From Halomonas ventosae (GTDB lineage: Bacteria > Pseudomonadota > Gammaproteobacteria > Pseudomonadales > Halomonadaceae), in the NCBI RefSeq assembly GCF_004363555.1, contig NZ_SNZJ01000009.1, positions 1 through 64,000 of the forward strand: a DNA stretch of 64,000 nucleotides, given 5' to 3'. The notes under the pieces were generated by a model. The model worked only from the letters and a program-made list of their open reading frames with translations. It was not told the DNA's origin and ran no database searches. Numbering within the stretch: position 1 is the first letter of the stretch; every line of letters starts with the position of its first letter. Shown piece after piece: positions 1-64,000 of this stretch. Position numbers and translations under genes: made by a program.

Positions 1-2
1 AT

Positions 3-419
3 CTCAGTCTCGACGACAAGTACCTGTACGTGGCCTGTTGGGGCCTGGGCGAGATGCACCAGTATGACGTGTCGGACCCCATGAACCCGGTCCTGGCCGG
101 GAAGGTGGAACTGGGCGGCATCGCCCGAGGCACGCCCCATCCAGGCGGCGGGGCCTTCGCCTTTGGCCCGCAGATGGTCGAGATCAGCCGCGACGGCAAA
201 CGGGTCTACTGGACCAACTCGCTCTATTCCTCATGGGACAACCAGTTCTATCCCGGGCAGGAGGGCGGCCAGATGGTCATGGCCCGTGTCGGTGACAATG
301 GCGGCCTGACGCTTGATCCCGATTTCTACGTCGATTTCCCCAAGGGCTATCGCGCCCACCAGATCCGGCTTGAGGGCGGCGATTGCTCGACCGACAGTTT
401 CTGCTATCCCAACCTCTGA
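3..419 (+). CDS. mtoX: Methanethiol oxidase / selenium-binding protein SBP56, 3' part only
   Basis: The gene is cut by the window edge and about 138 C-terminal residues are visible. They match the end of the SBP56 family, with LSLDDKYLYV, then CWGLGEMHQYDVSDP, and the terminal stretch HQIRLEGGDCSTDSFCYP. Bacterial members are copper-dependent periplasmic methanethiol oxidases that turn CH3SH into formaldehyde, H2S and H2O2. The older name 'selenium-binding protein' comes from the mammalian homologue. The open frame runs back to base 3, so any internal GTG near base 30 is not a real start. Its TGA stop abuts the ATG of the next gene, so the two are probably translated together. The family assignment is firm; the substrate is inferred from the family. 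Confidence 0.88.
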   Translation, partial: LSLDDKYLYVACWGLGEMHQYDVSDPMNPVLAGKVELGGIARGTPHPGGGAFAFGPQMVEISRDGKRVYWTNSLYSSWDNQFYPGQEGGQMVMARVGDNGGLTLDPDFYVDFPKGYRAHQIRLEGGDCSTDSFCYPNL

Positions 420-1094
420 ATGGGGCTCCACGACGCAGGCACGGTGACGGCCCTTTGGGGGGCCGTCCTGCTTTCCGGGTTCTATCACGGCGTCAATCCC
501 GGGATGGGGTGGCCGCTTGCAGTATCGTCCGGCTTGATGGACGGGCGGGGCCAGGCCATGGTCAAGGCGCTCGGGGCGCTGGCGGCCGGCCACCTTCTGG
601 CGATGCTGGCGATCCTGCTGCCCTTCTCCATGATGACCGTTCTGCTCGATTGGCAGACCGAAATCCGCGTCGGCGCCGCAGCACTGGTGATCGCCGCAGG
701 TGCCTACCTGCTGATCAATCGCCGGCATCCGAGGATTCTTGCCCGGGTGCATCCCTCGCGCCTGGTGCTCTGGTCGTTTCTCGCCGCGATGGCGCACGGT
801 GCGGGCTTGATGCTGCTGCCGATCTACCTGGGCATGTCCGGAACTGAGCCGGGCGAGGCCGGCCACGCGGCCGCGCACGAACTGATGGGGCGCAACATCG
901 GCTCGGCGTTCGTCGTGGCGCTGGCGCATACCGCCGCCATGACGGTGGCCGGCGGCGTGATCGCCGCAGCGACCTATTACTACCTCGGGCTCAGGTTCCT
1001 GAAGCGCACATGGTTCAATCTCGATGTGGTCTGGGCGTTGAGCCTGATTCTCGTCGGTCTCTCGGGGCTGTATCTGGCCATCAACGGGCACTGA
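420..1094 (+). CDS. Six-helix membrane protein coupled to the methanethiol oxidase gene
   Basis: A 224-residue, strongly hydrophobic protein with about six predicted membrane helices (roughly residues 9-29, 46-75, 81-98, 112-134, 159-186 and 198-220). The first helix carries HGVNPGMGW, and there are histidines at further helix edges (MAHGAG, ALAHTAA). The ATG directly follows the stop of the SBP56 gene with no gap, so co-translation is likely and a role with methanethiol oxidase is a fair inference. Examples would be metal supply, sulfide handling or membrane anchoring. The His/Asn/Pro motif loosely recalls metal or small-molecule permeases, but I cannot place it in a named family. No signal peptide separate from the first helix is seen. 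Confidence 0.75.
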   Translation: MGLHDAGTVTALWGAVLLSGFYHGVNPGMGWPLAVSSGLMDGRGQAMVKALGALAAGHLLAMLAILLPFSMMTVLLDWQTEIRVGAAALVIAAGAYLLINRRHPRILARVHPSRLVLWSFLAAMAHGAGLMLLPIYLGMSGTEPGEAGHAAAHELMGRNIGSAFVVALAHTAAMTVAGGVIAAATYYYLGLRFLKRTWFNLDVVWALSLILVGLSGLYLAINGH

Positions 1095-1296
1095 CGCAGG
1101 CGCGGACACGATCTCGGGCCTGGTTCCGTCCAATCAGTGGCGTCAGATCCGCAATGATAGATGACGGACTGGAACTGCCCGGTTCGGCGCTAGAGTAAGA
1201 ATCCCCGGCGGCCAGCGCCGCTACGCCCCAGCCGGTCGCCAGCGCCTGCACTTCATCCGCCACGCAAGGGAATTCGGCTTCTCCGGTGGCTGCCCT

Positions 1297-2502
1297 TCAC
1301 GCCTCGCCTTCAACCTCCTGACTCGTCACGACCCGGTTCCTGCCGCCGTGCTTGCCGGCGTACAGGGCCTGGTCGGCCTGGTGGATCAGGTCGTCCAGAT
1401 CGACATCCTCGTCGAGGACCCCGGCGATGCCGATGGTGACGGTCAGTCGGTGGTCTGGATTTTCCTCTCTCACCGACAGCTCGGCGACCTTGCTCTGCAG
1501 CCGTTCCGCGACCATTTGCGCGTCCTTCAGGTGGGTCTCCGGCAGGGCCACGATGAACTCCTCGCCGCCGAAGCGCCCGATCACGTCCTTGGGCCGGAGG
1601 GATCGCTTGCAGGTCTCCGCGATCGCGGCCAGCACCCGGTCGCCCTGGCTGTGCCCCCAGGTATCGTTGATGGCCTTGAAGTGATCCACGTCGATCATGA
1701 ACAGGCTGAAGGGCGCCTTCTCATGCCGCGAGCGCCGCAGCAGCGCCTCTGCGCGTGTCATGAAATGACCGCGACTGTCCAGGCCCGTCAGTCCATCCCG
1801 TTCGGCGACTCGGCGCAGCTGGGCTTCCAGCGACTTGCGGTGAGAGATTTCCTCGGCCATCTGCTGGTTCTGGACCCGCTCTTCCTGCAGGAGCGCGAAC
1901 TGCTTTCGCTGCAGCTTTTCCAGGCGCAGCAGGGCGAAGAAGCCCACGGCATTGGTCATGATCAGCAGCAGCGAGATGCGCAGGGCCACCACGGCAGGAA
2001 TGTCCGCCACCACCACCGCCGCGGCCAGGAAGCCCAGGCTCAGGTAGAGGCTGGCGGTGGCCACCACGGGCAGCAGGTTGGGGATCAGCAGGTAGAACGC
2101 CATGGTGGCCACGACCACCGCGGTGACCTGGGTGGCGAGGCTCTCGGGGCGCAAGGGAATGATCAGGATGATGCCCGTCGCCAGTATCCAGAGGGGCAGG
2201 GCGTGCAGCCACCCCCGGCGGTTATAGTCGCCGGCGCGACCGATCAGGAAGGCCAGCACCAGGCAAGAGACCACCACCACCAGGCGCATGGCGAGCAGCA
2301 GGGTGAGTTCCGTGCTTACGCCGGTGTAATGGTAGTCGGAAATGGCAAACATGCCGAAGACCAGGGCCGCCACGCAGATCGCCAGGCCGGACTCGAGCCG
2401 CACCCTGGGCGCGATGTCCTGGCGGTAGATCGCTTCCCTGCCTGGCTCGAGAAACTGACCGGTCAGCCGGTTCAACCGATCGCTTGTGAAGGGTGACGAC
2501 AA
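1297..2502 (-). CDS. Membrane-anchored diguanylate cyclase (GGDEF)
   Basis: A 401-residue protein that makes cyclic di-GMP from two GTP. About 200 N-terminal residues form several membrane helices, probably a membrane sensor domain. A short coiled linker (RLEKLQRKQFALLQEERVQ region) follows, then a GGDEF domain from about residue 230 to the end. The catalytic signature is RFGGEEF at about 310-316. An RPKD motif at 303-306 lies exactly five residues before GGEEF, which is the product-inhibition I-site. Both suggest an active, feedback-inhibited enzyme. There is no EAL domain. It stands alone, convergent with the downstream region of the mtoX pair. The 202-bp gap on that side shows no gene. Confidence 0.93.
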   Translation of the reverse strand: MSSPFTSDRLNRLTGQFLEPGREAIYRQDIAPRVRLESGLAICVAALVFGMFAISDYHYTGVSTELTLLLAMRLVVVVSCLVLAFLIGRAGDYNRRGWLHALPLWILATGIILIIPLRPESLATQVTAVVVATMAFYLLIPNLLPVVATASLYLSLGFLAAAVVVADIPAVVALRISLLLIMTNAVGFFALLRLEKLQRKQFALLQEERVQNQQMAEEISHRKSLEAQLRRVAERDGLTGLDSRGHFMTRAEALLRRSRHEKAPFSLFMIDVDHFKAINDTWGHSQGDRVLAAIAETCKRSLRPKDVIGRFGGEEFIVALPETHLKDAQMVAERLQSKVAELSVREENPDHRLTVTIGIAGVLDEDVDLDDLIHQADQALYAGKHGGRNRVVTSQEVEGEA

Positions 2503-2676
2503 GGGGCGGTTCTCCCGGTCCTGTGGTGAGCGATGACGTGTCCTTTCAGGCGCTCGCGGTGAGCGCCCTTCCTGCCGGCCTGATGTAATATAAGTGATAC
2601 AAGGTGGTGGGAAAACGGGCGGGTGCCAACGCTCATCCGGCTCGTGGCTCGCTGACCCGTTGCGCCACCGCGTCGC

Positions 2677-3693
2677 TCAGTTCTGCATGGGAATGCCATC
2701 TTCCCATCGAAAGCCGATACCGCCGCCTTTCCAGACCCCTTCGCCCAATGGATTGGGCCCCTGAATATCGACGTGTTGCGGCAGCCCGAATCCCGGCGCC
2801 AGGTCTTGCACGCCGCGAACGGTGCTGCGGTGCATGATCCGCAAGCCCTGCTCCTCGACCGGCAAATGGGCCTCGGGTGCCGCCCGATGGGCAACGGCGA
2901 GGTTGTCGATGAACACGCAGTCGTTTTCCTGATACTCGTAGGCGGTGGCGTATCCGTCCTCCAGCCCGGCATTCAGGATGTCGTTGTATTCATGACAGAG
3001 CCGTTTTATTTCGTCGGCATTCAACAGGCGAAAGGCATCTTCATCGGGTAGCTTTTCAATCACCGCCCCTGTCATGCCCAGATGCAACCAGATGCACTTG
3101 CGACCGGATATGGGATGCTCATGCACCACGGGGTGAACGACGCCCGACGCGGAGTTCACCGAGGAAAGACGGCTCCAGTACTCCTTTCGATCCTCCGGGA
3201 GCGCATCATGGGCGGCACCCTGATGGGCGAAGTAGGTCCCCCCGCCTTTTTCGGCCGGCCGAATGATGTGGTAGCCCGAGTGCGAAAAGGTGTCCGCGTT
3301 GAAGCTGCCATCATTGTGCCATTGCGGTCCCACACCCGGGATGCCGTGACGCTGATCGTTCGACAGGCGGAAGATATGTTGATTGCCGCCAGGCGTCGCC
3401 GGATGGACGCCATGAGTGCTGTGCAATTCCCTGCCGCCCCACCAACAGCTGGCCCGGAGAAAATCGTCGGCATCCAATGGTTTCTCGTTCTTGAAAACAA
3501 GAAACCCGCGGTTCGCCATCTCGTGTTCCAGAGCTTCGAGAACCTCGGGTGGCGGCGCGTCCCTGGATGACAAGTCGATGCCCTGTACCTGCGCACCCAG
3601 GGGATCCAGCGGGGTGATGGTTCCACCGAAAGCCTCGATCGTGGCAACGCGTGACGGATCCAGGGGTGGTAGCGTCGATTGACGGGGTTTCAT
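2677..3693 (-). CDS. TauD/TfdA-family Fe(II)/2-oxoglutarate dioxygenase
   Basis: A 338-residue non-haem iron dioxygenase. The facial triad is visible as H126 and D128 in WHNDGS and H269 in the VAHRAAPE stretch. An arginine in the HRSTVRG segment probably binds 2-oxoglutarate. The frame extends 50 codons upstream, but I place the start at 3693, where an AGGAGG sits six bases before ATG and where homology to the family begins. TauD-family enzymes hydroxylate taurine, alkyl sulfates, 2,4-D, carnitine precursors and similar compounds. No transporter or pathway gene flanks this one, so the substrate cannot be inferred. Neighbours are the diguanylate cyclase and recD, on the same strand but separated. 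Confidence 0.88.
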   Translation of the reverse strand: MKPRQSTLPPLDPSRVATIEAFGGTITPLDPLGAQVQGIDLSSRDAPPPEVLEALEHEMANRGFLVFKNEKPLDADDFLRASCWWGGRELHSTHGVHPATPGGNQHIFRLSNDQRHGIPGVGPQWHNDGSFNADTFSHSGYHIIRPAEKGGGTYFAHQGAAHDALPEDRKEYWSRLSSVNSASGVVHPVVHEHPISGRKCIWLHLGMTGAVIEKLPDEDAFRLLNADEIKRLCHEYNDILNAGLEDGYATAYEYQENDCVFIDNLAVAHRAAPEAHLPVEEQGLRIMHRSTVRGVQDLAPGFGLPQHVDIQGPNPLGEGVWKGGGIGFRWEDGIPMQN

Positions 3694-3923
3694 GCGGGCC
3701 TCCTGTGGTTCAGCTCGCTGCAATAAGGATGACCGCGCCGCCGAGAGCGTCAGTGCAGCAGGGTGCGCCAGGAAGGCAGCGCCGTCATCCGAGCACAGGA
3801 TGTATGGGCGGATCATGCTGGCAGAGACAACCCCGTTTTCCAAACGCGGGTCAGGTGTGCCGCAGCGCCTGGCGATGATGCATCAGTGCTTCATCAAGGA
3901 TCGCCACCAGCCGCTGGCTGAGG

Positions 3924-6197
3924 TCACCGCGCTGACGACCTCCCGAGCCCGCTCACCCGCATCACGCGCCGCTCCACCGCGTCCAGCAGCTGGCCGCGGC
4001 CGGTCTCCACCAGAGTGAGCCAGTGCCTGGCGCGGGTGATGCCGGTGTAGACCAGCTCCCGGGTGAGGATCGGGTTGGGGGCGTCGGGGAGCAGCAGGGC
4101 GGTGTGGGTGAACTCCGAGCCCTGGGACTTGTGCACCGTCATGGCGTAGACCGTCTCCACCGCCTGCAGGCGGCTTGGCAGCACCCACTTGATCTGGCCG
4201 CTGCCATCGCCGGCGGGGAAGGCCACGCGCAGCGCGGGGCCGCGTCTTGCATCACCGCTTGGGCTTGCCGGCTGCGGCAGCGCCAGGGTGATGCCGATAT
4301 CGCCGTTCATCAGCCCCAGCCCGTAGTCGTTGCTCGTCACCAGCACCGGGCGGCCGGGGTACCAGAGCCGGCGGCCCTCGCCGGTGTCGATCAGTCCTTC
4401 CTTCTCCAGCGCGACGCGGATGCGCTCGTTGAGCCCCTCCACGCCCCAGGGGCCGCGGCGCAGCGCGCAGAGCAGCTGGAACTGGCCGTGGGCGGCGAGC
4501 ACCGCGCGGGCCCAGTCATCCAGGGCCTCGCGGTCGATCTCGCCATCCGCTCCCGCCTGTGGCGCGGCGGCCTGCATGACCTCCAGGTAGTGGCGATAGC
4601 CCACCGGTGGCGGCAGCGGCCGGCCGCGCAGCGTGCGGCCCCCGCCGCGGCTCTTTCCTCGATCAGGGAAGCCCGCGGCGTGGCCCGAGACCACCAGCCG
4701 CTCCAGCTTCCGGTCGTGGTCGGTCTCGAGCTTGAGGTGCGAGAGGTCGACATAGCCGTGGCCGAGCACCTCCCGAATGGCGGCGCGCTTCTCCCTGCCA
4801 GGGGCCTCGCGGTTGACGGCGCCGGCGAGCTGGCCGATGCCGCTCTCGGCATCGAAGCGGTGGCTCACGCGCAGCATGGCGATGGCCTGGTCCAGCGGGG
4901 CACCTTCGGCGTCGAGCATCTCCGCGGGTAGTGCCTGGCCGGTGGCCTCAGCGAGCCAGTCGGCGGTCTCGGGCGTGTAGTGGCCGCCCTCGGCGTGGGC
5001 GCAGAGGTCGCCCAGCACCGAGCCAGCCTCCACCGAGGCGAGCTGGTCCTTGTCGCCCAGCAGCACCAGGCGGGCCCGGGGCGGCAGGGCATCGAGCAGG
5101 GCGGCCATCATCTCCACGTCGACCATGGAGGCCTCGTCCACCACCAGCACGTCCAGCGGCAGAGGATGGCGGGCGTTGTGGCGGAAGTGGCGGGTATCGG
5201 GCCTTGAACCTAGCAGCCGGTGCAAGGTGGTGACCTCTGTCGGAATCGCCTGGCGAAGTGCCTCGACACCGCTATCGCCGATGTGTCGGCCCTTCACTGA
5301 CGATTGCTCCCACAGAGGGGCCTGGCCATCCAGTTGCAGCGAGCTGACCTGCCCGGCGATGGATTCATTGAGGCGTGCGGCAGCCTTGCCGGTGGGGGCG
5401 GCCAGGCGGATGCGCAGCGCTCGATGTCCGCTGCCCAGCGCCAGGGTCTGCAGCACGGCGAGCAGCTTGACCACGGTGGTGGTCTTGCCGGTACCGGGGC
5501 CGCCGGTGATCACCGCGAAGGGCGATCGGACAGCCAGGGCGCAGGCGGCCTTCTGCCAGTCCAGGGTGTCGCTGGTGGGGAAGAGGGCGGAGAGGGCGGT
5601 GGCCAGGGTGGTGGGGTCGGAGGTATGGGTGGCTTCCGCCGGGCGCCTGTCGGCGCCATTCGCGCAATGAATTGCGCTCCTACAGGTTTCCTTGTCCAGT
5701 CTGGAAGCAATGTGCTGCTGGATCGAGCGCTCGTGGTGCCAGTAGCGGCGCAGGTAGAGCCGGGTGCCGTCGAGCACCAGCGGCGTATTGCCCGGCCCGT
5801 GGCCGACGACCAGCGGGTGAGTGAGCGCTTCCTGCCAGTCGGCCAGCGCCAGCTCGTCGAGCAGCTGGCTGGGCCGCGGTGGCGGTTCCTCCAGGCTGTC
5901 GCCCTCCGGCGGCAGCGAGAGCGCCAGGTCCGGCTCAGCCAGGGTACGTTCGAGGTCCAGGCAGACATGGCCGCGGCCGAGCTGGTGGCTGGCCAGCGCC
6001 GCGGCCAGCAGCAGCGGGGCGGGGGCGTCCGGCACCTCGCGGGCCAGGAAGGCGGCGAAGGCACGGTCCAGGGCGCGCAGCCAGCCGCGGGCCACCCAGC
6101 GGTCGAGCAGGGTGAACAGCGCCTCGCTGTCGTGCAGGGCCCCGGCGGTGGCGGCCTCGTTAGGAGCGGCCTCGTCGGCGTGCGGGTGGTCACTCAT
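3924..6197 (-). CDS. recD: Exodeoxyribonuclease V alpha subunit RecD
   Basis: The 757-residue fast 5'-3' helicase subunit of RecBCD, which processes double-strand ends and degrades foreign linear DNA. The Walker A motif TGGPGTGKTT lies at about 231-240. The Walker B-like VVDEASMVD follows, and the C-terminal motifs YAMTVHKSQGSEF and TGITRARHW mark a superfamily 1 helicase. It is the last gene of recC-recB-recD, and its ATG overlaps the end of recB by 8 bp. Residues about 171-187 (TCRSAIHCANGADRRPA) are encoded by a REP-like palindrome. This is an in-frame insertion in the linker just before the helicase core (see the repeat at 5641). Product assignment is certain. Confidence 0.97.
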   Translation of the reverse strand: MSDHPHADEAAPNEAATAGALHDSEALFTLLDRWVARGWLRALDRAFAAFLAREVPDAPAPLLLAAALASHQLGRGHVCLDLERTLAEPDLALSLPPEGDSLEEPPPRPSQLLDELALADWQEALTHPLVVGHGPGNTPLVLDGTRLYLRRYWHHERSIQQHIASRLDKETCRSAIHCANGADRRPAEATHTSDPTTLATALSALFPTSDTLDWQKAACALAVRSPFAVITGGPGTGKTTTVVKLLAVLQTLALGSGHRALRIRLAAPTGKAAARLNESIAGQVSSLQLDGQAPLWEQSSVKGRHIGDSGVEALRQAIPTEVTTLHRLLGSRPDTRHFRHNARHPLPLDVLVVDEASMVDVEMMAALLDALPPRARLVLLGDKDQLASVEAGSVLGDLCAHAEGGHYTPETADWLAEATGQALPAEMLDAEGAPLDQAIAMLRVSHRFDAESGIGQLAGAVNREAPGREKRAAIREVLGHGYVDLSHLKLETDHDRKLERLVVSGHAAGFPDRGKSRGGGRTLRGRPLPPPVGYRHYLEVMQAAAPQAGADGEIDREALDDWARAVLAAHGQFQLLCALRRGPWGVEGLNERIRVALEKEGLIDTGEGRRLWYPGRPVLVTSNDYGLGLMNGDIGITLALPQPASPSGDARRGPALRVAFPAGDGSGQIKWVLPSRLQAVETVYAMTVHKSQGSEFTHTALLLPDAPNPILTRELVYTGITRARHWLTLVETGRGQLLDAVERRVMRVSGLGRSSAR
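5641..5693 (-). repeat. REP-like palindrome inside recD
   Basis: Read on the recD coding strand, the segment contains GTAGGAGCGCAATTCATTG and continues with CGCGAATGGCGCCGACAGGCGCC. It has an internal inverted repeat GCGCAAT-TC-ATTGCGC followed by paired GGCGCC units. The GTAGGAGCG head and the nested palindromes are the usual look of REP elements in pseudomonad and Halomonas-type genomes, which normally sit between genes. Here it is translated in frame as about 17 residues. That it is a mobile or repetitive element is inferred from form; no second copy occurs in this window. Confidence 0.7.
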
Positions 6198-9100
6198 GGC
6201 TGGGCTCCTTTGTCGTGACGTGCTGGGCGTCGCGGAACAGGGCGTCCAGGTCTTCGATCAGTTGGCGGGGCGGGCGCTCGCGGTGCACGCCGCGGGAGGG
6301 CGCGTGCTGGCCGCGCAGGAAGACGTAGAGCGCGCCTCCCAGGTGGCGGTCGATGTCGTAGTCCGGCAGCCGCGCCTGGAGCAGGCGGTGCAGGGCCAGC
6401 AGGTAGAGGCAGTACTGCAGGTCGTAGCGCTTCTCGCGGACCGCCTCCGCCATGGCCGCCTCGGCGTAGGCCTCGTCGTCGCGGCCCAGGTGGTTGGACT
6501 TCCAGTCGAGCACGTAGAAGCGCCCCTCGTGCTCCACCACCAGGTCGATGAAGCCCTTGAGCATGCCGTTGAGCCGGTCGCGCTCCAGCGCCGGGCGGGC
6601 GGCGCCGCCCAGTGTGTGAGCGCTCACGAGGGCGTCCAGGCGGCCGGTGTCGACCCGGTGGGCGGCGAACCAGAACTCCAGCTCCACCTGGTAGTGAGCG
6701 CTCTCCAGCCGGTCGAGGCGCAGCGGTGCCACCGGTCCCTCCGGGGCGTTCGGCACCGGCAGCTCGCTTTCCAGCAGGCCACGCAGCCAGGCCTGCAGCA
6801 CCGGGATGCGCTCGCGCCAGCCGCGCAGGTTGGCACGTCGCGCCAGGGTGTCGTTCAGGCGCTCGGGCTCGGCGGCCAGCCGCGCAAAGCCCTCATGCCC
6901 GGCCCATTCCAGCAGGCCGTGCAGGAAGGTGCCGGCCGCCGGGCCGCGGGGGAAGCGGTGGAGTGAACCGTCACTCGCCAGCTGGACAGGCAGTGCCGGG
7001 TCCTGGGGCTCGTCGCGCATCTCCCGGGCGGTGGCTTCAAGAGCGCTTTCAGGTTCTTCCAGAAGGGGGGGCTCTTCCATGGAAAGCGCGGTCTCGGGCT
7101 CTGCTATCAACACCGAGGGCAGGGGCGCGGTCTCGGGCTCTTCCTCCCCACCCCCGGTGCGCTCGACGCCCAGCCGCAGCGCCGAGTAGCTGGCGATCCA
7201 CCAGTGCTCCCGGGCGCGGCGTGCCGGTGTCAGCGCCTCGCGCAGGGCCTTGTCGTTGGCCTCGACGGGCACCACCCGATCATCGGGCTCGGGGGCCGGT
7301 GCCACCGTCAGAACGCCATCGCTGCCACCGGCATCCTCCACCAGGGGGAAGAGCGCATCCAGCAGGCCATCCGGAGAGAGCGGCGCGCCCGCGGTGAGCA
7401 CCTGGCCGATGGCGCTGCGCTCCAGCCCCTTGAGCGGGGCGATGCCCAGCCAGGTGGCGTGGCGGGCACGGGTCAGGGCCACGTAGAGCTTGCGCAGGTC
7501 CTCGCCGAGGCGCTCGTCGTCGGCGCGGGCCAGCACCGTCTCGTCGGCCTCCAGCGAAAGGTGGCGCCGGCCCGCCTCGTCGTGCCAGGTGAGCGGCAGG
7601 TCGGTGGCCTTCTTCTCGCGGAAGGCGCAGATGAAGGGCAGGAAGACCAGCGGGTACTCCAGCCCCTTGGACTTGTGGATGGTGATCACCTGCACCAGGT
7701 CGGCATCGCTCTCCAGGCGCAGGCGGTGGGTGTCGGCCTGCGCCGGCGGTTGGCTGCGCGCCTCGCTGAGGTGGCGCAGCAGGGCGTGCTCGCCGTCCAG
7801 CTCGGCGCTCGCCTGCTGCAGCAGCTCGCCGAGGTGCAGCAGGTCGGTGAGGTGGCGCTCACCGCTTGCGCTCTTCAGGAGCCGGGTAGGCACCGCGAAG
7901 TCGGCCAGCAGCCGGTGCAGCATGGGCAGCACGCCCTGGCGCTGCCACTGGCGGTGGTAAGCCCGGAACTGCAGCACGCGCTCCTCCCAGGCCAGCTCGT
8001 CGTGCTGCAGGGCGTCAAGGTCGTGGAGGCCCATGCCGAGGCTCGGCATGGCGAGCGCCGCATGCAGGCGCCGCTCGCTGTCGGGCTCGGCGCAGGCGGC
8101 GAGCCACACCTCCAGCTCCAGGGCCGCCGGGGTCTCGAACACCCCCTCCTTGTCGGAGAGATAGACGCTCTTGATGCCGCGCTCGAGCAGCGCGCCGCGG
8201 ATCGCCCTGGCCTCGTTCGCGTTGTTGACCAGCACGGCGAGATCCGACGGCTTGAGGGGCCGGAAAGGCTCGCCTGGCGCGCCGATGCCGGTGCGCACGG
8301 CCTGGCCCTCGCGCAGCAGCTCGGCCATCCGGGTGGCGCAGCGCGCGGCCATCTCCTTGAAGTAGGCGCCCTTGCTCATGCCCTCGTCGTCGTCACCCGG
8401 TAGATGCCCGCCCGTCAAATGCCACAGGGTCATGGCCGGCAGCGGCTCGCCGTCGCGGGTGAGTGAGTCCTTCCTGCCCTTTGCCGCCACGGGTAAAAAA
8501 GGCACCGGGTTGTCCCCCTCGGGGGAGCGGAACAGGAAGGCGCCGCGGCCGGCGGGGTGGGCCTCGGCGAAGCGGAACACCCGGTTGACGGCCTCCACCA
8601 TGGCGGTGGCCGAGCGGAAGTTGGTGCCCAGGGTGACGTGGCGCCCGGCGGTGTCGCGTCGCGCCTGCAGGTAGGTGTGGATGTCGGCGCCGCGGAAGGC
8701 GTAGATCGCCTGCTTGGGGTCGCCGATCAGCAGCACGGCGCTGGGGTCCTCAGGGTCCGGCGCCTGGGCCAACCGGTAGACGTGGTCGAAGAGCCGATAC
8801 TGCACCGGGTCGGTGTCCTGGAACTCGTCCACCAGGGCCACCGGGAACTGGCGGCGCACGTGGGCCGCCAGCGCCTTGCCGGCGGGGCCCTCGAAGGCGC
8901 GGTCGAGGCGCTCGAGCAGGTCGTCGGGGCCGAGCTCGGCGCGGCGCTGCTGCATGCGTTCACGACGCTCGGCCATCCAGTGCACGGCGTGGGCCAGCAG
9001 GTCGGCGTGGGCATCGGGCAGGGCCTCGAGCCGCGCCGGCAGCTCGGCCAGGGCATGCAGGGCCGGGTGGTCCAGGGGCTCGCCCTGTTGCCAGATCTCG

Positions 9101-10233
9101 GCCATGCCCTCCGGCGTCAGGCGCTTCCAGGCGGTGTCGGTCAGCGCCGGGGTGGCGAGCTCGGGGTCCTGGGCCCAGTCGCGCAGGGCGCCCAGCCAGC
9201 CGGCACGGCTGCGGCTGTTGAGCTTGCGCTGGTCGAAGGCCTTGGCGGCGGCGGCCGCCTCCAGCCGCTCGGCGAGCTCCTCCAGCCAGGCGGGCCAGGG
9301 CGCCTTGAGCTCGGAGAGCACCCGCGCGCGCTCGGCCTGCATGGTGGCAAGTGCCCCGGCGGGGGGCGGGGCGTCGGGCAGCAGATCGGCGTCGCCCTGC
9401 AGGCGGCGCACGTCCTCGGCCAGGGCATCGGGGGTCTCCCAGTAGCGGGTGACCACCGCCAGGGCCTCGGCGTCCAGGGCGTAGTAGAAGCTGCGCCAGT
9501 AGTCCCGGGCGACCTCGAGCTCGAGCTCCGACTGGTCGAGGTTCATCTCCAGGGAGAAGAGGCTGCCGCTCTCGAAGGCGTGCTCGCGCAGCATGCGGTG
9601 GCACCAGGAGTGGATGGTGGAGACCGCGGCCTCGTCCATCCACTCGGCGGCGAGCTGCAGGCGGCGGGCGCAGGCGGGCCAGCGCTCGCGGGGGTAGCTG
9701 TCGCGCAGGGCGAGCAGCGGGTCGCCGCCCGGCGGATCACCAGGCGAATCGTCCACCGTCGTTGAGTTATCCACTGGCGGTTCGTCGAAGAGGTCTCCCG
9801 TGAGTCCATCGTTCGAGCTGGACGTGGCAGAGTCGGCGGTAGGCCGAAGAGGAGGTCCTACGCCAGGGATGGCGTCGGTAGCGCCCAGGGAAGGGTTCAC
9901 AGCGCCTCCTCGTAGGCCTGCCGCCGACGATTCGTCTCCATTCCTTGACGCCAGAAATGCATCCGCAGCCTCCACCAGCCGGGCGCGGATGCGGTCGCGC
10001 AGCTCCCGGGTGGCGGCGTTGGTGAAGGTCACCACCAGGATCTCCGGCGGGGTGAGGGCGCGAGGGAAGCTCTCGGCGTCGGCCTCGTCCCGCGGGCCCA
10101 GCACCAGGCGCACGTAGAGCAGGGCGATGGTGAAGGTCTTGCCGGTGCCGGCGCTGGCCTCGATCAGTCGGCTGCCGGTGAGCGGCAGGTGGATCGGGTC
10201 CAGGGTGGGGGGCGTCCGGTCCTGTGCGCTCAT
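6190..10233 (-). CDS. recB: Exodeoxyribonuclease V beta subunit RecB
   Basis: A 1347-residue helicase-nuclease subunit of RecBCD, slightly longer than the E. coli protein (1180). The Walker A motif EASAGTGKTFT lies at about 25-35, VDEFQDTDPVQYRLF marks the DExQ box, and TIHKSKGLEYP and YVALTRARHATW mark the later helicase motifs. The C-terminal nuclease domain has LDWKSNHLG with the catalytic D and K. It starts with an ATGA overlap with recC and ends overlapping recD. Residues about 96-172 form an extra Ser/Gly/Pro/Asp-rich segment after the first helicase motifs. Residues 102-134 of this are encoded by a 97-bp palindromic element. The insertion is in frame and the remaining motifs are intact, so the enzyme is probably functional. 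Confidence 0.97.
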   Translation of the reverse strand: MSAQDRTPPTLDPIHLPLTGSRLIEASAGTGKTFTIALLYVRLVLGPRDEADAESFPRALTPPEILVVTFTNAATRELRDRIRARLVEAADAFLASRNGDESSAAGLRGGAVNPSLGATDAIPGVGPPLRPTADSATSSSNDGLTGDLFDEPPVDNSTTVDDSPGDPPGGDPLLALRDSYPRERWPACARRLQLAAEWMDEAAVSTIHSWCHRMLREHAFESGSLFSLEMNLDQSELELEVARDYWRSFYYALDAEALAVVTRYWETPDALAEDVRRLQGDADLLPDAPPPAGALATMQAERARVLSELKAPWPAWLEELAERLEAAAAAKAFDQRKLNSRSRAGWLGALRDWAQDPELATPALTDTAWKRLTPEGMAEIWQQGEPLDHPALHALAELPARLEALPDAHADLLAHAVHWMAERRERMQQRRAELGPDDLLERLDRAFEGPAGKALAAHVRRQFPVALVDEFQDTDPVQYRLFDHVYRLAQAPDPEDPSAVLLIGDPKQAIYAFRGADIHTYLQARRDTAGRHVTLGTNFRSATAMVEAVNRVFRFAEAHPAGRGAFLFRSPEGDNPVPFLPVAAKGRKDSLTRDGEPLPAMTLWHLTGGHLPGDDDEGMSKGAYFKEMAARCATRMAELLREGQAVRTGIGAPGEPFRPLKPSDLAVLVNNANEARAIRGALLERGIKSVYLSDKEGVFETPAALELEVWLAACAEPDSERRLHAALAMPSLGMGLHDLDALQHDELAWEERVLQFRAYHRQWQRQGVLPMLHRLLADFAVPTRLLKSASGERHLTDLLHLGELLQQASAELDGEHALLRHLSEARSQPPAQADTHRLRLESDADLVQVITIHKSKGLEYPLVFLPFICAFREKKATDLPLTWHDEAGRRHLSLEADETVLARADDERLGEDLRKLYVALTRARHATWLGIAPLKGLERSAIGQVLTAGAPLSPDGLLDALFPLVEDAGGSDGVLTVAPAPEPDDRVVPVEANDKALREALTPARRAREHWWIASYSALRLGVERTGGGEEEPETAPLPSVLIAEPETALSMEEPPLLEEPESALEATAREMRDEPQDPALPVQLASDGSLHRFPRGPAAGTFLHGLLEWAGHEGFARLAAEPERLNDTLARRANLRGWRERIPVLQAWLRGLLESELPVPNAPEGPVAPLRLDRLESAHYQVELEFWFAAHRVDTGRLDALVSAHTLGGAARPALERDRLNGMLKGFIDLVVEHEGRFYVLDWKSNHLGRDDEAYAEAAMAEAVREKRYDLQYCLYLLALHRLLQARLPDYDIDRHLGGALYVFLRGQHAPSRGVHRERPPRQLIEDLDALFRDAQHVTTKEPSHE
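9832..9928. repeat. 97-bp palindromic element inserted in frame in recB
   Basis: The ends are near-perfect inverted repeats: gtcggcggtaggcc at 9832-9845 and ggcctgccgccgac at 9915-9928, with one mismatch in 14. Just inside them are a second pair (gaggagg and cctcctc) and an inner hairpin ACGCCA-GGGA-TGGCGT. This architecture, with nested stems and no gene, is that of a non-autonomous repeat (MITE- or REP-like). It adds residues 102-134 to RecB without breaking the frame. No second copy is present in the window, so its repetitive nature is inferred from structure. Confidence 0.65.
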
Positions 10234-13200
10234 GCCTTGCCTCCCTTGCCCTTGCCGCTATTGCCCTTCTTCTCCTTCGGCTTGCGTACCGCCTGCAACA
10301 GCGGGGCGTAGAGCCGCTCGGCCAGCTCCGCGAAGCCGCCACCTTCCGGCGACTGGACCAGCGCCTCGAGCTCCGGCCACTGGCGCATCAGGTAGGCGTC
10401 GCGGCCGCGCTCGCCATGGTCGCCATTGAAGCCGCTGCCGTGGAAGGCGGTGTCCAGCGCCTTCCAGGCCTTGGCGTCCTCCTCGCTGGCCTTGCCGGCG
10501 AGGCAACGTTGCATGGCCTGGGGCGTGCCGCCCTTCTCCAGCCAGGCGAAGGCGGTGTCCCGGGCCAGCGGCAGGGGCGTGGCCATGCCGAGCTGCCAGG
10601 CCGCGGCGATGTCGGCCAGGTGCGCGCGGGCCTGCTCGGCGGGGAGCGGGGCCAAGGTGCCGCCGCCGGCGCGGGAGAGCAGCCGCGTGGTCATGGGCCC
10701 CTCCAGCTGGCCGGCCAGGTGGGCCACCCAGGGAGTGAGCCAGTGCCGCCACTGGTACTTGCTCTTCTTGACCAGGCTGCTGGTGGTGAGCAGCACCCGG
10801 CAGCGCTCCATGGCGTCGTTGACGCGCAGCTCGCCCAGCCAGTCCTCCAGCGCCAGGCCCTCACCCCGCGCTTCTTGCAGGTCCAGCGAGACGCCGAGCG
10901 GTTCGTCCAGGGCGTGGGGCCACGCCTCGAGCACCTGGCGGTAGTCGGCGAAGAGGGTGTCCATGGGCTCGACGAGCTTGTCGCGCATCTGCTCGGCGAA
11001 GCCGCCCATGGCCAGGCGCCCCTGGCGCTCGAGGCGCTCCAGGGTGGCCAGCATGGCGGGCTCATGGGGCTCGCCGGCCTCCACTGCTTCGCGGCTCGCC
11101 TCGATCAGCGCATGCTGCAGCTGCCAGTGATCGAGGCCGTCCAGGGTGAAGGGCTCATGGTCGAGGCGCTCCATGGCATCAATCTCCAGGAAGACCTTGA
11201 GCCGGGTGGTATAGAAGGCCTGCACCGGGGCCTTGAGGAAGTTGCCCAGCTGGGCCAGGGTCAGCGGGCGCTCCTGCCGGAAGGGGGCCATCGGCGGCTC
11301 CGCCGCCGGGGCCTTCGCAGGCTCGGCATCGGGGCGGTGCAGCTCGCGCCACTCGTGGGCATAGGTGGCAAGGTGGGAGCCTTCGCGGAAGTACTCGACG
11401 CTGAACGGCTGCAGCGGGTGCTCGGTAGTCAGCGCCGCCAGCAGCGCCTTGCCGTCGGTATCGTCTGCCTTTCCGGCCAACCGCCAGCCGCGGGCGAGAT
11501 GGTCACGCAGCTGGCCGAGCAGCACCGAGGGCGGCTGCTCCGTGTTGTCGATGATGCTGCGCCCCACCCAGCTGATGCTCAGCCGGTCGCGGGCCGAGAG
11601 CAGCGCCTCGAGGAAGAGGTAGCGGTCGTCCTCGCGGCGCGAGCGGTCGCCGGGGCGGTAATCCTGGGCCATCAGGTCAATGTCCAGCGGGCGCTGCACC
11701 CTGGGGTAGTCGGCGTCGTTCATCCCCAGCAGGCAGACGTGGCGGAAGGGGATGGCGCGCATCGGCATCAGGGTGGCGATGTTCACCGCCCCGGCCAGGA
11801 AGCGCTGGGAGAGGCTCGCCTCGTCCACCTGGGCAAGCCAGTGCTCGCGTACCACCGAGAGCGGCAGGGGCTCGCTGAGCCCGGCCTCCTCGGCGCTCTC
11901 CTGCCAGGCCTCCAGCGCCTGCTCCAGGCGGGTCAGCGCCATCAGGTCCTGGTCGGCCTCGGCCAGGAAGCAGGCCGCAAGCATCTCGCGCAGCCGCTCG
12001 CCCCAGGTGGCCACGTCGCAGGGTTCGGCGAGGGTCTGCCACTGGGCCTCCAGGGTGTCGATCAGGCTGACCAGCGGGCCGGCCAGCGCCGCCTCCAGCC
12101 CGCCGATGTCGTCATAGGGCTCGATGCCCTGCCAGTGGCCCTCGGCGGCATCGCCCACCGCATAGCCGAGCAGCAGCCGGCGCAGGCCGAAGGCCCAGGT
12201 GTTGGCGGTGAGGCCTTCCGGCAGGTCGAGGCTCTGGCGCTGGCGGGCATCGAGCCCCCAGCGGATGCCGGCACCCTCGATCCAGCGGCGCAGGGTGGGC
12301 AGGCCGCCCTCCGGGATGCCGAATCGCGCGCGGATGGCCGGCACCTCCAGCAGGTCGAGCAGGTCGCTCACCGAGAGGCGCAGCTCAGGCAGGCGCAGCA
12401 GCGATTCCAGGGCGATCAGCAGCGGCAGGCGGTGGCGGCTGGCCTGGTCGGAGAGGGTGAAGGGGATATGGCGCGGGTCGTCGGGGTCGAGGCGGCCGAA
12501 CACCGCCTGCACCGCGGCGGCGTACTGGTCGACGTCGGGCACCATCACCAGGATGTCGCGGGGCTTGAGGGTGGGGTCCTCGCTGAAGGCGTCGAGCAGC
12601 TGGTCGTGGAGGATCTCCACCTCGCGCAGGGCGCTGTGGGCGACCTGGAAACGCAGCGAGTGGTCGCGGTCGGGGTCCACGGCGGGCCAGGTCTCGCGGG
12701 TCTCGGCGAGCGGGCGCAGCTCGAGGATATCGTCCTGCAGCTGGCGCAGCAGGCTGGGCTCGGCGTTGCTTTCCCCTTTACCCAGCGGTGAATCGAAGAG
12801 GTCAATGCGTAGCGCCTCGCCCTCGAAGAGGCCGCGGTAGGCCTGCTGCTCGTCGAACTCGTCGAGCAGGCGCAGGTAGTCGCGGCCCTGCTTGCCCCAG
12901 GCGGCCAGCAGCGGCTGGGCGTGGAGGTGCAGCTCGGTCTCGGCGAGGTCCGCCGGCATGCCGGGGCGGCGCTGCTGGCGCTTTCTTTCGGCTCGAAGGA
13001 GGTCCTTGTGCTCGATGATGTCCGCCCAGTAGTGGCGGCAGGGGTTGTGCACGCAGAGCAGCACCTGGCTGACCCGCGCCATGGCGGCCAGCGCCTCCAG
13101 GGTCTGGGCGGGCAGCGAGGAGATGCCGAAGACGATCACCCGGCGCGGCAGGCCCGGTGGCCGGCGTTCTGGGGAAAGCGCCTGGCATGCCTCGAGGAAG

Positions 13201-13862
13201 CGCTCATGCACCGCCGCACGGCTGGAGGCCAGGCCTTCGGGGCCCTGGGCTTCAAGAATGTCATCCCTGAGCGCGCGCCACAGCTCGGCCTGCCAGCGCT
13301 GCTCCTCGGCCAGCGGACGCGCCTCGCCGCGGGCGGTAAGGATCACGTCTTCGCCCGCCGCCCAGGCCGCCAGCCAGTCGGCGCGGTAGACCTGGTACTG
13401 GTCGAGGAGGTCGGCCAGGCGCTCGGCCAGTTGGTGGCGCTTGCGCAGGTCGTCGTCGTCTTCCAGGAAGCGTGCCAGGGGCGCGAAGGTGGGGGCGTCG
13501 AGCAGGGCGGGCAGCAGGCGCATCAGCCGCCATACCAGGCGCGGCTTGTCGAAGGGGGAGACCGGCGGCACCTGCTCTTCCCCGAGCACGGCCCGGTAGG
13601 CCTGCCACAGGAAGCGTGCCGGCAGGGTCACGTCCAGGGCCGCGGCGATGCCGGCACCGCCGTGGGCGCGGTCCTCGGCGAGCGCCAGCTTGAGCCACTG
13701 GCTGATGCCGTTGCTCTGCACCAGGATCGTCTCGTTCTCCAGCGGCCCCAGCGGGTGGCGGCGCATCCACTCCACCGCCAGGCCGCGCAGGGCCTCCAGG
13801 CGGTTGCCGTGGATCACCATAAAGCCGGGTTCGAGTTCGGGGCCCTGAAGAGCGAGTGGCAT
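10230..13862 (-). CDS. recC: Exodeoxyribonuclease V gamma subunit RecC
   Basis: A 1210-residue RecC, the subunit that recognises Chi and splits the strands. The N-terminus contains FMVIHGNRLEALRGL and LVQSNGISQWLKLALA, typical of RecC. Later stretches such as PDVDQYAAAVQAVFG and LPMRAIPF followed by VCLLGMNDADYPR are hallmark RecC segments of the inactive helicase fold. The annotated start could be residue 1 or Met15. It is first in recC-recB-recD, with an ATGA overlap to recB. About 140 bp separate it from the divergent DUF2252 gene and should hold the operon promoter. The Chi sequence recognised cannot be read from this protein alone. Confidence 0.97.
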   Translation of the reverse strand: MPLALQGPELEPGFMVIHGNRLEALRGLAVEWMRRHPLGPLENETILVQSNGISQWLKLALAEDRAHGGAGIAAALDVTLPARFLWQAYRAVLGEEQVPPVSPFDKPRLVWRLMRLLPALLDAPTFAPLARFLEDDDDLRKRHQLAERLADLLDQYQVYRADWLAAWAAGEDVILTARGEARPLAEEQRWQAELWRALRDDILEAQGPEGLASSRAAVHERFLEACQALSPERRPPGLPRRVIVFGISSLPAQTLEALAAMARVSQVLLCVHNPCRHYWADIIEHKDLLRAERKRQQRRPGMPADLAETELHLHAQPLLAAWGKQGRDYLRLLDEFDEQQAYRGLFEGEALRIDLFDSPLGKGESNAEPSLLRQLQDDILELRPLAETRETWPAVDPDRDHSLRFQVAHSALREVEILHDQLLDAFSEDPTLKPRDILVMVPDVDQYAAAVQAVFGRLDPDDPRHIPFTLSDQASRHRLPLLIALESLLRLPELRLSVSDLLDLLEVPAIRARFGIPEGGLPTLRRWIEGAGIRWGLDARQRQSLDLPEGLTANTWAFGLRRLLLGYAVGDAAEGHWQGIEPYDDIGGLEAALAGPLVSLIDTLEAQWQTLAEPCDVATWGERLREMLAACFLAEADQDLMALTRLEQALEAWQESAEEAGLSEPLPLSVVREHWLAQVDEASLSQRFLAGAVNIATLMPMRAIPFRHVCLLGMNDADYPRVQRPLDIDLMAQDYRPGDRSRREDDRYLFLEALLSARDRLSISWVGRSIIDNTEQPPSVLLGQLRDHLARGWRLAGKADDTDGKALLAALTTEHPLQPFSVEYFREGSHLATYAHEWRELHRPDAEPAKAPAAEPPMAPFRQERPLTLAQLGNFLKAPVQAFYTTRLKVFLEIDAMERLDHEPFTLDGLDHWQLQHALIEASREAVEAGEPHEPAMLATLERLERQGRLAMGGFAEQMRDKLVEPMDTLFADYRQVLEAWPHALDEPLGVSLDLQEARGEGLALEDWLGELRVNDAMERCRVLLTTSSLVKKSKYQWRHWLTPWVAHLAGQLEGPMTTRLLSRAGGGTLAPLPAEQARAHLADIAAAWQLGMATPLPLARDTAFAWLEKGGTPQAMQRCLAGKASEEDAKAWKALDTAFHGSGFNGDHGERGRDAYLMRQWPELEALVQSPEGGGFAELAERLYAPLLQAVRKPKEKKGNSGKGKGGKA

Positions 13863-14003
13863 GGCGCGGTTCCTTCGCTGGGTGCCGGAGCGGTCTTCTC
13901 AATGGTGCCATATTCGCGGGGCGCGGGTTGCCCTGCGTCCTTGTCACTTTCCCGGGAGCCTGCTTGACTGGCCCTCGCGCCCGCCGACGAAGGGAATCCC
14001 GAC

Positions 14004-15320
14004 ATGACCCAACCGCTGACCCGCCACCATCGCGCCCGCCAGGTCCTCGACGAGATCCATGCGGCCAATGCCTCGCTCACCGACCAGGACCGGGCCGCCA
14101 AGTACGCCAAGCTCGCCGAGTCGCCCTATCGCTTCTTCCGCGGCACCAACCACCTCTACTGGCGTGACGTCTGGCACGACTGGCGCTTCGCGCTGTTCGG
14201 CGGCCTGCCGGAGACCCAGACCTGGCTGCAGGGCGACGCCCATGCCTACAACTTCGGCGCCTATGGCCACCACGACGACGCCGTGCGCTACGGCATGGAC
14301 GACTTCGACGACGCCATGATCGGCGACTACCAGTACGACCTGTGGCGCCTGGCCATCAGCCTGGTGCTGGATGCCCGGGAGAATACGGGCCTGTCCGGCA
14401 AGGCCGTTCGCAAGGCGCTGAAGGCGCTGGTCACCAGCTACCACGACGAGCTGGCCGGCCACGTGGAGGGCGAGGTGCCCGGCGCAGTGACCCTGGCCAC
14501 CGCCAGGGGGCCGCTCGGGCCCTTCATGAAGAAGGTGGGCAGGAAGAAGAGCCGGGCGAAGATGCTCGAGAAGTGGACCGTGCTGAGCGACGACGGGCGG
14601 CACTTCGCCGAGCGCCCCGAGAAGCTGGCGACCCTGCCGGCGCACCTGGCCAGCCAGTTGCGCAAGGCGGTCGAGGAGGAGTACCGCCAGACCCTGGGCG
14701 GTGCCCGGAGTGAGGCCGAGGAGGGACACTTCCGCGTCAAGGACATGGCGCGGCGCCTCGATGCCGGCACCGGCTCGCTGGGCCTAGAGCGCTTCTATGT
14801 GCTGATCGAGGGCGGGCAGGACCACGAGCACGACGACGTCATCCTCGATATCAAGCAGCAGACCCCGCCGGAGGGGTGGCGGCTGATGGACAGCGCCGAG
14901 AAGCGTGCCTGGCGTCGCGCCTTTCCCCACGAGGGGCTGCGCCACGCGGCCGCCTTCACCGCCATCGCCGAGCACCCCGACCCCTACCTGGGCTGGTTGC
15001 ACCTGGGCGACACGGTGTTCTCGGTGCGCGAGCGCTCGCCCTACAAGGAGGACTTCCCGACCCACAAGCTCGACGGTGCCAAGCCCTATCGCCAGCTGGT
15101 CAGGCAGTGGGGGCGCATCCTGGCCCGGGAGCACCTGCGCGGCGCCCACGCCCTGAGCCCCGACGATCCCGGGTGCTTCGCCCGCGCCGTCGGTGCCTGC
15201 GTCGAGGGACGGCTCGAGCGCTGCGTGGACATGGTGACCACCCTGGCGGTCAGCTATGCCGACTGCGTGGGCCAGGACTATCGCACCTTCCTGACATGGC
15301 AGGACGATACCCCCACATGA
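14004..15320 (+). CDS. DUF2252 family protein
   Basis: A 438-residue cytoplasmic protein of the DUF2252 family. The N-terminal segment SPYRFFRGTNHLYW is followed by WLQGDAHAYNFGAYG and MDDFDDAMIGDYQYDLWRLA. The family is distantly related to kinase-like phosphotransferases (aminoglycoside-phosphotransferase fold). The GDAHAYNFG and D-F-D-D segments could serve as catalytic and metal-binding loops. No substrate is known and I do not propose one. It is divergent from recC and followed by a small exported protein on the same strand after about 117 bp, which may or may not be co-transcribed. Confidence 0.88.
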   Translation: MTQPLTRHHRARQVLDEIHAANASLTDQDRAAKYAKLAESPYRFFRGTNHLYWRDVWHDWRFALFGGLPETQTWLQGDAHAYNFGAYGHHDDAVRYGMDDFDDAMIGDYQYDLWRLAISLVLDARENTGLSGKAVRKALKALVTSYHDELAGHVEGEVPGAVTLATARGPLGPFMKKVGRKKSRAKMLEKWTVLSDDGRHFAERPEKLATLPAHLASQLRKAVEEEYRQTLGGARSEAEEGHFRVKDMARRLDAGTGSLGLERFYVLIEGGQDHEHDDVILDIKQQTPPEGWRLMDSAEKRAWRRAFPHEGLRHAAAFTAIAEHPDPYLGWLHLGDTVFSVRERSPYKEDFPTHKLDGAKPYRQLVRQWGRILAREHLRGAHALSPDDPGCFARAVGACVEGRLERCVDMVTTLAVSYADCVGQDYRTFLTWQDDTPT

Positions 15321-15437
15321 GTGCCTGGTGGCTGGCAGTGGGCGGCGCCTCCCGTGGCCATGGCGCCGTGGACTATGCTGGAAAGAGGGCCGGAGCATGC
15401 GCCGGTCGAACCCAGGAGTCCCGAAAGGAGGCATGTC

Positions 15438-15902
15438 ATGACAGGCTTCACGTCTCTCTTCACCCCCCTCGCCAAGGCAGTCTCGTGCCCGCTGGCCATC
15501 GGCCTGCTGCTCGCGGCGGCGCCCGCCCTGGCCAGTGAGGGCCACGACCTCACCTTCAGCGGCGACGGCACCTTCATCGCGCCCCATGGCGGCCAGGCCA
15601 TCCGGGTGGCGCTCTACGACGTGGCGGCCGGCGAGGTCGTGGCCACCGAACAGGGCACCGTGGCGGCGGAGGAGCCCCCGGCCTTCGCCTTCACCTTCCC
15701 CGGCGCGCTGGAGGAGGGCCGGCTCTACGACGTCCACTACTGGATCGACTCCAACTTCGGCGGCGGCAGCGAAGGGAGCTGCGACCCGGTGAACGTCGAC
15801 CACCAGTGGCGCGCTGCCCTCACCAACGTCAGCGAAGCGGTCAGCCTCGAGGTGGCCCACGACCCCGCCGAGCAGGCGCCCGTCTGCACCAGCTTCGAGT
15901 AG
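15438..15902 (+). CDS. Small exported protein of unknown function
   Basis: A 154-residue protein. The frame is open further upstream, but the start at 15438 has AGGAGG six bases ahead and begins a clear Sec signal peptide (MTGFTSLFTPLAKAV, then a leucine/alanine core ending LAAAPALAS). The mature part of about 120 residues is beta-rich in appearance and contains two cysteines (EGSCDP and PVCTSF) that could form a disulfide. The sequence HYWIDSNFGGGSEGSCDPVN is distinctive, but I do not recognise a family. Likely periplasmic. Function unknown. Confidence 0.72.
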   Translation: MTGFTSLFTPLAKAVSCPLAIGLLLAAAPALASEGHDLTFSGDGTFIAPHGGQAIRVALYDVAAGEVVATEQGTVAAEEPPAFAFTFPGALEEGRLYDVHYWIDSNFGGGSEGSCDPVNVDHQWRAALTNVSEAVSLEVAHDPAEQAPVCTSFE

Positions 15903-15989
15903 AGGAGTCCGCGACGTCGCCCCCCCTTGGACAACCGAGCCCCGAGGGGGCGACACTCTCGGGCCCGACCCCTGACGCGAGGCCACACC

Positions 15990-16640
15990 ATGAGCGACTA
16001 CCTGCTGGAGGAGCACGGGCTGAGCCCGGGCAAGATCTACCGCCTGCTGTCGGGCAGCATCTGCCCGCGCCCCATCGCCTGGGTCTCGACCCGGGACGCG
16101 GCAGGCAACACCAACCTGGCGCCCTTCTCGTTCTTCAACGTGGTGAGCGTCAACCCGCCGGTGCTGGGCTTCTCGCCGCTGCTCGACGGCGACGCCAGTC
16201 CCAAGGACACCATCCGCAACCTCGACGAGATAGGCGAGTGCGTGGTGCATATCAGCGGCGAGGGGCTGGTCGAGGAGATGAACGCCACCAGCGCGGGGCT
16301 CGAGCACGGCGACGACGAGTTCGTTCACGCCGGCCTGGAGAAGGTGGCCATGCCCGGTGTCTCGGTGCCGCGGGTGGCCGGCGCCCCGGTGGCCTTCGGC
16401 TGCCGGCTGCGCGAGATCATCCGCTTCGGCGACCAGCCGCTGGCCGGCAACCTGGTACTCGCCGAGGTGGTCTCGATCCACGTCGACGACGCCCTCTGGG
16501 ACGGCCGCCACGTGGATGCCGAGGGGCTCAGGCCCATCGGGCGCATGGCCGGCAACGACTATGCCCGCTGCACCGACCTCTTCGAGGTGGAGCGCCCCGC
16601 CTCTGGCAGCGCCATGAGTCGCCAGCAGCGCGGCGGCTGA
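15990..16640 (+). CDS. Flavin reductase-like FMN-binding protein
   Basis: A 216-residue member of the flavin reductase-like / flavoredoxin family. The signature is near the N-terminus: SICPRPIAWVSTRDAAGNTN, then LAPFSFFNVVSVNPPVLGFS, which wraps around FMN. I chose the ATG at 15990 because homology starts there; the frame is open 21 codons earlier. Family members reduce or bind FMN for partner oxygenases or act as small electron-transfer flavoproteins. No partner is adjacent, and the next gene is convergent. The specific role is unknown. Confidence 0.87.
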   Translation: MSDYLLEEHGLSPGKIYRLLSGSICPRPIAWVSTRDAAGNTNLAPFSFFNVVSVNPPVLGFSPLLDGDASPKDTIRNLDEIGECVVHISGEGLVEEMNATSAGLEHGDDEFVHAGLEKVAMPGVSVPRVAGAPVAFGCRLREIIRFGDQPLAGNLVLAEVVSIHVDDALWDGRHVDAEGLRPIGRMAGNDYARCTDLFEVERPASGSAMSRQQRGG

Positions 16641-16662
16641 TGGCAGCTCGCGCCCCCCTGCC

Positions 16663-17610
16663 TCACCCGGCCAGGTTGGTCACCGGCTGGCCGTCGGCAA
16701 AGGCCAGCAGGTTGTCGAAGGCATCGCCAAAATAGAGCTCGTAGCTGTCCTTCTCCACGTAGCCCAGGTGCGGCGTGGCGAGCAGGTTGGGCAGCTCGAG
16801 CAGCGGGTGAGCGATGAGCGGCTCCTCATCGAAGACATCCACCGCGGCCATGCCGGGGCGGCCGGCGTGCAGCGCCGCCTCCAGCGCCCCCGACGCGACC
16901 AGCGGGGCGCGGGCGGTATTGACCAGCAGCGCCGAGGGCCTCATGCGCGCGAGGTCCTCGGCGGTGACGATGCCGCGGGTCGCCTCGTTCAGGCGCAGGT
17001 GAAGGCTCAGCACGTCGCTGCGCTCGAAGAGCTCGGCCTGGCTGCCGGCGACCTCGAGCCCTGCCTCGGCAGCACGTTCCCGCGTGCCCTCGCGGCCCCA
17101 CACCAGCACCTCCATCTCGAACGCCTGGCCATAGCGGGCTACCAGCTGGCCGATCCGGCCGTAGCCGAAGATGCCCAGGGTGCGGCCCTTCAGGCCGGTG
17201 CCCAGGGTGCGCTGCCAGCGCCCGGCCCTGAGGTTCGCCACCTCCTCGGGGAGATGGCGCAGGGCGGCGAGCACCAGGGCCCAGGTAAGCTCCGCGGCGG
17301 CATGGGGCGAGCCTGTGCCGGCCATCACCGTGATGCCGCGCTCCCGGCAGGCGGCGAGGTCGACGTGGGCAGCGCCGCCGCCGGTCTGGCTGATCACCTT
17401 CAGGTTGGGCAGGCGGTCGAGCAGTTCCGCGGTGATCGGCGTGCGCTCGCGGATCAGCACCAGCGCCTCGGCGTCCTGGAAGCGCTCGGCCAGGGCGTCC
17501 AGGTCGCTCACCGTGTCGTGGAAGACGGTGACGTCGTGCCCGGCCAGCCGTTCGAAGGCGTCCAGGTGGCGCACGGCGTCCTGGTAGTCGTCGGAGATGA
17601 CGATCCTCAC
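16663..17610 (-). CDS. D-isomer-specific 2-hydroxyacid dehydrogenase
   Basis: A 315-residue NAD(P)-dependent 2-hydroxyacid dehydrogenase. The Rossmann motif is LGIFGYGRIGQLVARYG. The catalytic arginine is in LVNTARAPLV, the glutamate in VDVFDEEPL and the histidine in ATPHLGYV. It starts with GTG at 17610, overlapping the stop of the HAD gene by four bases (GTGA). It is therefore the last gene of the long minus-strand run that begins with the TRAP transporter. Paired with an L-2-haloacid-type dehalogenase, it could oxidise the resulting D-2-hydroxyacid to a 2-oxoacid. That pairing is an inference from order and known stereochemistry. Confidence 0.9.
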   Translation of the reverse strand: MRIVISDDYQDAVRHLDAFERLAGHDVTVFHDTVSDLDALAERFQDAEALVLIRERTPITAELLDRLPNLKVISQTGGGAAHVDLAACRERGITVMAGTGSPHAAAELTWALVLAALRHLPEEVANLRAGRWQRTLGTGLKGRTLGIFGYGRIGQLVARYGQAFEMEVLVWGREGTRERAAEAGLEVAGSQAELFERSDVLSLHLRLNEATRGIVTAEDLARMRPSALLVNTARAPLVASGALEAALHAGRPGMAAVDVFDEEPLIAHPLLELPNLLATPHLGYVEKDSYELYFGDAFDNLLAFADGQPVTNLAG

Positions 17611-18359
17611 GAGCGGGGTCCCCCGGGCAGGCCGAGCCGGTCGGCCAGATCATGGAAGTCGTCGGCCACCAGGTCGAAGATCGGATCCACCGAGAGGTCG
17701 GGCGTGGCCTCGGGGCCGTGCTCCAGGGGGCGCCGGACGAAGGCGGTGCGAAAGCCCTCGCGGTGGGCGGCCTGGAGATCGTCCTGGTGAGCGGCGACCA
17801 TCAGGACCCGCTCGGGTGGCTGGTCGAGCAGGCGGGCGGCCATGCGGTAGACCTCGGGGTCGCGCTTGTAGTGGCCGGCGAGCTCCGCCGAGAGCACGCA
17901 GTCCCAGGGCAGGCCGGCGCGCTTCGCCATGTTCACCAGCAGCGAGACGTTGCCGTTGGAGAGGGTGGCCAGCACGTAGCGCTCGCGCAGGCGGGCCAGC
18001 CCGGCGACGCTGTCCGGCCAGGGATCCAGGCGGTGCCAGACCCGGTTGAAGCGCTCCCGTTCGGCCTCGTCGAGGGCAGCACCGATGCCGAACTCCTCCA
18101 GCAGGCGGTCCAGCGTCATGCGGTGCAGGTCATCCAGGCGCGTCCAGGGCAGCTCGCCGTGGCGCACCCGGTCCATGGCCGGCGCATAGCCGCCGCGCCA
18201 GGCGTCGGCGAAGGCCGCCCAGTCCACCGTCAGGCCCAGGCGTTCGCCCAGCGCCTCGCCCTCGCGGATGACGCTGCTGCGCCAGTCCACCACGGTGCCG
18301 AAGACATCGAAGGTCAGGGCCCTGACATCGGCCAGGGCGGCAGGCGGTTGCGGCATCAT
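17607..18359 (-). CDS. Haloacid dehalogenase, type II (HAD superfamily)
   Basis: A 250-residue HAD hydrolase of the L-2-haloacid dehalogenase type. The nucleophile is D18 in LTFDVFGTVVDWR. Motif II is TLSNGNVSLL, the lysine is in GHYKRDPEVY, and the last acidic motif is MVAAHQDDLQAA. Type II enzymes hydrolyse L-2-haloacids to D-2-hydroxyacids, but many relatives act on other substrates. It overlaps the genes on both sides by four bases (ATGA with the isomerase gene, GTGA with the dehydrogenase gene), so all three are translationally coupled. The substrate is not proven. Confidence 0.88.
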   Translation of the reverse strand: MMPQPPAALADVRALTFDVFGTVVDWRSSVIREGEALGERLGLTVDWAAFADAWRGGYAPAMDRVRHGELPWTRLDDLHRMTLDRLLEEFGIGAALDEAERERFNRVWHRLDPWPDSVAGLARLRERYVLATLSNGNVSLLVNMAKRAGLPWDCVLSAELAGHYKRDPEVYRMAARLLDQPPERVLMVAAHQDDLQAAHREGFRTAFVRRPLEHGPEATPDLSVDPIFDLVADDFHDLADRLGLPGGPRS

Positions 18360-18955
18360 CTGTTCTCCAGGGCCTCCTTGAGCAGTTCCAGGCGGTCCTG
18401 GCCCCAGAAGGGCTCGCCGTCGAGCAGGTACCAGGGCGCCCCGAAGCAGCCATCGGCAAGCGCCGCCTGGCAGGCCTCGTCCAGGCGCCGCTGGCCCGCC
18501 TCGCTCTCGGCGTCCTCCAGCAGGGCCGCGCCGTCCAGCCCGCAGGCCTCGGCGATCTCGCGCAGGGGTCCGGGATCGGCGATGTCCCGCTCCTCGGCCC
18601 AGCAGGCCCGCATCAGTGCCAGCGACAGCTCGGCGATGTCATGCCCCCGGGCCTTGGCCGCCAGCGCCAGCCGGGCCGCCGGGCGGTCATCCGTCGGGAA
18701 GTGCGCCGGCTCCCGGTTGAGGGGAATGCCCAGCCGCTGTGGCCAGCGCCTGAGCTCGGCCATGCGGTAGGCCTGGCGCTCCGGGGCGCGCTTGGCCAGC
18801 GGCAGCCCGCCGGTCCTGGGGAAGATCGCCCCGAGGGTGATTGGCACGTAGTCGATGCTGGCCCCGTGGCGGGCGGCGATCTCGCCGAGGCGCGCATGGC
18901 CCAGGTAGCTCCACGGCGAGACGTGGGTGTAGTAGTAGCGGATCGTGGTCGGCAC
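18356..18955 (-). CDS. DsbA-like 2-hydroxychromene-2-carboxylate isomerase / kappa-class GST family
   Basis: A 199-residue thioredoxin-fold protein. The N-terminus IRYYYTHVSPWSYLGHARLG is the kappa-GST/2-hydroxychromene-2-carboxylate isomerase signature, with the serine of SPWSYLG in the place that activates glutathione in the family. The C-terminus has FGAPWYLLDGEPFWGQDRLE, also typical. The start lies 9 bp after the malonyl-CoA synthetase stop, so it belongs to the same transcript. Family members isomerise aromatic intermediates or oxidise and reduce thiols. No aromatic pathway is nearby, so the reaction here is open. Confidence 0.87.
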   Translation of the reverse strand: MPTTIRYYYTHVSPWSYLGHARLGEIAARHGASIDYVPITLGAIFPRTGGLPLAKRAPERQAYRMAELRRWPQRLGIPLNREPAHFPTDDRPAARLALAAKARGHDIAELSLALMRACWAEERDIADPGPLREIAEACGLDGAALLEDAESEAGQRRLDEACQAALADGCFGAPWYLLDGEPFWGQDRLELLKEALENR

Positions 18956-18964
18956 GGTTGCCCC

Positions 18965-20482
18965 TCAGCGGTAGGTGTCCTGGTACTGCTCGCGCAGCTG
19001 GTTCTTCTGCACCTTGCCCATGGTGTTGCGCGGCAGGCTGTCGGCGAAGAAGACCCGCTTGGGTTGCTTGTACCTGGCCAGCTGGCCCTGCAGGTGGTCG
19101 AGCACCCGCGCCTCGTCGAGGCTTGCCCCCGGCTCGGGCACTACCACGGCGGTCACCCCCTCGCCGAGGTCGGGGTGGGGCAGGCCGATCACCGCGGACT
19201 CGTGGACGCCCTCGAGCTCGTCGATCACCTGCTCCACCTCCTTGGGATAGACGTTGTAGCCGCCGGAGATCACCAGGTCCTTGTCGCGGCCGACGATGTG
19301 CACGTAGCCGCGCTCGTCGACCATCGCCAGGTCGCCGGTGACGAAGAAGCCGTCCTCGAGGAGCTCCTCGCGGGTCTTCTCGGGCATCCGCCAGTAGCCG
19401 ACGAAGACGTTAGGCCCGCGGATCTCCAGCATGCCGATCTCGCCCTTCGGCACCGGCTCGTGGGTCTCGCGGTCGGTGATGCGGTACTCCACGCCGGGCA
19501 GCGGCATGCCCACGGTGCCGGCGCGGCGCTCGCCGTCGTAGGGGTTGGAGATGTTCATGTTGGTCTCGGTCATGCCGTAGCGCTCGAGGATGGCATGGCC
19601 GGTCTTCTGCTCGAACGCCTGGTGGGTCTCGGCGGTCAGCGGCGCCGAGCCGGAGACGAACAGGCGCATGTTGGCGGTGACCGCCGGGTTCAGGCGCTCG
19701 TCGGCCACCAGCCGGGTGTAGAAGGTCGGCACGCCCATCATCACCGTGCCGCGGGGCATCTCCTCGAAGATCACCTCGGCGTCGAACTTCGGCAGGAAGA
19801 GCATGCTGGAGCCGGCCATCAGGGTGACGTTGCAGGCCACGAAGAGGCCGTGGGTGTGGAAGATCGGCAGGGCATGGATCAGCCGGTCCTCCTCGCTGAA
19901 GCGCCAGGCCTCGACCAGGGTGGCGGCGTTGGAGCCCAGGTTGCGGTGGGTGAGCATGGCCCCCTTGGAGCGGCCGGTGGTGCCCGAGGTGTAGAGGATC
20001 GCCGCCAGGTCGTTGTCGTCGCGCTCGACGATGGTGTCACGGGGCGTGGCCTTCTCGGTCGCCTCCATCAGGCTGCCGTCGGCCGACGTGCCGAGGGTCG
20101 CGACCTGCGGGCAGCCGGTGTCGGCGGCGATGCTCTTCGCGTTCTCGGCATCCTGCGGGCGGCAGACGAACAGCGCCGGCTCGGCATCGGCGAGGAAGTA
20201 GTGGATCTCCTCCCCGGTGTAGCCGGTGTTGAGCGGCAGGTAGACGCCGCCCACGCGCAGGGTGGCCAGGTAGAGCAGGATCGCCTCGGGGCTCTTGTCG
20301 ACCTGCACCGCCACCCGGTCGCCCGGCGTCACGCCCAGCTCGACCAGGGCGCCGGCCAGGCGCTCGGTGGCGGTCAGGGCCTCGGCATGGCTGTAGCCGC
20401 GGCCCTCGCGGGTGGTGATGAAGTCGGCGTCGCCGCGCTCGCGCATGCGCCGGGCGAAGGTGGCGAAGAGGTTGTGGTTCAT
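18965..20482 (-). CDS. matB: Malonyl-CoA synthetase
   Basis: A 505-residue acyl-CoA synthetase of the ANL superfamily, producing malonyl-CoA from malonate, ATP and CoA. The ATP loop is ILYTSGTTGRSKGAML. Other core motifs are ERYGMTETNMNISNPY, GDLAMVDERGY and the C-terminal lysine region PRNTMGKVQK. MatB-like features include the IFHTHGLFVACN stretch. The frame is open about 140 codons upstream inside the neighbouring gene. The true start is the ATG at 20482, overlapping the malonyl-CoA decarboxylase stop by four bases. The adjacent decarboxylase and TRAP transporter support malonate as substrate. Confidence 0.94.
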   Translation of the reverse strand: MNHNLFATFARRMRERGDADFITTREGRGYSHAEALTATERLAGALVELGVTPGDRVAVQVDKSPEAILLYLATLRVGGVYLPLNTGYTGEEIHYFLADAEPALFVCRPQDAENAKSIAADTGCPQVATLGTSADGSLMEATEKATPRDTIVERDDNDLAAILYTSGTTGRSKGAMLTHRNLGSNAATLVEAWRFSEEDRLIHALPIFHTHGLFVACNVTLMAGSSMLFLPKFDAEVIFEEMPRGTVMMGVPTFYTRLVADERLNPAVTANMRLFVSGSAPLTAETHQAFEQKTGHAILERYGMTETNMNISNPYDGERRAGTVGMPLPGVEYRITDRETHEPVPKGEIGMLEIRGPNVFVGYWRMPEKTREELLEDGFFVTGDLAMVDERGYVHIVGRDKDLVISGGYNVYPKEVEQVIDELEGVHESAVIGLPHPDLGEGVTAVVVPEPGASLDEARVLDHLQGQLARYKQPKRVFFADSLPRNTMGKVQKNQLREQYQDTYR

Positions 20483-21834
20483 TTGGCGGTTTCTCCCTTG
20501 ACCAGCTTCCTGGCCTTGCGGACGAGGTCCTTGACCTCGCTCGACCGGGCCATGGTGGCGTTGGCCGTGTAGTTCTCGTGGTTGCGCTCGATGTCGTCGA
20601 GCACGTAGAGGTAGTTGACCATCAGGCCGGCGGCCTGCCTGAGGCCCTTGGCCGAGACGTCGCCCAGCCAGTTGATGCGGTGCAGCTCGGCGCCGTTGCC
20701 CAGGTGGAAGCGGGCCACCGGGTTGAGCGGCAGGCCGCGGGCGTTCTTCTCCTCGACCAGGTAGCGGGCGGCCAGCGGCTTGACCACCGCCCGCAAGCGC
20801 TCGGCCTGCTCGGCGTCCTCGTGCCAGGCCGGCGCCTCCAGCTCGGCCAGGGACTCGCGCACCGCCTCGGGCAGGGTCTCGTCTTCGCGCCGCTCGGCCA
20901 GCCACTGGGCGAAGCCGGGCACCGGCGAGAGGGTGACGAAGTGCTTGAGCTGGGGCAGCTCCTGCTTGAGCTCCTGGACCACCTGCTTGATCAGGAAGTT
21001 GCCGAAGGAGATGCCGCGCAGGCCGGTCTGGCAGTTGCTGATGCCGAAGAAGGCGGCGGTGTCGGCGAGTTCGGGGTCGTCGATGCCGGCGTCCTCGCCG
21101 GCCAGGATCGGCTGGATGCGGGCCGGCAGCCCCTTGTGCAGGGCCACCTCCACGAAGATCAGCGGGTCGTCGCCGATCGCCGGGTGGAAGAAGGCGAAGC
21201 AGCGCCGGTCGCGGGCATCCAGCCGGCGGCGCAGGTCGTCCCAGTCGCGGATCTCGTGCACCGCCTCGTAGCGGATGATCTTCTCGAGTATCGAGGCCGG
21301 GGTGTCCCAGTCGATGCGCTTGAGCATCAGGAAGCCGCGGTTGAACCAGGAGCCGAAGAGGTGGGCGAAGTCGGCGTCGATGGCCGAGAGCTCGGGCTGC
21401 TCGCGAAGCAGCCCGAGCAGGTCCTCGCGCATCCGCACCAGCTCGACGGTGCCGCCGCTGGTCAGGTTGAGGCGTCGGATCAGCTCCTGTCGGCGTGGCT
21501 CGCAGGCCTCGAACAGCGCCTCCAGGCTCGCGTTGTCGCGCTGCTCGGCATAGCGCGCGTAGGCCGCGTCGATCTGTTCCGGCTCGGCGGCGAAGTCGCT
21601 GGCCAGCCGCTCGAAGAAGCGCTGCCGCTCCTCCGGTGCGAGGCGCTGGTACATGCCCAGGGCACGGCTGGCCAGGGCGATGCTCGAGGCCTCGCCATCG
21701 CTTTCCAGCAGGCGCTGGCAGGCCTCCACCAAGCGGCGATGGTCCGGCGGCGTCCCGTCGCCCTGGCGGCGACGCAGCAGGGCGTCGCGCTGGGTGATCG
21801 ACTGGAACATCTCCTGCAGGAAGGTCATGTTCAT
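20479..21834 (-). CDS. matA: Malonyl-CoA decarboxylase
   Basis: A 451-residue malonyl-CoA decarboxylase that converts malonyl-CoA to acetyl-CoA and CO2. The family signatures are FFHPAIGDDPLIFVEVAL, the segment SNCQTGLRGISFGNFLIKQV, and HFVTLSPVPGFAQWL with the catalytic serine. An N-terminal helical domain occupies about residues 1-160. The start MNMTFLQEMFQSIT at 21834 lies 13 bp after dctM. A degenerate copy of this N-terminus is found at 25.7-25.85 kb. With matB it forms the standard two-step malonate pathway (malonate to malonyl-CoA to acetyl-CoA). Confidence 0.95.
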   Translation of the reverse strand: MNMTFLQEMFQSITQRDALLRRRQGDGTPPDHRRLVEACQRLLESDGEASSIALASRALGMYQRLAPEERQRFFERLASDFAAEPEQIDAAYARYAEQRDNASLEALFEACEPRRQELIRRLNLTSGGTVELVRMREDLLGLLREQPELSAIDADFAHLFGSWFNRGFLMLKRIDWDTPASILEKIIRYEAVHEIRDWDDLRRRLDARDRRCFAFFHPAIGDDPLIFVEVALHKGLPARIQPILAGEDAGIDDPELADTAAFFGISNCQTGLRGISFGNFLIKQVVQELKQELPQLKHFVTLSPVPGFAQWLAERREDETLPEAVRESLAELEAPAWHEDAEQAERLRAVVKPLAARYLVEEKNARGLPLNPVARFHLGNGAELHRINWLGDVSAKGLRQAAGLMVNYLYVLDDIERNHENYTANATMARSSEVKDLVRKARKLVKGETAK

Positions 21835-21847
21835 GATGGCGACTCCG

Positions 21848-23182
21848 TCAGCCCATGAGCAGGTCGGGCAGCCACAGGGCGATACCCGGGAAGAAGCACA
21901 GCAGGACGATCGCCAGCACCATGCACAGGGCATAGGGCAGGCTGCCCATCAGGATGTCGCGCAGCGAGATGTCCGGCGCGATGCCCTTGATGATGAACAG
22001 GTTGAGCCCCACCGGCGGGGTGATCAGGCCGATCTCCAGGTTGATGGTCAGCACCACCGCAAACCAGTAGGGATCGAAGTTCGCGGAGAGGATGATCGGC
22101 AGCAGGATCGGCGCGGTCATCACGATCACCGCCACCGGCGGCAGGAAGAAGCCGGCGACCAGCAGGAAGAGGTTGATCACCGCCATCAGCACCCAGCGGT
22201 TGACCTCCAGGTCGGCGATGGCGCCGGCCACGGTCTGGGTGATGAACAGCGAGGAGAGCGCATAGGCGAACACCTCGGCGCAGGCGATCACCAGCATGAT
22301 CATCACGCTCTCGCGCAGCGAGTCGCGCATGATCAGCTTGATCGGCCCGACCTGCCACATGCGGTAGATGATGATGGCCAGGGCCAGGCACAGGAAGGCG
22401 CCGACGCCGGCCGCCTCGGAGGGCGTGGCCACCCCGCCGTAGAGCGCGAAGAGGATGCCCACCACAACCGCCAGGAAGGGCAGCACCCGCACCAGCGCCT
22501 TGAGGTTGGTGTCGACGTTGGCCTTGATGGTCTCCTTCATCTGCCCGGCGGCCTGGCCCAGGGGGTTGGCATAGCCCCCGGCGAGCTTGCAGGCGATGAC
22601 CGTCCAGATCATGAACAGGCCGGCGAGCATGAAGCCCGGCACCACGCCGGCGATGAACAGGCGGCCGATGGAGGTCTCGCTGGCGATGCCGTAGATGATC
22701 ATGGTCACCGAGGGCGGGATCAGGATGCCCAGGGTGCCGCCGGCGGCGATGCAGCCGGCGGCCACGCCGTCCGGGTAGCCGCGGCTGCGCATCTCGGGAA
22801 TGCCCATCTTGCCGATGGCCGCGCAGGTGGCGGGCGAGGAGCCGGAGAGCGCCGCGAAGATCGAGCAGGCGCCGATATTGGAGACCGCGAGGCCCGCGGG
22901 CAGTCGGCCCATCCACAGGTCCAGCGAGCGGTAGAGGTCGCGGCCGGTGGGCGAGGAGGCCACCGCGGCGCCCATCAGGATGAACATCGGGATGGCCACG
23001 AAGCCGAACTCGGCGAGGCGCTCGAAGAAGGTCTCGCCGAAGTAGGTGAGCTCGGGCAGGCCCCGGTCGTAGAGCAGGGCGATCAGCGAGACGCCGCCCA
23101 GGGCGAAGGCGATGGGGGTGCCGATGGCCATCAGCGCGACGAGGCCGAGGGCGACGATGATGCCGAGGGTGATCGGATCCAT
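21848..23182 (-). CDS. TRAP transporter large permease (DctM family), probable malonate uptake
   Basis: A 444-residue, about 12-helix DctM/SiaM-type membrane subunit. Characteristic stretches are IPMFILMGAAVASSPTGRDLY, SGSSPATCAAIG and GGTLGILIPPSVTMIIYG. It runs substrate import on the sodium gradient together with the small permease and the binding protein. Only one base separates it from the dctQ stop. Position upstream of matA-matB makes malonate, or a close dicarboxylate, the likely substrate, as in the MatPQM type of malonate TRAP system. Confidence 0.94.
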   Translation of the reverse strand: MDPITLGIIVALGLVALMAIGTPIAFALGGVSLIALLYDRGLPELTYFGETFFERLAEFGFVAIPMFILMGAAVASSPTGRDLYRSLDLWMGRLPAGLAVSNIGACSIFAALSGSSPATCAAIGKMGIPEMRSRGYPDGVAAGCIAAGGTLGILIPPSVTMIIYGIASETSIGRLFIAGVVPGFMLAGLFMIWTVIACKLAGGYANPLGQAAGQMKETIKANVDTNLKALVRVLPFLAVVVGILFALYGGVATPSEAAGVGAFLCLALAIIIYRMWQVGPIKLIMRDSLRESVMIMLVIACAEVFAYALSSLFITQTVAGAIADLEVNRWVLMAVINLFLLVAGFFLPPVAVIVMTAPILLPIILSANFDPYWFAVVLTINLEIGLITPPVGLNLFIIKGIAPDISLRDILMGSLPYALCMVLAIVLLCFFPGIALWLPDLLMG

Positions 23183-23183
23183 G

Positions 23184-23705
23184 TCAGGACTCCCCCCGCA
23201 GCATTTCGGCCACGTACTGCAGTGTCAGCAGGGTGGCGCCGACGGAGACAGGGAGCAGTGCCGGCCACAGGATGGGGTTCCATACCGTGCCGGTGGTCCA
23301 CTGGCCGTGGAAGGCCTCTGCCACGTAGATCCAGCTGCCGTAGGCCAGCGCCGCGCAGAAGGCGAAGCCGAACAGCGAGGAAGTCCAGTACATGGCCTTG
23401 CGGGCGACGCCGCCGACCAGGTCGGGGAGCAGGGTGATGGCCACATGGCCACCGGTCATCAGCACGTAGGCGCTGCCCATCAGCATGGCGCCGGTGACCG
23501 AGAAAATGGTGAACTCCGTCTGCCAGCTGGTGCTCATGCCCAGCATGTAGCGCACGAAGACCATGTGGCAGATGGCCAGCACGCCGGCCACGAACATGGC
23601 GGCGGCGAGGTAGGCCGAGGCGCGGGAGATGGCATCCATCAGGCGGATGTAGCCGTGGATGAGGGGCGATCGTCTGGAAAGGGGCGAAGGGTTGGCCATG
23701 GCCAT
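23184..23705 (-). CDS. TRAP transporter small permease (DctQ family)
   Basis: A 173-residue membrane protein with four helices and the DctQ pattern (MVFVRYMLGMSTSWQTEF, then AYVLMTGGHVAITLLPD). It pairs with the DctM subunit encoded next. The chosen start is the first ATG of the frame at 23705; Met3 is an alternative. It follows the binding-protein gene by about 65 bp, so there may be a processing or weak intercistronic site between them. The product class is certain; substrate is inferred from the operon. Confidence 0.92.
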   Translation of the reverse strand: MAMANPSPLSRRSPLIHGYIRLMDAISRASAYLAAAMFVAGVLAICHMVFVRYMLGMSTSWQTEFTIFSVTGAMLMGSAYVLMTGGHVAITLLPDLVGGVARKAMYWTSSLFGFAFCAALAYGSWIYVAEAFHGQWTTGTVWNPILWPALLPVSVGATLLTLQYVAEMLRGES

Positions 23706-23770
23706 GTCGTCCTCCCGGAGTCAGGGACACCGGCCGCGGGGGCCGGTGTCGATGGCTGAGAAGAACCGGC

Positions 23771-24772
23771 TCACTCGACGGCCAGGGCGGCGTCGATCAG
23801 GGCCTGTCCGTTGGGGACGTTCTCGGCGAAGTTCTTGTAGGAGGTCTCCTTGGCGATCTCCAGCCAGGCGTTGTAGTCCTCCTCGCTCATGCTGACCACC
23901 TCGACGCCGTTCTCCTCGAACACCTCGACCATCTGCTGGTCCAGGCCGGCGGCCTCGGCGGCGAAGAAGGCCTCGGCTTCCTCGGCGGCGGCGGTCAGTG
24001 CCTGTTGCTGCTCCTCGTTGAGCCCCTCCCAGCTCTGCTCGGAGATCAGGATCGGCTCGTACATGAACCACAGGGCGTGCTCGCCGGGCTCGGTGAGGCA
24101 CTCCACCTGCTCGTAGATGCGGTAGGAGACGAAGGACATCGACGAGGTGTTGGCGGCATCCAGCACCCCGGTCTGCAGCGCGGTGTAGATCTCCGAGGAG
24201 GGCATGGAGGCGATCGAGGCACCGGCGCCCTCCAGCATCTGCTCGAAGGCCGGGCCGGCGGCGCGGAAGGTCTGGCCGTCGACGCTCTCCGGCGAGGTGA
24301 TGCAGTTCTGGCTCGAGGCGAAGCCGCCGGCCAGCCAGGCGTCGGCCAGCACCCGGGCGCCGCCCTCGTTGATCACGTCCTTGATCATGCCCATGAACTC
24401 GGAGTCGTTGAGGCGCTGGGCGTGCTCGTGGTTGCGCACCAGGCCGGGCATCAGGGTCGCGGAGAACTCCGGGTGGCGGCCGCTGGCGTAGTCGAGCGGC
24501 AGGGCGGTGATGTCCAGGCGCCCGCGGGAGAGGGCGGCCCACTGCTCGCGTGCCTTGAACAGCGACTGACCCGGGTAGACCTCGATCTCCAGGCCGACAT
24601 CGGCCTCGGCGACCTTGTCGGCCATCATCTGCACCATCTCGTCGCGCACGTCTCCCTGTCCGCCGGGGAACTGGTGGGAGGCGCGCAGCACGGTCTGGGC
24701 GGAGGCGGTGGAGCTTGCGGCGATGGCGGCCAGGGCCAGGCCCGCCACGACGGGAGTGAGTGAGCGTTTCAT
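23771..24772 (-). CDS. TRAP transporter solute-binding protein (DctP family)
   Basis: A 333-residue periplasmic binding protein. The first 25 residues are a Sec signal peptide (MKRSLTPVVAGLALAAIAASSTASA). The mature protein shows DctP features: LRASHQFPGGQGDVRDEMVQ, EIEVYPGQSLFKAREQWAAL and LMPGLVRNHEHAQRL. It has cysteines in QNCITSP and EQVECLTEP. It is the first gene of the malonate operon. The palindrome at 24800-24832 in its upstream region probably binds the divergent GntR regulator. Malonate specificity is inferred from matA and matB downstream. Confidence 0.93.
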   Translation of the reverse strand: MKRSLTPVVAGLALAAIAASSTASAQTVLRASHQFPGGQGDVRDEMVQMMADKVAEADVGLEIEVYPGQSLFKAREQWAALSRGRLDITALPLDYASGRHPEFSATLMPGLVRNHEHAQRLNDSEFMGMIKDVINEGGARVLADAWLAGGFASSQNCITSPESVDGQTFRAAGPAFEQMLEGAGASIASMPSSEIYTALQTGVLDAANTSSMSFVSYRIYEQVECLTEPGEHALWFMYEPILISEQSWEGLNEEQQQALTAAAEEAEAFFAAEAAGLDQQMVEVFEENGVEVVSMSEEDYNAWLEIAKETSYKNFAENVPNGQALIDAALAVE

Positions 24773-24799
24773 GGCATCTCCAGCTACGGTTGTTGTTGT

Positions 24800-24832
24800 G
24801 AAGTGTGTATCAGCTTAGCTGATGTATACTTC
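24800..24832. promoter_or_regulatory. Candidate operator for the malonate GntR regulator
   Basis: An imperfect 33-bp inverted repeat lies between the divergent dctP and gntR genes. The left arm is GAAGTGTGTATCAGCT, the centre is T, and the right arm is AGCTGATGTATACTTC; 13 of 16 positions pair. The right arm contains TGTATAC, resembling the TTGTATACA core bound by MatR-type FCD regulators of malonate genes. It lies 28 bp upstream of the dctP start. Binding is inferred from position and symmetry. Confidence 0.55.
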
Positions 24833-24917
24833 AATAGACGTTCAGGCATGCCAGTGTCAATGTTGCGGCCTTAGACGAAGGTAGAGAGCCGAAGGAAGAA
24901 GCGGAGGAAATCGCGCC

Positions 24918-25592
24918 ATGAAACGTTCGAACGCACAGCGCCTGAGGGACGCCCTGGAGGATGACATCATCAACGGCCGCCGGGCCCCGGGTGAGCGTCT
25001 GGACCCGGATGCGCTGTGTCGCGAGTTTGGGGTATCGCGCACGCCGGTGCGCGAGGCGGTGCAGCAACTGGTGGCCAGCGGCCTGGTGACGGTATCGCCC
25101 AAGAAGGGCACCTTCGTGGCCCGGGTGGGCATTGACGAGCTGATCGAGATGTTCGAGGTGATGGCCGAGCTCGAGGGGATGTGCGGTCGTCTGGCGGCGC
25201 GCCGCATCGGCGCGGAGGAGCTCACGGCGCTTCGAGAGGCGCACAATCGCTGCGAGGCGGCCGCCGAGGCAGGGGATGCCGACGACTATTACTACGAGAA
25301 CGAGGCCTTCCACGACTGCATCTACCGCGCCAGCCACAACGGCTTCCTGGCCGGCGAGGCGCGCCAGCTCAAGCAGCGCCTCAAGCCCTACCGGCGCCTG
25401 CAGCTGCAGGTGCGGCAGCGCATCGGCTCCTCGCTGGAGGAGCATAGCGAGATCGTGGCAGCGATCGAGGCGGGGGACGCGGCCCGCGCCGAGCAGGCGA
25501 TGCGCGACCACGTGCTGATTCAGGGGGAGCGCTTCAGCGACTTCGTCTCCAGTGTGCGCCGCTTCGGGGTCAACCAACCGGCCAGCGCCTGA
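24918..25592 (+). CDS. GntR/FCD-family regulator of the malonate operon (copy 1, intact)
   Basis: A 224-residue regulator. The N-terminal winged helix contains LCREFGVSRTPVREAVQQLVASGLV at about 33-57, the GntR signature. The C-terminal FCD effector domain spans about 75-215. Candidate metal/ligand histidines are H132 (AFHDCIYRASH), H176 and H198. A GGAGG precedes the ATG. It is divergent from the TRAP-matA-matB operon, the usual MatR arrangement, so it is likely to repress uptake and catabolism until malonate or a CoA derivative appears. A second copy with an internal deletion lies at 28978. Confidence 0.92.
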   Translation: MKRSNAQRLRDALEDDIINGRRAPGERLDPDALCREFGVSRTPVREAVQQLVASGLVTVSPKKGTFVARVGIDELIEMFEVMAELEGMCGRLAARRIGAEELTALREAHNRCEAAAEAGDADDYYYENEAFHDCIYRASHNGFLAGEARQLKQRLKPYRRLQLQVRQRIGSSLEEHSEIVAAIEAGDAARAEQAMRDHVLIQGERFSDFVSSVRRFGVNQPASA

Positions 25593-25617
25593 GGCGTCGA
25601 CGCCTCCCGGAGACGAC

Positions 25618-25848
25618 TCAGTCCAGTAGCATCGGCACCTCGCCCGCCTCGAATGCGAGCAGCCAGCGCTTCCGGCCGATGCCGCCGTAGCCGGCCATGC
25701 GCCGGTCGCTCTCCAGCAGGGGGTGACCGGCCGCGACCAGGTCGTCTTGACCGGGCGACTCCCCCGCCCCTGCCGCGACGCCGCAGTAGGACGTCGGCTG
25801 GGTGGTGGTGATGCTGTTGAACAACTCCGGCAGGAAGGTCATGTTCAT
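25618..25848 (-). pseudogene. Chimeric remnant: malonyl-CoA decarboxylase N-terminus joined to Ogt C-terminus
   Basis: The frame starts MNMTFLPELFNSIT, matching the first residues of the decarboxylase (MNMTFLQEMFQSIT). It drifts through a frame-disturbed stretch to HPLLESD, which again matches the decarboxylase (QRLLESD). It then switches to AGYGGIGRKRWLLAFEAGEV, which matches the last 25 residues of the Ogt encoded at 29467. The junction falls near 25710 at the shared Ser-Asp codons. A 76-codon frame is open, but the product would contain neither active site. The arrangement fits a deletion that fused the 3' end of one ogt to the 5' end of a second decarboxylase gene. That history is inferred. 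Confidence 0.72.
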
Positions 25849-25881
25849 ATGAGTGTGCTCAATTTTTAGTCTATTCGTCGA

Positions 25882-25906
25882 TATCCCCCGGCTAAGCCGG
25901 GGGATA
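25882..25906. terminator. Strong hairpin below the AtoE gene
   Basis: A perfect 11-bp stem, TATCCCCCGGC and GCCGGGGGATA, with loop TAA. It lies about 22 bp past the stop of the AtoE-type gene (minus strand) and before the chimeric pseudogene. There is no T-tract right after it on either strand, so it may stop transcription weakly or protect the 3' end of the amidase-AtoE transcript. Confidence 0.5.
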
Positions 25907-25928
25907 AAATCTTTTCTTGGAAGGAAGT

Positions 25929-27275
25929 TTAAGGGAAGAAAGTCAGCCCGATTACGTAAAACGGGACTGCAATCAAAAGCAGAGTCATGCAGTAGCCCAT
26001 AATGTGGCGAGCCTTGACCCCTGTTATGCCAAGCAAGGCGAGAGCCCAGAAAGGCTGGAACATGTTCGTCCAGGTGTCGCCTGCACCGAAGGCTGTGATG
26101 ATTCTTCCAACGGAGACCCCCAGTTCTTGAGCAACTTCCGCAAGAATGGGGCCCTGCACAGCCCACTGGCCACCCCCGGAGGGAACAAAAATGTTTAGCA
26201 AGCCTGCAGAAAACCAGGTGATCACAGGAAGAGTTTCAGGCGTTGCAATGCTTAGCATTGCGTCTACAAAAATAACCGCAAGCCCTGACAGGGTCACCAT
26301 CCCCATGATCCCACCGTAGAATGGGAACTGAAGTATTATTCCGCTTGCTCCTTTTGAAGCGTCTGTCACGGCGTTCATGTACCTGACTGGTGTCTTGTGT
26401 AAAGCCAAGCCAAGGAAAAGGAAGATGAAGTTGACAATGTTCAGGTTGAGATCAAATCCGTTCCGAGAAAAGTGCAAGAATGCATAGCAGACAGCCAGTG
26501 TCAAAAGAATCACTGTGAACCATACAGAATCCATGCGGGCCCCGATGCTGTTAGAAGTATCTATATTTGCATTGGGGTCTTCTTCCTTGAGAAATTGCGG
26601 CGCGTAGTCTTCAATTCCAGACAATTCATTTTCTTTGCGTGGTGACATCAGGAAGAAAGTGACAGGGACAACCACTGCAATCAGCATTAAACTGTTGAGA
26701 AGCGCATAGCTTGAAAATGCTGTCTCGGTGATAGGTATGATGCCTATGGCGTCTTCAAGAAAGTGACCGCTTGTTGCAACAGTCAAGCCTGATGAGGAAG
26801 AAGGCCCCAAGTGCCAGACCATTTGCCCAGAATAGCCGGCTGCTACAATTAATGGGTAGTGAAGTTTTACACCTTGTCTATATGCTGCCTTGCCTATCTC
26901 TAATGCAAAAATAGCCCCGACGATCAAGCCAAGCGCCCAGTTGAACCATGAAAAGATACAGGCCACCAGAGCAGTCAGTGCAGCTGCTTGTGCGCTGCTA
27001 CTTGGCTGAGAGGCCAGCCGCTGTATCCACTTTTTTACAGCAGGAGCGGTTGCCAATGCGTGCCCGGTAACCAATATCATTACCATCTGCATGGTAAAGG
27101 ATAGTAGGTTCCAGAACCCCCCGTACCAATGGTCAACCATTGTTATAATGCTGTTATCTGTAAGAAAAAGCCCAAGGATAAATGTTACAATTGTCAATAA
27201 AAAAGCAAAAATTATTGGCTCAGGCATAAATCGCTCTGAGAATGTGGAGAATATGTCGCCTAGTTGTTTTATCAT
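25929..27275 (-). CDS. AtoE-type short-chain fatty acid transporter
   Basis: A 448-residue membrane protein with about 11-12 helices, of the AtoE short-chain fatty acid transporter family. Typical segments are RFMPEPIIFAFLLTIVTF, YGGFWNLLSFTMQM, SGQMVWHLGPSSSSGL and NIFVPSGGGQWAVQGPI. The coding sequence is much AT-richer than all neighbours outside this insert, with different codon use, indicating transfer from another source. It lies 82 bp downstream of the amidase on the same strand, so the two likely form one unit. The substrate may be a short carboxylate or the amide acid handled by the amidase; this is inference. Confidence 0.9.
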   Translation of the reverse strand: MIKQLGDIFSTFSERFMPEPIIFAFLLTIVTFILGLFLTDNSIITMVDHWYGGFWNLLSFTMQMVMILVTGHALATAPAVKKWIQRLASQPSSSAQAAALTALVACIFSWFNWALGLIVGAIFALEIGKAAYRQGVKLHYPLIVAAGYSGQMVWHLGPSSSSGLTVATSGHFLEDAIGIIPITETAFSSYALLNSLMLIAVVVPVTFFLMSPRKENELSGIEDYAPQFLKEEDPNANIDTSNSIGARMDSVWFTVILLTLAVCYAFLHFSRNGFDLNLNIVNFIFLFLGLALHKTPVRYMNAVTDASKGASGIILQFPFYGGIMGMVTLSGLAVIFVDAMLSIATPETLPVITWFSAGLLNIFVPSGGGQWAVQGPILAEVAQELGVSVGRIITAFGAGDTWTNMFQPFWALALLGITGVKARHIMGYCMTLLLIAVPFYVIGLTFFP

Positions 27276-27357
27276 AGTGGGGGTCTCTTTTTGGTTGATT
27301 TCGTTATTCCCTTCCGATGGAAGGTTTCATGAGCTTGCGTGTTCAACCAAGCTTCTT

Positions 27358-28872
27358 TCATCTTTTATTATTTTCTATAATTTGGGGTTTCCTTTTTTTC
27401 CAGTCGGGAGCAGCCTCCTCGTAAGCTTTAGCCAGTTTAAGAAGCGATAACTCACTCCGGTGAGGAGCGATGACTTGAATGCCCATCGGAAGTCCTTTAG
27501 AGCTGAAGCCTGCCGGCATATTCAAAATTGGGCATCCGGAGAGAGAGCCGGGCACAACTACTTGCATCCAACGGTGGTATGTGTCCATCTCCCTCCCAGA
27601 TATTTCGCTAGGCCATGGCGTTGTTGCAGGGAATGGGAAGCATTGCGCGCTTGGTAATACTAAAAAATCATAGTCTTTAAATTGTTGATGGAGAGTGGAA
27701 TACCAATGGCTTCTTGCTACGCTGGCTTTGTGTATCTCATGCGCAGATAGAGATAGGCCCTCTCGTATTTCCCATTGAGCTTCCGGCTTCAGTAATTTAC
27801 GCTTTGATGTGTCATTGTATAAATCTGCAAGATTCCCTGATATTGCCCATTGGCGAAGTTTTGTCCAGCTCTCCCAGATGCGGCTCATCGCCATGGGAGG
27901 GGGCGCATTTTCTACTTCGCAACCTATGTGCTCGAAAATTCTCAGGGCATCTTCACAAAGGTCTATTACCCCTTCTTCCATCGGAAGTTCGCCATCCCAG
28001 TCTTTTAACCAGCCTATTCGCGTGCCCTTTTGGTTGCTTCCTAATGTTTCTAATAACCTGGAAGGGTCATCCGTTAGTGTAAGTGGGCTTCTTGGTTCAT
28101 GCCCTGCCTGGGTTGCAAGCAATCTTTGTAAGTCATCAACATTTCGAGCCATCGGCCCTTCTGTGCCTAACTGGTGGCAAAAGATTTCCGGTGCTGGACC
28201 TGATGGTATGCGTCCAAATGTGGGTCGTAACCCATATATATTATGGTAAGCGGCTGGGTTTCGCAGTGAACCCATCATATCGCTGCCATCTGCAACTGGT
28301 AGCATGTTTAATGCTAATGCAGCAGCTGCACCTCCACTTGATCCGCCTGCAGTCAGTCTGGTGTCGTAGGCGTTGCGGGTTATTCCAAATACGCTGTTGA
28401 ATGTCTGAGACCCCAAGCCAAATTCCGGTGTGTTTGTTTTTCCTATTAATATTGCGCCACTGTTTCTTATTCTGCTCACCATGAAGCTATCCGCAGAAGG
28501 GATTTGGTCCTTGAATAATGGCGAGCCCAGAGTGGTCTTGATGTCGTATGTTGATGATAAATCTTTGATAGCTAGTGGTATGCCGTGTAACCATCCCCGG
28601 GAATTTCCCTTGGATATCTCAATGTCACATTGGTGAGCCTCTTTAAAAAGCTCTTGCGGCTGCTTCAGAGATACGATTGCATTTACTACAGGGTTTAGAG
28701 ATTCGATATGCTTGAGATATGCTTCCATGACTTCAGCACAGCTGACTTCTCTCGAGTGGATCTTGTTTGAGAGTTCTATTGCACCATATGTCACAATTTC
28801 TGGCGCCCTATAGTCAGCTGGCCAGTCAATAGCATCGTGTTGTGGTATGTCAGATCTGTAATTTTGGCTCAT
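27358..28872 (-). CDS. Amidase-signature-family hydrolase
   Basis: A 504-residue amidase of the Ser-cisSer-Lys class. The catalytic lysine is in GIPLAIKDLSST, the cis-serine in TAGGSSGGAAAALA and the nucleophilic serine in DGSDMMGSLRNPAA. Length and motifs are complete. Like the AtoE gene beside it, it is AT-rich relative to the region. The family includes malonamidase E2, indole-acetamide hydrolase, GatA and many others; motifs alone cannot separate these. Its place in a copy of the malonate locus makes an amide that yields malonate (for example malonamate) an attractive but unproven substrate. The start is ATG at 28872, facing the second GntR gene. Confidence 0.88.
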   Translation of the reverse strand: MSQNYRSDIPQHDAIDWPADYRAPEIVTYGAIELSNKIHSREVSCAEVMEAYLKHIESLNPVVNAIVSLKQPQELFKEAHQCDIEISKGNSRGWLHGIPLAIKDLSSTYDIKTTLGSPLFKDQIPSADSFMVSRIRNSGAILIGKTNTPEFGLGSQTFNSVFGITRNAYDTRLTAGGSSGGAAAALALNMLPVADGSDMMGSLRNPAAYHNIYGLRPTFGRIPSGPAPEIFCHQLGTEGPMARNVDDLQRLLATQAGHEPRSPLTLTDDPSRLLETLGSNQKGTRIGWLKDWDGELPMEEGVIDLCEDALRIFEHIGCEVENAPPPMAMSRIWESWTKLRQWAISGNLADLYNDTSKRKLLKPEAQWEIREGLSLSAHEIHKASVARSHWYSTLHQQFKDYDFLVLPSAQCFPFPATTPWPSEISGREMDTYHRWMQVVVPGSLSGCPILNMPAGFSSKGLPMGIQVIAPHRSELSLLKLAKAYEEAAPDWKKRKPQIIENNKR

Positions 28873-28895
28873 CGCATCTATACTTCATAATTATT

Positions 28896-28909
28896 TGTTG
28901 TATACAACA
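28896..28909. promoter_or_regulatory. Perfect palindrome TGTTGTATACAACA, candidate FCD-regulator operator
   Basis: A 14-bp perfect inverted repeat lies in the 105-bp AT-rich space between the amidase and the second GntR gene. Its core TTGTATACAA is the consensus form of operators bound by GntR/FCD regulators and resembles the published MatR site core TTGTATACA. It lies 23 bp upstream of the amidase ATG, a position suited to repression. Which of the two GntR copies binds it is unknown. Confidence 0.6.
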
Positions 28910-28977
28910 GATACATATAGCGCATATATCAACGTTGTGCAAGTAGGCTTTCTGAGGAGCACGCTAAGGTGATTCGT

Positions 28978-29457
28978 ATGGACATAAAGAAACGCTCGAA
29001 CGCACAGCGCCTGAGAGACGCCCTGGAGGACGGCATCATCAACGGCCGCCGGCCCCGGGTGAACGCCTGGATCCGGAGGCGTGGTGTCGCGAGTTCGGGG
29101 TGTCGCGAGTTCGGGGTGTCGCGCACGCCGGTGCGCGAGGCGGTGCAGCAGCTGGTGGCCAGCGGCCTGGTGACGGTATCGCCCAAGAAGGGCACCTGCG
29201 TCGCGCAGGTGGGCATCGACGAGCTGATCGAGATGTTCGAGGTGATGGCGAATTTCGAGGGGATGTGTGGCCGTCTGGCGGCGCGGCGCATCTGCTCCTC
29301 CCTGGACGAGCACCGCGAGATCCTCGCGGCCATCGAGCACGGCGATGCCGAGCGGGCGGAACGCCTGCTGCGCGAGCATGTGGTGATCCAGGGCGAGCGC
29401 TTCAGCGACTTCGTCTCCAGCGGGCGCCGTTTCGGGGCCCAGCTCGACGCCGTCTGA
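28978..29457 (+). CDS. GntR regulator copy 2, effector domain largely deleted
   Basis: This is a paralogue of the regulator at 24918. Compared with copy 1, the DNA-binding signature (REFGVSRTPVREAVQQLVASGLV) is intact. The segment between SRVREA-helix and FCD has two oddities: a lost base after GGCCGCCGG and a 16-bp tandem duplication (tgtcgcgagttcgggg) that together restore frame. In addition, 72 codons of the FCD domain (residues 98-169 of copy 1, with H132) are missing, joining ARRI to SSLDEH. The product, about 159 residues, would keep the DNA-binding domain and the FCD tail but not most of the ligand pocket. It may be a decaying gene or an unresponsive DNA-binding protein. ATG at 28978 is preferred over GTG at 28969. 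Confidence 0.75.
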   Translation: MDIKKRSNAQRLRDALEDGIINGRRPRVNAWIRRRGVASSGCREFGVSRTPVREAVQQLVASGLVTVSPKKGTCVAQVGIDELIEMFEVMANFEGMCGRLAARRICSSLDEHREILAAIEHGDAERAERLLREHVVIQGERFSDFVSSGRRFGAQLDAV

Positions 29458-29466
29458 GGGTCCCCT

Positions 29467-29973
29467 TCAGAGCAGCCCCATCGGGACCTCTCCCGCCTCG
29501 TGGGCGAGCAACCACTGCTTGCGCCCGATGCCGCCGGCATAGCCGGTCAGGCGCCCGTCGCTGCCGATCACCCGGTGGCAGGGCACCACGATGGCGATGG
29601 GATTCTTGCCATTGGCGGCGCCCACCGCGCGCTGGCCCCCCTTGCAGCGCAGCTGCTCGGCGATCTCGGCGTAGTTGCGCGTCTCGCCGAAGGGGATGGT
29701 GGCGAGTGCCGCCCAGACCCGCTGCTGGAAGTCGGTGCCGGTCGGCGAGAGCGGCAGGTCGAAGTCATGGCGGGCCCCGGCGAAGTAGTCGGCCAGCTGC
29801 TCCCGGGCGCGTTCGGTCAACGCATTCGGCCGGGCGGGGACGTCCGCCCTCTCGACGAACTCGATCCCGGTGATGCCGGTGGCGCTGGCGTGGATGCGCA
29901 CCAGGCCCAGGGCGTCGCTGCCGGGCGGATGGTAGTGGTCCAGGTAGTGATCGGTAGAGACATCGCGGCTCAT
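29467..29973 (-). CDS. ogt: Methylated-DNA-protein-cysteine methyltransferase
   Basis: A 168-residue O6-alkylguanine-DNA alkyltransferase. The suicide cysteine lies in IVVPCHRVIGSDG. The helix-turn-helix region FQQRVWAALATIPFGETRNYAEIA precedes it. The C-terminus is GYAGGIGRKQWLLAHEAGEV. It repairs O6-methylguanine and O4-methylthymine by transferring the alkyl group to its own cysteine. It is convergent with the truncated GntR gene, nine bases apart. A fragment of a related but diverged ogt lies at 25618-25710, beside the intact GntR copy. Confidence 0.95.
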   Translation of the reverse strand: MSRDVSTDHYLDHYHPPGSDALGLVRIHASATGITGIEFVERADVPARPNALTERAREQLADYFAGARHDFDLPLSPTGTDFQQRVWAALATIPFGETRNYAEIAEQLRCKGGQRAVGAANGKNPIAIVVPCHRVIGSDGRLTGYAGGIGRKQWLLAHEAGEVPMGLL

Positions 29974-29995
29974 GGTCTGGCCTCCAGGGTGGCGA

Positions 29996-30023
29996 GCAAG
30001 GCCCTGTCTCGGACAGGGCTTGC
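29996..30023. terminator. Hairpin between the EamA gene and ogt
   Basis: GCCCTGTC (30001-30008) pairs with GACAGGGC (30012-30019) around a TCG loop. A further GCAA/TTGC pairing extends the stem after a one-base bulge. It sits in the 91 bp between the stop of the EamA gene and the ogt start, both on the minus strand. There is no clear T-tract, so it may be a weak terminator or a mRNA 3'-end structure. Confidence 0.4.
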
Positions 30024-30064
30024 GGATCGGCTCTCCCTTGAGTGTATCGCAACCTGCGGCGCTG

Positions 30065-30949
30065 TCAGCGGGAAGCGGTCATGCTGCCGGCGAGCACCAG
30101 CACCGCCGCCACCGGCAGCCGCCAGTCCGGCGCGGTGACTCCGGCCAGCACCAGGAACAGCGTGGCGAGTACCGGCACGGCGTGGGCCAGGTTGCCGACC
30201 CGCTGGGCCTGCGGGTCGCGCATGGCGCGGTCCCAGGCGAGCATGGCGATGCCATAGGGGCCCAGTCCCAGGGCCGCGGTGGCCAGCAGCGCCGGGGGCG
30301 AGGGCAGTTCGCTGACCCCCTCCAGCACCAGGCTGGCGACGCCGGTCACCACGCTGGCGGTGAGCAGCAGGTGCGACATGCGCTCGCCGAGGCGCCAGCC
30401 CGGGACCTGGCAGGCCAGGGAGTAGAGCGCCCAGCACAGCGCCGCCACCATCGCCAGGCCGTAGCCGCCCCAGGCACCGGAGAACCCGCCCGCCAGCACT
30501 TGGGGCACGACCAGCAGCGCGGCGCCCGAGAACGCCAGCAGGGCCCCGCCGAGGGTGTCCAGCGGCAGGCGTCCCAGCATCCGCCAGCGGCTCGCCAGCA
30601 GGAAGAGCACCGGCCAGGTGTAGGTGATCAGCGCGGCCTCGGCAGGGGGCGCCAGGGAGAAGCTGGCGAAGCAGGCACCCACGGCGCCGGCCATCAACAG
30701 CGGCACCCCGGCATGGACCATCAGGCCATGGCCCCTGGCGAGCCTCGCGACGCGCTGATTCCCGCCACGCGCCATGGGCAGGGTGCCCAGCGCCCCGGCC
30801 AGCAACGCCAGTGCCGCGAGGCGCAGCGGCGGCAGCTCTCCCGCCCGGGCGACCAGCAGCGGCACCAATGCCCAGAGCACCACCGCCAGCGCCGCGGCGC
30901 TGCCGCCAAGCCAGGGGGAGCGAGTGAGCCGTGAGGCATGGAGCTGCAT
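30065..30949 (-). CDS. EamA/DMT-family exporter
   Basis: A 294-residue membrane protein with ten predicted helices in two five-helix EamA repeats, typical of drug/metabolite or amino acid exporters. Segments such as PPAEAALITYTWPVLFLLASRW and GGYGLAMVAALCWALYSLACQ mark the ends of each repeat. The frame is open 64 codons further upstream into the LysR control region. The ATG at 30949 has a GGAGG nine bases ahead and begins the family homology. It is divergent from a LysR regulator that likely controls it. The exported compound is unknown, possibly an aromatic or other amino acid as for YddG-type relatives. Confidence 0.88.
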   Translation of the reverse strand: MQLHASRLTRSPWLGGSAAALAVVLWALVPLLVARAGELPPLRLAALALLAGALGTLPMARGGNQRVARLARGHGLMVHAGVPLLMAGAVGACFASFSLAPPAEAALITYTWPVLFLLASRWRMLGRLPLDTLGGALLAFSGAALLVVPQVLAGGFSGAWGGYGLAMVAALCWALYSLACQVPGWRLGERMSHLLLTASVVTGVASLVLEGVSELPSPPALLATAALGLGPYGIAMLAWDRAMRDPQAQRVGNLAHAVPVLATLFLVLAGVTAPDWRLPVAAVLVLAGSMTASR

Positions 30950-31037
30950 GGTCGTGGCCTCCGATATCGTGCGGACAGGAGCGGTGGATGGTGCCGCCAT
31001 GCTATCCATGCCATATTCATCACGATAACGATCTTTG

Positions 31038-31054
31038 TTGATCCAATTCATCAA
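31038..31054. promoter_or_regulatory. LysR-type box TTGAT-N7-ATCAA
   Basis: Perfect 5-bp arms spaced by seven bases lie in the 121 bp between the divergent EamA and LysR genes, 17 bp before the LysR start. Dyads with T-N11-A geometry at such positions are the usual recognition sites of LysR regulators that control themselves and the divergent gene. Binding is inferred. Confidence 0.55.
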
Positions 31055-31070
31055 GACTGGTGATGTATCC

Positions 31071-31943
31071 ATGCGTGCCCCGACCCTCGACCTCGGCCTG
31101 CTGCGCACCCTGGTGGCCGTCGCCGACACCGGCAGCGTCACCGCGGCCGCGCGGCGCCTGGCCTATACCCAATCCACCGTCAGCATGCAGCTGCAGCGCC
31201 TCGAGAGCGCGCTGGGGGTCGCCCTGCACGAGCGGGAAGGTCGCCGCCTGCGCTTCACCGCCGAAGGGGACCGTCTGCTGGGCCACGCCCGCCGCCTGCT
31301 GGCGCTCAATGACGAGGCGCTGGCCGACATGCGGGCGCGGCGCGTCACCGGCGAGCTGAACCTGGGGATTCCCGAGGACTACGCCAGCCTGCTCACCTCG
31401 GTGTTCTCCTGGTTCCATCAGCTCTACCCCGAGGTGCGCCTCCAGGTGACCTGCGGCACCAGCGCTCACCTGATGGAGCGGGTGCGCGCCGACGAGCTGG
31501 ACCTGGCGCTGGTCACGCGCCAGCGCCACTCGCCGGGCGGCGAGATGATCCGCCGCGAGCCGCTGGCCTGGGCGGTGGGCCTGCAGCACCAGCCCGCGCT
31601 CTCCGACCCGCTGCCCCTGGGGCTCTACTCCCCCGGGGCCGACCTCTTCCGGGAGGTGGCGGAGCAGGCGCTGGCCGCCGCCGGTCGCGACTGGCGGGTG
31701 GCCTACATGAGCCAGTCCATGGTCGGCCTGGGGCCGGTGGTGCAGGCGGGGCTGGCCATCGTGGTGGTGACCCGCAGCATGCTGACGCCGCAGCTGCGTG
31801 CCCTGGACGAGTCGAGCGGCCTGCCGCCGCTGCCCGCCGTGGAACTGGCCCTGCACCGGGCCGCACGGCGGCCCACCGAGCCGGCCCGGCGCCTGGCCGA
31901 GCTGATCCGCGAGCAGCTCTCGCCGGTGGCAAACGCGGATTGA
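31071..31943 (+). CDS. LysR-family transcriptional regulator, divergent from EamA exporter
   Basis: A 290-residue LysR regulator. The N-terminal helix-turn-helix is in the stretch TGSVTAAARRLAYTQSTVSMQ at about 20-40. The co-inducer domain begins near residue 85 (GELNLGIPEDYA). ATG at 31071 is preferred; a TTG twelve codons upstream would place the start within the operator. The usual LysR logic suggests that it activates the adjacent exporter in response to the exported metabolite. Confidence 0.9.
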   Translation: MRAPTLDLGLLRTLVAVADTGSVTAAARRLAYTQSTVSMQLQRLESALGVALHEREGRRLRFTAEGDRLLGHARRLLALNDEALADMRARRVTGELNLGIPEDYASLLTSVFSWFHQLYPEVRLQVTCGTSAHLMERVRADELDLALVTRQRHSPGGEMIRREPLAWAVGLQHQPALSDPLPLGLYSPGADLFREVAEQALAAAGRDWRVAYMSQSMVGLGPVVQAGLAIVVVTRSMLTPQLRALDESSGLPPLPAVELALHRAARRPTEPARRLAELIREQLSPVANAD

Positions 31944-32048
31944 GCGCTCCGGCCGGCTATGGGCACGACAGGTCGAAAGCCACAATCCCGAGCGTTATAC
32001 TCGGGTATTGAATCCCAGGCCCTGCCTCGGCCGTCGACCGGAGTCGCC

Positions 32049-33533
32049 ATGTTTCCCGAGTTCACCCTTCGCTACGCCCGCCTGCCCGAGCACTTCTTCC
32101 TGCGTTTCGACCCCGTGCCCGTGAAGGCCCCGCGGCTGGTGGCCTTCAACCGGCCGCTGGCCGAGGCGCTGGGCTTCGACCTGGATGCCTTCGACGCGGA
32201 CCAGGTCGCCGAGTGGTTCTCCGGCAACGCCGTGCCGCCAGGCGCCGAGCCCGTTGCCCAGGCCTATGCCGGCCACCAGTTCGGCCACTTCAACCCGCGC
32301 CTCGGCGATGGTCGCGCGGTGCTGCTTGGCGAGGTGACCGACCGCGAGGGTCGGCTGCGCGACATCCAGCTCAAGGGGGCCGGCATGACCCCCTTCTCCC
32401 GGGGCGCCGATGGCCGCGCGCCCCTGGGTCCGGTGCTGCGCGAGTACCTCGTCAGCGAGGCAATGCATGTGCTGGGCGTGCCCACCACCCGGGCCCTGGC
32501 TGCGGTGACCACCGGCGAGCGCGTGTTCCGGCGCGTGCCGGAACCCGGTGCCGTGCTGACCCGCGTCGCCACCAGCCACCTTCGCGTGGGCACCTTCCAG
32601 TACTTTGCCGCCCGGGAAGACGTGGAGGCGGTGCGCACCCTGGCCGAGATGGCCATCGAGCGCCACTATCCACATCTTCTGGGGCCTGAACTCGTCGAGG
32701 TGGACGAGGGCGAGCGTTACCTGTCCCTGGTGGAGGCGGTGGCCGCGCGCCAGGCGAGGCTGGTGGCCAGGTGGATGGGACTGGGCTTCATCCACGGGGT
32801 GATGAACACCGACAACTGCAGCATCGCCGGCGAGACCATCGACTACGGCCCCTGCGCCTTCATGGAGGCCTATGACCCGGCCACGGTGTTCAGCTCCATC
32901 GACGAGGGCGGCCGCTATGCCTATCGCAACCAGCCGTGGATCGCCCAGTGGAACCTGGCGCGTTTTGCCGAGACGCTGCTGCCGCTGATCGATGACGACC
33001 AGGAGCGCGCGGTGGCGCGCGCCACCGAGCTGATCAAGCGCTATGAGCCGCGCTACGAGGCCGAGTGGCTGGCGGTGATGCGCGAGAAGCTGGGGCTGGC
33101 GACGGAAGAGGAGGGCGACCGCACCCTGGTGGATGCCTTCCTCGAGGCCATGCAGGCCGGTCGTGCCGACTTCACCCTGGCGTTCCGCCGCCTGGGCGAG
33201 GCGGTGGAGGAGGACGCCCCCGCGCTGCTCGAGCAGTTCGATAACGACGAGGATCTGCGCGCCTGGCTGCCACGCTGGCGCGAGCGGCTGGCCCGGGAGG
33301 ATGCCGGCCCCGAGGCGATCGCCGAGCGGATGCGAGCGGTCAACCCACTCTACATCCCCCGTAACCACCGGGTGGAGGAGGCCCTGGCCGCCGCCGCCGA
33401 GGACGACTTCGCGCCCTTCGAGACCCTGCGCGAGGTGCTGGCCGACCCCTTCACCGAACAGCCCGGCCGCGAGGCGTACGCCCAGCCGGCGCCGCCCACG
33501 GAGGCCGTCTTCCGCACCTTCTGCGGAACCTGA
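32049..33533 (+). CDS. selO: Protein adenylyltransferase SelO (YdiU/UPF0061)
   Basis: A 494-residue pseudokinase-fold AMPylase that attaches AMP to protein hydroxyl groups and is linked to redox stress responses. Family hallmarks are [22 protein letters not shown], the segment [36 protein letters not shown], and [20 protein letters not shown] with the metal-binding N and D. The C-terminus [15 protein letters not shown] and the final FCGT are typical; the terminal cysteine replaces the selenocysteine of eukaryotic SelO. The start at 32049 has cggag upstream. Despite the name it is not part of selenium metabolism in bacteria. Confidence 0.95.
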
Positions 33534-33562
33534 ACGCCGCCATTCGGCAGGCAGAAAAGAAA

Positions 33563-33598
33563 ACGCCCGGGTGCAGCACCCGGGCGTCTCTGTATAGG
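33563..33598. terminator. Terminator hairpin, copy 1 of a duplicated 36-bp sequence
   Basis: ACGCCCGGGTGC and GCACCCGGGCGT form a 12-base inverted repeat about a central A, followed by tctctgtatagg. The whole 36 bp is identical to 36936-36971. On the minus strand the stem is followed by TTTTCTTTT, a good intrinsic terminator; on the plus strand there is no T-run. Here only selO (plus strand) ends nearby, so this copy faces the less useful way. Confidence 0.7.
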
Positions 33599-33773
33599 TC
33601 GGATGCCTTTCCGTGTCTTGCATACCATTGTTCTCCGCAGAGCCGGTGTTGGAGCCAGTGGCATGGAGAGGCTACATGCTGCAGACCGTCGGCCCCTCTT
33701 CCCGGTAGTGCCCTGGACGTGGCGCGAGCAGGTGTCGTGTCGCAGTGTCGCGGAGATGCGCCCCTGTGGCGAT

Positions 33774-33802
33774 TTGACAGTCGTGAAACGGCGCACTCAT
33801 AT
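33774..33802 (+). promoter_or_regulatory. Candidate sigma-70 promoter of the amino acid ABC operon
   Basis: A perfect TTGACA (33774-33779) is followed after 17 bp by TCATAT, about 45 bp before the binding-protein start. Matching is by eye to the consensus. Confidence 0.45.
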
Positions 33803-33846
33803 TGACGTGGCGGAATAATAAAACTCACCAACAACGCGAGAATGTC

Positions 33847-34704
33847 ATGAAAGGAATAAAAGCATCGCTTCTGCCTGCCGCCCTGATGGGAACCATGGTC
33901 ATCGGCAGCGGACTGGCCACGACCGCCTCTGCACAGGATCCCTACACGGTTGGTGTGGAGGCCTCCTTCCCGCCCTGGGCCTATGTCGAGGGGGGAGAAT
34001 TCAAGGGCATTGCCATCGACGCCATGGAGGCGATTGCCGAGGAGGTCGGCATCGAGATCGAGTTCCAGGACATGCCTTTCCCGTCCCTGATTCCGGCACT
34101 GGCGGCGGAGAAGATCGATATCCTCGCTACCGGCCTCACCGTCACCGAAGAGCGTAGCGAAAACATCGACTTCACCATTCCCTGGTGGGAAACCAACGAC
34201 GTGGTACTGGTGCCCGAAGACTCCGACCTGAACGTCTTTACCGCCGTATGCTGCGGGGCCCGAGTCGGTGTGCAGGGCGGCTCTTCCCAGCAGGCCTGGA
34301 TGGAAGAGAACGTGGTGAATTCCAGCGATATCGACGTCGAGCTGGCCAAGTATGATAACTATGTCACCGCCGTGGATGACATGGCGATCGGTCGTATCTC
34401 CTCGGTCATCGTTGATGACACTTCTGCTCAGGAGTACATCAATTCCGGCAAGCCGGTGAAGATGGCGGGCAAGATCTATATCCGCGCACCGCTGGCGCTG
34501 GCGGTCTCCAAGGACGACCCCCAGGAGATCCTCGGTGATCTGAACCAGGGGATCCTGGCCATCTATGAGTCCGGCGAGTGGGGCGAGATCGTCGACGAGT
34601 ACATCCCCGGTGTCACCGTTCCTGCCATTCCGGGGCACATGCCCGATTTCGTCGATACCTACCAGAAACCGGTGGCCGGTCTTCCCGAGCTGGGTAACGA
34701 ATAA
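33847..34704 (+). CDS. ABC transporter substrate-binding protein, polar amino acid family
   Basis: A 285-residue periplasmic binding protein of family 3. The signal peptide runs to about residue 28 (ending ATTASAQ). The mature protein shows YTVGVEASFPPWAYVEGGEFKG and FDI-type substrate lobe motifs (SLIPALAAEKIDILATGLTVTEER). Two adjacent cysteines (AVCCGARVG) are unusual in this family. The frame is open 15 codons earlier; the ATG at 33847 begins the signal peptide. First gene of a four-gene amino acid importer. The substrate is a polar amino acid or an amino-acid-like compound such as ectoine, opine or a basic amino acid, not resolvable here. Confidence 0.92.
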   Translation: MKGIKASLLPAALMGTMVIGSGLATTASAQDPYTVGVEASFPPWAYVEGGEFKGIAIDAMEAIAEEVGIEIEFQDMPFPSLIPALAAEKIDILATGLTVTEERSENIDFTIPWWETNDVVLVPEDSDLNVFTAVCCGARVGVQGGSSQQAWMEENVVNSSDIDVELAKYDNYVTAVDDMAIGRISSVIVDDTSAQEYINSGKPVKMAGKIYIRAPLALAVSKDDPQEILGDLNQGILAIYESGEWGEIVDEYIPGVTVPAIPGHMPDFVDTYQKPVAGLPELGNE

Positions 34705-34765
34705 GTCGCCGTGACATGGGCGCCCTCCCACCAGGAAGGGCGCCCGTCAGGTCAGGGAAGTCGGC

Positions 34766-35434
34766 ATGGATATCTACGACGTACTGCTACGAGATTTCCC
34801 CTTCCTGTTGAAGGGGCTGGGGGTGGCCATCGTGCTGTTGGCCGCCCTGTTGACGATCGGTTTCGTGCTGGGCATGGCTATCTGCCTGGTGCAGCTCTAT
34901 GGCCCAAGGACCCGGCTGGTACAGTGGCCACTGACCCTCTATGAACGTGTGTTCAGGGGTGTGCCGATCATCATCATGCTGTTCATCTTCTTCTATGGCA
35001 TCTCGGGTGTTATCGACATCTCGGCCTTCGGCGCCGCCATACTGGCCATGGGGCTACGCTCGGCGGCCTATCAGTCGCAGATATTCCGCAGTGCCTTCCA
35101 GTCGGTGCCTGCCGGGCAGATGATGGCGGCCCGTGCCATGGGCATGTCCAAGATCAAGGCGATTCGCCACATTGTCTTTCCCCAGGCGGCGCGGCATGCC
35201 ATCGGCCCCTGGACCAACGAATTCTCCTCGGAGATCAAGGAGACCTCCCTGGCCTATGTCATCGGGGTGGTCGAGCTGACCCGGCAGGCGCATTACATCA
35301 TTACCAGTACCCAGGGCAACGTGTTGACGGTATTTGCCGTGGTGGCGCTGCTGTATTTCATCCTCAACCGGACAGGCAACAGCCTGCTGTATGCCCTTGA
35401 ACGCAAGCTGGCCGTGCCGGGCTTCGAAAAATGA
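34766..35434 (+). CDS. ABC transporter permease, polar amino acid family (1)
   Basis: A 222-residue HisM/HisQ-type permease with about five membrane helices. The EAA coupling loop lies in AARAMGMSKIKAIRHIVFPQAARHAIGP, which docks on the ATPase. The segment RSAAYQSQIFRSAFQSVP is typical of the family. It pairs with the permease at 36198 and the ATPase between them. Confidence 0.93.
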   Translation: MDIYDVLLRDFPFLLKGLGVAIVLLAALLTIGFVLGMAICLVQLYGPRTRLVQWPLTLYERVFRGVPIIIMLFIFFYGISGVIDISAFGAAILAMGLRSAAYQSQIFRSAFQSVPAGQMMAARAMGMSKIKAIRHIVFPQAARHAIGPWTNEFSSEIKETSLAYVIGVVELTRQAHYIITSTQGNVLTVFAVVALLYFILNRTGNSLLYALERKLAVPGFEK

Positions 35435-35453
35435 TGCGAGAGGAACGCCGATA

Positions 35454-36194
35454 ATGGCCGACGATCTGATTCTGGACGTGCAGGATGTGAAGAAGGCTTA
35501 CGACGGCCTCGAGGTGCTCAAGGGCATCGGCTTCAGTCTGAAAAAGGGTGAGACCAAGGTGCTGATCGGCCCCTCCGGCTCCGGCAAGAGCACCCTGCTG
35601 CGCTGTATCAATCATCTCACGGTGCCGGATGCCGGGCGCATCTTCCTCAATGGCGATGAGGTGCTGGATTCCAACATTGACGCCATGCGAGCGCGGATGG
35701 GATTCGTCTTCCAGGACTTCAACCTCTTCTCTCACCTGACGGTGCTCGACAACGTGCGCATCTGCCAGATCAAGGTCAATGGTACTGACAAGGAAACCGC
35801 TACCCAGCGGGCGCATCGTGAACTGGAGCGGGTCGGCCTGGGTGACAAGGCCGCCGCCTATCCGGCCGAGCTCTCCGGTGGCCAGCAGCAGCGCGTCTCC
35901 ATTGCCCGAGCCCTGGCGATGGACCCCGACGTGCTGCTGTTCGACGAGCCTACCTCGGCGCTGGACCCGGAGTTGACCGGCGAGGTGGTGAGGGTGATGC
36001 AGCAGTTGGCCATCGAGGGCATGACCATGGTGGTGGTCACCCACGAGATGAGTTTCGCACGGCAGGCCGCCGACGAGATCATCTTCATGGAGAACGGCGT
36101 CATCGTCGAGCAGGGGCCACCCGAGACCATGTTCAACGACTCCACTCACGAGCGGACCCGGGCCTTCCTCAATGTCATCACGGAGCACGGGTGA
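35454..36194 (+). CDS. ABC transporter ATP-binding protein, polar amino acid family
   Basis: A 246-residue ATPase of the GlnQ/HisP type. Walker A is LIGPSGSGKSTLL, the signature motif LSGGQQQRVSIARAL, Walker B DVLLFDEPTSALDPE and the H-loop VVTHEM. The start is the ATG at 35454, with a GAGAGGA ribosome site. An upstream open frame belongs to another reading of the previous gene. Drives import through the two flanking permeases. Confidence 0.95.
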   Translation: MADDLILDVQDVKKAYDGLEVLKGIGFSLKKGETKVLIGPSGSGKSTLLRCINHLTVPDAGRIFLNGDEVLDSNIDAMRARMGFVFQDFNLFSHLTVLDNVRICQIKVNGTDKETATQRAHRELERVGLGDKAAAYPAELSGGQQQRVSIARALAMDPDVLLFDEPTSALDPELTGEVVRVMQQLAIEGMTMVVVTHEMSFARQAADEIIFMENGVIVEQGPPETMFNDSTHERTRAFLNVITEHG

Positions 36195-36197
36195 GCC

Positions 36198-36866
36198 ATG
36201 CGGGAATTCATCGAGTTTGGCATCGAGTGGCTGCCTGAGCTTCTCAAGGGTGTACCGGTCACCCTGTCGCTGTGGGTGATCGCCATCACCCTGGGCTTTT
36301 TCCTGGGTCTGGTGCTGTGCTGGGCCAGGGTCTACGGCAACCGGCTCTTCTACTGGATCAGCACCGTCTACGTGGAGCTGTTTCGCGGCACGCCGATGCT
36401 GGTGCAGATGTTCTTCATCTACCTGGGGCTGCCCCACGTGGGGATTGTCTTCGACGCCTTCACCGCCGCGGTGATCGCGATCACCCTCAACAGTGCGGCG
36501 TACCAGGCCGAGTACTTCCGCGGCTCGGTGCTGTCGGTGCCCAAGGGACAGCTTGTGGCGGCCAGGGCATGCGGGATGAGCCAATGGCAGGCGATCCGCC
36601 ATATCATGCTGCCCCAGGCGCTACGCCGGGTGATCCCCCAGTGGTCCAACGAGGCGATCATCGAGCTCAAGTTCACCTCCATCGCCTATACCATCGGCGT
36701 GGTGGAGATCACGTCCATTGCCTCGGATATCGGGTCGCGCACCCTGGACTTCTTCCTGGTCTTTCTCTGGGCAGGGCTGATCTACCTGGTGCTCACTTCC
36801 ACTGTGGCGAGCCTGCTGGGGCTCCTGGAGCGACGCACCTTCGTGCCCGGGGTGACAACCCATTGA
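36198..36866 (+). CDS. ABC transporter permease, polar amino acid family (2)
   Basis: A 222-residue permease with about five helices. The EAA loop is AARACGMSQWQAIRHIMLPQALRRVIPQ. It starts three bases after the ATPase stop, so the two are co-translated. Together with the permease at 34766 it forms a heterodimeric channel. Last gene of the operon; a hairpin follows about 70 bp later. Confidence 0.93.
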   Translation: MREFIEFGIEWLPELLKGVPVTLSLWVIAITLGFFLGLVLCWARVYGNRLFYWISTVYVELFRGTPMLVQMFFIYLGLPHVGIVFDAFTAAVIAITLNSAAYQAEYFRGSVLSVPKGQLVAARACGMSQWQAIRHIMLPQALRRVIPQWSNEAIIELKFTSIAYTIGVVEITSIASDIGSRTLDFFLVFLWAGLIYLVLTSTVASLLGLLERRTFVPGVTTH

Positions 36867-36935
36867 TGACACTCCCGGACTAGCCGAGCGATCTAGCTGG
36901 CCGGGCGAGAGGTCACGCAGAGGGGCAAAAAGAAG

Positions 36936-36971
36936 ACGCCCGGGTGCAGCACCCGGGCGTCTCTGTATAGG
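36936..36971 (-). terminator. katG terminator, copy 2 of the duplicated 36-bp sequence
   Basis: Identical to 33563-33598. On the minus strand, 29 bases after the katG stop, the stem ACGCCCGGGTGC/GCACCCGGGCGT is followed by CTTCTTTTT, a proper intrinsic terminator. It can also end the ABC operon arriving on the plus strand. Confidence 0.8.
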
Positions 36972-36999
36972 CCGGGCTGCCGCCCGGCCTGGACCAATA

Positions 37000-39505
<2,506 letters not shown>

Positions 39506-39904
39506 TCATTCGGGCTGGGATACCATGATGGGCTCGCCCTTGGGGCCCACCTGGAAGACGACGAAGCTGGCGCCATCGCTGCTCATGGTCCTGGCGACCA
39601 TCGGGCGATCGGGGGGTTCCTGGAAGCCCTCGCCGGCGGCAATGCGCCTGGGCTCTTCTCCCTCGACATCGACCTCGATGGTCCCCTCGATCACGTAGAC
39701 GAAGACGTGTCCCGGATGGATATGGCGGTCCGTCACCCAGTCCTCGCCTACATCGAAGCGCACGATGTTGGCTTCCATCTCCTCCTGGCCCTCGAGTGTC
39801 GATTTCAGGATCGAGGTCGTCTCGCCGGTGGCGAACAGGGGCATGAAAGCCAGGGCGGCGACCAGGGCAGAGGCGGCGCCCATGGCTGTCCGGTGTGGAT
39901 GCAT
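39506..39904 (-). CDS. Exported cupin-domain protein
   Basis: A 132-residue protein with a signal peptide (about 25 residues, MHPHRTAMGAASALVAALAF start). A single cupin domain follows, with the metal-ligand motif HIHPGHVFVYVIEGTIEVDVEGE and a second motif around GEGFQEPPDRP. The start at 39904 has an AGGAGG; the frame is open 64 codons upstream. Small periplasmic cupins of this kind are mostly uncharacterised and may bind metal or a small ligand. Terminated by the hairpin at 39446. Confidence 0.82.
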   Translation of the reverse strand: MHPHRTAMGAASALVAALAFMPLFATGETTSILKSTLEGQEEMEANIVRFDVGEDWVTDRHIHPGHVFVYVIEGTIEVDVEGEEPRRIAAGEGFQEPPDRPMVARTMSSDGASFVVFQVGPKGEPIMVSQPE

Positions 39905-40117
39905 GATCTCCTCCTTCCACCTGGGGTGGTAGTCGGATACGGGGGTGCCGTCGCAGGGAGCCTCGGCCTGGCGTGCCTGACGACTGCCGACCAGGAGACC
40001 CCCACCGGCATCCCTCACTATAGTCCCGTCCGGGCGGGTTCGCCCTGCGTCAAGCCGCCGGTGGCTCGTGCCCGAAGTCCTCGTGCGTTCGCGCACCGGT
40101 ACCCCGGTGGCATGTGC

Positions 40118-41068
40118 TCAGGAGGGGCTGACCTCGGGGATCACCATCGCCTTCGCCTCGCCCATCAGGAAGGCGCGGTTGGTCTCCAGCGCCTCGCGCA
40201 GGAAGTCCCACAGCAGGCGTACCCGGGCCAGGCGGCGCTGCTCCTGGCGAGCGGTGATCCAGAACTGGCGGTCGATCGCCACCTCGTCTTCCAGCACGTT
40301 CACCAGCGCTGGCGAGGCGCCGGCCATGAAGCAGGGCAGCACGGCGAGGCCCGCCCCGTGCAGACAGGCGGCGTGCTGGGTGGTGACGCTGGTGCTGCGC
40401 ATGGCGAAGTGCGGGCCCGGGTAGCCCACTACCGCCGGGTCGAGCAGCGGCTCCAGATAGCTGAGCTGCTCGCTGAAAATCAGGTCGTCGACGTAGCCCA
40501 CCAGGCGGTGCGCGCCCAGCTCGGCGAGCCGCTGTGGCCTGCCATGGCGGGCGAGGTAGCCCTCGCTGCCGTAGAGGCGCAGCCGGTAGTCGCAGAGCCG
40601 CGAGATCACCAGGCCCGGGCTCACCGGGCGCTCCACGGTGATGGCCAGGTCCGCCTCGTGGCGGCTCAGGTTGACCACGCGGGGCAGGGCGAGCAGGTCC
40701 AGGGTGACGCCCGGATGGCGTTCGCAGAAGGCCGAGAGCAGCGGGGCGATCACCCAGGTGCCGAAGCCCTCGGTAACGCCGAGGCGGATCTGGCCACTGA
40801 TCTGGTGGTTCTTGTCGGTGAGGCTCTCGCCGGCCTCGAAGGCGTGGCGGGCCATCTCCTCGGCGTGGGCGAGCAGCTGCTGGCCGGCCTCGGTGAGGTG
40901 GTAGCCATGGGTGCTGCGCTCGAACAGCTGGGTGTTGAGCGCCTGCTCGAAGCGCCGGGTGCGCCGCGACAGGGTGGAGTGGTCCAGCCCCAGCCGGCGG
41001 GCGGCGTCGGTGAGCCGCTCGCTGCGCGCCACCTCGAGGAAGATCTGGATATCCTGCCAGTCGAGCAT
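40118..41068 (-). CDS. LysR-family regulator, divergent from mmsA
   Basis: A 316-residue LysR regulator. The helix-turn-helix lies in ERLTDAARRLGLDHSTLSRRTRRFE, and the co-inducer domain starts near GQIRLGVTEGFGTWV. The ATG at 41068 begins family homology; a start 15 codons earlier would overlap a palindrome at 41092. It is divergent from mmsA with about 220 bp between, so it probably regulates mmsA and perhaps the following ABC operon. Confidence 0.92.
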   Translation of the reverse strand: MLDWQDIQIFLEVARSERLTDAARRLGLDHSTLSRRTRRFEQALNTQLFERSTHGYHLTEAGQQLLAHAEEMARHAFEAGESLTDKNHQISGQIRLGVTEGFGTWVIAPLLSAFCERHPGVTLDLLALPRVVNLSRHEADLAITVERPVSPGLVISRLCDYRLRLYGSEGYLARHGRPQRLAELGAHRLVGYVDDLIFSEQLSYLEPLLDPAVVGYPGPHFAMRSTSVTTQHAACLHGAGLAVLPCFMAGASPALVNVLEDEVAIDRQFWITARQEQRRLARVRLLWDFLREALETNRAFLMGEAKAMVIPEVSPS

Positions 41069-41091
41069 GAGCGTCTCCCGCGGCCGTGTGG

Positions 41092-41109
41092 TTGTGCATA
41101 GGTGCACAA
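41092..41109. promoter_or_regulatory. Palindrome TTGTGCA-TAGG-TGCACAA upstream of the LysR gene
   Basis: Perfect 7-bp arms around four bases, 23 bp before the LysR start and within the LysR-mmsA control region. The T-N11-A pattern and location fit a LysR autoregulatory site. Confidence 0.5.
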
Positions 41110-41176
41110 GCAATGTGCCCGAGTGCCCGTTGTCACGCCATCCGACGTCTGTATAGACTCGATGTCACCACAGTTC

Positions 41177-41190
41177 GTGTATAGATACAC
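41177..41190. promoter_or_regulatory. Palindrome GTGTAT-AG-ATACAC upstream of mmsA
   Basis: Perfect 6-bp arms, about 100 bp before the mmsA start, in an AT-rich part of the control region. It is a second candidate regulator site, of a different sequence from the one at 41092. Confidence 0.4.
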
Positions 41191-41291
41191 ATAAAGTCTA
41201 ATATCCCCGCCGCCGCGGTGCCTGACGATGGCCGAACAACGACAAGCCAGGCTCGCGGCGGGGCAGGAACAGCCCAGAGGAGCATGCCACC

Positions 41292-42791
41292 ATGTCCGTT
41301 CGCGAGATTCCCATGTACATCGAAGGCCAGCCCGTCCAGTCCCAGAGCCAGGAGTGGCGCGACGTGGTCAACCCGGCCACCCAGGAAGTGGTGGCGCGGG
41401 TGCCGTTCTGCACCGCCGAGGAGGTCGAGCAGGCCGTGGCCAGCGCCAAGGAGGCCTTCAAGACCTGGCGCAAGGTGCCGCTGGCCAAGCGCATGCGCAT
41501 CATGCTCAAGCTGCAGGCGCTGATCCGTGACAACACCGACGAGCTGGCCGCGCTGATCACCGAGGAGCATGGCAAGACCCTGCCCGACGCCGCCGGTGAG
41601 GTGGGCCGCGGCCTGGAGGTGGTGGAGCACGCCTGTTCGATCACATCCCTGCAGCTGGGCGAGCTGGCCGAGAACGCCGCCAGCGAGGTGGACGTCTACA
41701 CCCTCAACCAGCCGCTGGGCGTGGGCGCCGGCATCACTGCCTTCAACTTCCCGATCATGCTGCCCTGCTTCATGTTCCCGCTGGCCATCGCCACCGGCAA
41801 CACCTTCGTGCTCAAGCCCTCCGAGCAGGACCCGAGTTCCACCATGCGCCTGGTCGAGCTGGCCCACGAGGCCGGGGTGCCGGCTGGCGTGCTCAACGTG
41901 GTGCATGGCGGCCCGGACGTGGCCAACCAGATTGCCGACCATACCGACATCAAGGCGCTCTCCTTCATCGGCTCCACCCATGTGGGCTCGCTGCTCTACA
42001 ACCGCGCCGCGGCCGCCGGCAAGCGCATGCAGTCGATGATGGGCGCCAAGAACCACTGCGTGGTCATGCCCGACGCCAACCGCAGCCAGGCGATCAACAA
42101 CCTGCTGGGCTCCGCCTACGGTGCCGCCGGTCAGCGCTGCATGGCCAACTCCGTGGTGGTGCTGGTGGGCGAGGCCCGCGAGTGGCTGGACGACATCGTC
42201 GAGGGCACCCGCAGCATGAAGGTCGGTCCCGGCACCCAGACTGACGCCGACCTCGGCCCGCTGGTCTCTCCCCAGGCCAAGGAGCGCGTGGAGCGGCTGA
42301 TCGCCGCCGGCGAGAAGGAGGGCGCGAAGCTGCTGGTCGACGGCCGCGGCTGCCAGGTGGAGGGCTATCCGGACGGCAACTTCGTCGGCCCGACCCTGTT
42401 CGCCGACGTGACCCCCGAGATGACCATCTATCGCGAGGAGATCTTCGGCCCGGTGCTCTGCGTGGTGAGCGTCGACACCCTGGATGAGGCGATCGCCTTC
42501 ATCAACGCCAACCCCAACGGCAACGGCACCTCCATCTTCACCAACTCCGGCTGGGTGGCGCGCCGCTTCGAGTCCGACATCGACGTCGGCCAGGTGGGCA
42601 TCAACGTGCCGATCCCGGTGCCGGTCGCCTACTTCAGCTTCACCGGCTCCCGCGCCTCCAAGCTCGGTGACCTGGGCCCCAACGGCAAGCAGGCCATCGC
42701 CTTCTGGACCCAGACCAAGACCGTCACCGCGCGCTGGTTCGAGCCGGAGAACGTCTCCAGCGGCATCAACAGCACCATCTCGCTGAGCTGA
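41292..42791 (+). CDS. mmsA: CoA-acylating methylmalonate-semialdehyde dehydrogenase
   Basis: A 499-residue aldehyde dehydrogenase of the MmsA/IolA type, which converts methylmalonate semialdehyde to propionyl-CoA, or malonate semialdehyde to acetyl-CoA, with NAD+ and CoA. The catalytic cysteine is in GAAGQRCMANSVVV. GAGITAFNFPIMLPCFMFPLAIA and LKPSEQDPSS form the NAD-binding core and differ from standard aldehyde dehydrogenases in the MmsA way. It serves valine, beta-alanine or inositol catabolism. It is preceded by a divergent LysR and followed by a high-affinity ABC system. A hairpin follows at 42815. Confidence 0.94.
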   Translation: MSVREIPMYIEGQPVQSQSQEWRDVVNPATQEVVARVPFCTAEEVEQAVASAKEAFKTWRKVPLAKRMRIMLKLQALIRDNTDELAALITEEHGKTLPDAAGEVGRGLEVVEHACSITSLQLGELAENAASEVDVYTLNQPLGVGAGITAFNFPIMLPCFMFPLAIATGNTFVLKPSEQDPSSTMRLVELAHEAGVPAGVLNVVHGGPDVANQIADHTDIKALSFIGSTHVGSLLYNRAAAAGKRMQSMMGAKNHCVVMPDANRSQAINNLLGSAYGAAGQRCMANSVVVLVGEAREWLDDIVEGTRSMKVGPGTQTDADLGPLVSPQAKERVERLIAAGEKEGAKLLVDGRGCQVEGYPDGNFVGPTLFADVTPEMTIYREEIFGPVLCVVSVDTLDEAIAFINANPNGNGTSIFTNSGWVARRFESDIDVGQVGINVPIPVPVAYFSFTGSRASKLGDLGPNGKQAIAFWTQTKTVTARWFEPENVSSGINSTISLS

Positions 42792-42814
42792 TCCCCGCCC
42801 GCTTAAGGGCTGTC

Positions 42815-42846
42815 GGCGGCCCCGTCTCGAGAGAGGCGGGGCCGCC
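42815..42846 (+). terminator. Hairpin after mmsA
   Basis: GGCGGCCCCG and CGGGGCCGCC form a perfect 10-bp stem around a 12-base loop, 24 bp after the mmsA stop. Followed by gtcgttgcgg, without a strong T-tract. It separates mmsA from the ABC operon. Confidence 0.6.
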
Positions 42847-42888
42847 GTCGTTGCGGGGCCTGCGTTGAGGGAAGGGCGGGCAGGCCGT

Positions 42889-42918
42889 TTGACAGGGGCA
42901 TGACGTCATACCTATAGG
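42889..42918 (+). promoter_or_regulatory. Candidate promoter of the branched-chain ABC operon with a palindromic spacer
   Basis: TTGACA (42889-42894) and TATAGG (42913-42918) are 18 bp apart. The spacer contains ATGACGTCAT (42900-42909), a perfect 10-bp palindrome that could be an operator. About 85 bp before the binding-protein start. Confidence 0.5.
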
Positions 42919-43002
42919 ATATGGACCGCCGCCCCTCGGGTGGCGAGCTCACCCGACCGTCAACCACAACGACAAGACAAGACAAGACAAGAGGTGGAGA
43001 GC

Positions 43003-44241
43003 ATGTCGAACCAGACTCGCACCATTCCCCGGCCCCGGCGGCTGTGCACCGCCGTGTGCCTGGCCCTCGGGCTCGGCGTGGCGGGGAGCGCCACCGCCCA
43101 GGAGCCGGTCCGCATCGGCGCCATCTACATCATGTCCGGCTCCCCCTCGGTCTATGGCCAGTTCGCCCAGCAGGGCATGCAGCTCGCCGTGGACGAGATC
43201 AACGAGGCGGGGGGCATCCTCGACCGCCAGGTCGAGTTCGTGCTCGAGGACAGCCAGATCAAGGCCGATGCCGCCATCCAGGCCGCCCGCAAGCTGGTCT
43301 ACTCCGAGCAGGTGCACGGCCTGATGGGCCTGGACAGCTCCGGCGTGGCCACGGGCGTCGTCCCGGTGGTGCCCGAGCTGAAGCGGCCCTTCATCATCAC
43401 CCACGCCGCCACCCCGGACGTCACCGGCAAGCTCTGCAACCGCTACACCTACCGGCTGAGCGTCAACATCAGCCAGAACACCCGGGCGGCCGCCGAGATC
43501 GCCGCCGAGACCGGCGCCCGGCGCTGGACGACCATCGGGCCGGACTACGCCTTCGGCCACCAGTCCTGGGAGTTCTTCGGCGACTACCTCAAGGAGCTCG
43601 ACCCCGAGGTGGAGCTGATGGAGCGCACGGCCTTCCCGCGCTTCGGCAACGAGGACTTCACCCCCTTCATCAACAACGTCATGGATGCCGAGCCCGAGGG
43701 CGTGCTGGTCTCGCTGTGGGGCGGCGACCTGGTCAACTTCATCCGCCAGGCCAACAACCTCGGCTTCTTCGAGCAGGACTTCGAGGTGCTGATGACCCTG
43801 GGCGGGGCCACCGAGGTGATGTCCGCCCTGGGCGAGGACATGCCCGAGGGGATCTGGGTCGGCACCCGCTACTGGTTCGCGGCCCACGAGAACGCCACCA
43901 ACGACGCCTTCGTCAGCGCCTACATGGAGCGCTTCGGCAACCCGCCGAGCTACAACGCCCAGGGCGCCTATGCCGGCATCTATGCCTACAAGGCCGCCAT
44001 CGAGGAGGCCGGCTCCACCGATCCCGAGGCGATCACCGATGCGCTCTCCGGCCTGACCTTCCAGGCCCCCAACGGCCCGCTCACCTTCCGCGAGGGGGAC
44101 CACCAGGCCGTGGTCGGCCCGACCTGGGGACAGACCGCCGAGGTCAGCGACGAGTACGGCGTGCGCATGCTCGACCCGATGAAGACCTTCGACGGCGACC
44201 TCGTGACGCCCGACGTGTCGGAGACCGGCTGCTCGCTCTGA
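43003..44241 (+). CDS. Branched-chain amino acid-type ABC transporter substrate-binding protein
   Basis: A 412-residue LivK-like periplasmic binding protein. Signal peptide to about residue 33 (ending GSATAQ), then VRIGAIYIMSGSPSVYGQFAQQGMQLAVDEINEAGG, the family signature. ATG at 43003 has GAGGTGGAG upstream. Four tandem GACAA units lie just before this ribosome site. First gene of a five-gene operon with complete LivHMGF. The family also transports amides, urea, aromatic acids and other compounds, so leucine is not assured; the neighbour mmsA hints at a link to valine or beta-alanine breakdown. Confidence 0.92.
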   Translation: MSNQTRTIPRPRRLCTAVCLALGLGVAGSATAQEPVRIGAIYIMSGSPSVYGQFAQQGMQLAVDEINEAGGILDRQVEFVLEDSQIKADAAIQAARKLVYSEQVHGLMGLDSSGVATGVVPVVPELKRPFIITHAATPDVTGKLCNRYTYRLSVNISQNTRAAAEIAAETGARRWTTIGPDYAFGHQSWEFFGDYLKELDPEVELMERTAFPRFGNEDFTPFINNVMDAEPEGVLVSLWGGDLVNFIRQANNLGFFEQDFEVLMTLGGATEVMSALGEDMPEGIWVGTRYWFAAHENATNDAFVSAYMERFGNPPSYNAQGAYAGIYAYKAAIEEAGSTDPEAITDALSGLTFQAPNGPLTFREGDHQAVVGPTWGQTAEVSDEYGVRMLDPMKTFDGDLVTPDVSETGCSL

Positions 44242-44298
44242 CACCGCCTGCCGGCCGCCCCTCCCGGGCGGCCGGCCCGACCCATCCGGGAGTCCACG

Positions 44299-45168
44299 AT
44301 GCAGAGCTTCATTGCCGCGCTGCTCAACAGCCTCGACATCGCGCTGCTGCTGTTCGTCATCGCCGTCGGCCTCAACATCATCTTCGGCGTGCTCAACGTC
44401 ATCAACTTCGCCCACGGCGCCCTCTACATGCTGGGCGCCTATTTCGCCTATACCGCGATGGGGTTGCTGGGGCTCTCCTTCTGGCTGGCGCTGGTGGTAG
44501 CCCCGCTGCTGGTGGCGGTGGTGGCGGTCGCCATCGAGCGGCTGATGCTGCGCACGGTCTATGACCGCCACATCACCGACAGCCTGCTGCTCACCTTCGC
44601 CCTGCTGCTGATCATCGACGAGTCCGTGCGGATGATCTGGGGGCCCTCCATCCAGGTGGTGAACCCGCCGGCGCTGCTCGCCGGGACCGTCTCGGTGTTC
44701 GGCGTGAACTACCCCCTCTACGGCCTCTTCGTGATCGCCGTGGGGCTCGCCATGATGCTGGGCCTGTGGTTGCTCTTCACCCGCACCCGCCTGGGGCGCA
44801 TCGTCCGCGCCGCGGCGCTGGACCGGGAGATGGCCCAGACCCTGGGGATCAACGTGCCGCTGGTGATCACCGGGGTGTTCGCCTTCGGCGCCTGGATCGC
44901 TGCGGTGGGGGGCGTGGTGGCCGCACCCATGCGGGCCATCGGGCCGGCGATGGGCGAGAAGATCATCATCGAGTCGTTCATCGTGGTGGTGATCGGCGGG
45001 CTCGGAAGCTTCCCCGGCACCCTGCTGGGCGCCCTGGTGCTGGGCGGCATCCACGGCTTCGGCGGGCGCTTCCTGCCCGAGATCAACCTGGTGCTGCCCT
45101 ACATCGGCATGGCGCTGGTGCTGCTGCTCAAGCCCCAGGGGCTGATGGGCAAGGGGGCGAGCGCATGA
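44299..45168 (+). CDS. LivH-type ABC permease
   Basis: A 289-residue permease with about eight helices. Typical LivH stretches are LNIIFGVLNVINFAHGALYMLGAY and IGGLGSFPGTLLGALVLGGIHGFGG. Ends with an ATGA overlap with the LivM gene. Works with LivM as the membrane channel. Confidence 0.94.
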   Translation: MQSFIAALLNSLDIALLLFVIAVGLNIIFGVLNVINFAHGALYMLGAYFAYTAMGLLGLSFWLALVVAPLLVAVVAVAIERLMLRTVYDRHITDSLLLTFALLLIIDESVRMIWGPSIQVVNPPALLAGTVSVFGVNYPLYGLFVIAVGLAMMLGLWLLFTRTRLGRIVRAAALDREMAQTLGINVPLVITGVFAFGAWIAAVGGVVAAPMRAIGPAMGEKIIIESFIVVVIGGLGSFPGTLLGALVLGGIHGFGGRFLPEINLVLPYIGMALVLLLKPQGLMGKGASA

Positions 45169-46109
45169 CCACACGACTGCTGATCGCCGGGCTGCTGGCG
45201 CTGGTGCTGGCCGCGCTCTTCCTGCTGCCCTATGGCGTCTCCTACTTCTACATCTTCGTCGCCACCGAGATCCTGATCATGGGACTCTTCGCGGCCAGCT
45301 TCAATCTGGTGTTCGGCTACACCGGGATGCTCTCCTTCGGCCATGCGGCCTTCTTCGGGATGGGGTCCTACACCACCGCCATGCTGCTGCTCCACCTGCA
45401 GGTGCCGCTGGTGTGGACCCTGCTGGCGGCGATGCTGACCTCGATGCTGCTGGCCGCGGTGATCGGCTTCTTCTGCGTGCGGCTCAACGAGGTCTACTTC
45501 GCCATGCTGACCCTGGCGTTCGGCATGATGGTGTTCTCCGTGGCCCACCAGTGGCGCAGCGTGACCAACGGCAGCGACGGCATCACGGGCTTTCCCCTCA
45601 CCGAGTTCGGCCTCGGGCTCGACCTGCAGCTCGCCAACCCCCTGGTCTACTACTACGTGGTGCTGGTGGTGGTGGTGCTGGCCGCGGCACTGCTCTACCT
45701 CGTCACGCGCTCGCCCTTCGGCCTGATCCTCAAGGCCATCAGCGAGAACCCGGAGCGGGTCGCCTTCTGCGGGCTCAACGAGCGGCGCTTCCGGCTGATC
45801 GCCTTCATCGTGGCGGGGCTCTTCGCGGGGCTGGCCGGCGGGCTCTTCGCGCCCTTCAACCGGGTGGCGAGCCCCGACATGATCCACTGGAGCCACTCCG
45901 CGGAGGCGGTGCTGATGACCATCCTCGGCGGCTCGGCCTACTTCCTGGGGCCCTTCTTCGGCGCCATGGTGTTCGTGCTGCTGGAGACCTGGATCACCAG
46001 CTACACCGACCACTGGATGCTGGTCCTCGGCATCATCCTGGCGCTGATGGTGATGTTCTTCCGCCGCGGTATCCTCGGGACCGTGCTCGACCGGGTGCTG
46101 AGACGATGA
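45165..46109 (+). CDS. LivM-type ABC permease
   Basis: A 314-residue permease with about nine to ten helices. LivM motifs are ASFNLVFGYTGMLSFGHAAFFG, GSDGITGFPL and ILGGSAYFLGPFFGAMVF. The frame is open upstream within livH, but the start is the ATG at 45165 in the four-base overlap. Also overlaps the next gene by four bases. Confidence 0.94.
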   Translation: MTTRLLIAGLLALVLAALFLLPYGVSYFYIFVATEILIMGLFAASFNLVFGYTGMLSFGHAAFFGMGSYTTAMLLLHLQVPLVWTLLAAMLTSMLLAAVIGFFCVRLNEVYFAMLTLAFGMMVFSVAHQWRSVTNGSDGITGFPLTEFGLGLDLQLANPLVYYYVVLVVVVLAAALLYLVTRSPFGLILKAISENPERVAFCGLNERRFRLIAFIVAGLFAGLAGGLFAPFNRVASPDMIHWSHSAEAVLMTILGGSAYFLGPFFGAMVFVLLETWITSYTDHWMLVLGIILALMVMFFRRGILGTVLDRVLRR

Positions 46110-46876
46110 CCGAACCACTGCTCTCGATCCGCGACCTCACCAAGACCTTCGGCGGCGTGCATGCCGTGGACGGGGTCTCCCTCGACGTGCGCCCGCGCGA
46201 GACCGTGGCGCTGATCGGGCCCAACGGCGCGGGCAAGACGACCTTCTACAACATGATCTCGGGGCGCATGACGCCGACCTCGGGGAGCATCCACTATGAC
46301 GGCGAGGAGATCACCGGCCTGCCGCCGCACCGCATCAGCCGGCTCGGCATCTCCCGCTCCTTCCAGATCACCAACATCTTCCAGGAGCTCACGGTACGCC
46401 AGAACGTCGAGGTCGCGCTCACCGCCTTCCACGGCAAGGCGCTCGCGATGCTGCGCCTGGCCTCGCGCGACCGCGAGATCATCGACGAGGCCTACGCCCT
46501 GCTCGAGCGGCTGGGGCTCGAGGCCCTGGCGGATCAGCGTGCCGGGGTGCTCAGCTACGGCGACAAGCGCCTGCTCGAGATCGCCATCGTGCTGGCGACC
46601 CGCCCGCGGCTGGTGCTGCTCGACGAGCCCACGGCGGGCATGACCCCGGAGGAGACCCGCCACGTCACCCAGCTGATCCGCAGGCTCGCCGACTCCGGCG
46701 ACTACACCTTCCTGGTCACCGAGCATGACATGAGCGTGGTGTTCGGGATTGCCGACCGCATCCTGGTGATGCACCGCGGCCAGCGGCTGGCGGAGGGCAC
46801 GCCGGAGGAGATCCGCAACGACCCCGAGGTGAAGCGCGCCTATCTCGGCGAGGAAGAAGAGGAGGCGGCATCCTGA
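46106..46876 (+). CDS. LivG-type ABC ATP-binding protein
   Basis: A 256-residue ATPase. Walker A ALIGPNGAGKTTFYNM, signature region LSYGDKRLLEIAIVLA (a YGD/LSYG variant usual in LivG), Walker B LVLLDEPTAGMTPEE, H-loop VTEHDMSVV. The ATG at 46106 overlaps livM (ATGA), and the stop overlaps livF (TGATG). Confidence 0.95.
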   Translation: MTEPLLSIRDLTKTFGGVHAVDGVSLDVRPRETVALIGPNGAGKTTFYNMISGRMTPTSGSIHYDGEEITGLPPHRISRLGISRSFQITNIFQELTVRQNVEVALTAFHGKALAMLRLASRDREIIDEAYALLERLGLEALADQRAGVLSYGDKRLLEIAIVLATRPRLVLLDEPTAGMTPEETRHVTQLIRRLADSGDYTFLVTEHDMSVVFGIADRILVMHRGQRLAEGTPEEIRNDPEVKRAYLGEEEEEAAS

Positions 46877-47577
46877 TGCTCAAGGTCGAGGATATCCACA
46901 CCTACTACGGCGAGAGCCATGCGCTGCAGGGCGTGAGCCTGGAGGTCGAGGCCGGGGAGGTCGTCTGCCTGCTGGGCCGCAACGGCGCCGGGAAGAGCAC
47001 CACGCTCAAGAGCATCATGGGGGTCACGCCGCCGCGGCAGGGCAGGGTGCTGTTCGAGGGCCGGGACATCCGCGGGCTGCCCGCCCACCGCATCGCCCGG
47101 CTCGGCATCGCCCTGGTGCCGGAGGACCGGCGCATCTTCCCCGGGCTCAGCGTCTACGAGAACCTGGAGGTGGCGATGCAGCCCGGCCACCGGGGCGAGC
47201 GCCGCTGGACCCCGGAGCGGGTGCTCGACACCTACCCGATGCTCGCGGAGCTGCGCCACCAGGACGGCGCCACCCTCTCGGGCGGGCAGCAGCAGATGCT
47301 GGCGATCGCCCGGGCCCTGGTCACCGAGCCGCGCCTGCTGCTGCTCGACGAGCCCAACGAGGGGCTGGCCCCGGTCATCGTCCACCAGATCGGCGAGCTG
47401 ATCGACGACCTGGCGAGCACCACCACCATCCTCTTCACCGACCAGAGCGTGCCCTTCGCCCTGCGCCATGCCAGCAAGGCTTTCATCCTCCAGAAGGGGC
47501 AGGTCGCCTACGCCGGCACCACCGCCGAGCTGCGCGAGAACCCCGATCTCCAGGAGCGCTATCTCTCCGTTGCCTGA
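46876..47577 (+). CDS. LivF-type ABC ATP-binding protein
   Basis: A 233-residue ATPase. Walker A LLGRNGAGKSTTLKSIMG, signature LSGGQQQMLAIARAL, Walker B LLLLDEPNEGLAPV. Forms the ATPase heterodimer with LivG and ends the operon. Confidence 0.95.
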   Translation: MLKVEDIHTYYGESHALQGVSLEVEAGEVVCLLGRNGAGKSTTLKSIMGVTPPRQGRVLFEGRDIRGLPAHRIARLGIALVPEDRRIFPGLSVYENLEVAMQPGHRGERRWTPERVLDTYPMLAELRHQDGATLSGGQQQMLAIARALVTEPRLLLLDEPNEGLAPVIVHQIGELIDDLASTTTILFTDQSVPFALRHASKAFILQKGQVAYAGTTAELRENPDLQERYLSVA

Positions 47578-47891
47578 GCAGGCTGGGGGCTACGCCGAAG
47601 GAAGTTGGCCACCTGTAACCTAACGTTCGCATACGGTGCCCTGGCTCCGATTGGAGGCGGGGCATCTTGCTTTGAGTCCCTCGCCCTTTGTTCTGGAGCG
47701 GTTCCAGCGTTTCAGTAATTCGTCATGTTGCGACTTGGATGCGATAGTGGCGGTGCGATAAAGAAATCGGGCGGTTGGATCCATTACTATGAGGTACCAA
47801 TCTTTGCAGCGATGGCATCCTCGGGAGCGACTGTAGTGGGTGGATGTTTCCACTGCTGTCTCTCGTCGGACACGCAAGGGAGAAGAAGGGC
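47578..47891. other. Intergenic stretch before the PLD-helicase gene
   Basis: The 314 bp between the ABC operon and the helicase gene are less GC-rich than the flanking livF. An open frame on the minus strand crosses into the helicase gene but has no ribosome site or recognisable similarity. I see no clear gene or terminator. It probably holds the helicase promoter. Confidence 0.45.
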
Positions 47892-50800
47892 ATGGACAAG
47901 CTTCCCGAAGGCCTTTACGAGCGGTTGCTCGATGAAGAGCTGCAGGCACAGTTGGAGGCGTATCCCGAACTGAAACCGGTGCTTCGCTCGCTCGATGATG
48001 AAACGGCACCTCACGCTTACTCTCAGTTTCTCGGCCAGCTACTTCATCAAGCGCTGAGGAGCGTCGCATCTGAGCAGCGTCTTCCTCTTTTGAACCGCAT
48101 TATTGAGCTGGTGTCAGCCACCGATGGCCTCGACTACCTGACTCGTAAGCAGCTGCTCAGCACCGATAAGCCGATTCTTACTGAGATAAGGCGAAGCCGC
48201 GAATCATTACCCCGCCCGTATACGCCGCTTTCTACCAGCGCACTGTTCACGGGGCTGGGACATGACCCGCCCCTGGAGCATGAGCTGCGCGCGGAAATGG
48301 CGACGGCAGATAGCGTTGATGTTCTGGTCTCGTTCATTAAGTGGTCCGGCCTCCGGTTGTTGATGCCCGCCTTCGAGCGCTTGGCCGAGAGAGGCGTGCC
48401 GGTTCGCCTGATCTCCACCAGCTACATGGGTGCCAGCGATCCGACGGCACTGGAGTGGCTGTCCCGGCAGCCTAACGTCACCGTACGTGTCTCCTACGAC
48501 ACCGGTGGTACTCGATTGCATGCCAAGGCTTATCACTTTCGGCGTGAGAGTGGTTACTCCACGGCCTATATCGGCTCAGCGAACATGTCCCACTCGGCGA
48601 TGACCCAAGGGCTGGAGTGGACCGTCAAGGTTACCGCTCAGGATATGGCACATATCCTTGAGCGCTTCGAGGCGGAGTTCTCCGCTTATTGGGAGAGCGA
48701 CGAGTTCGAGCACTATACCCCGGAGGATTTCACGCGCTTTCGACAGGCCATCGCCGCGCACAAGGAGCGCGGCCGGGGTGGGGCGACATTTTTCGCCGAA
48801 ATCACGCCGCGGCCGTTCCAACTACGAATTCTGGAAGCCATCGATGCCGCCCGGCAGCGCGGCTCGTTTCGCAACCTGGTGGTGGCGGCGACCGGAACCG
48901 GCAAGACGGTGATCTCGGCGCTGGATTATCGGCGACTCTGTGAGCGTGAAGGCAGCCAGGTGCCCCTGCTCTTCGTCGCGCATCGCAAGGAGATCCTGGA
49001 GCAGGCTCAGTCCTGCTACCGCACCGTGCTGCGTGACCAGAACTTCGGTGAGCTCTGGGTAGGCGGGCATGTCCCGACAGAGCATCGTCACCTGTTTGCC
49101 TCGGTGCAAACCCTGAATCGCCACCGCCCTTGGGAGACCTCGGGCCGGGAGCATTTCCAGTATGTGGTGATCGATGAGGCTCATCATGAGACCGCTAGCA
49201 GCTATCGGGCGCTGCTCGAGGAGCTAAACCCTGCCGTTCTGCTGGGGCTGACGGCGACGCCCGAACGTATGGACGGTAGCAGCATCCTGCCGGACTTCGA
49301 TGGCGACTTCGCCGCGGAGATTCGCCTGCCCGAGGCCCTCGAGGAGAAGCTGCTATGCCCCTTCCACTACTTCGGGGTCAGCGATAGCGTCGACCTCAGT
49401 GATGACTCGCTGTGGCGCAACGGCCGCTATGACGTCCGTCAGCTGGAGAATCTTCTAACCGGCGATGACTTTCGTGCCAAGCAGCGGGTCGACACCGTCC
49501 TGCAGGCGCTGGAGCGTTACCAGCCCGATCTGCACGGCATCCGTGCGGTAGGGTTCTGCGCCGGCCTTCGCCACGCCGAGTATATGGCCGAGTGTTTCAA
49601 TCAGTTGGGCAGTGAGTACCGAGCCGCGGTCCTGGTCGGTGATACGCCAGCGGAGATCCGCGCCGAGCGGCTGCGGGAGTTTCGTGACGGAAGACTGCCC
49701 TTTCTGTTCACCGTGGATGTGCTCAGTGAAGGGGTGGATGTTCCGGATATCAACCTGGTGATGTTCCTACGCCCCACCGAGAGCCTGACGGTATTTCTGC
49801 AGCAACTGGGACGTGGGCTGCGTCATGCGCCAGGCAAGGAGTGCCTCACCGTCTTGGACTTCGTGGGGCAGACCCATCGCCGCTATCGCCTGGATACCAA
49901 GTTCACTGCACTGCTATCCGGCCAGCGGCAGCGACTTGATCGTGAGGTAGAAGCCGACTTCCCCAGCCTGCCGCCTGGCTGCAGTATTCAGCTTGAACGG
50001 GTCGCTCGGGAGCGAGTGCTAAGCAAGATTCGCGCGGTGCTCAGCGACCTCAATCAGTTTATCCCCGAGACCCTGCGCACTTGGCCAGAGGAAGTAGGGC
50101 AGCCACTGACGTTTGGGCGTTTCCTGGAGGTGACGGGACTGTCCCCGGTACAGGTGCTGTCGCGCAAGAGTTGGTCGGAGTGGAAGGCAATAGCCGACCG
50201 CAACCCACTCCCTGCGGATCCGGACCTCGATCAGGCCCGCAAGGCTCTACCGCGTATCGCTTTGCGTAGCGATCCAGTGCTCTTGAGAGCTATCGAGGAC
50301 ATTGGCGGTCAAGATGGGACGGTTCAGGAGGCGTTGGGGCGCTACGACGTGGCACAGCAAACGGCGCTGCACTATCTGCTGTGGGGCCGGAAGGGCGGTC
50401 TCGTGGGCGTGAATAACCTTGAAGAGTCGCTGCAGAAATGGCGTGACAATCCCAGTGTAGCGGCCGATGCCGCCGAGATCGCCGCCTGGCGGCGGGCTCA
50501 TCAACAGGTGCCTCTGCAACGGCTGAGTGAGCTGCCTTTCGACTGCGGGCTACTCCTGCATGGCGCCTACGGTTTGCCAGAGATCAAGGCGGCACTTGGG
50601 ATAGCGAGCTTGGAAAAGCCGGGTGCCACCGGCGTGGGGGTGATCCATGCAAAGGACATTCGTGCCTATATCCATCTGGTAACCTTTCAAAAAGATGACA
50701 CCGACTTCTCTCCTACCACGCGCTATCGAGACTATCCCATCAGTCGCACGCTACTGCATTGGGAGAGCCAGTCGAACACCAGTCAGGCCAGTGCAACGGG

Positions 50801-51011
50801 GCAGAACTACCTTCACTTCGAGGAGCGCGGCTACACGATTCTCTTCTTCGCTCGCCTCACCAAGCGCATCGAGGGTGAGACGGCGCCATTTGTCTTCCTT
50901 GGTCCAGCCAAAGCGCTTAAGAGCTATCACGGCGATCGCCCCATCGCCATGACCTGGGAGCTGGAGTACCCCATGCCTGCCGAGCTCTTCGAGGAGGCGC
51001 GCCCGGCGTAG
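47892..51011 (+). CDS. PLD-nuclease / SF2 helicase / DUF3427 protein, possible defence protein
   Basis: A 1039-residue multidomain protein. Residues 1-125 form a helical N-terminus. A phospholipase-D-like nuclease domain follows, with HAK at 210-212 and GSANMS at 228-233 (one HKD motif, so probably dimeric). A superfamily 2 helicase core comes next: Walker A AATGTGKTVIS near 333, VVIDEAHHE near 430, GLTATPERMDG, and QQLGRGLRHAPGK. A C-terminal DUF3427 region follows, including the FSPTTRYRDYPIS segment. ATG at 47892 follows a GGAGAAGAAGG site. Nuclease plus translocase fits a restriction-like or DNA-repair activity. It stands alone, with somewhat lower GC than the liv operon. A role in phage defence is inference. 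Confidence 0.9.
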   Translation: MDKLPEGLYERLLDEELQAQLEAYPELKPVLRSLDDETAPHAYSQFLGQLLHQALRSVASEQRLPLLNRIIELVSATDGLDYLTRKQLLSTDKPILTEIRRSRESLPRPYTPLSTSALFTGLGHDPPLEHELRAEMATADSVDVLVSFIKWSGLRLLMPAFERLAERGVPVRLISTSYMGASDPTALEWLSRQPNVTVRVSYDTGGTRLHAKAYHFRRESGYSTAYIGSANMSHSAMTQGLEWTVKVTAQDMAHILERFEAEFSAYWESDEFEHYTPEDFTRFRQAIAAHKERGRGGATFFAEITPRPFQLRILEAIDAARQRGSFRNLVVAATGTGKTVISALDYRRLCEREGSQVPLLFVAHRKEILEQAQSCYRTVLRDQNFGELWVGGHVPTEHRHLFASVQTLNRHRPWETSGREHFQYVVIDEAHHETASSYRALLEELNPAVLLGLTATPERMDGSSILPDFDGDFAAEIRLPEALEEKLLCPFHYFGVSDSVDLSDDSLWRNGRYDVRQLENLLTGDDFRAKQRVDTVLQALERYQPDLHGIRAVGFCAGLRHAEYMAECFNQLGSEYRAAVLVGDTPAEIRAERLREFRDGRLPFLFTVDVLSEGVDVPDINLVMFLRPTESLTVFLQQLGRGLRHAPGKECLTVLDFVGQTHRRYRLDTKFTALLSGQRQRLDREVEADFPSLPPGCSIQLERVARERVLSKIRAVLSDLNQFIPETLRTWPEEVGQPLTFGRFLEVTGLSPVQVLSRKSWSEWKAIADRNPLPADPDLDQARKALPRIALRSDPVLLRAIEDIGGQDGTVQEALGRYDVAQQTALHYLLWGRKGGLVGVNNLEESLQKWRDNPSVAADAAEIAAWRRAHQQVPLQRLSELPFDCGLLLHGAYGLPEIKAALGIASLEKPGATGVGVIHAKDIRAYIHLVTFQKDDTDFSPTTRYRDYPISRTLLHWESQSNTSQASATGQNYLHFEERGYTILFFARLTKRIEGETAPFVFLGPAKALKSYHGDRPIAMTWELEYPMPAELFEEARPA

Positions 51012-51113
51012 CGAACCCAAGGTCAGGGCCATGCGACTTTGGCAGCCATGTTGACGTTGACGTTAACTGCTATCTTGGTGTCATCGCCAACAACCACAAC
51101 ACCTGGAGCCTCC

Positions 51114-51701
51114 ATGTCCGCCCCGATCAGCCGCTTCCCCGTTCCCGAATCGATCCACGATCTGCCCGATGACGTCCGCGATGCCATGCTGGCGGTGCAG
51201 GAGAAGGCCGGCTTCGTGCCCAACGTCTTCCTGATGCTGGCCCACCGGCCGGCCGAGTTTCGCGCCTTCTTCGCCTACCACGATGCCTTGATGGAGCGGG
51301 AATCCGATACGCTCACCAAGGCCGAGAAGGAGATGATCGTGGTTGCCACCAGCGCCCGCAACCGCTGCCTCTACTGCGTGGTGGCCCACGGCGCCCTGGT
51401 GCGGATCTACAGCAAGGACCCGCTGCTCGCCGACCAGGTAGCGACCAATCATCGCACCGCGCCGATCAGCGAGCGGCATCGCACCATGTTGGACTTCGCC
51501 CTCTACTGCGGCCTGGAGGTGGGAGAGCTCACCGACGAGTGGGAGGCCCGCCTGAAAACGGCCGGGTTCACCCACGACGACATCTGGGACATCGGCGCCA
51601 TCACCGCCTTCTTCGGCCTCTCCAACCGCCTGGTCACCCTGACCGGCACGCCCCCCAACGAGGAGTTCTACCTGATGGGACGGGTGCCGCGGGAGAAGTA
51701 A
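51114..51701 (+). CDS. Peroxidase-related AhpD-like (carboxymuconolactone decarboxylase family) protein
   Basis: A 195-residue alpha-helical protein of the uncharacterised peroxidase-related family within the AhpD/CMD superfamily. The redox motif is CLYCVVAHG (CxxC with a following His), and FVPNVFLMLAHRP is typical of the N-terminal half. Likely cytoplasmic, reducing peroxides or acting as a thiol relay. The frame is open 25 codons upstream; ATG at 51114 has CTGGAG before it and begins the homology. Convergent with mucD. Confidence 0.88.
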   Translation: MSAPISRFPVPESIHDLPDDVRDAMLAVQEKAGFVPNVFLMLAHRPAEFRAFFAYHDALMERESDTLTKAEKEMIVVATSARNRCLYCVVAHGALVRIYSKDPLLADQVATNHRTAPISERHRTMLDFALYCGLEVGELTDEWEARLKTAGFTHDDIWDIGAITAFFGLSNRLVTLTGTPPNEEFYLMGRVPREK

Positions 51702-51727
51702 GGCGGAATGACCGGGGCTACGTAAAT

Positions 51728-51760
51728 CAGCGCCCCGGCGGTGTTACCTCCGGGGCGCTG
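51728..51760. terminator. Hairpin between convergent genes
   Basis: CAGCGCCCCGG and CCGGGGCGCTG form a perfect 11-bp stem around an 11-base loop, between the AhpD-like gene and mucD, which point at each other. No marked T-tract. Confidence 0.6.
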
Positions 51761-51787
51761 AGTCATGGCAATGAGTGAGCTCTGGGG

Positions 51788-53206
51788 TCAGTCACCGCCG
51801 AGGCTCAAGGCCACGAAGTAGGAGTTGCCATCCCGGTAGAGCCGTACCGGGATCGCCTGGCCTTCCGGCAGGTCGGCGACGATATCGGCCAGCTGTTCCG
51901 GGCTCTCCACCTGCTGCTGCCCGATGCTCACCAGCACATCGCCGGGGCGGATCCCGGCGGCTGCCGCGCGTCCGGTGGGGTCGACATCGGCGATGCGCAC
52001 GCCATGGTCGAGTCCGAGCTGTTGGCGCTCTGCGTCGCTCAAGGGCTGTGCCGCGATGCCGAGGCGGGCCGGTTCGCTCTCGTTGCCGGCCTGGTCGGCA
52101 CCCGCGTTCGGCCACTCGCCAACCTCCACGGTGATCGACTGCCGCTCGCCTTCACGCAGCACCAGCAGCTCGACCTCCTCGCCGGGGGCCACGGCGCCGA
52201 TCAGCCTGGGCAGCGTGGTGGAGTGGTCGACCTCCTGGCCATTGGCTTCCAGGATGATGTCGCCCGCCTGGAGCCCGCCTTCGGCCGCCGGGCCGTCGGG
52301 GGCCAGGTCCGCGATCAGGGCGCCTTCGGCCTGGTCCATCCCGAAGGAGCTTGCCAGGTCCGGGGAAACCGGCTGGATCCGGACGCCGAGCCAGCCGCGG
52401 CTGACGTACCCCTCATTGCGCAGCTGGTCGGCGACATCCAGGGCCACATCGATCGGGATGGCGAAGGAGAGCCCCATGTACCCGCCGCTGCGCGTCAGGA
52501 TCTGGGCGTTGACGCCGATCACCTCCCCTTCCAGGTTGAACAGTGGCCCACCGGAGTTGCCCGGGTTGATGGCCACGTCGGTCTGGATGAAGGGCACATA
52601 GACATCCTGGGGCAGGGTGCGGTTGATGGCACTGATGATGCCGGCCGTCACGGAATGATCGAAGCCGAAGGGGGAGCCGATGGCGGCGACCCACTGGCCC
52701 ACCTCAAGGTCTCCCGATTCGCCCATCTCGAGGGTGGGAAGGTCGTCGGCATCGACCTTGAGCACGGCGACATCGGTCTTGTCATCGGTACCCACCAGTT
52801 CGGCCTCGAGTTCGCGCCGGTCGTTGAGGCGCACCAGGATCTCGTCGGCCTCCTTGACCACATGGGCATTGGTCATGATGTAGCCGTCTTCATCGAAGAT
52901 GAAGCCCGAGCCCAGCGAGCGGCGCTCCTGGTTGCCCTGGCCTCGGCCGCCGCCGGGGGGCATGGGGATGCGGTCACCGAAGAAGTGCCGAAAGATCTCG
53001 GGGATCTCCTGGCCGCCGAACTGGCCGGTGGGGGGAGCCTGTCGCTCGACCGTCCGGGTCGTCGAGATATTGACGACCGACGGGGCGGCGTCCTCCACCA
53101 GCTCGGTGAAGTCCGGCAGGCGCTGTTGCGCCAGGGCAGGCTGGGAAGCGACAAGGAGAAGTCCCAGCAGCATTAGCCAGGAAAGCGTGCGTGTCTTGAC
53201 TGTCAC
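51788..53206 (-). CDS. mucD: Periplasmic serine endopeptidase, DegP/MucD type
   Basis: A 472-residue Do-family protease with signal peptide (to about residue 27). The catalytic triad is H115 (TNAHVV), D145 (KTDVAV) and S218 (GNSGGPL). Two PDZ domains lie at about 265-350 and 375-465. It degrades misfolded envelope proteins. There is no adjacent sigma-E/mucA set, so the name follows domain architecture. A Gly-rich linker (PPGGGRGQGNQ) occurs in the LA loop region. Confidence 0.94.
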   Translation of the reverse strand: MTVKTRTLSWLMLLGLLLVASQPALAQQRLPDFTELVEDAAPSVVNISTTRTVERQAPPTGQFGGQEIPEIFRHFFGDRIPMPPGGGRGQGNQERRSLGSGFIFDEDGYIMTNAHVVKEADEILVRLNDRRELEAELVGTDDKTDVAVLKVDADDLPTLEMGESGDLEVGQWVAAIGSPFGFDHSVTAGIISAINRTLPQDVYVPFIQTDVAINPGNSGGPLFNLEGEVIGVNAQILTRSGGYMGLSFAIPIDVALDVADQLRNEGYVSRGWLGVRIQPVSPDLASSFGMDQAEGALIADLAPDGPAAEGGLQAGDIILEANGQEVDHSTTLPRLIGAVAPGEEVELLVLREGERQSITVEVGEWPNAGADQAGNESEPARLGIAAQPLSDAERQQLGLDHGVRIADVDPTGRAAAAGIRPGDVLVSIGQQQVESPEQLADIVADLPEGQAIPVRLYRDGNSYFVALSLGGD

Positions 53207-53273
53207 GATGGGCTCCTGTTTGGCATCGGGTGTCAGGCGTCATGATCGGCGGCGATAGCCCCGGCGGGGCCCG

Positions 53274-53837
53274 TCATACGCCGATATCCTCGTCATACTC
53301 CTTCCCGGAGTGTGACTTGACGGGCGAATCATCGTTGCATTCGGGCTCATGCATGAAGGTGCGGGTCGTCTCGACACTGCCCAGGTCCTGGATCGTGCGT
53401 CGCCCGAGCAATACCGGGTAGTTCATGTCGTCGCGATCCTCCAGGCTGAACTGCTCCTCGCGAAGCGTCTCTCCCATGCAGAGCGTCATCAGCACCACGG
53501 GCCGGCTCTCCACCCCGCCGGCACCCCTCACCCGCAGGTCGCGAAACACTGGCCGCTCGAAGGTCTTCGAGACGACCTCGTTCGTCGCCTCGTCCTCCAC
53601 CTCGGTGGTGAATCGTACCCAGTCCTCGCCGTCGCGCTCGAACGCCTCGATCTCCTCGGCCTGCATCGACGACGTCAGGGCGCCGGTGTCGAGCTTCACC
53701 TTGACCTCCGTGCCCCACGGCTCGATGGTGCCCTTCTCGACCCAGCCATAGGTGGTGGTCTCGGCCGCCTGGGCGGCACTCCCCAGCAGCCCGGCGCCGA
53801 GCAAGGCCAGCAGTGTTCTTCGGATCGATCTGTGCAT
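53274..53837 (-). CDS. Exported retropepsin-like / 'ATP-dependent zinc protease' family protein
   Basis: A 187-residue protein with a signal peptide (ending GSAAQAAE). The mature domain belongs to the putative zinc-protease (PF05618-like) family, which has a retropepsin fold. The active-site-like motif is VKVKLDTGALTSSMQA, and PVLLGRRTIQDLG is the second conserved segment. The family often neighbours RimK-type ligases or is found alone, as here. Likely periplasmic aspartic-type peptidase; the substrate is unknown. Confidence 0.87.
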   Translation of the reverse strand: MHRSIRRTLLALLGAGLLGSAAQAAETTTYGWVEKGTIEPWGTEVKVKLDTGALTSSMQAEEIEAFERDGEDWVRFTTEVEDEATNEVVSKTFERPVFRDLRVRGAGGVESRPVVLMTLCMGETLREEQFSLEDRDDMNYPVLLGRRTIQDLGSVETTRTFMHEPECNDDSPVKSHSGKEYDEDIGV

Positions 53838-54110
53838 GCGTTTCCTCCCTGGCTACACGTGGATGATGTCGGTGATGCGAATGGCAAGGCGTCCATGATC
53901 CATGGACTCGCCCTGCGACCGTCATCGAGGAGAGGGAGTTCCGTCATCGCCGAGAGGGACCTTCGCGAGAGACCGCCGGGGCCTGTTGCCTGGCGCCGCC
54001 GGCAAGCCCACGGGAACCGGGCCCGGGTGGTCGCCAGGGGAGGTCGGCGCTATGATGTCCCTCGATCGCCCCGCCAGGCCAGGATGCGAGGCGCGATCCC
54101 ACAATCCATT
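53838..54110. other. Intergenic stretch upstream of the TPP riboswitch
   Basis: About 270 bp without a recognisable gene, between the divergent protease-like gene and the riboswitch. It should contain the promoter for the riboswitch transcript. Confidence 0.45.
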
Positions 54111-54221
54111 CACTTGTCGCCAGGGGAGTCCCGCCGCCGAGAGCATCGGCCGGGGCTGAGAGAGCGCATGGCGCTGACCCTGGAACCTGATCCGGTTCAC
54201 ACCGGCGGAGGAAGTGCGACA
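54111..54221 (+). promoter_or_regulatory. TPP (thiamine pyrophosphate) riboswitch
   Basis: The THI-element core is present in order: caGGGGagtcc near 54122, GGGGCTGAGA (54152-54161), then ACCCtggAACCTGATCcGGTT (54177-54196) and ACCggCGGAGGaAGtg (54201-54216). CACTT (54111-54115) can pair with AAGTG (54212-54216) to close the P1 stem. The GGAGG at 54207-54211 lies inside the conserved 3' strand, nine bases before the ATG. TPP binding would thus mask the ribosome-binding site directly. It should repress the downstream transporter when thiamine is plentiful. Confidence 0.93.
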
Positions 54222-55603
54222 TGCCCTACCTGACGTCTGCCGTGCTCGGCGCGGCGCTGCTGTGCTTTGCGTTCCTGGGCCTCAGGGCCCGCCGGGCCGA
54301 TGGCCCCCTCGATGACTACGTCACCGCGCGCAACTCCCAGGGGGCCCAGTCGCTGGGCCTCTCCTTCCTGGCCTCGGGGATGGGCGCCTGGATCCTCTTC
54401 GTGCCCCCCGAGATCGGCGCCTTCGTCGGCCCGCTGGCGCTGGCCGGCTATGCCGTCGGTTCGGCGCTGCCGTTCATCGTGCTCGGGCTCTACGGGCCGG
54501 CGATCCGCCGCCACCTGCCGGAGGGGCGCAGCATCGGCGAGTTCGCCGAGGCCTGCTACGGCGCCGGGGTACGGCGCTGGGTGTCGCTGGTCTCGGTGCT
54601 GTACATGGCCTGCTTCCTGGCCGCAGAGCTGACGGCCATCGGTGCCATCACTGCGCTGCTCTCGGAGGTGCCGCCGGCGCTGGTGGTCATCGGCGTGGCG
54701 GTTTCCACGTTGCTCTACACGGCGGTGGGCGGCCTGCGGGCGAGCCTCGCCACCGACCGCTGGCAGGCCTGGCTGCTGATCGCGCTGCTGGCCCTGGTCG
54801 GTGGCGTGGCGCTCACGCGCCTGCCCGAGATGCCGGTGGACGCCGCGCTGCCCTCGATCCCCACCGGCAGCGCCCTCGCCGTGGCGCTGACCCTGGTGAT
54901 CGCGGTCACCGCGGCCAACCTCTTCCACCAGGGCTACTGGCAGCGCGTCTGGGCGGCGCGCGACGACCGCGCCCTGGGTCGCGGCGCCTGGCTGGGCGGC
55001 GGCATCACCGTGCTGGTGGTGATGGTGGTGGGCGGCCTCGGCATGCTGGCGGCCATGGCCGGCGTGGCGCTGGGCGAGCCGCCGATCCCCTTCTTCGCGC
55101 TGCTCGCCGAGGCGCCGGGCTGGCTGGCCCTGCCGGCGCTGGTGCTGGCGGTGACCCTGGTCGCCTCCAGCGTGGATACCCTGCAGAACGGCCTCGCCTC
55201 GCTGGTGGTGGCGGGTTCCGGCCGGCGCGGGCTCTCCCTCGGTGCGGCACGCTGGGTCACGGTGGCGCTGATGGTGCCGGTGGTGGTCGTGGCGCTGCAG
55301 GGGCTTTCGGTGCTGCGGCTGTTCCTGATCGCCGACCTGCTCTGTGCGGCCATCGTGGTGCCGGTGCTGCTGGGCCTCTGGTCGCGGATGAGCCCCCTGG
55401 CCGCGGTGGCCGGCGGGGTGGCAGGCATGCTCGGCGCCATCCTGCCGGGCTGGGTCGCCCAGGGCAGCCTCGCGGCGGGCGTGCTGGCGGCGAGCTTCCC
55501 CGGCAGCATCCCGACCCTGCCGCCCTTCCTGGGCGCGCTGCTCGCCTCCACCCTGGTCAGCCTGCTGGTGGCCGGGTGGCGACCCGGCTCTTCTACGCGT
55601 TGA
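54221..55603 (+). CDS. Sodium/solute symporter under TPP riboswitch control, probable thiamine-precursor uptake
   Basis: A 460-residue membrane protein of the sodium:solute symporter family with about 13 helices. Family features include FLASGMGAWILFVPPEIGAF in the first helices and ASSVDTLQNGLASLV near the sodium site. Its start codon touches the riboswitch. The regulation points to thiamine, HMP or another thiamine precursor as the substrate. Predicted thiamine-related symporters of this family (named ThiV in earlier comparative work) are known, but I cannot confirm that this is an orthologue. Confidence 0.9.
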   Translation: MPYLTSAVLGAALLCFAFLGLRARRADGPLDDYVTARNSQGAQSLGLSFLASGMGAWILFVPPEIGAFVGPLALAGYAVGSALPFIVLGLYGPAIRRHLPEGRSIGEFAEACYGAGVRRWVSLVSVLYMACFLAAELTAIGAITALLSEVPPALVVIGVAVSTLLYTAVGGLRASLATDRWQAWLLIALLALVGGVALTRLPEMPVDAALPSIPTGSALAVALTLVIAVTAANLFHQGYWQRVWAARDDRALGRGAWLGGGITVLVVMVVGGLGMLAAMAGVALGEPPIPFFALLAEAPGWLALPALVLAVTLVASSVDTLQNGLASLVVAGSGRRGLSLGAARWVTVALMVPVVVVALQGLSVLRLFLIADLLCAAIVVPVLLGLWSRMSPLAAVAGGVAGMLGAILPGWVAQGSLAAGVLAASFPGSIPTLPPFLGALLASTLVSLLVAGWRPGSSTR

Positions 55604-55612
55604 GATATCGAG

Positions 55613-55975
55613 TCAGTCGAGAAAGAGATCGGCGGGTAGTCCGAAGCGCTGGGTCAGTGCCTTGATCTGGCGGACGTTCAGCCGTCGCTTGCCATTGAGG
55701 ATCTCGGAGATCACCGACTGGGTGCCGACCTCCGGCAGGCTCGACTGGTCGAGGCCATGCCACTGCATCAGGTGGCGGAGCATGTCGGCGCCTCTCACCT
55801 CCGGCATCGGGCGGTGAGTGTCGTCGTACTCCTCGATGAGGTCACCCATATGGGAGGCGAGGCTCGCCAGTGGGTGTTCCTCGTCATCCCCGATCAGCTC
55901 CAGCAACTCATCGAGTGCCGCGACCAGGGCGTCGTAGTCGTGCTCGGATTCTGGTGAGCGAAGAGCATGTGGCAT
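55613..55975 (-). CDS. Orphan HigA-like HTH protein
   Basis: A 120-residue protein. An acidic helical N-terminal half (YDALVAALDELLELIGDDEEHPLA) is followed by an XRE-type helix-turn-helix at about 70-115 (VGTQSVISEILNGKRRLNVRQIKALTQRFGL). This layout matches HigA-type antitoxins (YgjM family). No higB-like toxin lies upstream, where only 129 bp separate it from divergent ilvD, nor downstream. It may be a solitary regulator or antitoxin. ATG at 55975 is preferred over the upstream open frame. Confidence 0.83.
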   Translation of the reverse strand: MPHALRSPESEHDYDALVAALDELLELIGDDEEHPLASLASHMGDLIEEYDDTHRPMPEVRGADMLRHLMQWHGLDQSSLPEVGTQSVISEILNGKRRLNVRQIKALTQRFGLPADLFLD

Positions 55976-56104
55976 GGTGTTTTCCGTCTTGCTGTGCTCG
56001 ATAGATTCTAGCGCAGCGATAGATGGACCTGCTGGCAATATGGACAGCCACATGACTTGCGGTCCACCCTCTGGAGGTCACGCCATCTTCACAGGAGCCC
56101 TGCC

Positions 56105-57793
56105 ATGTCCGATACGCCGAAGGATCCCCGCCGCCGCCATTCCGCCGAGGTGGTAGACGGAGTCGGCAAGTCCGCCAGCCGCGCCATGCTGCGTGCGGTG
56201 GGCTTCACCGACGAGGATTTCGCCAAGCCCCAGGTGGGCATCGCCTCCACCTGGAGCAACCTCACCCCCTGCAACAGCCATATCGACGAGCTGGCCCGCC
56301 GGGCCAGCGACGGGGCCGACGGGGCCGGCGGCAAGGGGGTGATCTTCAACACCATCACCATCTCCGATGGCATCGCCAACGGCACCGAGGGCATGAAGTA
56401 CTCGCTGGTGTCGCGGGAGGTGATCGCCGACTCCATCGAGACGGTGGCCGGCTGCGAGGGCTTCGACGGCCTGGTGGCCATCGGTGGCTGCGACAAGAAC
56501 ATGCCGGGCTGCATGATGGGGCTGGCGCGGCTGAACAGGCCGAGCGTCTTCGTCTACGGCGGCACCATCCTGCCCGGCACCGGCCATACCGACATCGTCT
56601 CGGTGTTCGAGGCCATGGGCGCCTACAGCCGCGGTGACCTGGACCTGATCGAGGTGAAGCAGATCGAGGAGACGGCGATCCCCGGTCCCGGCTCCTGCGG
56701 CGGAATGTACACCGCCAACACCATGGCCTCGGCCATCGAGGCGCTGGGCATGAGCCTGCCCGGCAGCTCGGCGCAGAACGCGGTCTCCCAGGCCAAGCGC
56801 GACGACTGCAAGGCGGCCGGCGCGGCGGTGCTCGAGCTGCTCGAGCGCGACATCAAGCCCTCCGACATCATGACCCGCCGGGCCTTCGAGAACGCCATCA
56901 CCGTGGTGATCGCCCTGGGTGGCTCCACCAATGCGGTGCTGCACCTGATCGCCATGGCCAGCACCATCGGCGTGGAGCTCTCGCTTGCCGACTTCACCGA
57001 GATCGGCCGCCGCGTGCCGGTGGTCGCCGACCTGCGCCCCAGCGGCCACTACATGATGAGCGAGCTGGTGGCGATCGGTGGCATCCAGCCGCTGATGAAG
57101 ACCCTGCTCGAGGCCGGCCTTCTCCACGGCGACTGCCTGACGGTGACCGGCCAGACGCTTGCCGAGAACCTGGCCGATGTCGCCCCCTATCCCGATGACC
57201 AGCAGATCATCGCGCCGATGGATCGCCCGGTGAAGGCCGAGAGCCACCTGCGCATCCTGCACGGCAACCTGGCGCCGGAAGGGGCGGTGGCCAAGATCAC
57301 CGGCAAGGAGGGCACGCGCTTCGCAGGCTCCGCCAGGGTGTTCGGCTCCGAGGAGGAGGCCCAGGCACGCATCAATGACGGCACCGTGGTGGCCGGCGAC
57401 GTGGTGGTGATCCGCTACGAGGGGCCCCGGGGCGGGCCCGGCATGCGCGAGATGCTCACCCCGACCTCGGCGATCATGGGCCGGGGGCTCGGCAGCGAGG
57501 TGGCGCTGATCACCGACGGGCGCTTCTCCGGCGGCAGCCATGGCTTCGTGGTAGGTCACGTGACCCCCGAGGCCTTCGACGGCGGCCCCCTGGCGCTGGT
57601 GGAGGATGGCGACCTGATCACCATCGATGCCGAGGCCGATACCATCGACGTCGACCTCTCCGACGAGGAGCTGATGCGCCGCCGCGCCGCCTGGCGCCAG
57701 CCCGAGCCGCGCTATGCGCGGGGGGTGCTGTCGAAGTACGCGCGCACGGTGAGCTCGGCCTCCACCGGGGCGGTGACCGACCTGCCGGAGTGA
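56105..57793 (+). CDS. ilvD: Dihydroxy-acid dehydratase
   Basis: A 562-residue Fe-S dehydratase of the IlvD/Edd family, normally acting in valine and isoleucine synthesis. The cluster cysteines are C56 (TPCNSH) and C129 ([10 protein letters not shown]), with a third in [17 protein letters not shown]. The length is shorter than E. coli IlvD (616), fitting the second IlvD class, some of which act on sugar acids. AGGAG precedes the ATG at 56105. No other branched-chain biosynthesis gene is adjacent, so this could be a second copy or a sugar-acid dehydratase. Confidence 0.9.
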
Positions 57794-57902
57794 CCCTTCC
57801 CGGCCGCCGGCATCGCGCCCGGCGGCATGGGCTATGCTTCGTCACGGCAGGCGCCGGCCGCTACCGGTGCCTGTCGCGATGCCCGGCGACACGGAGGCCA
57901 CC

Positions 57903-59150
57903 ATGCCCGAGCCCATCGGGGGGGTCCTGCCCGAACTGGGCGTGCATTCCGAGACCGGCACCCTGCGGCAGGTGATCGTCTGCCGTCCGGGCCTGGCCCA
58001 TCGGCGGCTGACGCCTTCCAACTGCCATGCCCTGCTGTTCGACGACGTCTTCTGGGTCAAGCAGGCCCAGCAGGATCATGACGTCCTTGCGGGCGTGATG
58101 CGGGACAAGGGCGTGGAGGTGCTCGACGTCAACGACCTGCTGGCCGAGACCCTCGATATCACGGAAGCCCGCGCCTGGGTGCTGGACCACCGGATCACCT
58201 GGAACCACATCGGGGTGGGGATGGTGTCCGACCTGCGCGCCTGGCTGGACGAGCTGCCGGGCGATGCCCTGGCCGGGTTCCTGGTCGGCGGGCTGGGGGT
58301 GAGGGACCTGCCGTTCGAGCCGGTGGGGCTGTTCGGCAACCACCTGGGGCATGCCGGCTTCGTGCTGCCGCCCCTGCCCAACTTCCTCTTCACCCGCGAC
58401 AGCAGCGCCTGGATCCATGGCGGGGTCACCCTCAATCCCATGCGCTGGGCCGCCCGCCAGCCCGAAACCCTGCTGATGGCGGCGGTCTATCGCTTCCATC
58501 CGGCCTTCGCGGGCCGGGTGAAGGTGCACTGGGGGGATCCCCTGGCGGACCACGGCCTCGCCACCCTCGAGGGCGGGGATGTCATGCCGGTGGGGCACGG
58601 CACGGTGCTGGTGGGCATGGGCGAGCGCTCCTCGCCCCAGGCCATCGGCCAGCTGGCGAAGGCGCTGTTCGACAGCGGCACGGCCGAGCGGGTGGTCGCC
58701 TGCCAGCTCCCCCGGTCCCGCTCGGCCATGCACCTGGACACGGTCTTTACCTTCTGTGGCGGCAACGTGGTGACCGCTTTCAGGGAGGTCGCGGAGGCGG
58801 TGGTCTGCTATGACCTGCGTCCCGGCGAGGGCGGCAGGACCCTGGCGTTCCGGCGGGACCCGCGCCGGCTGTTCGACATTGTCGCGGACATCCTGGGCTA
58901 CCCGGCGCTGGAGGTGGTGCCCACCGGCGGCGACACCCCGGAGGAACGCGAGCGCGAACAGTGGAACGACGGCAACAACGTGCTGGCGTTGAGCCCCGGT
59001 GTCGTCGTCGGCTATGACCGCAACGATGACACCAATGCGGCGCTCGAGGCGGCGGGTATCGAGGTGCTGGCCATTCCCGGCGCCGAGCTGGGAAGGGGAC
59101 GCGGCGGCGGGCGCTGCATGAGCTGCCCGACCCGTCGTGATCCTGTCTGA
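57903..59150 (+). CDS. arcA: Arginine deiminase
   Basis: A 415-residue arginine deiminase that converts arginine to citrulline and ammonia. Catalytic features include [22 protein letters not shown] (the His and Asp) and the nucleophile C405 in [12 protein letters not shown] at 57903 follows CGGAGG. Followed by arcC after 87 bp; no ornithine carbamoyltransferase gene (arcB) and no antiporter gene are between or beside them. Confidence 0.95.
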
Positions 59151-59237
59151 GAGGGGAGGGAAGCCGCATGGCATATGGTATCGAGAGCCGGCATCCGGCC
59201 CCCGGTGTGATTCTCGTCGCGATCCTGGGAGGCTGAC

Positions 59238-60149
59238 ATGCTGGTGGTGGCGGCACTGGGCGGCAACGCCCTCCTGAAGCGCGGGGAGCCGCTGACGGCC
59301 GCGGCGCAGCGGGCGAACGTGCAGGTGGCGGTCCGCGCGCTGGCCGAGATCGTGCGCGCCGGGCATCGCTTGGTGATCACCCATGGCAACGGCCCCCAGG
59401 TGGGCCTGCTGGCGCTGCAGGGCGCGGCCTATCGGCCGGACGAGGCCTATCCGCTGGACGTGCTGGGCGCCGAGACCGAGGGCATGATCGGCTACATGAT
59501 CGAGCAGGAGCTGGAGAACGCGCTCGACCATGACCGCCCGGTGGCCACCCTGCTGACCCAGGTGGTGGTGGATCCCCGGGATCCCGCCTTTGCCCATCCC
59601 ACCAAGTTCGTCGGGCCGGTCTACGAACGGGACGAGGCCGAGCGTCGCGCGGCGGCGGCCGGCTGGCAGATCGCCCGGGACGGCGACAAGTGGCGTCGGG
59701 TCGTGCCGTCGCCGACGCCGCTGGAGATCCCGGACCTGCGGGTGCTGCAGCTGCTGCTCGCCCAGGGCGTGGTGGTGGTCTGCACCGGGGGCGGCGGGAT
59801 CCCGGTCCTGCGCCGGGAGGATGGCAGCATGATCGGCGTGGAGGCGGTCATCGACAAGGACGCTGCCAGCGCGCTGCTGGCGCGCCAGCTGGGCGCCGAC
59901 GCCCTGCTGCTGCTGACCGATGTGGAGGCGGTGTACCGGGATTACGGCACGGACGCCGCGACCCCGGTTCACGAACTGACGGTTGTCCAGGCCCGGGAGA
60001 TGGCCCTGCCGGCCGGTTCCATGGGACCCAAGCTGGCGGCCGCCTGTGACTTTGCCGAAACTGGTGGTATCAGCGGCATCGGCCGGCTGGTCGATGCCGT
60101 CTCCATCCTCGAGGGAAGGGCGGGGACACGGGTGTCAGCCGACGCATAG
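59238..60149 (+). CDS. arcC: Carbamate kinase
   Basis: A 303-residue carbamate kinase, making ATP from carbamoyl phosphate and ADP in the arginine deiminase route. Typical segments are ALGGNALLKRGE, THGNGPQVGLLALQ, CTGGGGIPV and the C-terminal AGSMGPKLAAACDF. It is the second gene of an arcA-arcC pair. The missing middle step (citrulline to ornithine and carbamoyl phosphate) must be supplied from elsewhere. Confidence 0.95.
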   Translation: MLVVAALGGNALLKRGEPLTAAAQRANVQVAVRALAEIVRAGHRLVITHGNGPQVGLLALQGAAYRPDEAYPLDVLGAETEGMIGYMIEQELENALDHDRPVATLLTQVVVDPRDPAFAHPTKFVGPVYERDEAERRAAAAGWQIARDGDKWRRVVPSPTPLEIPDLRVLQLLLAQGVVVVCTGGGGIPVLRREDGSMIGVEAVIDKDAASALLARQLGADALLLLTDVEAVYRDYGTDAATPVHELTVVQAREMALPAGSMGPKLAAACDFAETGGISGIGRLVDAVSILEGRAGTRVSADA

Positions 60150-60183
60150 GCCGCGCAGGTCCTGAACCCCCAGGGCGGGGCCC

Positions 60184-61533
60184 TCAACGGGCGCAGGTGC
60201 GAAAGCCGGCCAGGATGTCCTGGCGGTCCGGCGTGAAGAAGTTGCGGTAGCCGTTGTGGGCCAGCCGCGAGCGGGTGGCCCAGGCGCCGCCGCGCAGCAC
60301 GTAGCGCCCCTCCCGGAACCAGGGGGCCGAGTAGTCGCGGTAGAGCTCGGGTTCGAAACCCGGGAAGGGCGCGAAGGGCGAGGCCGTCCACTCCCAGACG
60401 TTGCCCAGCATCTGCCGGCAGCCGAAGGCGCTGTCGCCCTCGGGCAGCGCCGCCACGTCGAGCCGGCCCAGGCGCCAGGCGTCGAGGTTGGCGCGGGCGG
60501 CATCCGGCGGTGACTCGCCCCAGGGGAAGCGTCGCTTGCCGGGGGCGAGCGAGCCCCCGTCGGGTGACGGCGCCCGGCTGGCGGCGACCTCCCATTCCGC
60601 CTCGCTGGGCAGGCGTCGCCCGGCCCAGCGGCACCAGGCCTCGGCCTCGTGCCAGCCGACGTGCACGACCGGCTGGTGGGAAGCCAGCGGCCGCCAGCGG
60701 TCGAAGCAGCGCTCCTCCCAGTGGCCATCGGTGTCGCGGCGCCAGTAGATCGGCCCCTGCAGCGCCTGGTGCTCGCGCCACTGCCACCCGGCCTCGCTCC
60801 ACAGCTCGCGCCGCGCGTAGCCGCCGTCCTCGATGAAGGCGGCGTACTCTGCGTTGGTGACCGGCGCCCTGGCGATCGAGAAGGGCGCCACCTCGACCTC
60901 CAGGGGCGGCTTCTCGTTGTCGAAGCGGAAGGGCACGGCCTCGTCGGAGCCCAGCCGGTGGCGCCCGCCGGGGATGGCCACATCGCCGGGCAGGGGGCCG
61001 TTCGAGGCGGGAGCGGGACGCTGGCCCGGCAGTGGGGTGCCCAGGTCCGGGGCCGGGTCGCCCAGCGTCTGGCGGGTATAGAGGAAGGCCTCGCCGTGCA
61101 TGTCCTCGTGCAGGGTGGTGAGCTGGTAGACATAGCTCTGGGCGGCGCTCGCGGTGCCGTCGGGCAGGCGCTCGAGCATCGCCTGCTGTACCCGCGAGAG
61201 GTAGTCCAGGGTCTCGTCGCGGGAGGGCAGCGGTAGCGCCCAACGGTCGTCGTGGGCGATGCTGCTCGAATCGAACAGCCGGTCGGCGCCGGCGAGCTGG
61301 TAGTCGGGCAGGCCATGGAGGCCGCGCAGGGCGAAATGGTCGTGGAAGAAGCCCAGGTGGCCGAGCTCCCACAGCGGCGGGTTGACGATCGCCAGGCGCG
61401 GGCCCAGCTCGCGGGCCTCGAGGATGTCCTGCATCAGCGCCAGGCTGCGGGTGCGGGCATCGACGAGCATCGCCGCCAGCTCATCGGCGGCCCGCGGCGG
61501 CGTCGGTGGTGTGCCGAGAGGTGAAGAGGGCAT
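60184..61533 (-). CDS. senA: SenA-like selenoneine synthase (EgtB homologue)
   Basis: A 449-residue non-haem iron enzyme with the EgtB architecture. An N-terminal DinB-like domain supplies the three-histidine iron site (H59 in LWELGHLGFF, H142 and H146 in LHEDMH). A C-terminal formylglycine-enzyme-type domain covers about 175-449 and ends GNVWEWTASPF, LRGGAWATRS and FRTCAR. In the sen pathway SenA joins hercynine to a selenosugar to build selenoneine. The assignment to SenA rather than EgtB rests on its pairing with a SenB-like glycosyltransferase and SelD. Start at 61533, with GAGGA seven bases before. Hercynine (EgtD product) must come from outside the window. Confidence 0.85.
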   Translation of the reverse strand: MPSSPLGTPPTPPRAADELAAMLVDARTRSLALMQDILEARELGPRLAIVNPPLWELGHLGFFHDHFALRGLHGLPDYQLAGADRLFDSSSIAHDDRWALPLPSRDETLDYLSRVQQAMLERLPDGTASAAQSYVYQLTTLHEDMHGEAFLYTRQTLGDPAPDLGTPLPGQRPAPASNGPLPGDVAIPGGRHRLGSDEAVPFRFDNEKPPLEVEVAPFSIARAPVTNAEYAAFIEDGGYARRELWSEAGWQWREHQALQGPIYWRRDTDGHWEERCFDRWRPLASHQPVVHVGWHEAEAWCRWAGRRLPSEAEWEVAASRAPSPDGGSLAPGKRRFPWGESPPDAARANLDAWRLGRLDVAALPEGDSAFGCRQMLGNVWEWTASPFAPFPGFEPELYRDYSAPWFREGRYVLRGGAWATRSRLAHNGYRNFFTPDRQDILAGFRTCAR

Positions 61534-61540
61534 GCTGACT

Positions 61541-61550
61541 TCCTCGAGGA
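61541..61550. promoter_or_regulatory. Palindromic shared ribosome-binding site TCCTCGAGGA between senA and senB
   Basis: The 10-bp perfect palindrome lies in the 23 bp between the two divergent start codons. Read in either direction it supplies GAGGA: seven bases before the senA ATG (61533) and six before the senB ATG (61557). It is the only Shine-Dalgarno candidate for either gene. Confidence 0.75.
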
Positions 61551-61556
61551 GAGACC

Positions 61557-62552
61557 ATGGCATTGAAGGTAGCCCTGATCAGCCCGGCGGGTCGAGGCTC
61601 ACGAGCCGGCAACCGCGCCACGGCGACCCGCTGGGCGGGCCTGCTGCGGACGCTGGGCTGCCGGGTGCGGATCGCCGGCGCCGAGGAGGACACCGACCGT
61701 TGGCAGATCGCCGGCCAGCCGCCCGACCTGGTGATGGCGCTGCATGCCTGGCGCAGCCATAGGGCCATCCGCACCGCTCGCCGGGCCTTCCCGGGCTGCC
61801 CCCTGGTGGTGGTGCTGACGGGCACCGACGTCTATCGCTTCCAGCACAGTCATCCCGAGGCGTTCGAGGAGAGCCTGGCGGCGGCGGATGCCCTGGTCGG
61901 CCTGCATGACCGCCTGGCCGAGGACCTTCCCCCGCGTTTCCTGTCGCGGCTGCAGGTCGTCCACCAGTCGGCGCAGCCGCTACCTCCGCATGCCCCGCGG
62001 CCGGGTCGCCGGCATCTGGACGTGCTGGTGGCGGGCCACCTGCGCGAGGAGAAGGACCCGCTGCGCGCGGCGCTTGCGGTGCGCGACCTGCCGGCGGACT
62101 CGCGGCTGCGGGTCATCCAGCTGGGCGGTGCCCTGGACGAGGCCTGGGCCAGGGCGGCCCGTGACGAGATGGCGGGCAACCCCCGCTACCGCTGGCTGGG
62201 TGACCAGCCTCGCTGGCGGGTGCGACGGTGGATGGCCCGGGCCCGGCTGATGGTGATCAGCTCGCGCATGGAGGGGGGCGCCAACGTGGTCAGCGAGGCC
62301 TGCGTGGCGGGCCTGCCGGTGCTGGCCTCCGACATCCCGGGCAACCGCGGCCTGCTGGGCGAGGACTATGTCGGCTACTTCCCGGTCGCCGATACCGCGG
62401 CGCTTGGCGACCTGCTGCGCCGCGCCGAGACCGAGCCGGCCTTCGTCGAGGGCCTGCGCCGCCAGGTGCTGGCGCGTGCGCCGCTGTTCACTCCCGAGGC
62501 CGAGCGTGAGGGGCTGGCGCGGGTCATCGTCGCCTGCGGGCTCACCCCCTGA
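61557..62552 (+). CDS. senB: SenB-like selenosugar synthase (GT4-type glycosyltransferase)
   Basis: A 331-residue glycosyltransferase-fold protein. The N-terminus KVALISPAGRGSRAGNRATATRWAGLLR and the C-terminal donor-site segment EGGANVVSEACVAGLPVLASDIPGNRG fit the two-domain GT4/GT-B type found beside SelD. In the sen pathway SenB uses selenophosphate and a UDP-sugar to make 1-seleno-N-acetylglucosamine. Its neighbours senA and the SelD fusion support this reading; motifs alone would only say glycosyltransferase. It is divergent from senA and convergent with the selD gene, 43 bp apart. Confidence 0.85.
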   Translation: MALKVALISPAGRGSRAGNRATATRWAGLLRTLGCRVRIAGAEEDTDRWQIAGQPPDLVMALHAWRSHRAIRTARRAFPGCPLVVVLTGTDVYRFQHSHPEAFEESLAAADALVGLHDRLAEDLPPRFLSRLQVVHQSAQPLPPHAPRPGRRHLDVLVAGHLREEKDPLRAALAVRDLPADSRLRVIQLGGALDEAWARAARDEMAGNPRYRWLGDQPRWRVRRWMARARLMVISSRMEGGANVVSEACVAGLPVLASDIPGNRGLLGEDYVGYFPVADTAALGDLLRRAETEPAFVEGLRRQVLARAPLFTPEAEREGLARVIVACGLTP

Positions 62553-62595
62553 TGCCGTCCCGCCCCCGGCTCCCTCTGCCCGCCATCATCGGTCC

Positions 62596-64000
62596 TCAGC
62601 CCCTCAGGTGGATGGGCTCCAGCGCCTCGCCGGGGTCGAGGACCCGACCGATGACGGCGGCCCGGGCATAGCCCAGGGCATGCAGGGCGTCCAGGCAGGC
62701 CCCGGCGCGTTCGGCGGGCACGCTGGCCAGCAGGCCGCCGGCGGTCTGGGGGTCGAAGAGCAGCGGGTAGCGGGGGTGGTCGACCCACGCGGCCTGGTCG
62801 CGGATGGCCCGGCGCAGGCGCACGTTGGCGGGCTGCAGGGAGCTCAGGATGCCGGCGGCCACGGTCTCCTCCGCGCCCTCGAGCAGCGGCAGGGCGGCCA
62901 GGTCGAGTTCGGCATCCACGCCCGAGGGACGGGTCATCTCCACCAGGTGCCCCAGCAGGCCGAAGCCGGTGAGGTCGGTGCAGGCGGTGGCGCCGTGCTC
63001 CCGCAGGCAGTTCGCCGCCTGGCGGCTGGACTGGCTCATGCTCGTGAGTGCCGCATCGATCCAGCGCCCGCGGGCGGCGAGCCGCGCATGGGCGGCGAAC
63101 AGGGTGCCGGTGCCGATGGGCTTGGTCAGGATCAGCGCCTGGCCGGGCCGCAGGCCGCCCTTCGTCAGGGCGCTGTCGCCGCCGGCATCGATCAGGCCAT
63201 TGACGGCAAAGCCCAGGGCCAGCTCGCTGCCCTCGCCGGTGTGCCCGCCGACCAGGGCGCAGCCGGCCTCGTTGAGCACCTCCACGGCGCCGGCCATCAT
63301 CTGGTAGACGGTGTCCTCCACCTTGGCCTCGAGCCCATGGGGCACCGTGGCCACGGCGGTGGCGGTCTGCGCCTCGGCGCCCATGGCGAAGATGTCGCCC
63401 AGGGCGTGGTTGGCGGCGATCCTGCCGAACACATAGGGGTCGTCGATGAAGGCGCGGAAGAAGTCGATGGTATGCACCATGTCCTTGCCCGGCGGTACCC
63501 GCACCACGGCGGCGTCGTCCGGGGCATGCAGGCCGACCAGGACCTCCTCGCGCGCCACCGGCTCCAGGGTCGAGAGGGCCCGGGAGAGCACCGAGGCGCC
63601 CACCTTGGCCCCGCAGCCGCCGCAGCGCATGGCAATGGCCGAGATCGCCTGGCTGTGCTCCTCCTCGTCCAGCACCACCCGGCTGGGGGGCGGGGCCTTC
63701 ATGGTGTCCTGCATCATGGGCGGCAGGTCGTTGAAGCGGGCCATGAAGCGCCGGTCGATGAAGTCCTTCCAGCGCCATACCCAGTCGCCGGCCAGGCACA
63801 TCGCGCCCCGGGAGGCCACGGCGTGGCGGTCGCCGGTGCTGATCAGGGCCAGCCATCTCGCCTGGGGGCGGTAGGGGGTGAGGGGACGGCCGGTCACGGC
63901 GGCGCGCAGGTTGTCGGCCAGCGGTCGGCCCTGGCGCACGGCGAAGACCCCGGCCTTCTCGCGGGGATGGTTGACCTGGGTGGCGATGTCGCCGGCGGCG
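62596..64000 (-). CDS. selD: Selenide, water dikinase fused to an N-terminal FAD/NADH dehydrogenase-like domain (5' part outside window)
   Basis: The gene runs off the window. Visible are the end of a flavoprotein oxidoreductase domain (AGDIATQVNHPREKAG, VFAVRQGRPLADNLR, ALISTGDRHAVASRG) and then a full SelD domain. SelD motifs are CGGCGAKVG with the catalytic Cys and Lys, DDAAVVRVPPGKDMVHTIDFF, and VGGHTGEGSELALGF, with a C-terminus FDPQTAGGLLASVP. SelD makes selenophosphate from selenide and ATP. The fusion is known in many bacteria, where the flavin domain may reduce selenium species. It supplies selenophosphate for SenB and acts as SenC of the cluster; it could also serve tRNA or selenocysteine selenation. 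Confidence 0.93.
   Translation of the reverse strand, partial: AAGDIATQVNHPREKAGVFAVRQGRPLADNLRAAVTGRPLTPYRPQARWLALISTGDRHAVASRGAMCLAGDWVWRWKDFIDRRFMARFNDLPPMMQDTMKAPPPSRVVLDEEEHSQAISAIAMRCGGCGAKVGASVLSRALSTLEPVAREEVLVGLHAPDDAAVVRVPPGKDMVHTIDFFRAFIDDPYVFGRIAANHALGDIFAMGAEAQTATAVATVPHGLEAKVEDTVYQMMAGAVEVLNEAGCALVGGHTGEGSELALGFAVNGLIDAGGDSALTKGGLRPGQALILTKPIGTGTLFAAHARLAARGRWIDAALTSMSQSSRQAANCLREHGATACTDLTGFGLLGHLVEMTRPSGVDAELDLAALPLLEGAEETVAAGILSSLQPANVRLRRAIRDQAAWVDHPRYPLLFDPQTAGGLLASVPAERAGACLDALHALGYARAAVIGRVLDPGEALEPIHLRG

Follow-up and report, generated by a model that had tools for sequence, protein, structure and literature searches.

A probable selenoneine gene cluster with a flavin-fused SelD next to egtD in Halomonas ventosae

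The window analyzed here, a stretch of 64,000 nucleotides of Halomonas ventosae DNA, ends in a group of genes that a sequence-only reading had taken for a SenA/SenB/SelD selenoneine cluster, and the question it raises is whether these genes and their neighbors (Table 1) would make up a whole selenoneine pathway or serve ovoselenol, ergothioneine or some other use of selenium. Based on the comparisons below, the chromosome very probably encodes a full route to selenoneine that starts from histidine and inorganic selenium. The identities of the genes, their active-site residues, their co-occurrence and their neighborhood were observed directly, while the reactions are assigned by analogy with characterized homologues. 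EgtD would trimethylate histidine to hercynine, the Ndh-SelD fusion would convert selenide and ATP to selenophosphate, SenB would move a UDP-sugar to selenophosphate with release of a selenosugar, and SenA, with iron and O2, would couple the selenium of the selenosugar to the hercynine imidazole, breakdown of the selenoxide then giving selenoneine. The flavin domain of the fusion probably provides reducing power where selenium enters, either directly or via the CxxC of the SelD site, although as to the substrate it would reduce, for which selenite or selenodisulfide had been suggested, we can only conjecture.

Table 1. Predicted genes of the putative selenoneine cluster and its neighbors, in window coordinates
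Gene	Predicted product or role	Position	Strand	Basis
	arginine deiminase	57834-59150	+	PRK01388, 532.6 vs 414
	carbamate kinase	59238-60149	+	adjoins sen cluster
senA	putative selenoneine synthase (non-heme iron; joins selenosugar and hercynine)	60184-61563	-	NCBIfam SenA, residues, tree
senB	putative selenosugar synthase, GT4 protein	61557-62552	+	TIGR04348, catalytic residues
senC role	predicted Ndh-SelD fusion (flavoprotein and selenophosphate synthetase)	62596-64000, cut by window end, to ~64929	-	TIGR03169 and TIGR00476
egtD	predicted to make hercynine	64988-65965, outside window	+	EgtD model, 405.6, cut-off 290.9

The predicted SenA contains FGE-sulfatase and DinB_2 domains, and its start is ambiguous among Met1, Met11 and Met32 (61563, 61533 and 61470, respectively). 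It had been described from the letters as an EgtB-type protein with a full three-His iron site, which was borne out by H69, H152 and H156; Y408 was noted besides. The protein passed the NCBIfam SenA model NF041186 (513.6 bits, cut-off 420) and failed the EgtB model TIGR03440 (320.2 bits, cut-off 360), and the matches to the SenA, SenB and SelD models, with E-values of 4e-87 to 4e-154, were far beyond chance. An ordinary EgtB for ergothioneine, with senB and selD adjacent by accident, would share the fold, the 320 bits to the EgtB model and the closeness of egtD, and in the PDB sequence search EgtB 4x8b scored 255 bits vs 250 for SenA; this reading is nevertheless extremely improbable, given the score under the EgtB and over the SenA cut-off, M155 instead of the Gln carried by 9 of 9 EgtB rows, and the tree comparison with SenA and EgtB that had been suggested earlier, which placed the window protein with SenA and OvsA and separated it from the EgtB rows at 100/100. 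The distribution of senB argues against it as well. Among the best 80 of 454 relatives, senB was linked in 61 loci; for 18 of the remaining 19 (L110 was left out), a search elsewhere in the genome found senB over the cut-off in 13 genomes, sub-cut-off matches only in 3 and none in 2, and no senB over the cut-off occurred in any of the 6 genus genomes that pair egtB with egtD. The EgtB/EgtD pair of these six relatives is like the window locus in EgtD and in the EgtB fold, but the window has SenA in place of EgtB. The selenoneine cluster proposed earlier is thus supported by the models over their cut-offs and by the tree.

Ovoselenol had been left out of the sequence-only reading, and OvsA shares the SenA side of the tree. 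If the window enzyme were an OvsA, the cluster would make ovoselenol by forming the C-Se bond on histidine followed by ring N-methylation. The OvsA of Halomonas utahensis was the best PDB match (324 bits for 8ux5 and 314 for 8u41, vs 250 for SenA) and ranked first in the fold search, for which alone the predicted SenA model (pLDDT 78.0) was used; H. utahensis and H. jincaotanensis (L034), the nearest named relative among the best 80 of 454, are both Halomonadaceae. Two genomic OvsA-type proteins (L130, 436.0; L108, 420.3) also passed the NCBIfam SenA cut-off of 420, so that this model by itself cannot tell selenoneine from ovoselenol enzymes, and the assignment of SenA from its score alone was dropped for this reason. 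The best PDB match was likewise set aside as a guide to function because 8ux5 is an engineered variant, described in its PDB title as 'OvsA M401Y/Q430N/A431F ... a hercynine-binding variant with selenoneine-biosynthetic activity'.

The native hercynine triad of the window protein, Y411/N441/F442, is the same as the engineered triad of 8ux5. At this histidine/hercynine site, where M/Q/A would mark an OvsA, the alignment showed M/Q/A in 3 of 3 genomic OvsA rows and the Y and N of the triad in 14 of 14 betaproteobacterial SenA rows. Identity to 8ux5 was 60% for a genomic OvsA (L014) vs 43% for the window protein. The main tree was built from 55 rows hand-chosen from 102, and the other tree left out the short SenA rows (L024, L092, L096 and L110), rows below 140 bits and duplicate loci; in both, the triple mutant 8ux5 was the OvsA reference, and in the main tree the three natural OvsA rows still formed one clade with it. 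The window clade (99/100) was separate from the OvsA clade (100/100), but neither tree gave a firm branching order for this clade relative to betaproteobacterial SenA and to OvsA. The methyltransferase adjoining the window cluster is EgtD, and the scan of its neighbors named no methyltransferase of the ovoA_Cterm type, whereas the OvsA of G055 adjoins an ovothiol-type methyltransferase (TIGR04345, 299 bits). The window enzyme is therefore like the H. utahensis OvsA (8u41, 8u42; a selenoxide synthase by the PDB titles) in fold and in tree side, and differs from natural OvsA in triad and, judged by G055, in neighbor. With these points against it, the ovoselenol reading is very unlikely, and the native triad, the egtD neighbor and the genome co-occurrence argue for selenoneine over ovoselenol. 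A rule of residues and neighbor may be able to separate SenA from OvsA, its neighbor part being drawn from one OvsA locus.

Hercynine had been expected to come from an egtD elsewhere or from the environment, and the predicted egtD was located as the next gene after the fusion, 58 bp past it and 1 kb outside the window. In the genus comparison of 37 genomes, senA and senB were found in the same 11 genomes (in G003, senA is truncated where a contig ends), egtD was found in these 11 and in the 6 egtB genomes but in none of the other 20, and sen and egtB were never in the same genome. In all 11 genus loci, egtD neighbors the sen genes. The strands alternate along the cluster from senA to egtD and a scan for promoters and terminators gave no pattern, and co-expression is therefore not supported by the layout; an Rfam scan of 20 kb had no match that reached the gathering scores.

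The GT4-type glycosyltransferase noticed earlier proved to match SenB (TIGR04348, 397.6 bits, cut-off 300). Its gene is divergent from senA, with the two starts overlapping or abutting, and its residues N19, T22, K166 and E239 correspond to N20, T23, K158 and E231 of VpSenB in an alignment counted by hand, the catalytic roles of these residues being taken from PMC10891094. The window resembles senABC of Variovorax paradoxus (SenA 8k5i/8ryz, SenB 8jjn/8fbx) in the families and catalytic residues of both SenA and SenB and in having a SelD-type selenophosphate synthetase in the cluster. The key differences are that the window SelD is the Ndh-fused CxxC form while that of V. paradoxus is the standalone CxC form, that egtD adjoins the window cluster, and that the window SenA shares no more than some 38% identity with 8ryz. 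Standalone selD occurred together with senA and senB in 22 loci, and in 15 of these (14 betaproteobacterial and one Rubrobacteraceae MAG) it was co-directional with senB, while the window fusion is convergent.

The SelD fused to a flavoprotein was confirmed in a full frame of 777 aa (L002:7596-9929, reaching window coordinate 64929, with an alternative start at 64890), which passed both TIGR03169 Nterm_to_SelD (510.4, cut-off 310) and TIGR00476 SelD (292.3, cut-off 125) and did not reach TIGR04369 'fusion_not_SelD' (466, cut-off 700). A gap of 43 bp separates the end of its gene from senB. The structure predicted for it by AlphaFold (mean pLDDT 56.5) was set aside. The SelD site reads C436-x-x-C439 with K442, and C439 and K442 were present in all 29 fusions compared, which were kept from 40 matches after 10 incomplete and 1 identical were dropped; among 24 standalone SelD rows, only L100 was readable neither as the CxC nor as the TGA form. 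No cysteine of the flavin domain was invariant across the 29 fusions, which makes a dithiol mechanism like that of glutathione reductase unlikely within this domain. Such fusions were described in 2008 with unclear function (Zhang and Gladyshev 2008, PMC2398784); in ocean samples, that survey found them to account for about 40% of the SelDs that contain Cys, and it called their functions 'not fully clear'. The CxxC was dropped as a new feature since the same paper had already published it. The window fusion agrees with the published ones (PMC2398784; Mariotti 2015, PMC4561486) in how its domains are ordered and in its CxxC active site, and while the Ndh-SelD passages of these two papers tie the fusion to selenophosphate in general and do not mention selenoneine, here it sits in a sen cluster.

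In the class sample of 274 genomes, an Ndh domain was found in 17 of 18 SenB genomes (Fisher p 1.8e-15, shared ancestry ignored), in a fusion-length frame in 16 of the 18, and in 15 of the 17 genomes with both it lay no more than 3.6 kb from senB. Of 23 loci holding senA, senB and fusion, 21 had the fusion convergent with senB, and G002, with an assembly 79% complete, is the one of the 11 genus sen loci without it; the flavin-fused SelD is thus usual in such sen clusters. It could be that the fusion works mainly for tRNA selenouridine or other selenium use and that SenB is fed by a standalone SelD, as 22 of 39 class-sample Ndh-domain genomes had no SenB (14 of them with a fusion-length frame), two genus genomes (G011 and G027) had the fusion without sen, and G002 had sen without the fusion. 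These 22 genomes indicate that the fusion has other uses too, but as its main role in the window genome this is rather unlikely given the proximity and orientation above and a second, standalone selD that adjoins selU/mnmH; with this neighbor, and with selA looked for and not found, the fusion would be free for another use. Selenoneine supply is therefore a candidate role for Ndh-SelD, which would gain a concrete and testable function. A more specific proposal, which we put forward tentatively and rate at somewhat less than even, is that in sen-bearing Gammaproteobacteria Ndh-SelD, a fusion abundant among aquatic bacteria, may be a SenC dedicated to selenoneine, driven by NAD(P)H and flavin, which would reduce CxxC-held selenium and phosphorylate it in one polypeptide, apart from the standalone SelD serving tRNA selenouridine.

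The arginine deiminase genes that had been pointed out beside the cluster are present, the deiminase itself scoring below TIGR01078 (454.5, cut-off 489). A functional tie between them and sen was rejected, and the link judged local, because arcA/arcC lie next to sen in only 3 of the 11 genus loci (L002, L122 and L123). An ABC transporter set was found in the same place in 5 of the other 8 (L121, L124 and L126-L128).

The results showed that the right end of the window very probably holds a real selenoneine cluster of the known kind, in a variant with an Ndh-fused SelD (an N-terminal flavoprotein domain, Ndh, joined to selenophosphate synthetase) and with egtD in place. The block of an EgtB-type protein, a GT4 glycosyltransferase and a fused SelD proposed by the sequence-only reading was borne out by the SenA, SenB, Nterm_to_SelD and SelD models, all over their cut-offs. 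Reading 11 kb beyond the window edge, the whole fusion was found to be a 777-aa frame, in which the curated models scored 510.4 for the Nterm_to_SelD flavoprotein domain (cut-off 310) and 292.3 for the SelD half (cut-off 125); the score for the 'fusion_not_SelD' family was below cut-off (466 vs 700 needed). The hercynine-forming egtD, which that reading had expected elsewhere unless hercynine came from the environment, was found adjoining the fusion just outside the window, with a gap of 58 bp to the fusion's most distant start, and is the only EgtD match in the genome (4.02 Mb, 99.97% complete). Beyond egtD lie an IS481 transposase and a tetrathionate-reductase-like ttrABC set.

Genes of the selenoneine cluster and its flank, in window coordinates (scores in bits)
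Feature	Position	Strand	Model score or remark
Arginine deiminase + carbamate kinase	57834-60149		
senA, EgtB-type iron enzyme	60184-61563	-	SenA model 513.6, cut-off 420
senB, GT4 glycosyltransferase	61557-62552	+	SenB model 397.6, cut-off 300
SelD fusion, C-terminal part inside window	62596-64000	-	right end of window
egtD	64988-65965	+	405.6, cut-off 290.9

The SenA-like enzyme might alternatively yield ovoselenol instead of selenoneine, as its top PDB match was Halomonas utahensis OvsA (scoring 324 bits with the 8ux5 variant and 314 with 8u41), a member of the ovoselenol pathway according to the PDB titles, with EgtB 4x8b (255 bits) and SenA (250) lower. Genomic OvsA (loci L014/L130, 60% identical to 8ux5) also scored over the SenA model cut-off (436), and the SenA model is thus not decisive between the two products. 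In the tree of the EgtB-like protein that the sequence-only reading had proposed, built from 55 hand-chosen rows out of 102, the window protein fell on the SenA/OvsA side, from which the EgtB rows were split at 100/100; OvsA formed its own clade (100/100) and the window protein a separate one with Halomonas and Ectothiorhodospiraceae relatives (99/100), and the tree does not settle how this clade, OvsA and the SenA group of the betaproteobacteria branch relative to one another.

Active-site residues appear to separate selenoneine from ovoselenol enzymes better than the scores or the tree. The OvsA sites M401/Q430/A431 hold M, Q and A in all three genomic OvsA rows, whereas Y411/N441/F442 stand there in the window protein, and the same Y/N/F in the window-clade rows covering these sites (12 of 13 reach that far); among betaproteobacterial SenA rows, 14/14 carry Y and N, with F at the third site in 12 and Y in 2. 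Since the 8ux5 title describes OvsA M401Y/Q430N/A431F as 'a hercynine-binding variant with selenoneine-biosynthetic activity', the window enzyme naturally has the triad that was engineered into OvsA for hercynine binding. The neighbour genes also agree with selenoneine rather than ovoselenol: at one locus, the OvsA of genome G055 adjoins an ovoA_Cterm-type 4-mercaptohistidine N1-methyltransferase (TIGR04345, 299.4, cut-off 170), while the window cluster has egtD instead. The three-His iron site claimed for the EgtB-type protein is indeed kept (H69/H152/H156), as is Y408 at the EgtB Tyr377 site, and M155 occupies a position with Gln in 9/9 EgtB rows. By hand count on the alignment, with the window letters verified, SenB N19, T22, K166 and E239 correspond to V. 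paradoxus SenB N20, T23, K158 and E231, whose roles are described in PMC10891094.

Among the 37 genomes of the genus, SenA was over its cut-off in 10, with a contig-edge fragment in G003, and SenB in the identical 11; EgtD was over its cut-off in 16, again with a fragment in G003. The EgtD-bearing genomes were the 11 with sen and 6 in which egtD adjoins an EgtB-type protein scoring 345-360 bits against the SenA model, and none of the other 20. Uncorrected for ancestry, egtD was tied to sen or egtB at p 6e-11, and sen and the EgtB-type protein occurred together in 0/37, an exclusion not significant alone (p 0.15). The closest named relative of the locus among the matches listed (best 80 of 454) was Halomonas jincaotanensis (Halomonadaceae; SenA 81% identical). 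The arginine deiminase and carbamate kinase genes were beside sen in just 3 of 11 genus sen loci. G003 also had an additional 167-bit match within a 723-aa frame.

The tie of Ndh-SelD to the sen genes is the most useful new lead, and flavin-fused SelD is common in clusters of this kind. Within the genus, the fusion was present in 10/11 sen loci, and without sen in two genomes (G011, G027). Across the class, 274 genomes were sampled and scanned for SenB and the Ndh domain, the latter counted at E up to 1e-70 and with frame length as the sign of fusion; SenB was over cut-off in 18 genomes and the Ndh domain was found in 39 (36 over its cut-off). Both occurred in 17 (Fisher 1.8e-15; 1.2e-14 minus the window genome), 16 with a fusion-length frame and 15 with the two matches on one contig, 1.1-3.5 kb apart; G257 was the sole SenB genome without the Ndh domain. 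Fusion-length frames were also found in 14 of the 22 Ndh genomes lacking SenB, so that about half of the sample's fusions are in genomes without sen. Of 454 related loci in named genomes, the 80 best had senB in reach in 61 cases and the fusion in 12, all 12 with senB. Of 23 loci having senA, senB and the fusion, including Halomonas, Ectothiorhodospiraceae and alphaproteobacteria, 21 show the fusion convergent to senB, and of 22 loci with a standalone selD, 15 (14 betaproteobacterial) have it co-directional with senB; in L124 and L125 the order as listed is displaced because frames are bounded stop to stop, and the strands agree. At G182:C1:1011737-1016564, SenB is accompanied at 2.8 kb by an Ndh-type protein that seems not to be fused (446-aa frame).

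The SelD Cys and Lys (C439, K442) are conserved in each of the 29 distinct full fusions, as is another Cys, C436, which completes a CxxC, whereas 18 standalone SelD rows (17 genes) have CxC (GCGC). The Ndh-SelD CxxC and its rarity in single-domain SelD were already published (PMC2398784). In five more SelDs from sen or ovs loci the catalytic codon is TGA, which makes them probable selenocysteine forms; a Cys stands three residues ahead of the TGA in three of the five. None of the three Cys of the flavin domain is invariant in the 29 fusions, which points to an NDH-like rather than glutathione-reductase-like domain. NAD(P)H would deliver electrons by way of FAD either to the fusion's CxxC or to the selenium substrate.

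Elsewhere in the window's genome, a standalone selD (contig 28, 414.5 bits) adjoins a tRNA 2-selenouridine synthase (412.5, cut-off 361), and selA was looked for and not found. Among the selenium uses looked for, two are predicted, tRNA selenouridine and selenoneine; each has a separate SelD, and labour may be divided between the two SelDs. Contig 13, away from the cluster, encodes a putative binding protein for a selenate transporter (TIGR04553, 392 vs cut-off 250).

In the literature it covered, the full-text search found no report joining selenoneine and Halomonas, and none joining selenoneine, NADH dehydrogenase and SelD; published clusters with fused SelD or egtD may exist. An ABC transporter trio adjoins sen or Ndh-SelD in several compared loci (L034:7436-10444, L035:7385-10406, L039, L070, L121, L124, L126-L128, L139, L141), and its binding protein is likewise TIGR04553 'putative selenate' (393 vs 250 for the L034 copy, the sole one scored). 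The ttrABC-like molybdoenzyme set (L002:12045-17170, window 67045-72170) scored under the cut-off of each of the three tetrathionate reductase models (1308 vs 1750; 404.7 vs 416; 191 vs 314) and could be a selenium oxyanion reductase; it lies beside egtD or the fusion, and its TtrA-like gene recurs in seven loci (L002, L122, L123, L125, L126, L140 and L141), two without sen. In G055, senB, Ndh-SelD and the transporter trio are at L139 (G055:C12), and OvsA with the methyltransferase at L130 (G055:C10), as if selenosugar supply were a module of its own. SenA-like and OvsA-like genes are adjacent on one contig at L060:75-1403 (+) and 1485-2846 (-). A Verrucomicrobiales MAG (L108:2852-9684) has an OvsA/senB/selD locus, whose SelD has a catalytic TGA; a gene for a nitric oxide synthase oxygenase lies close to this locus.
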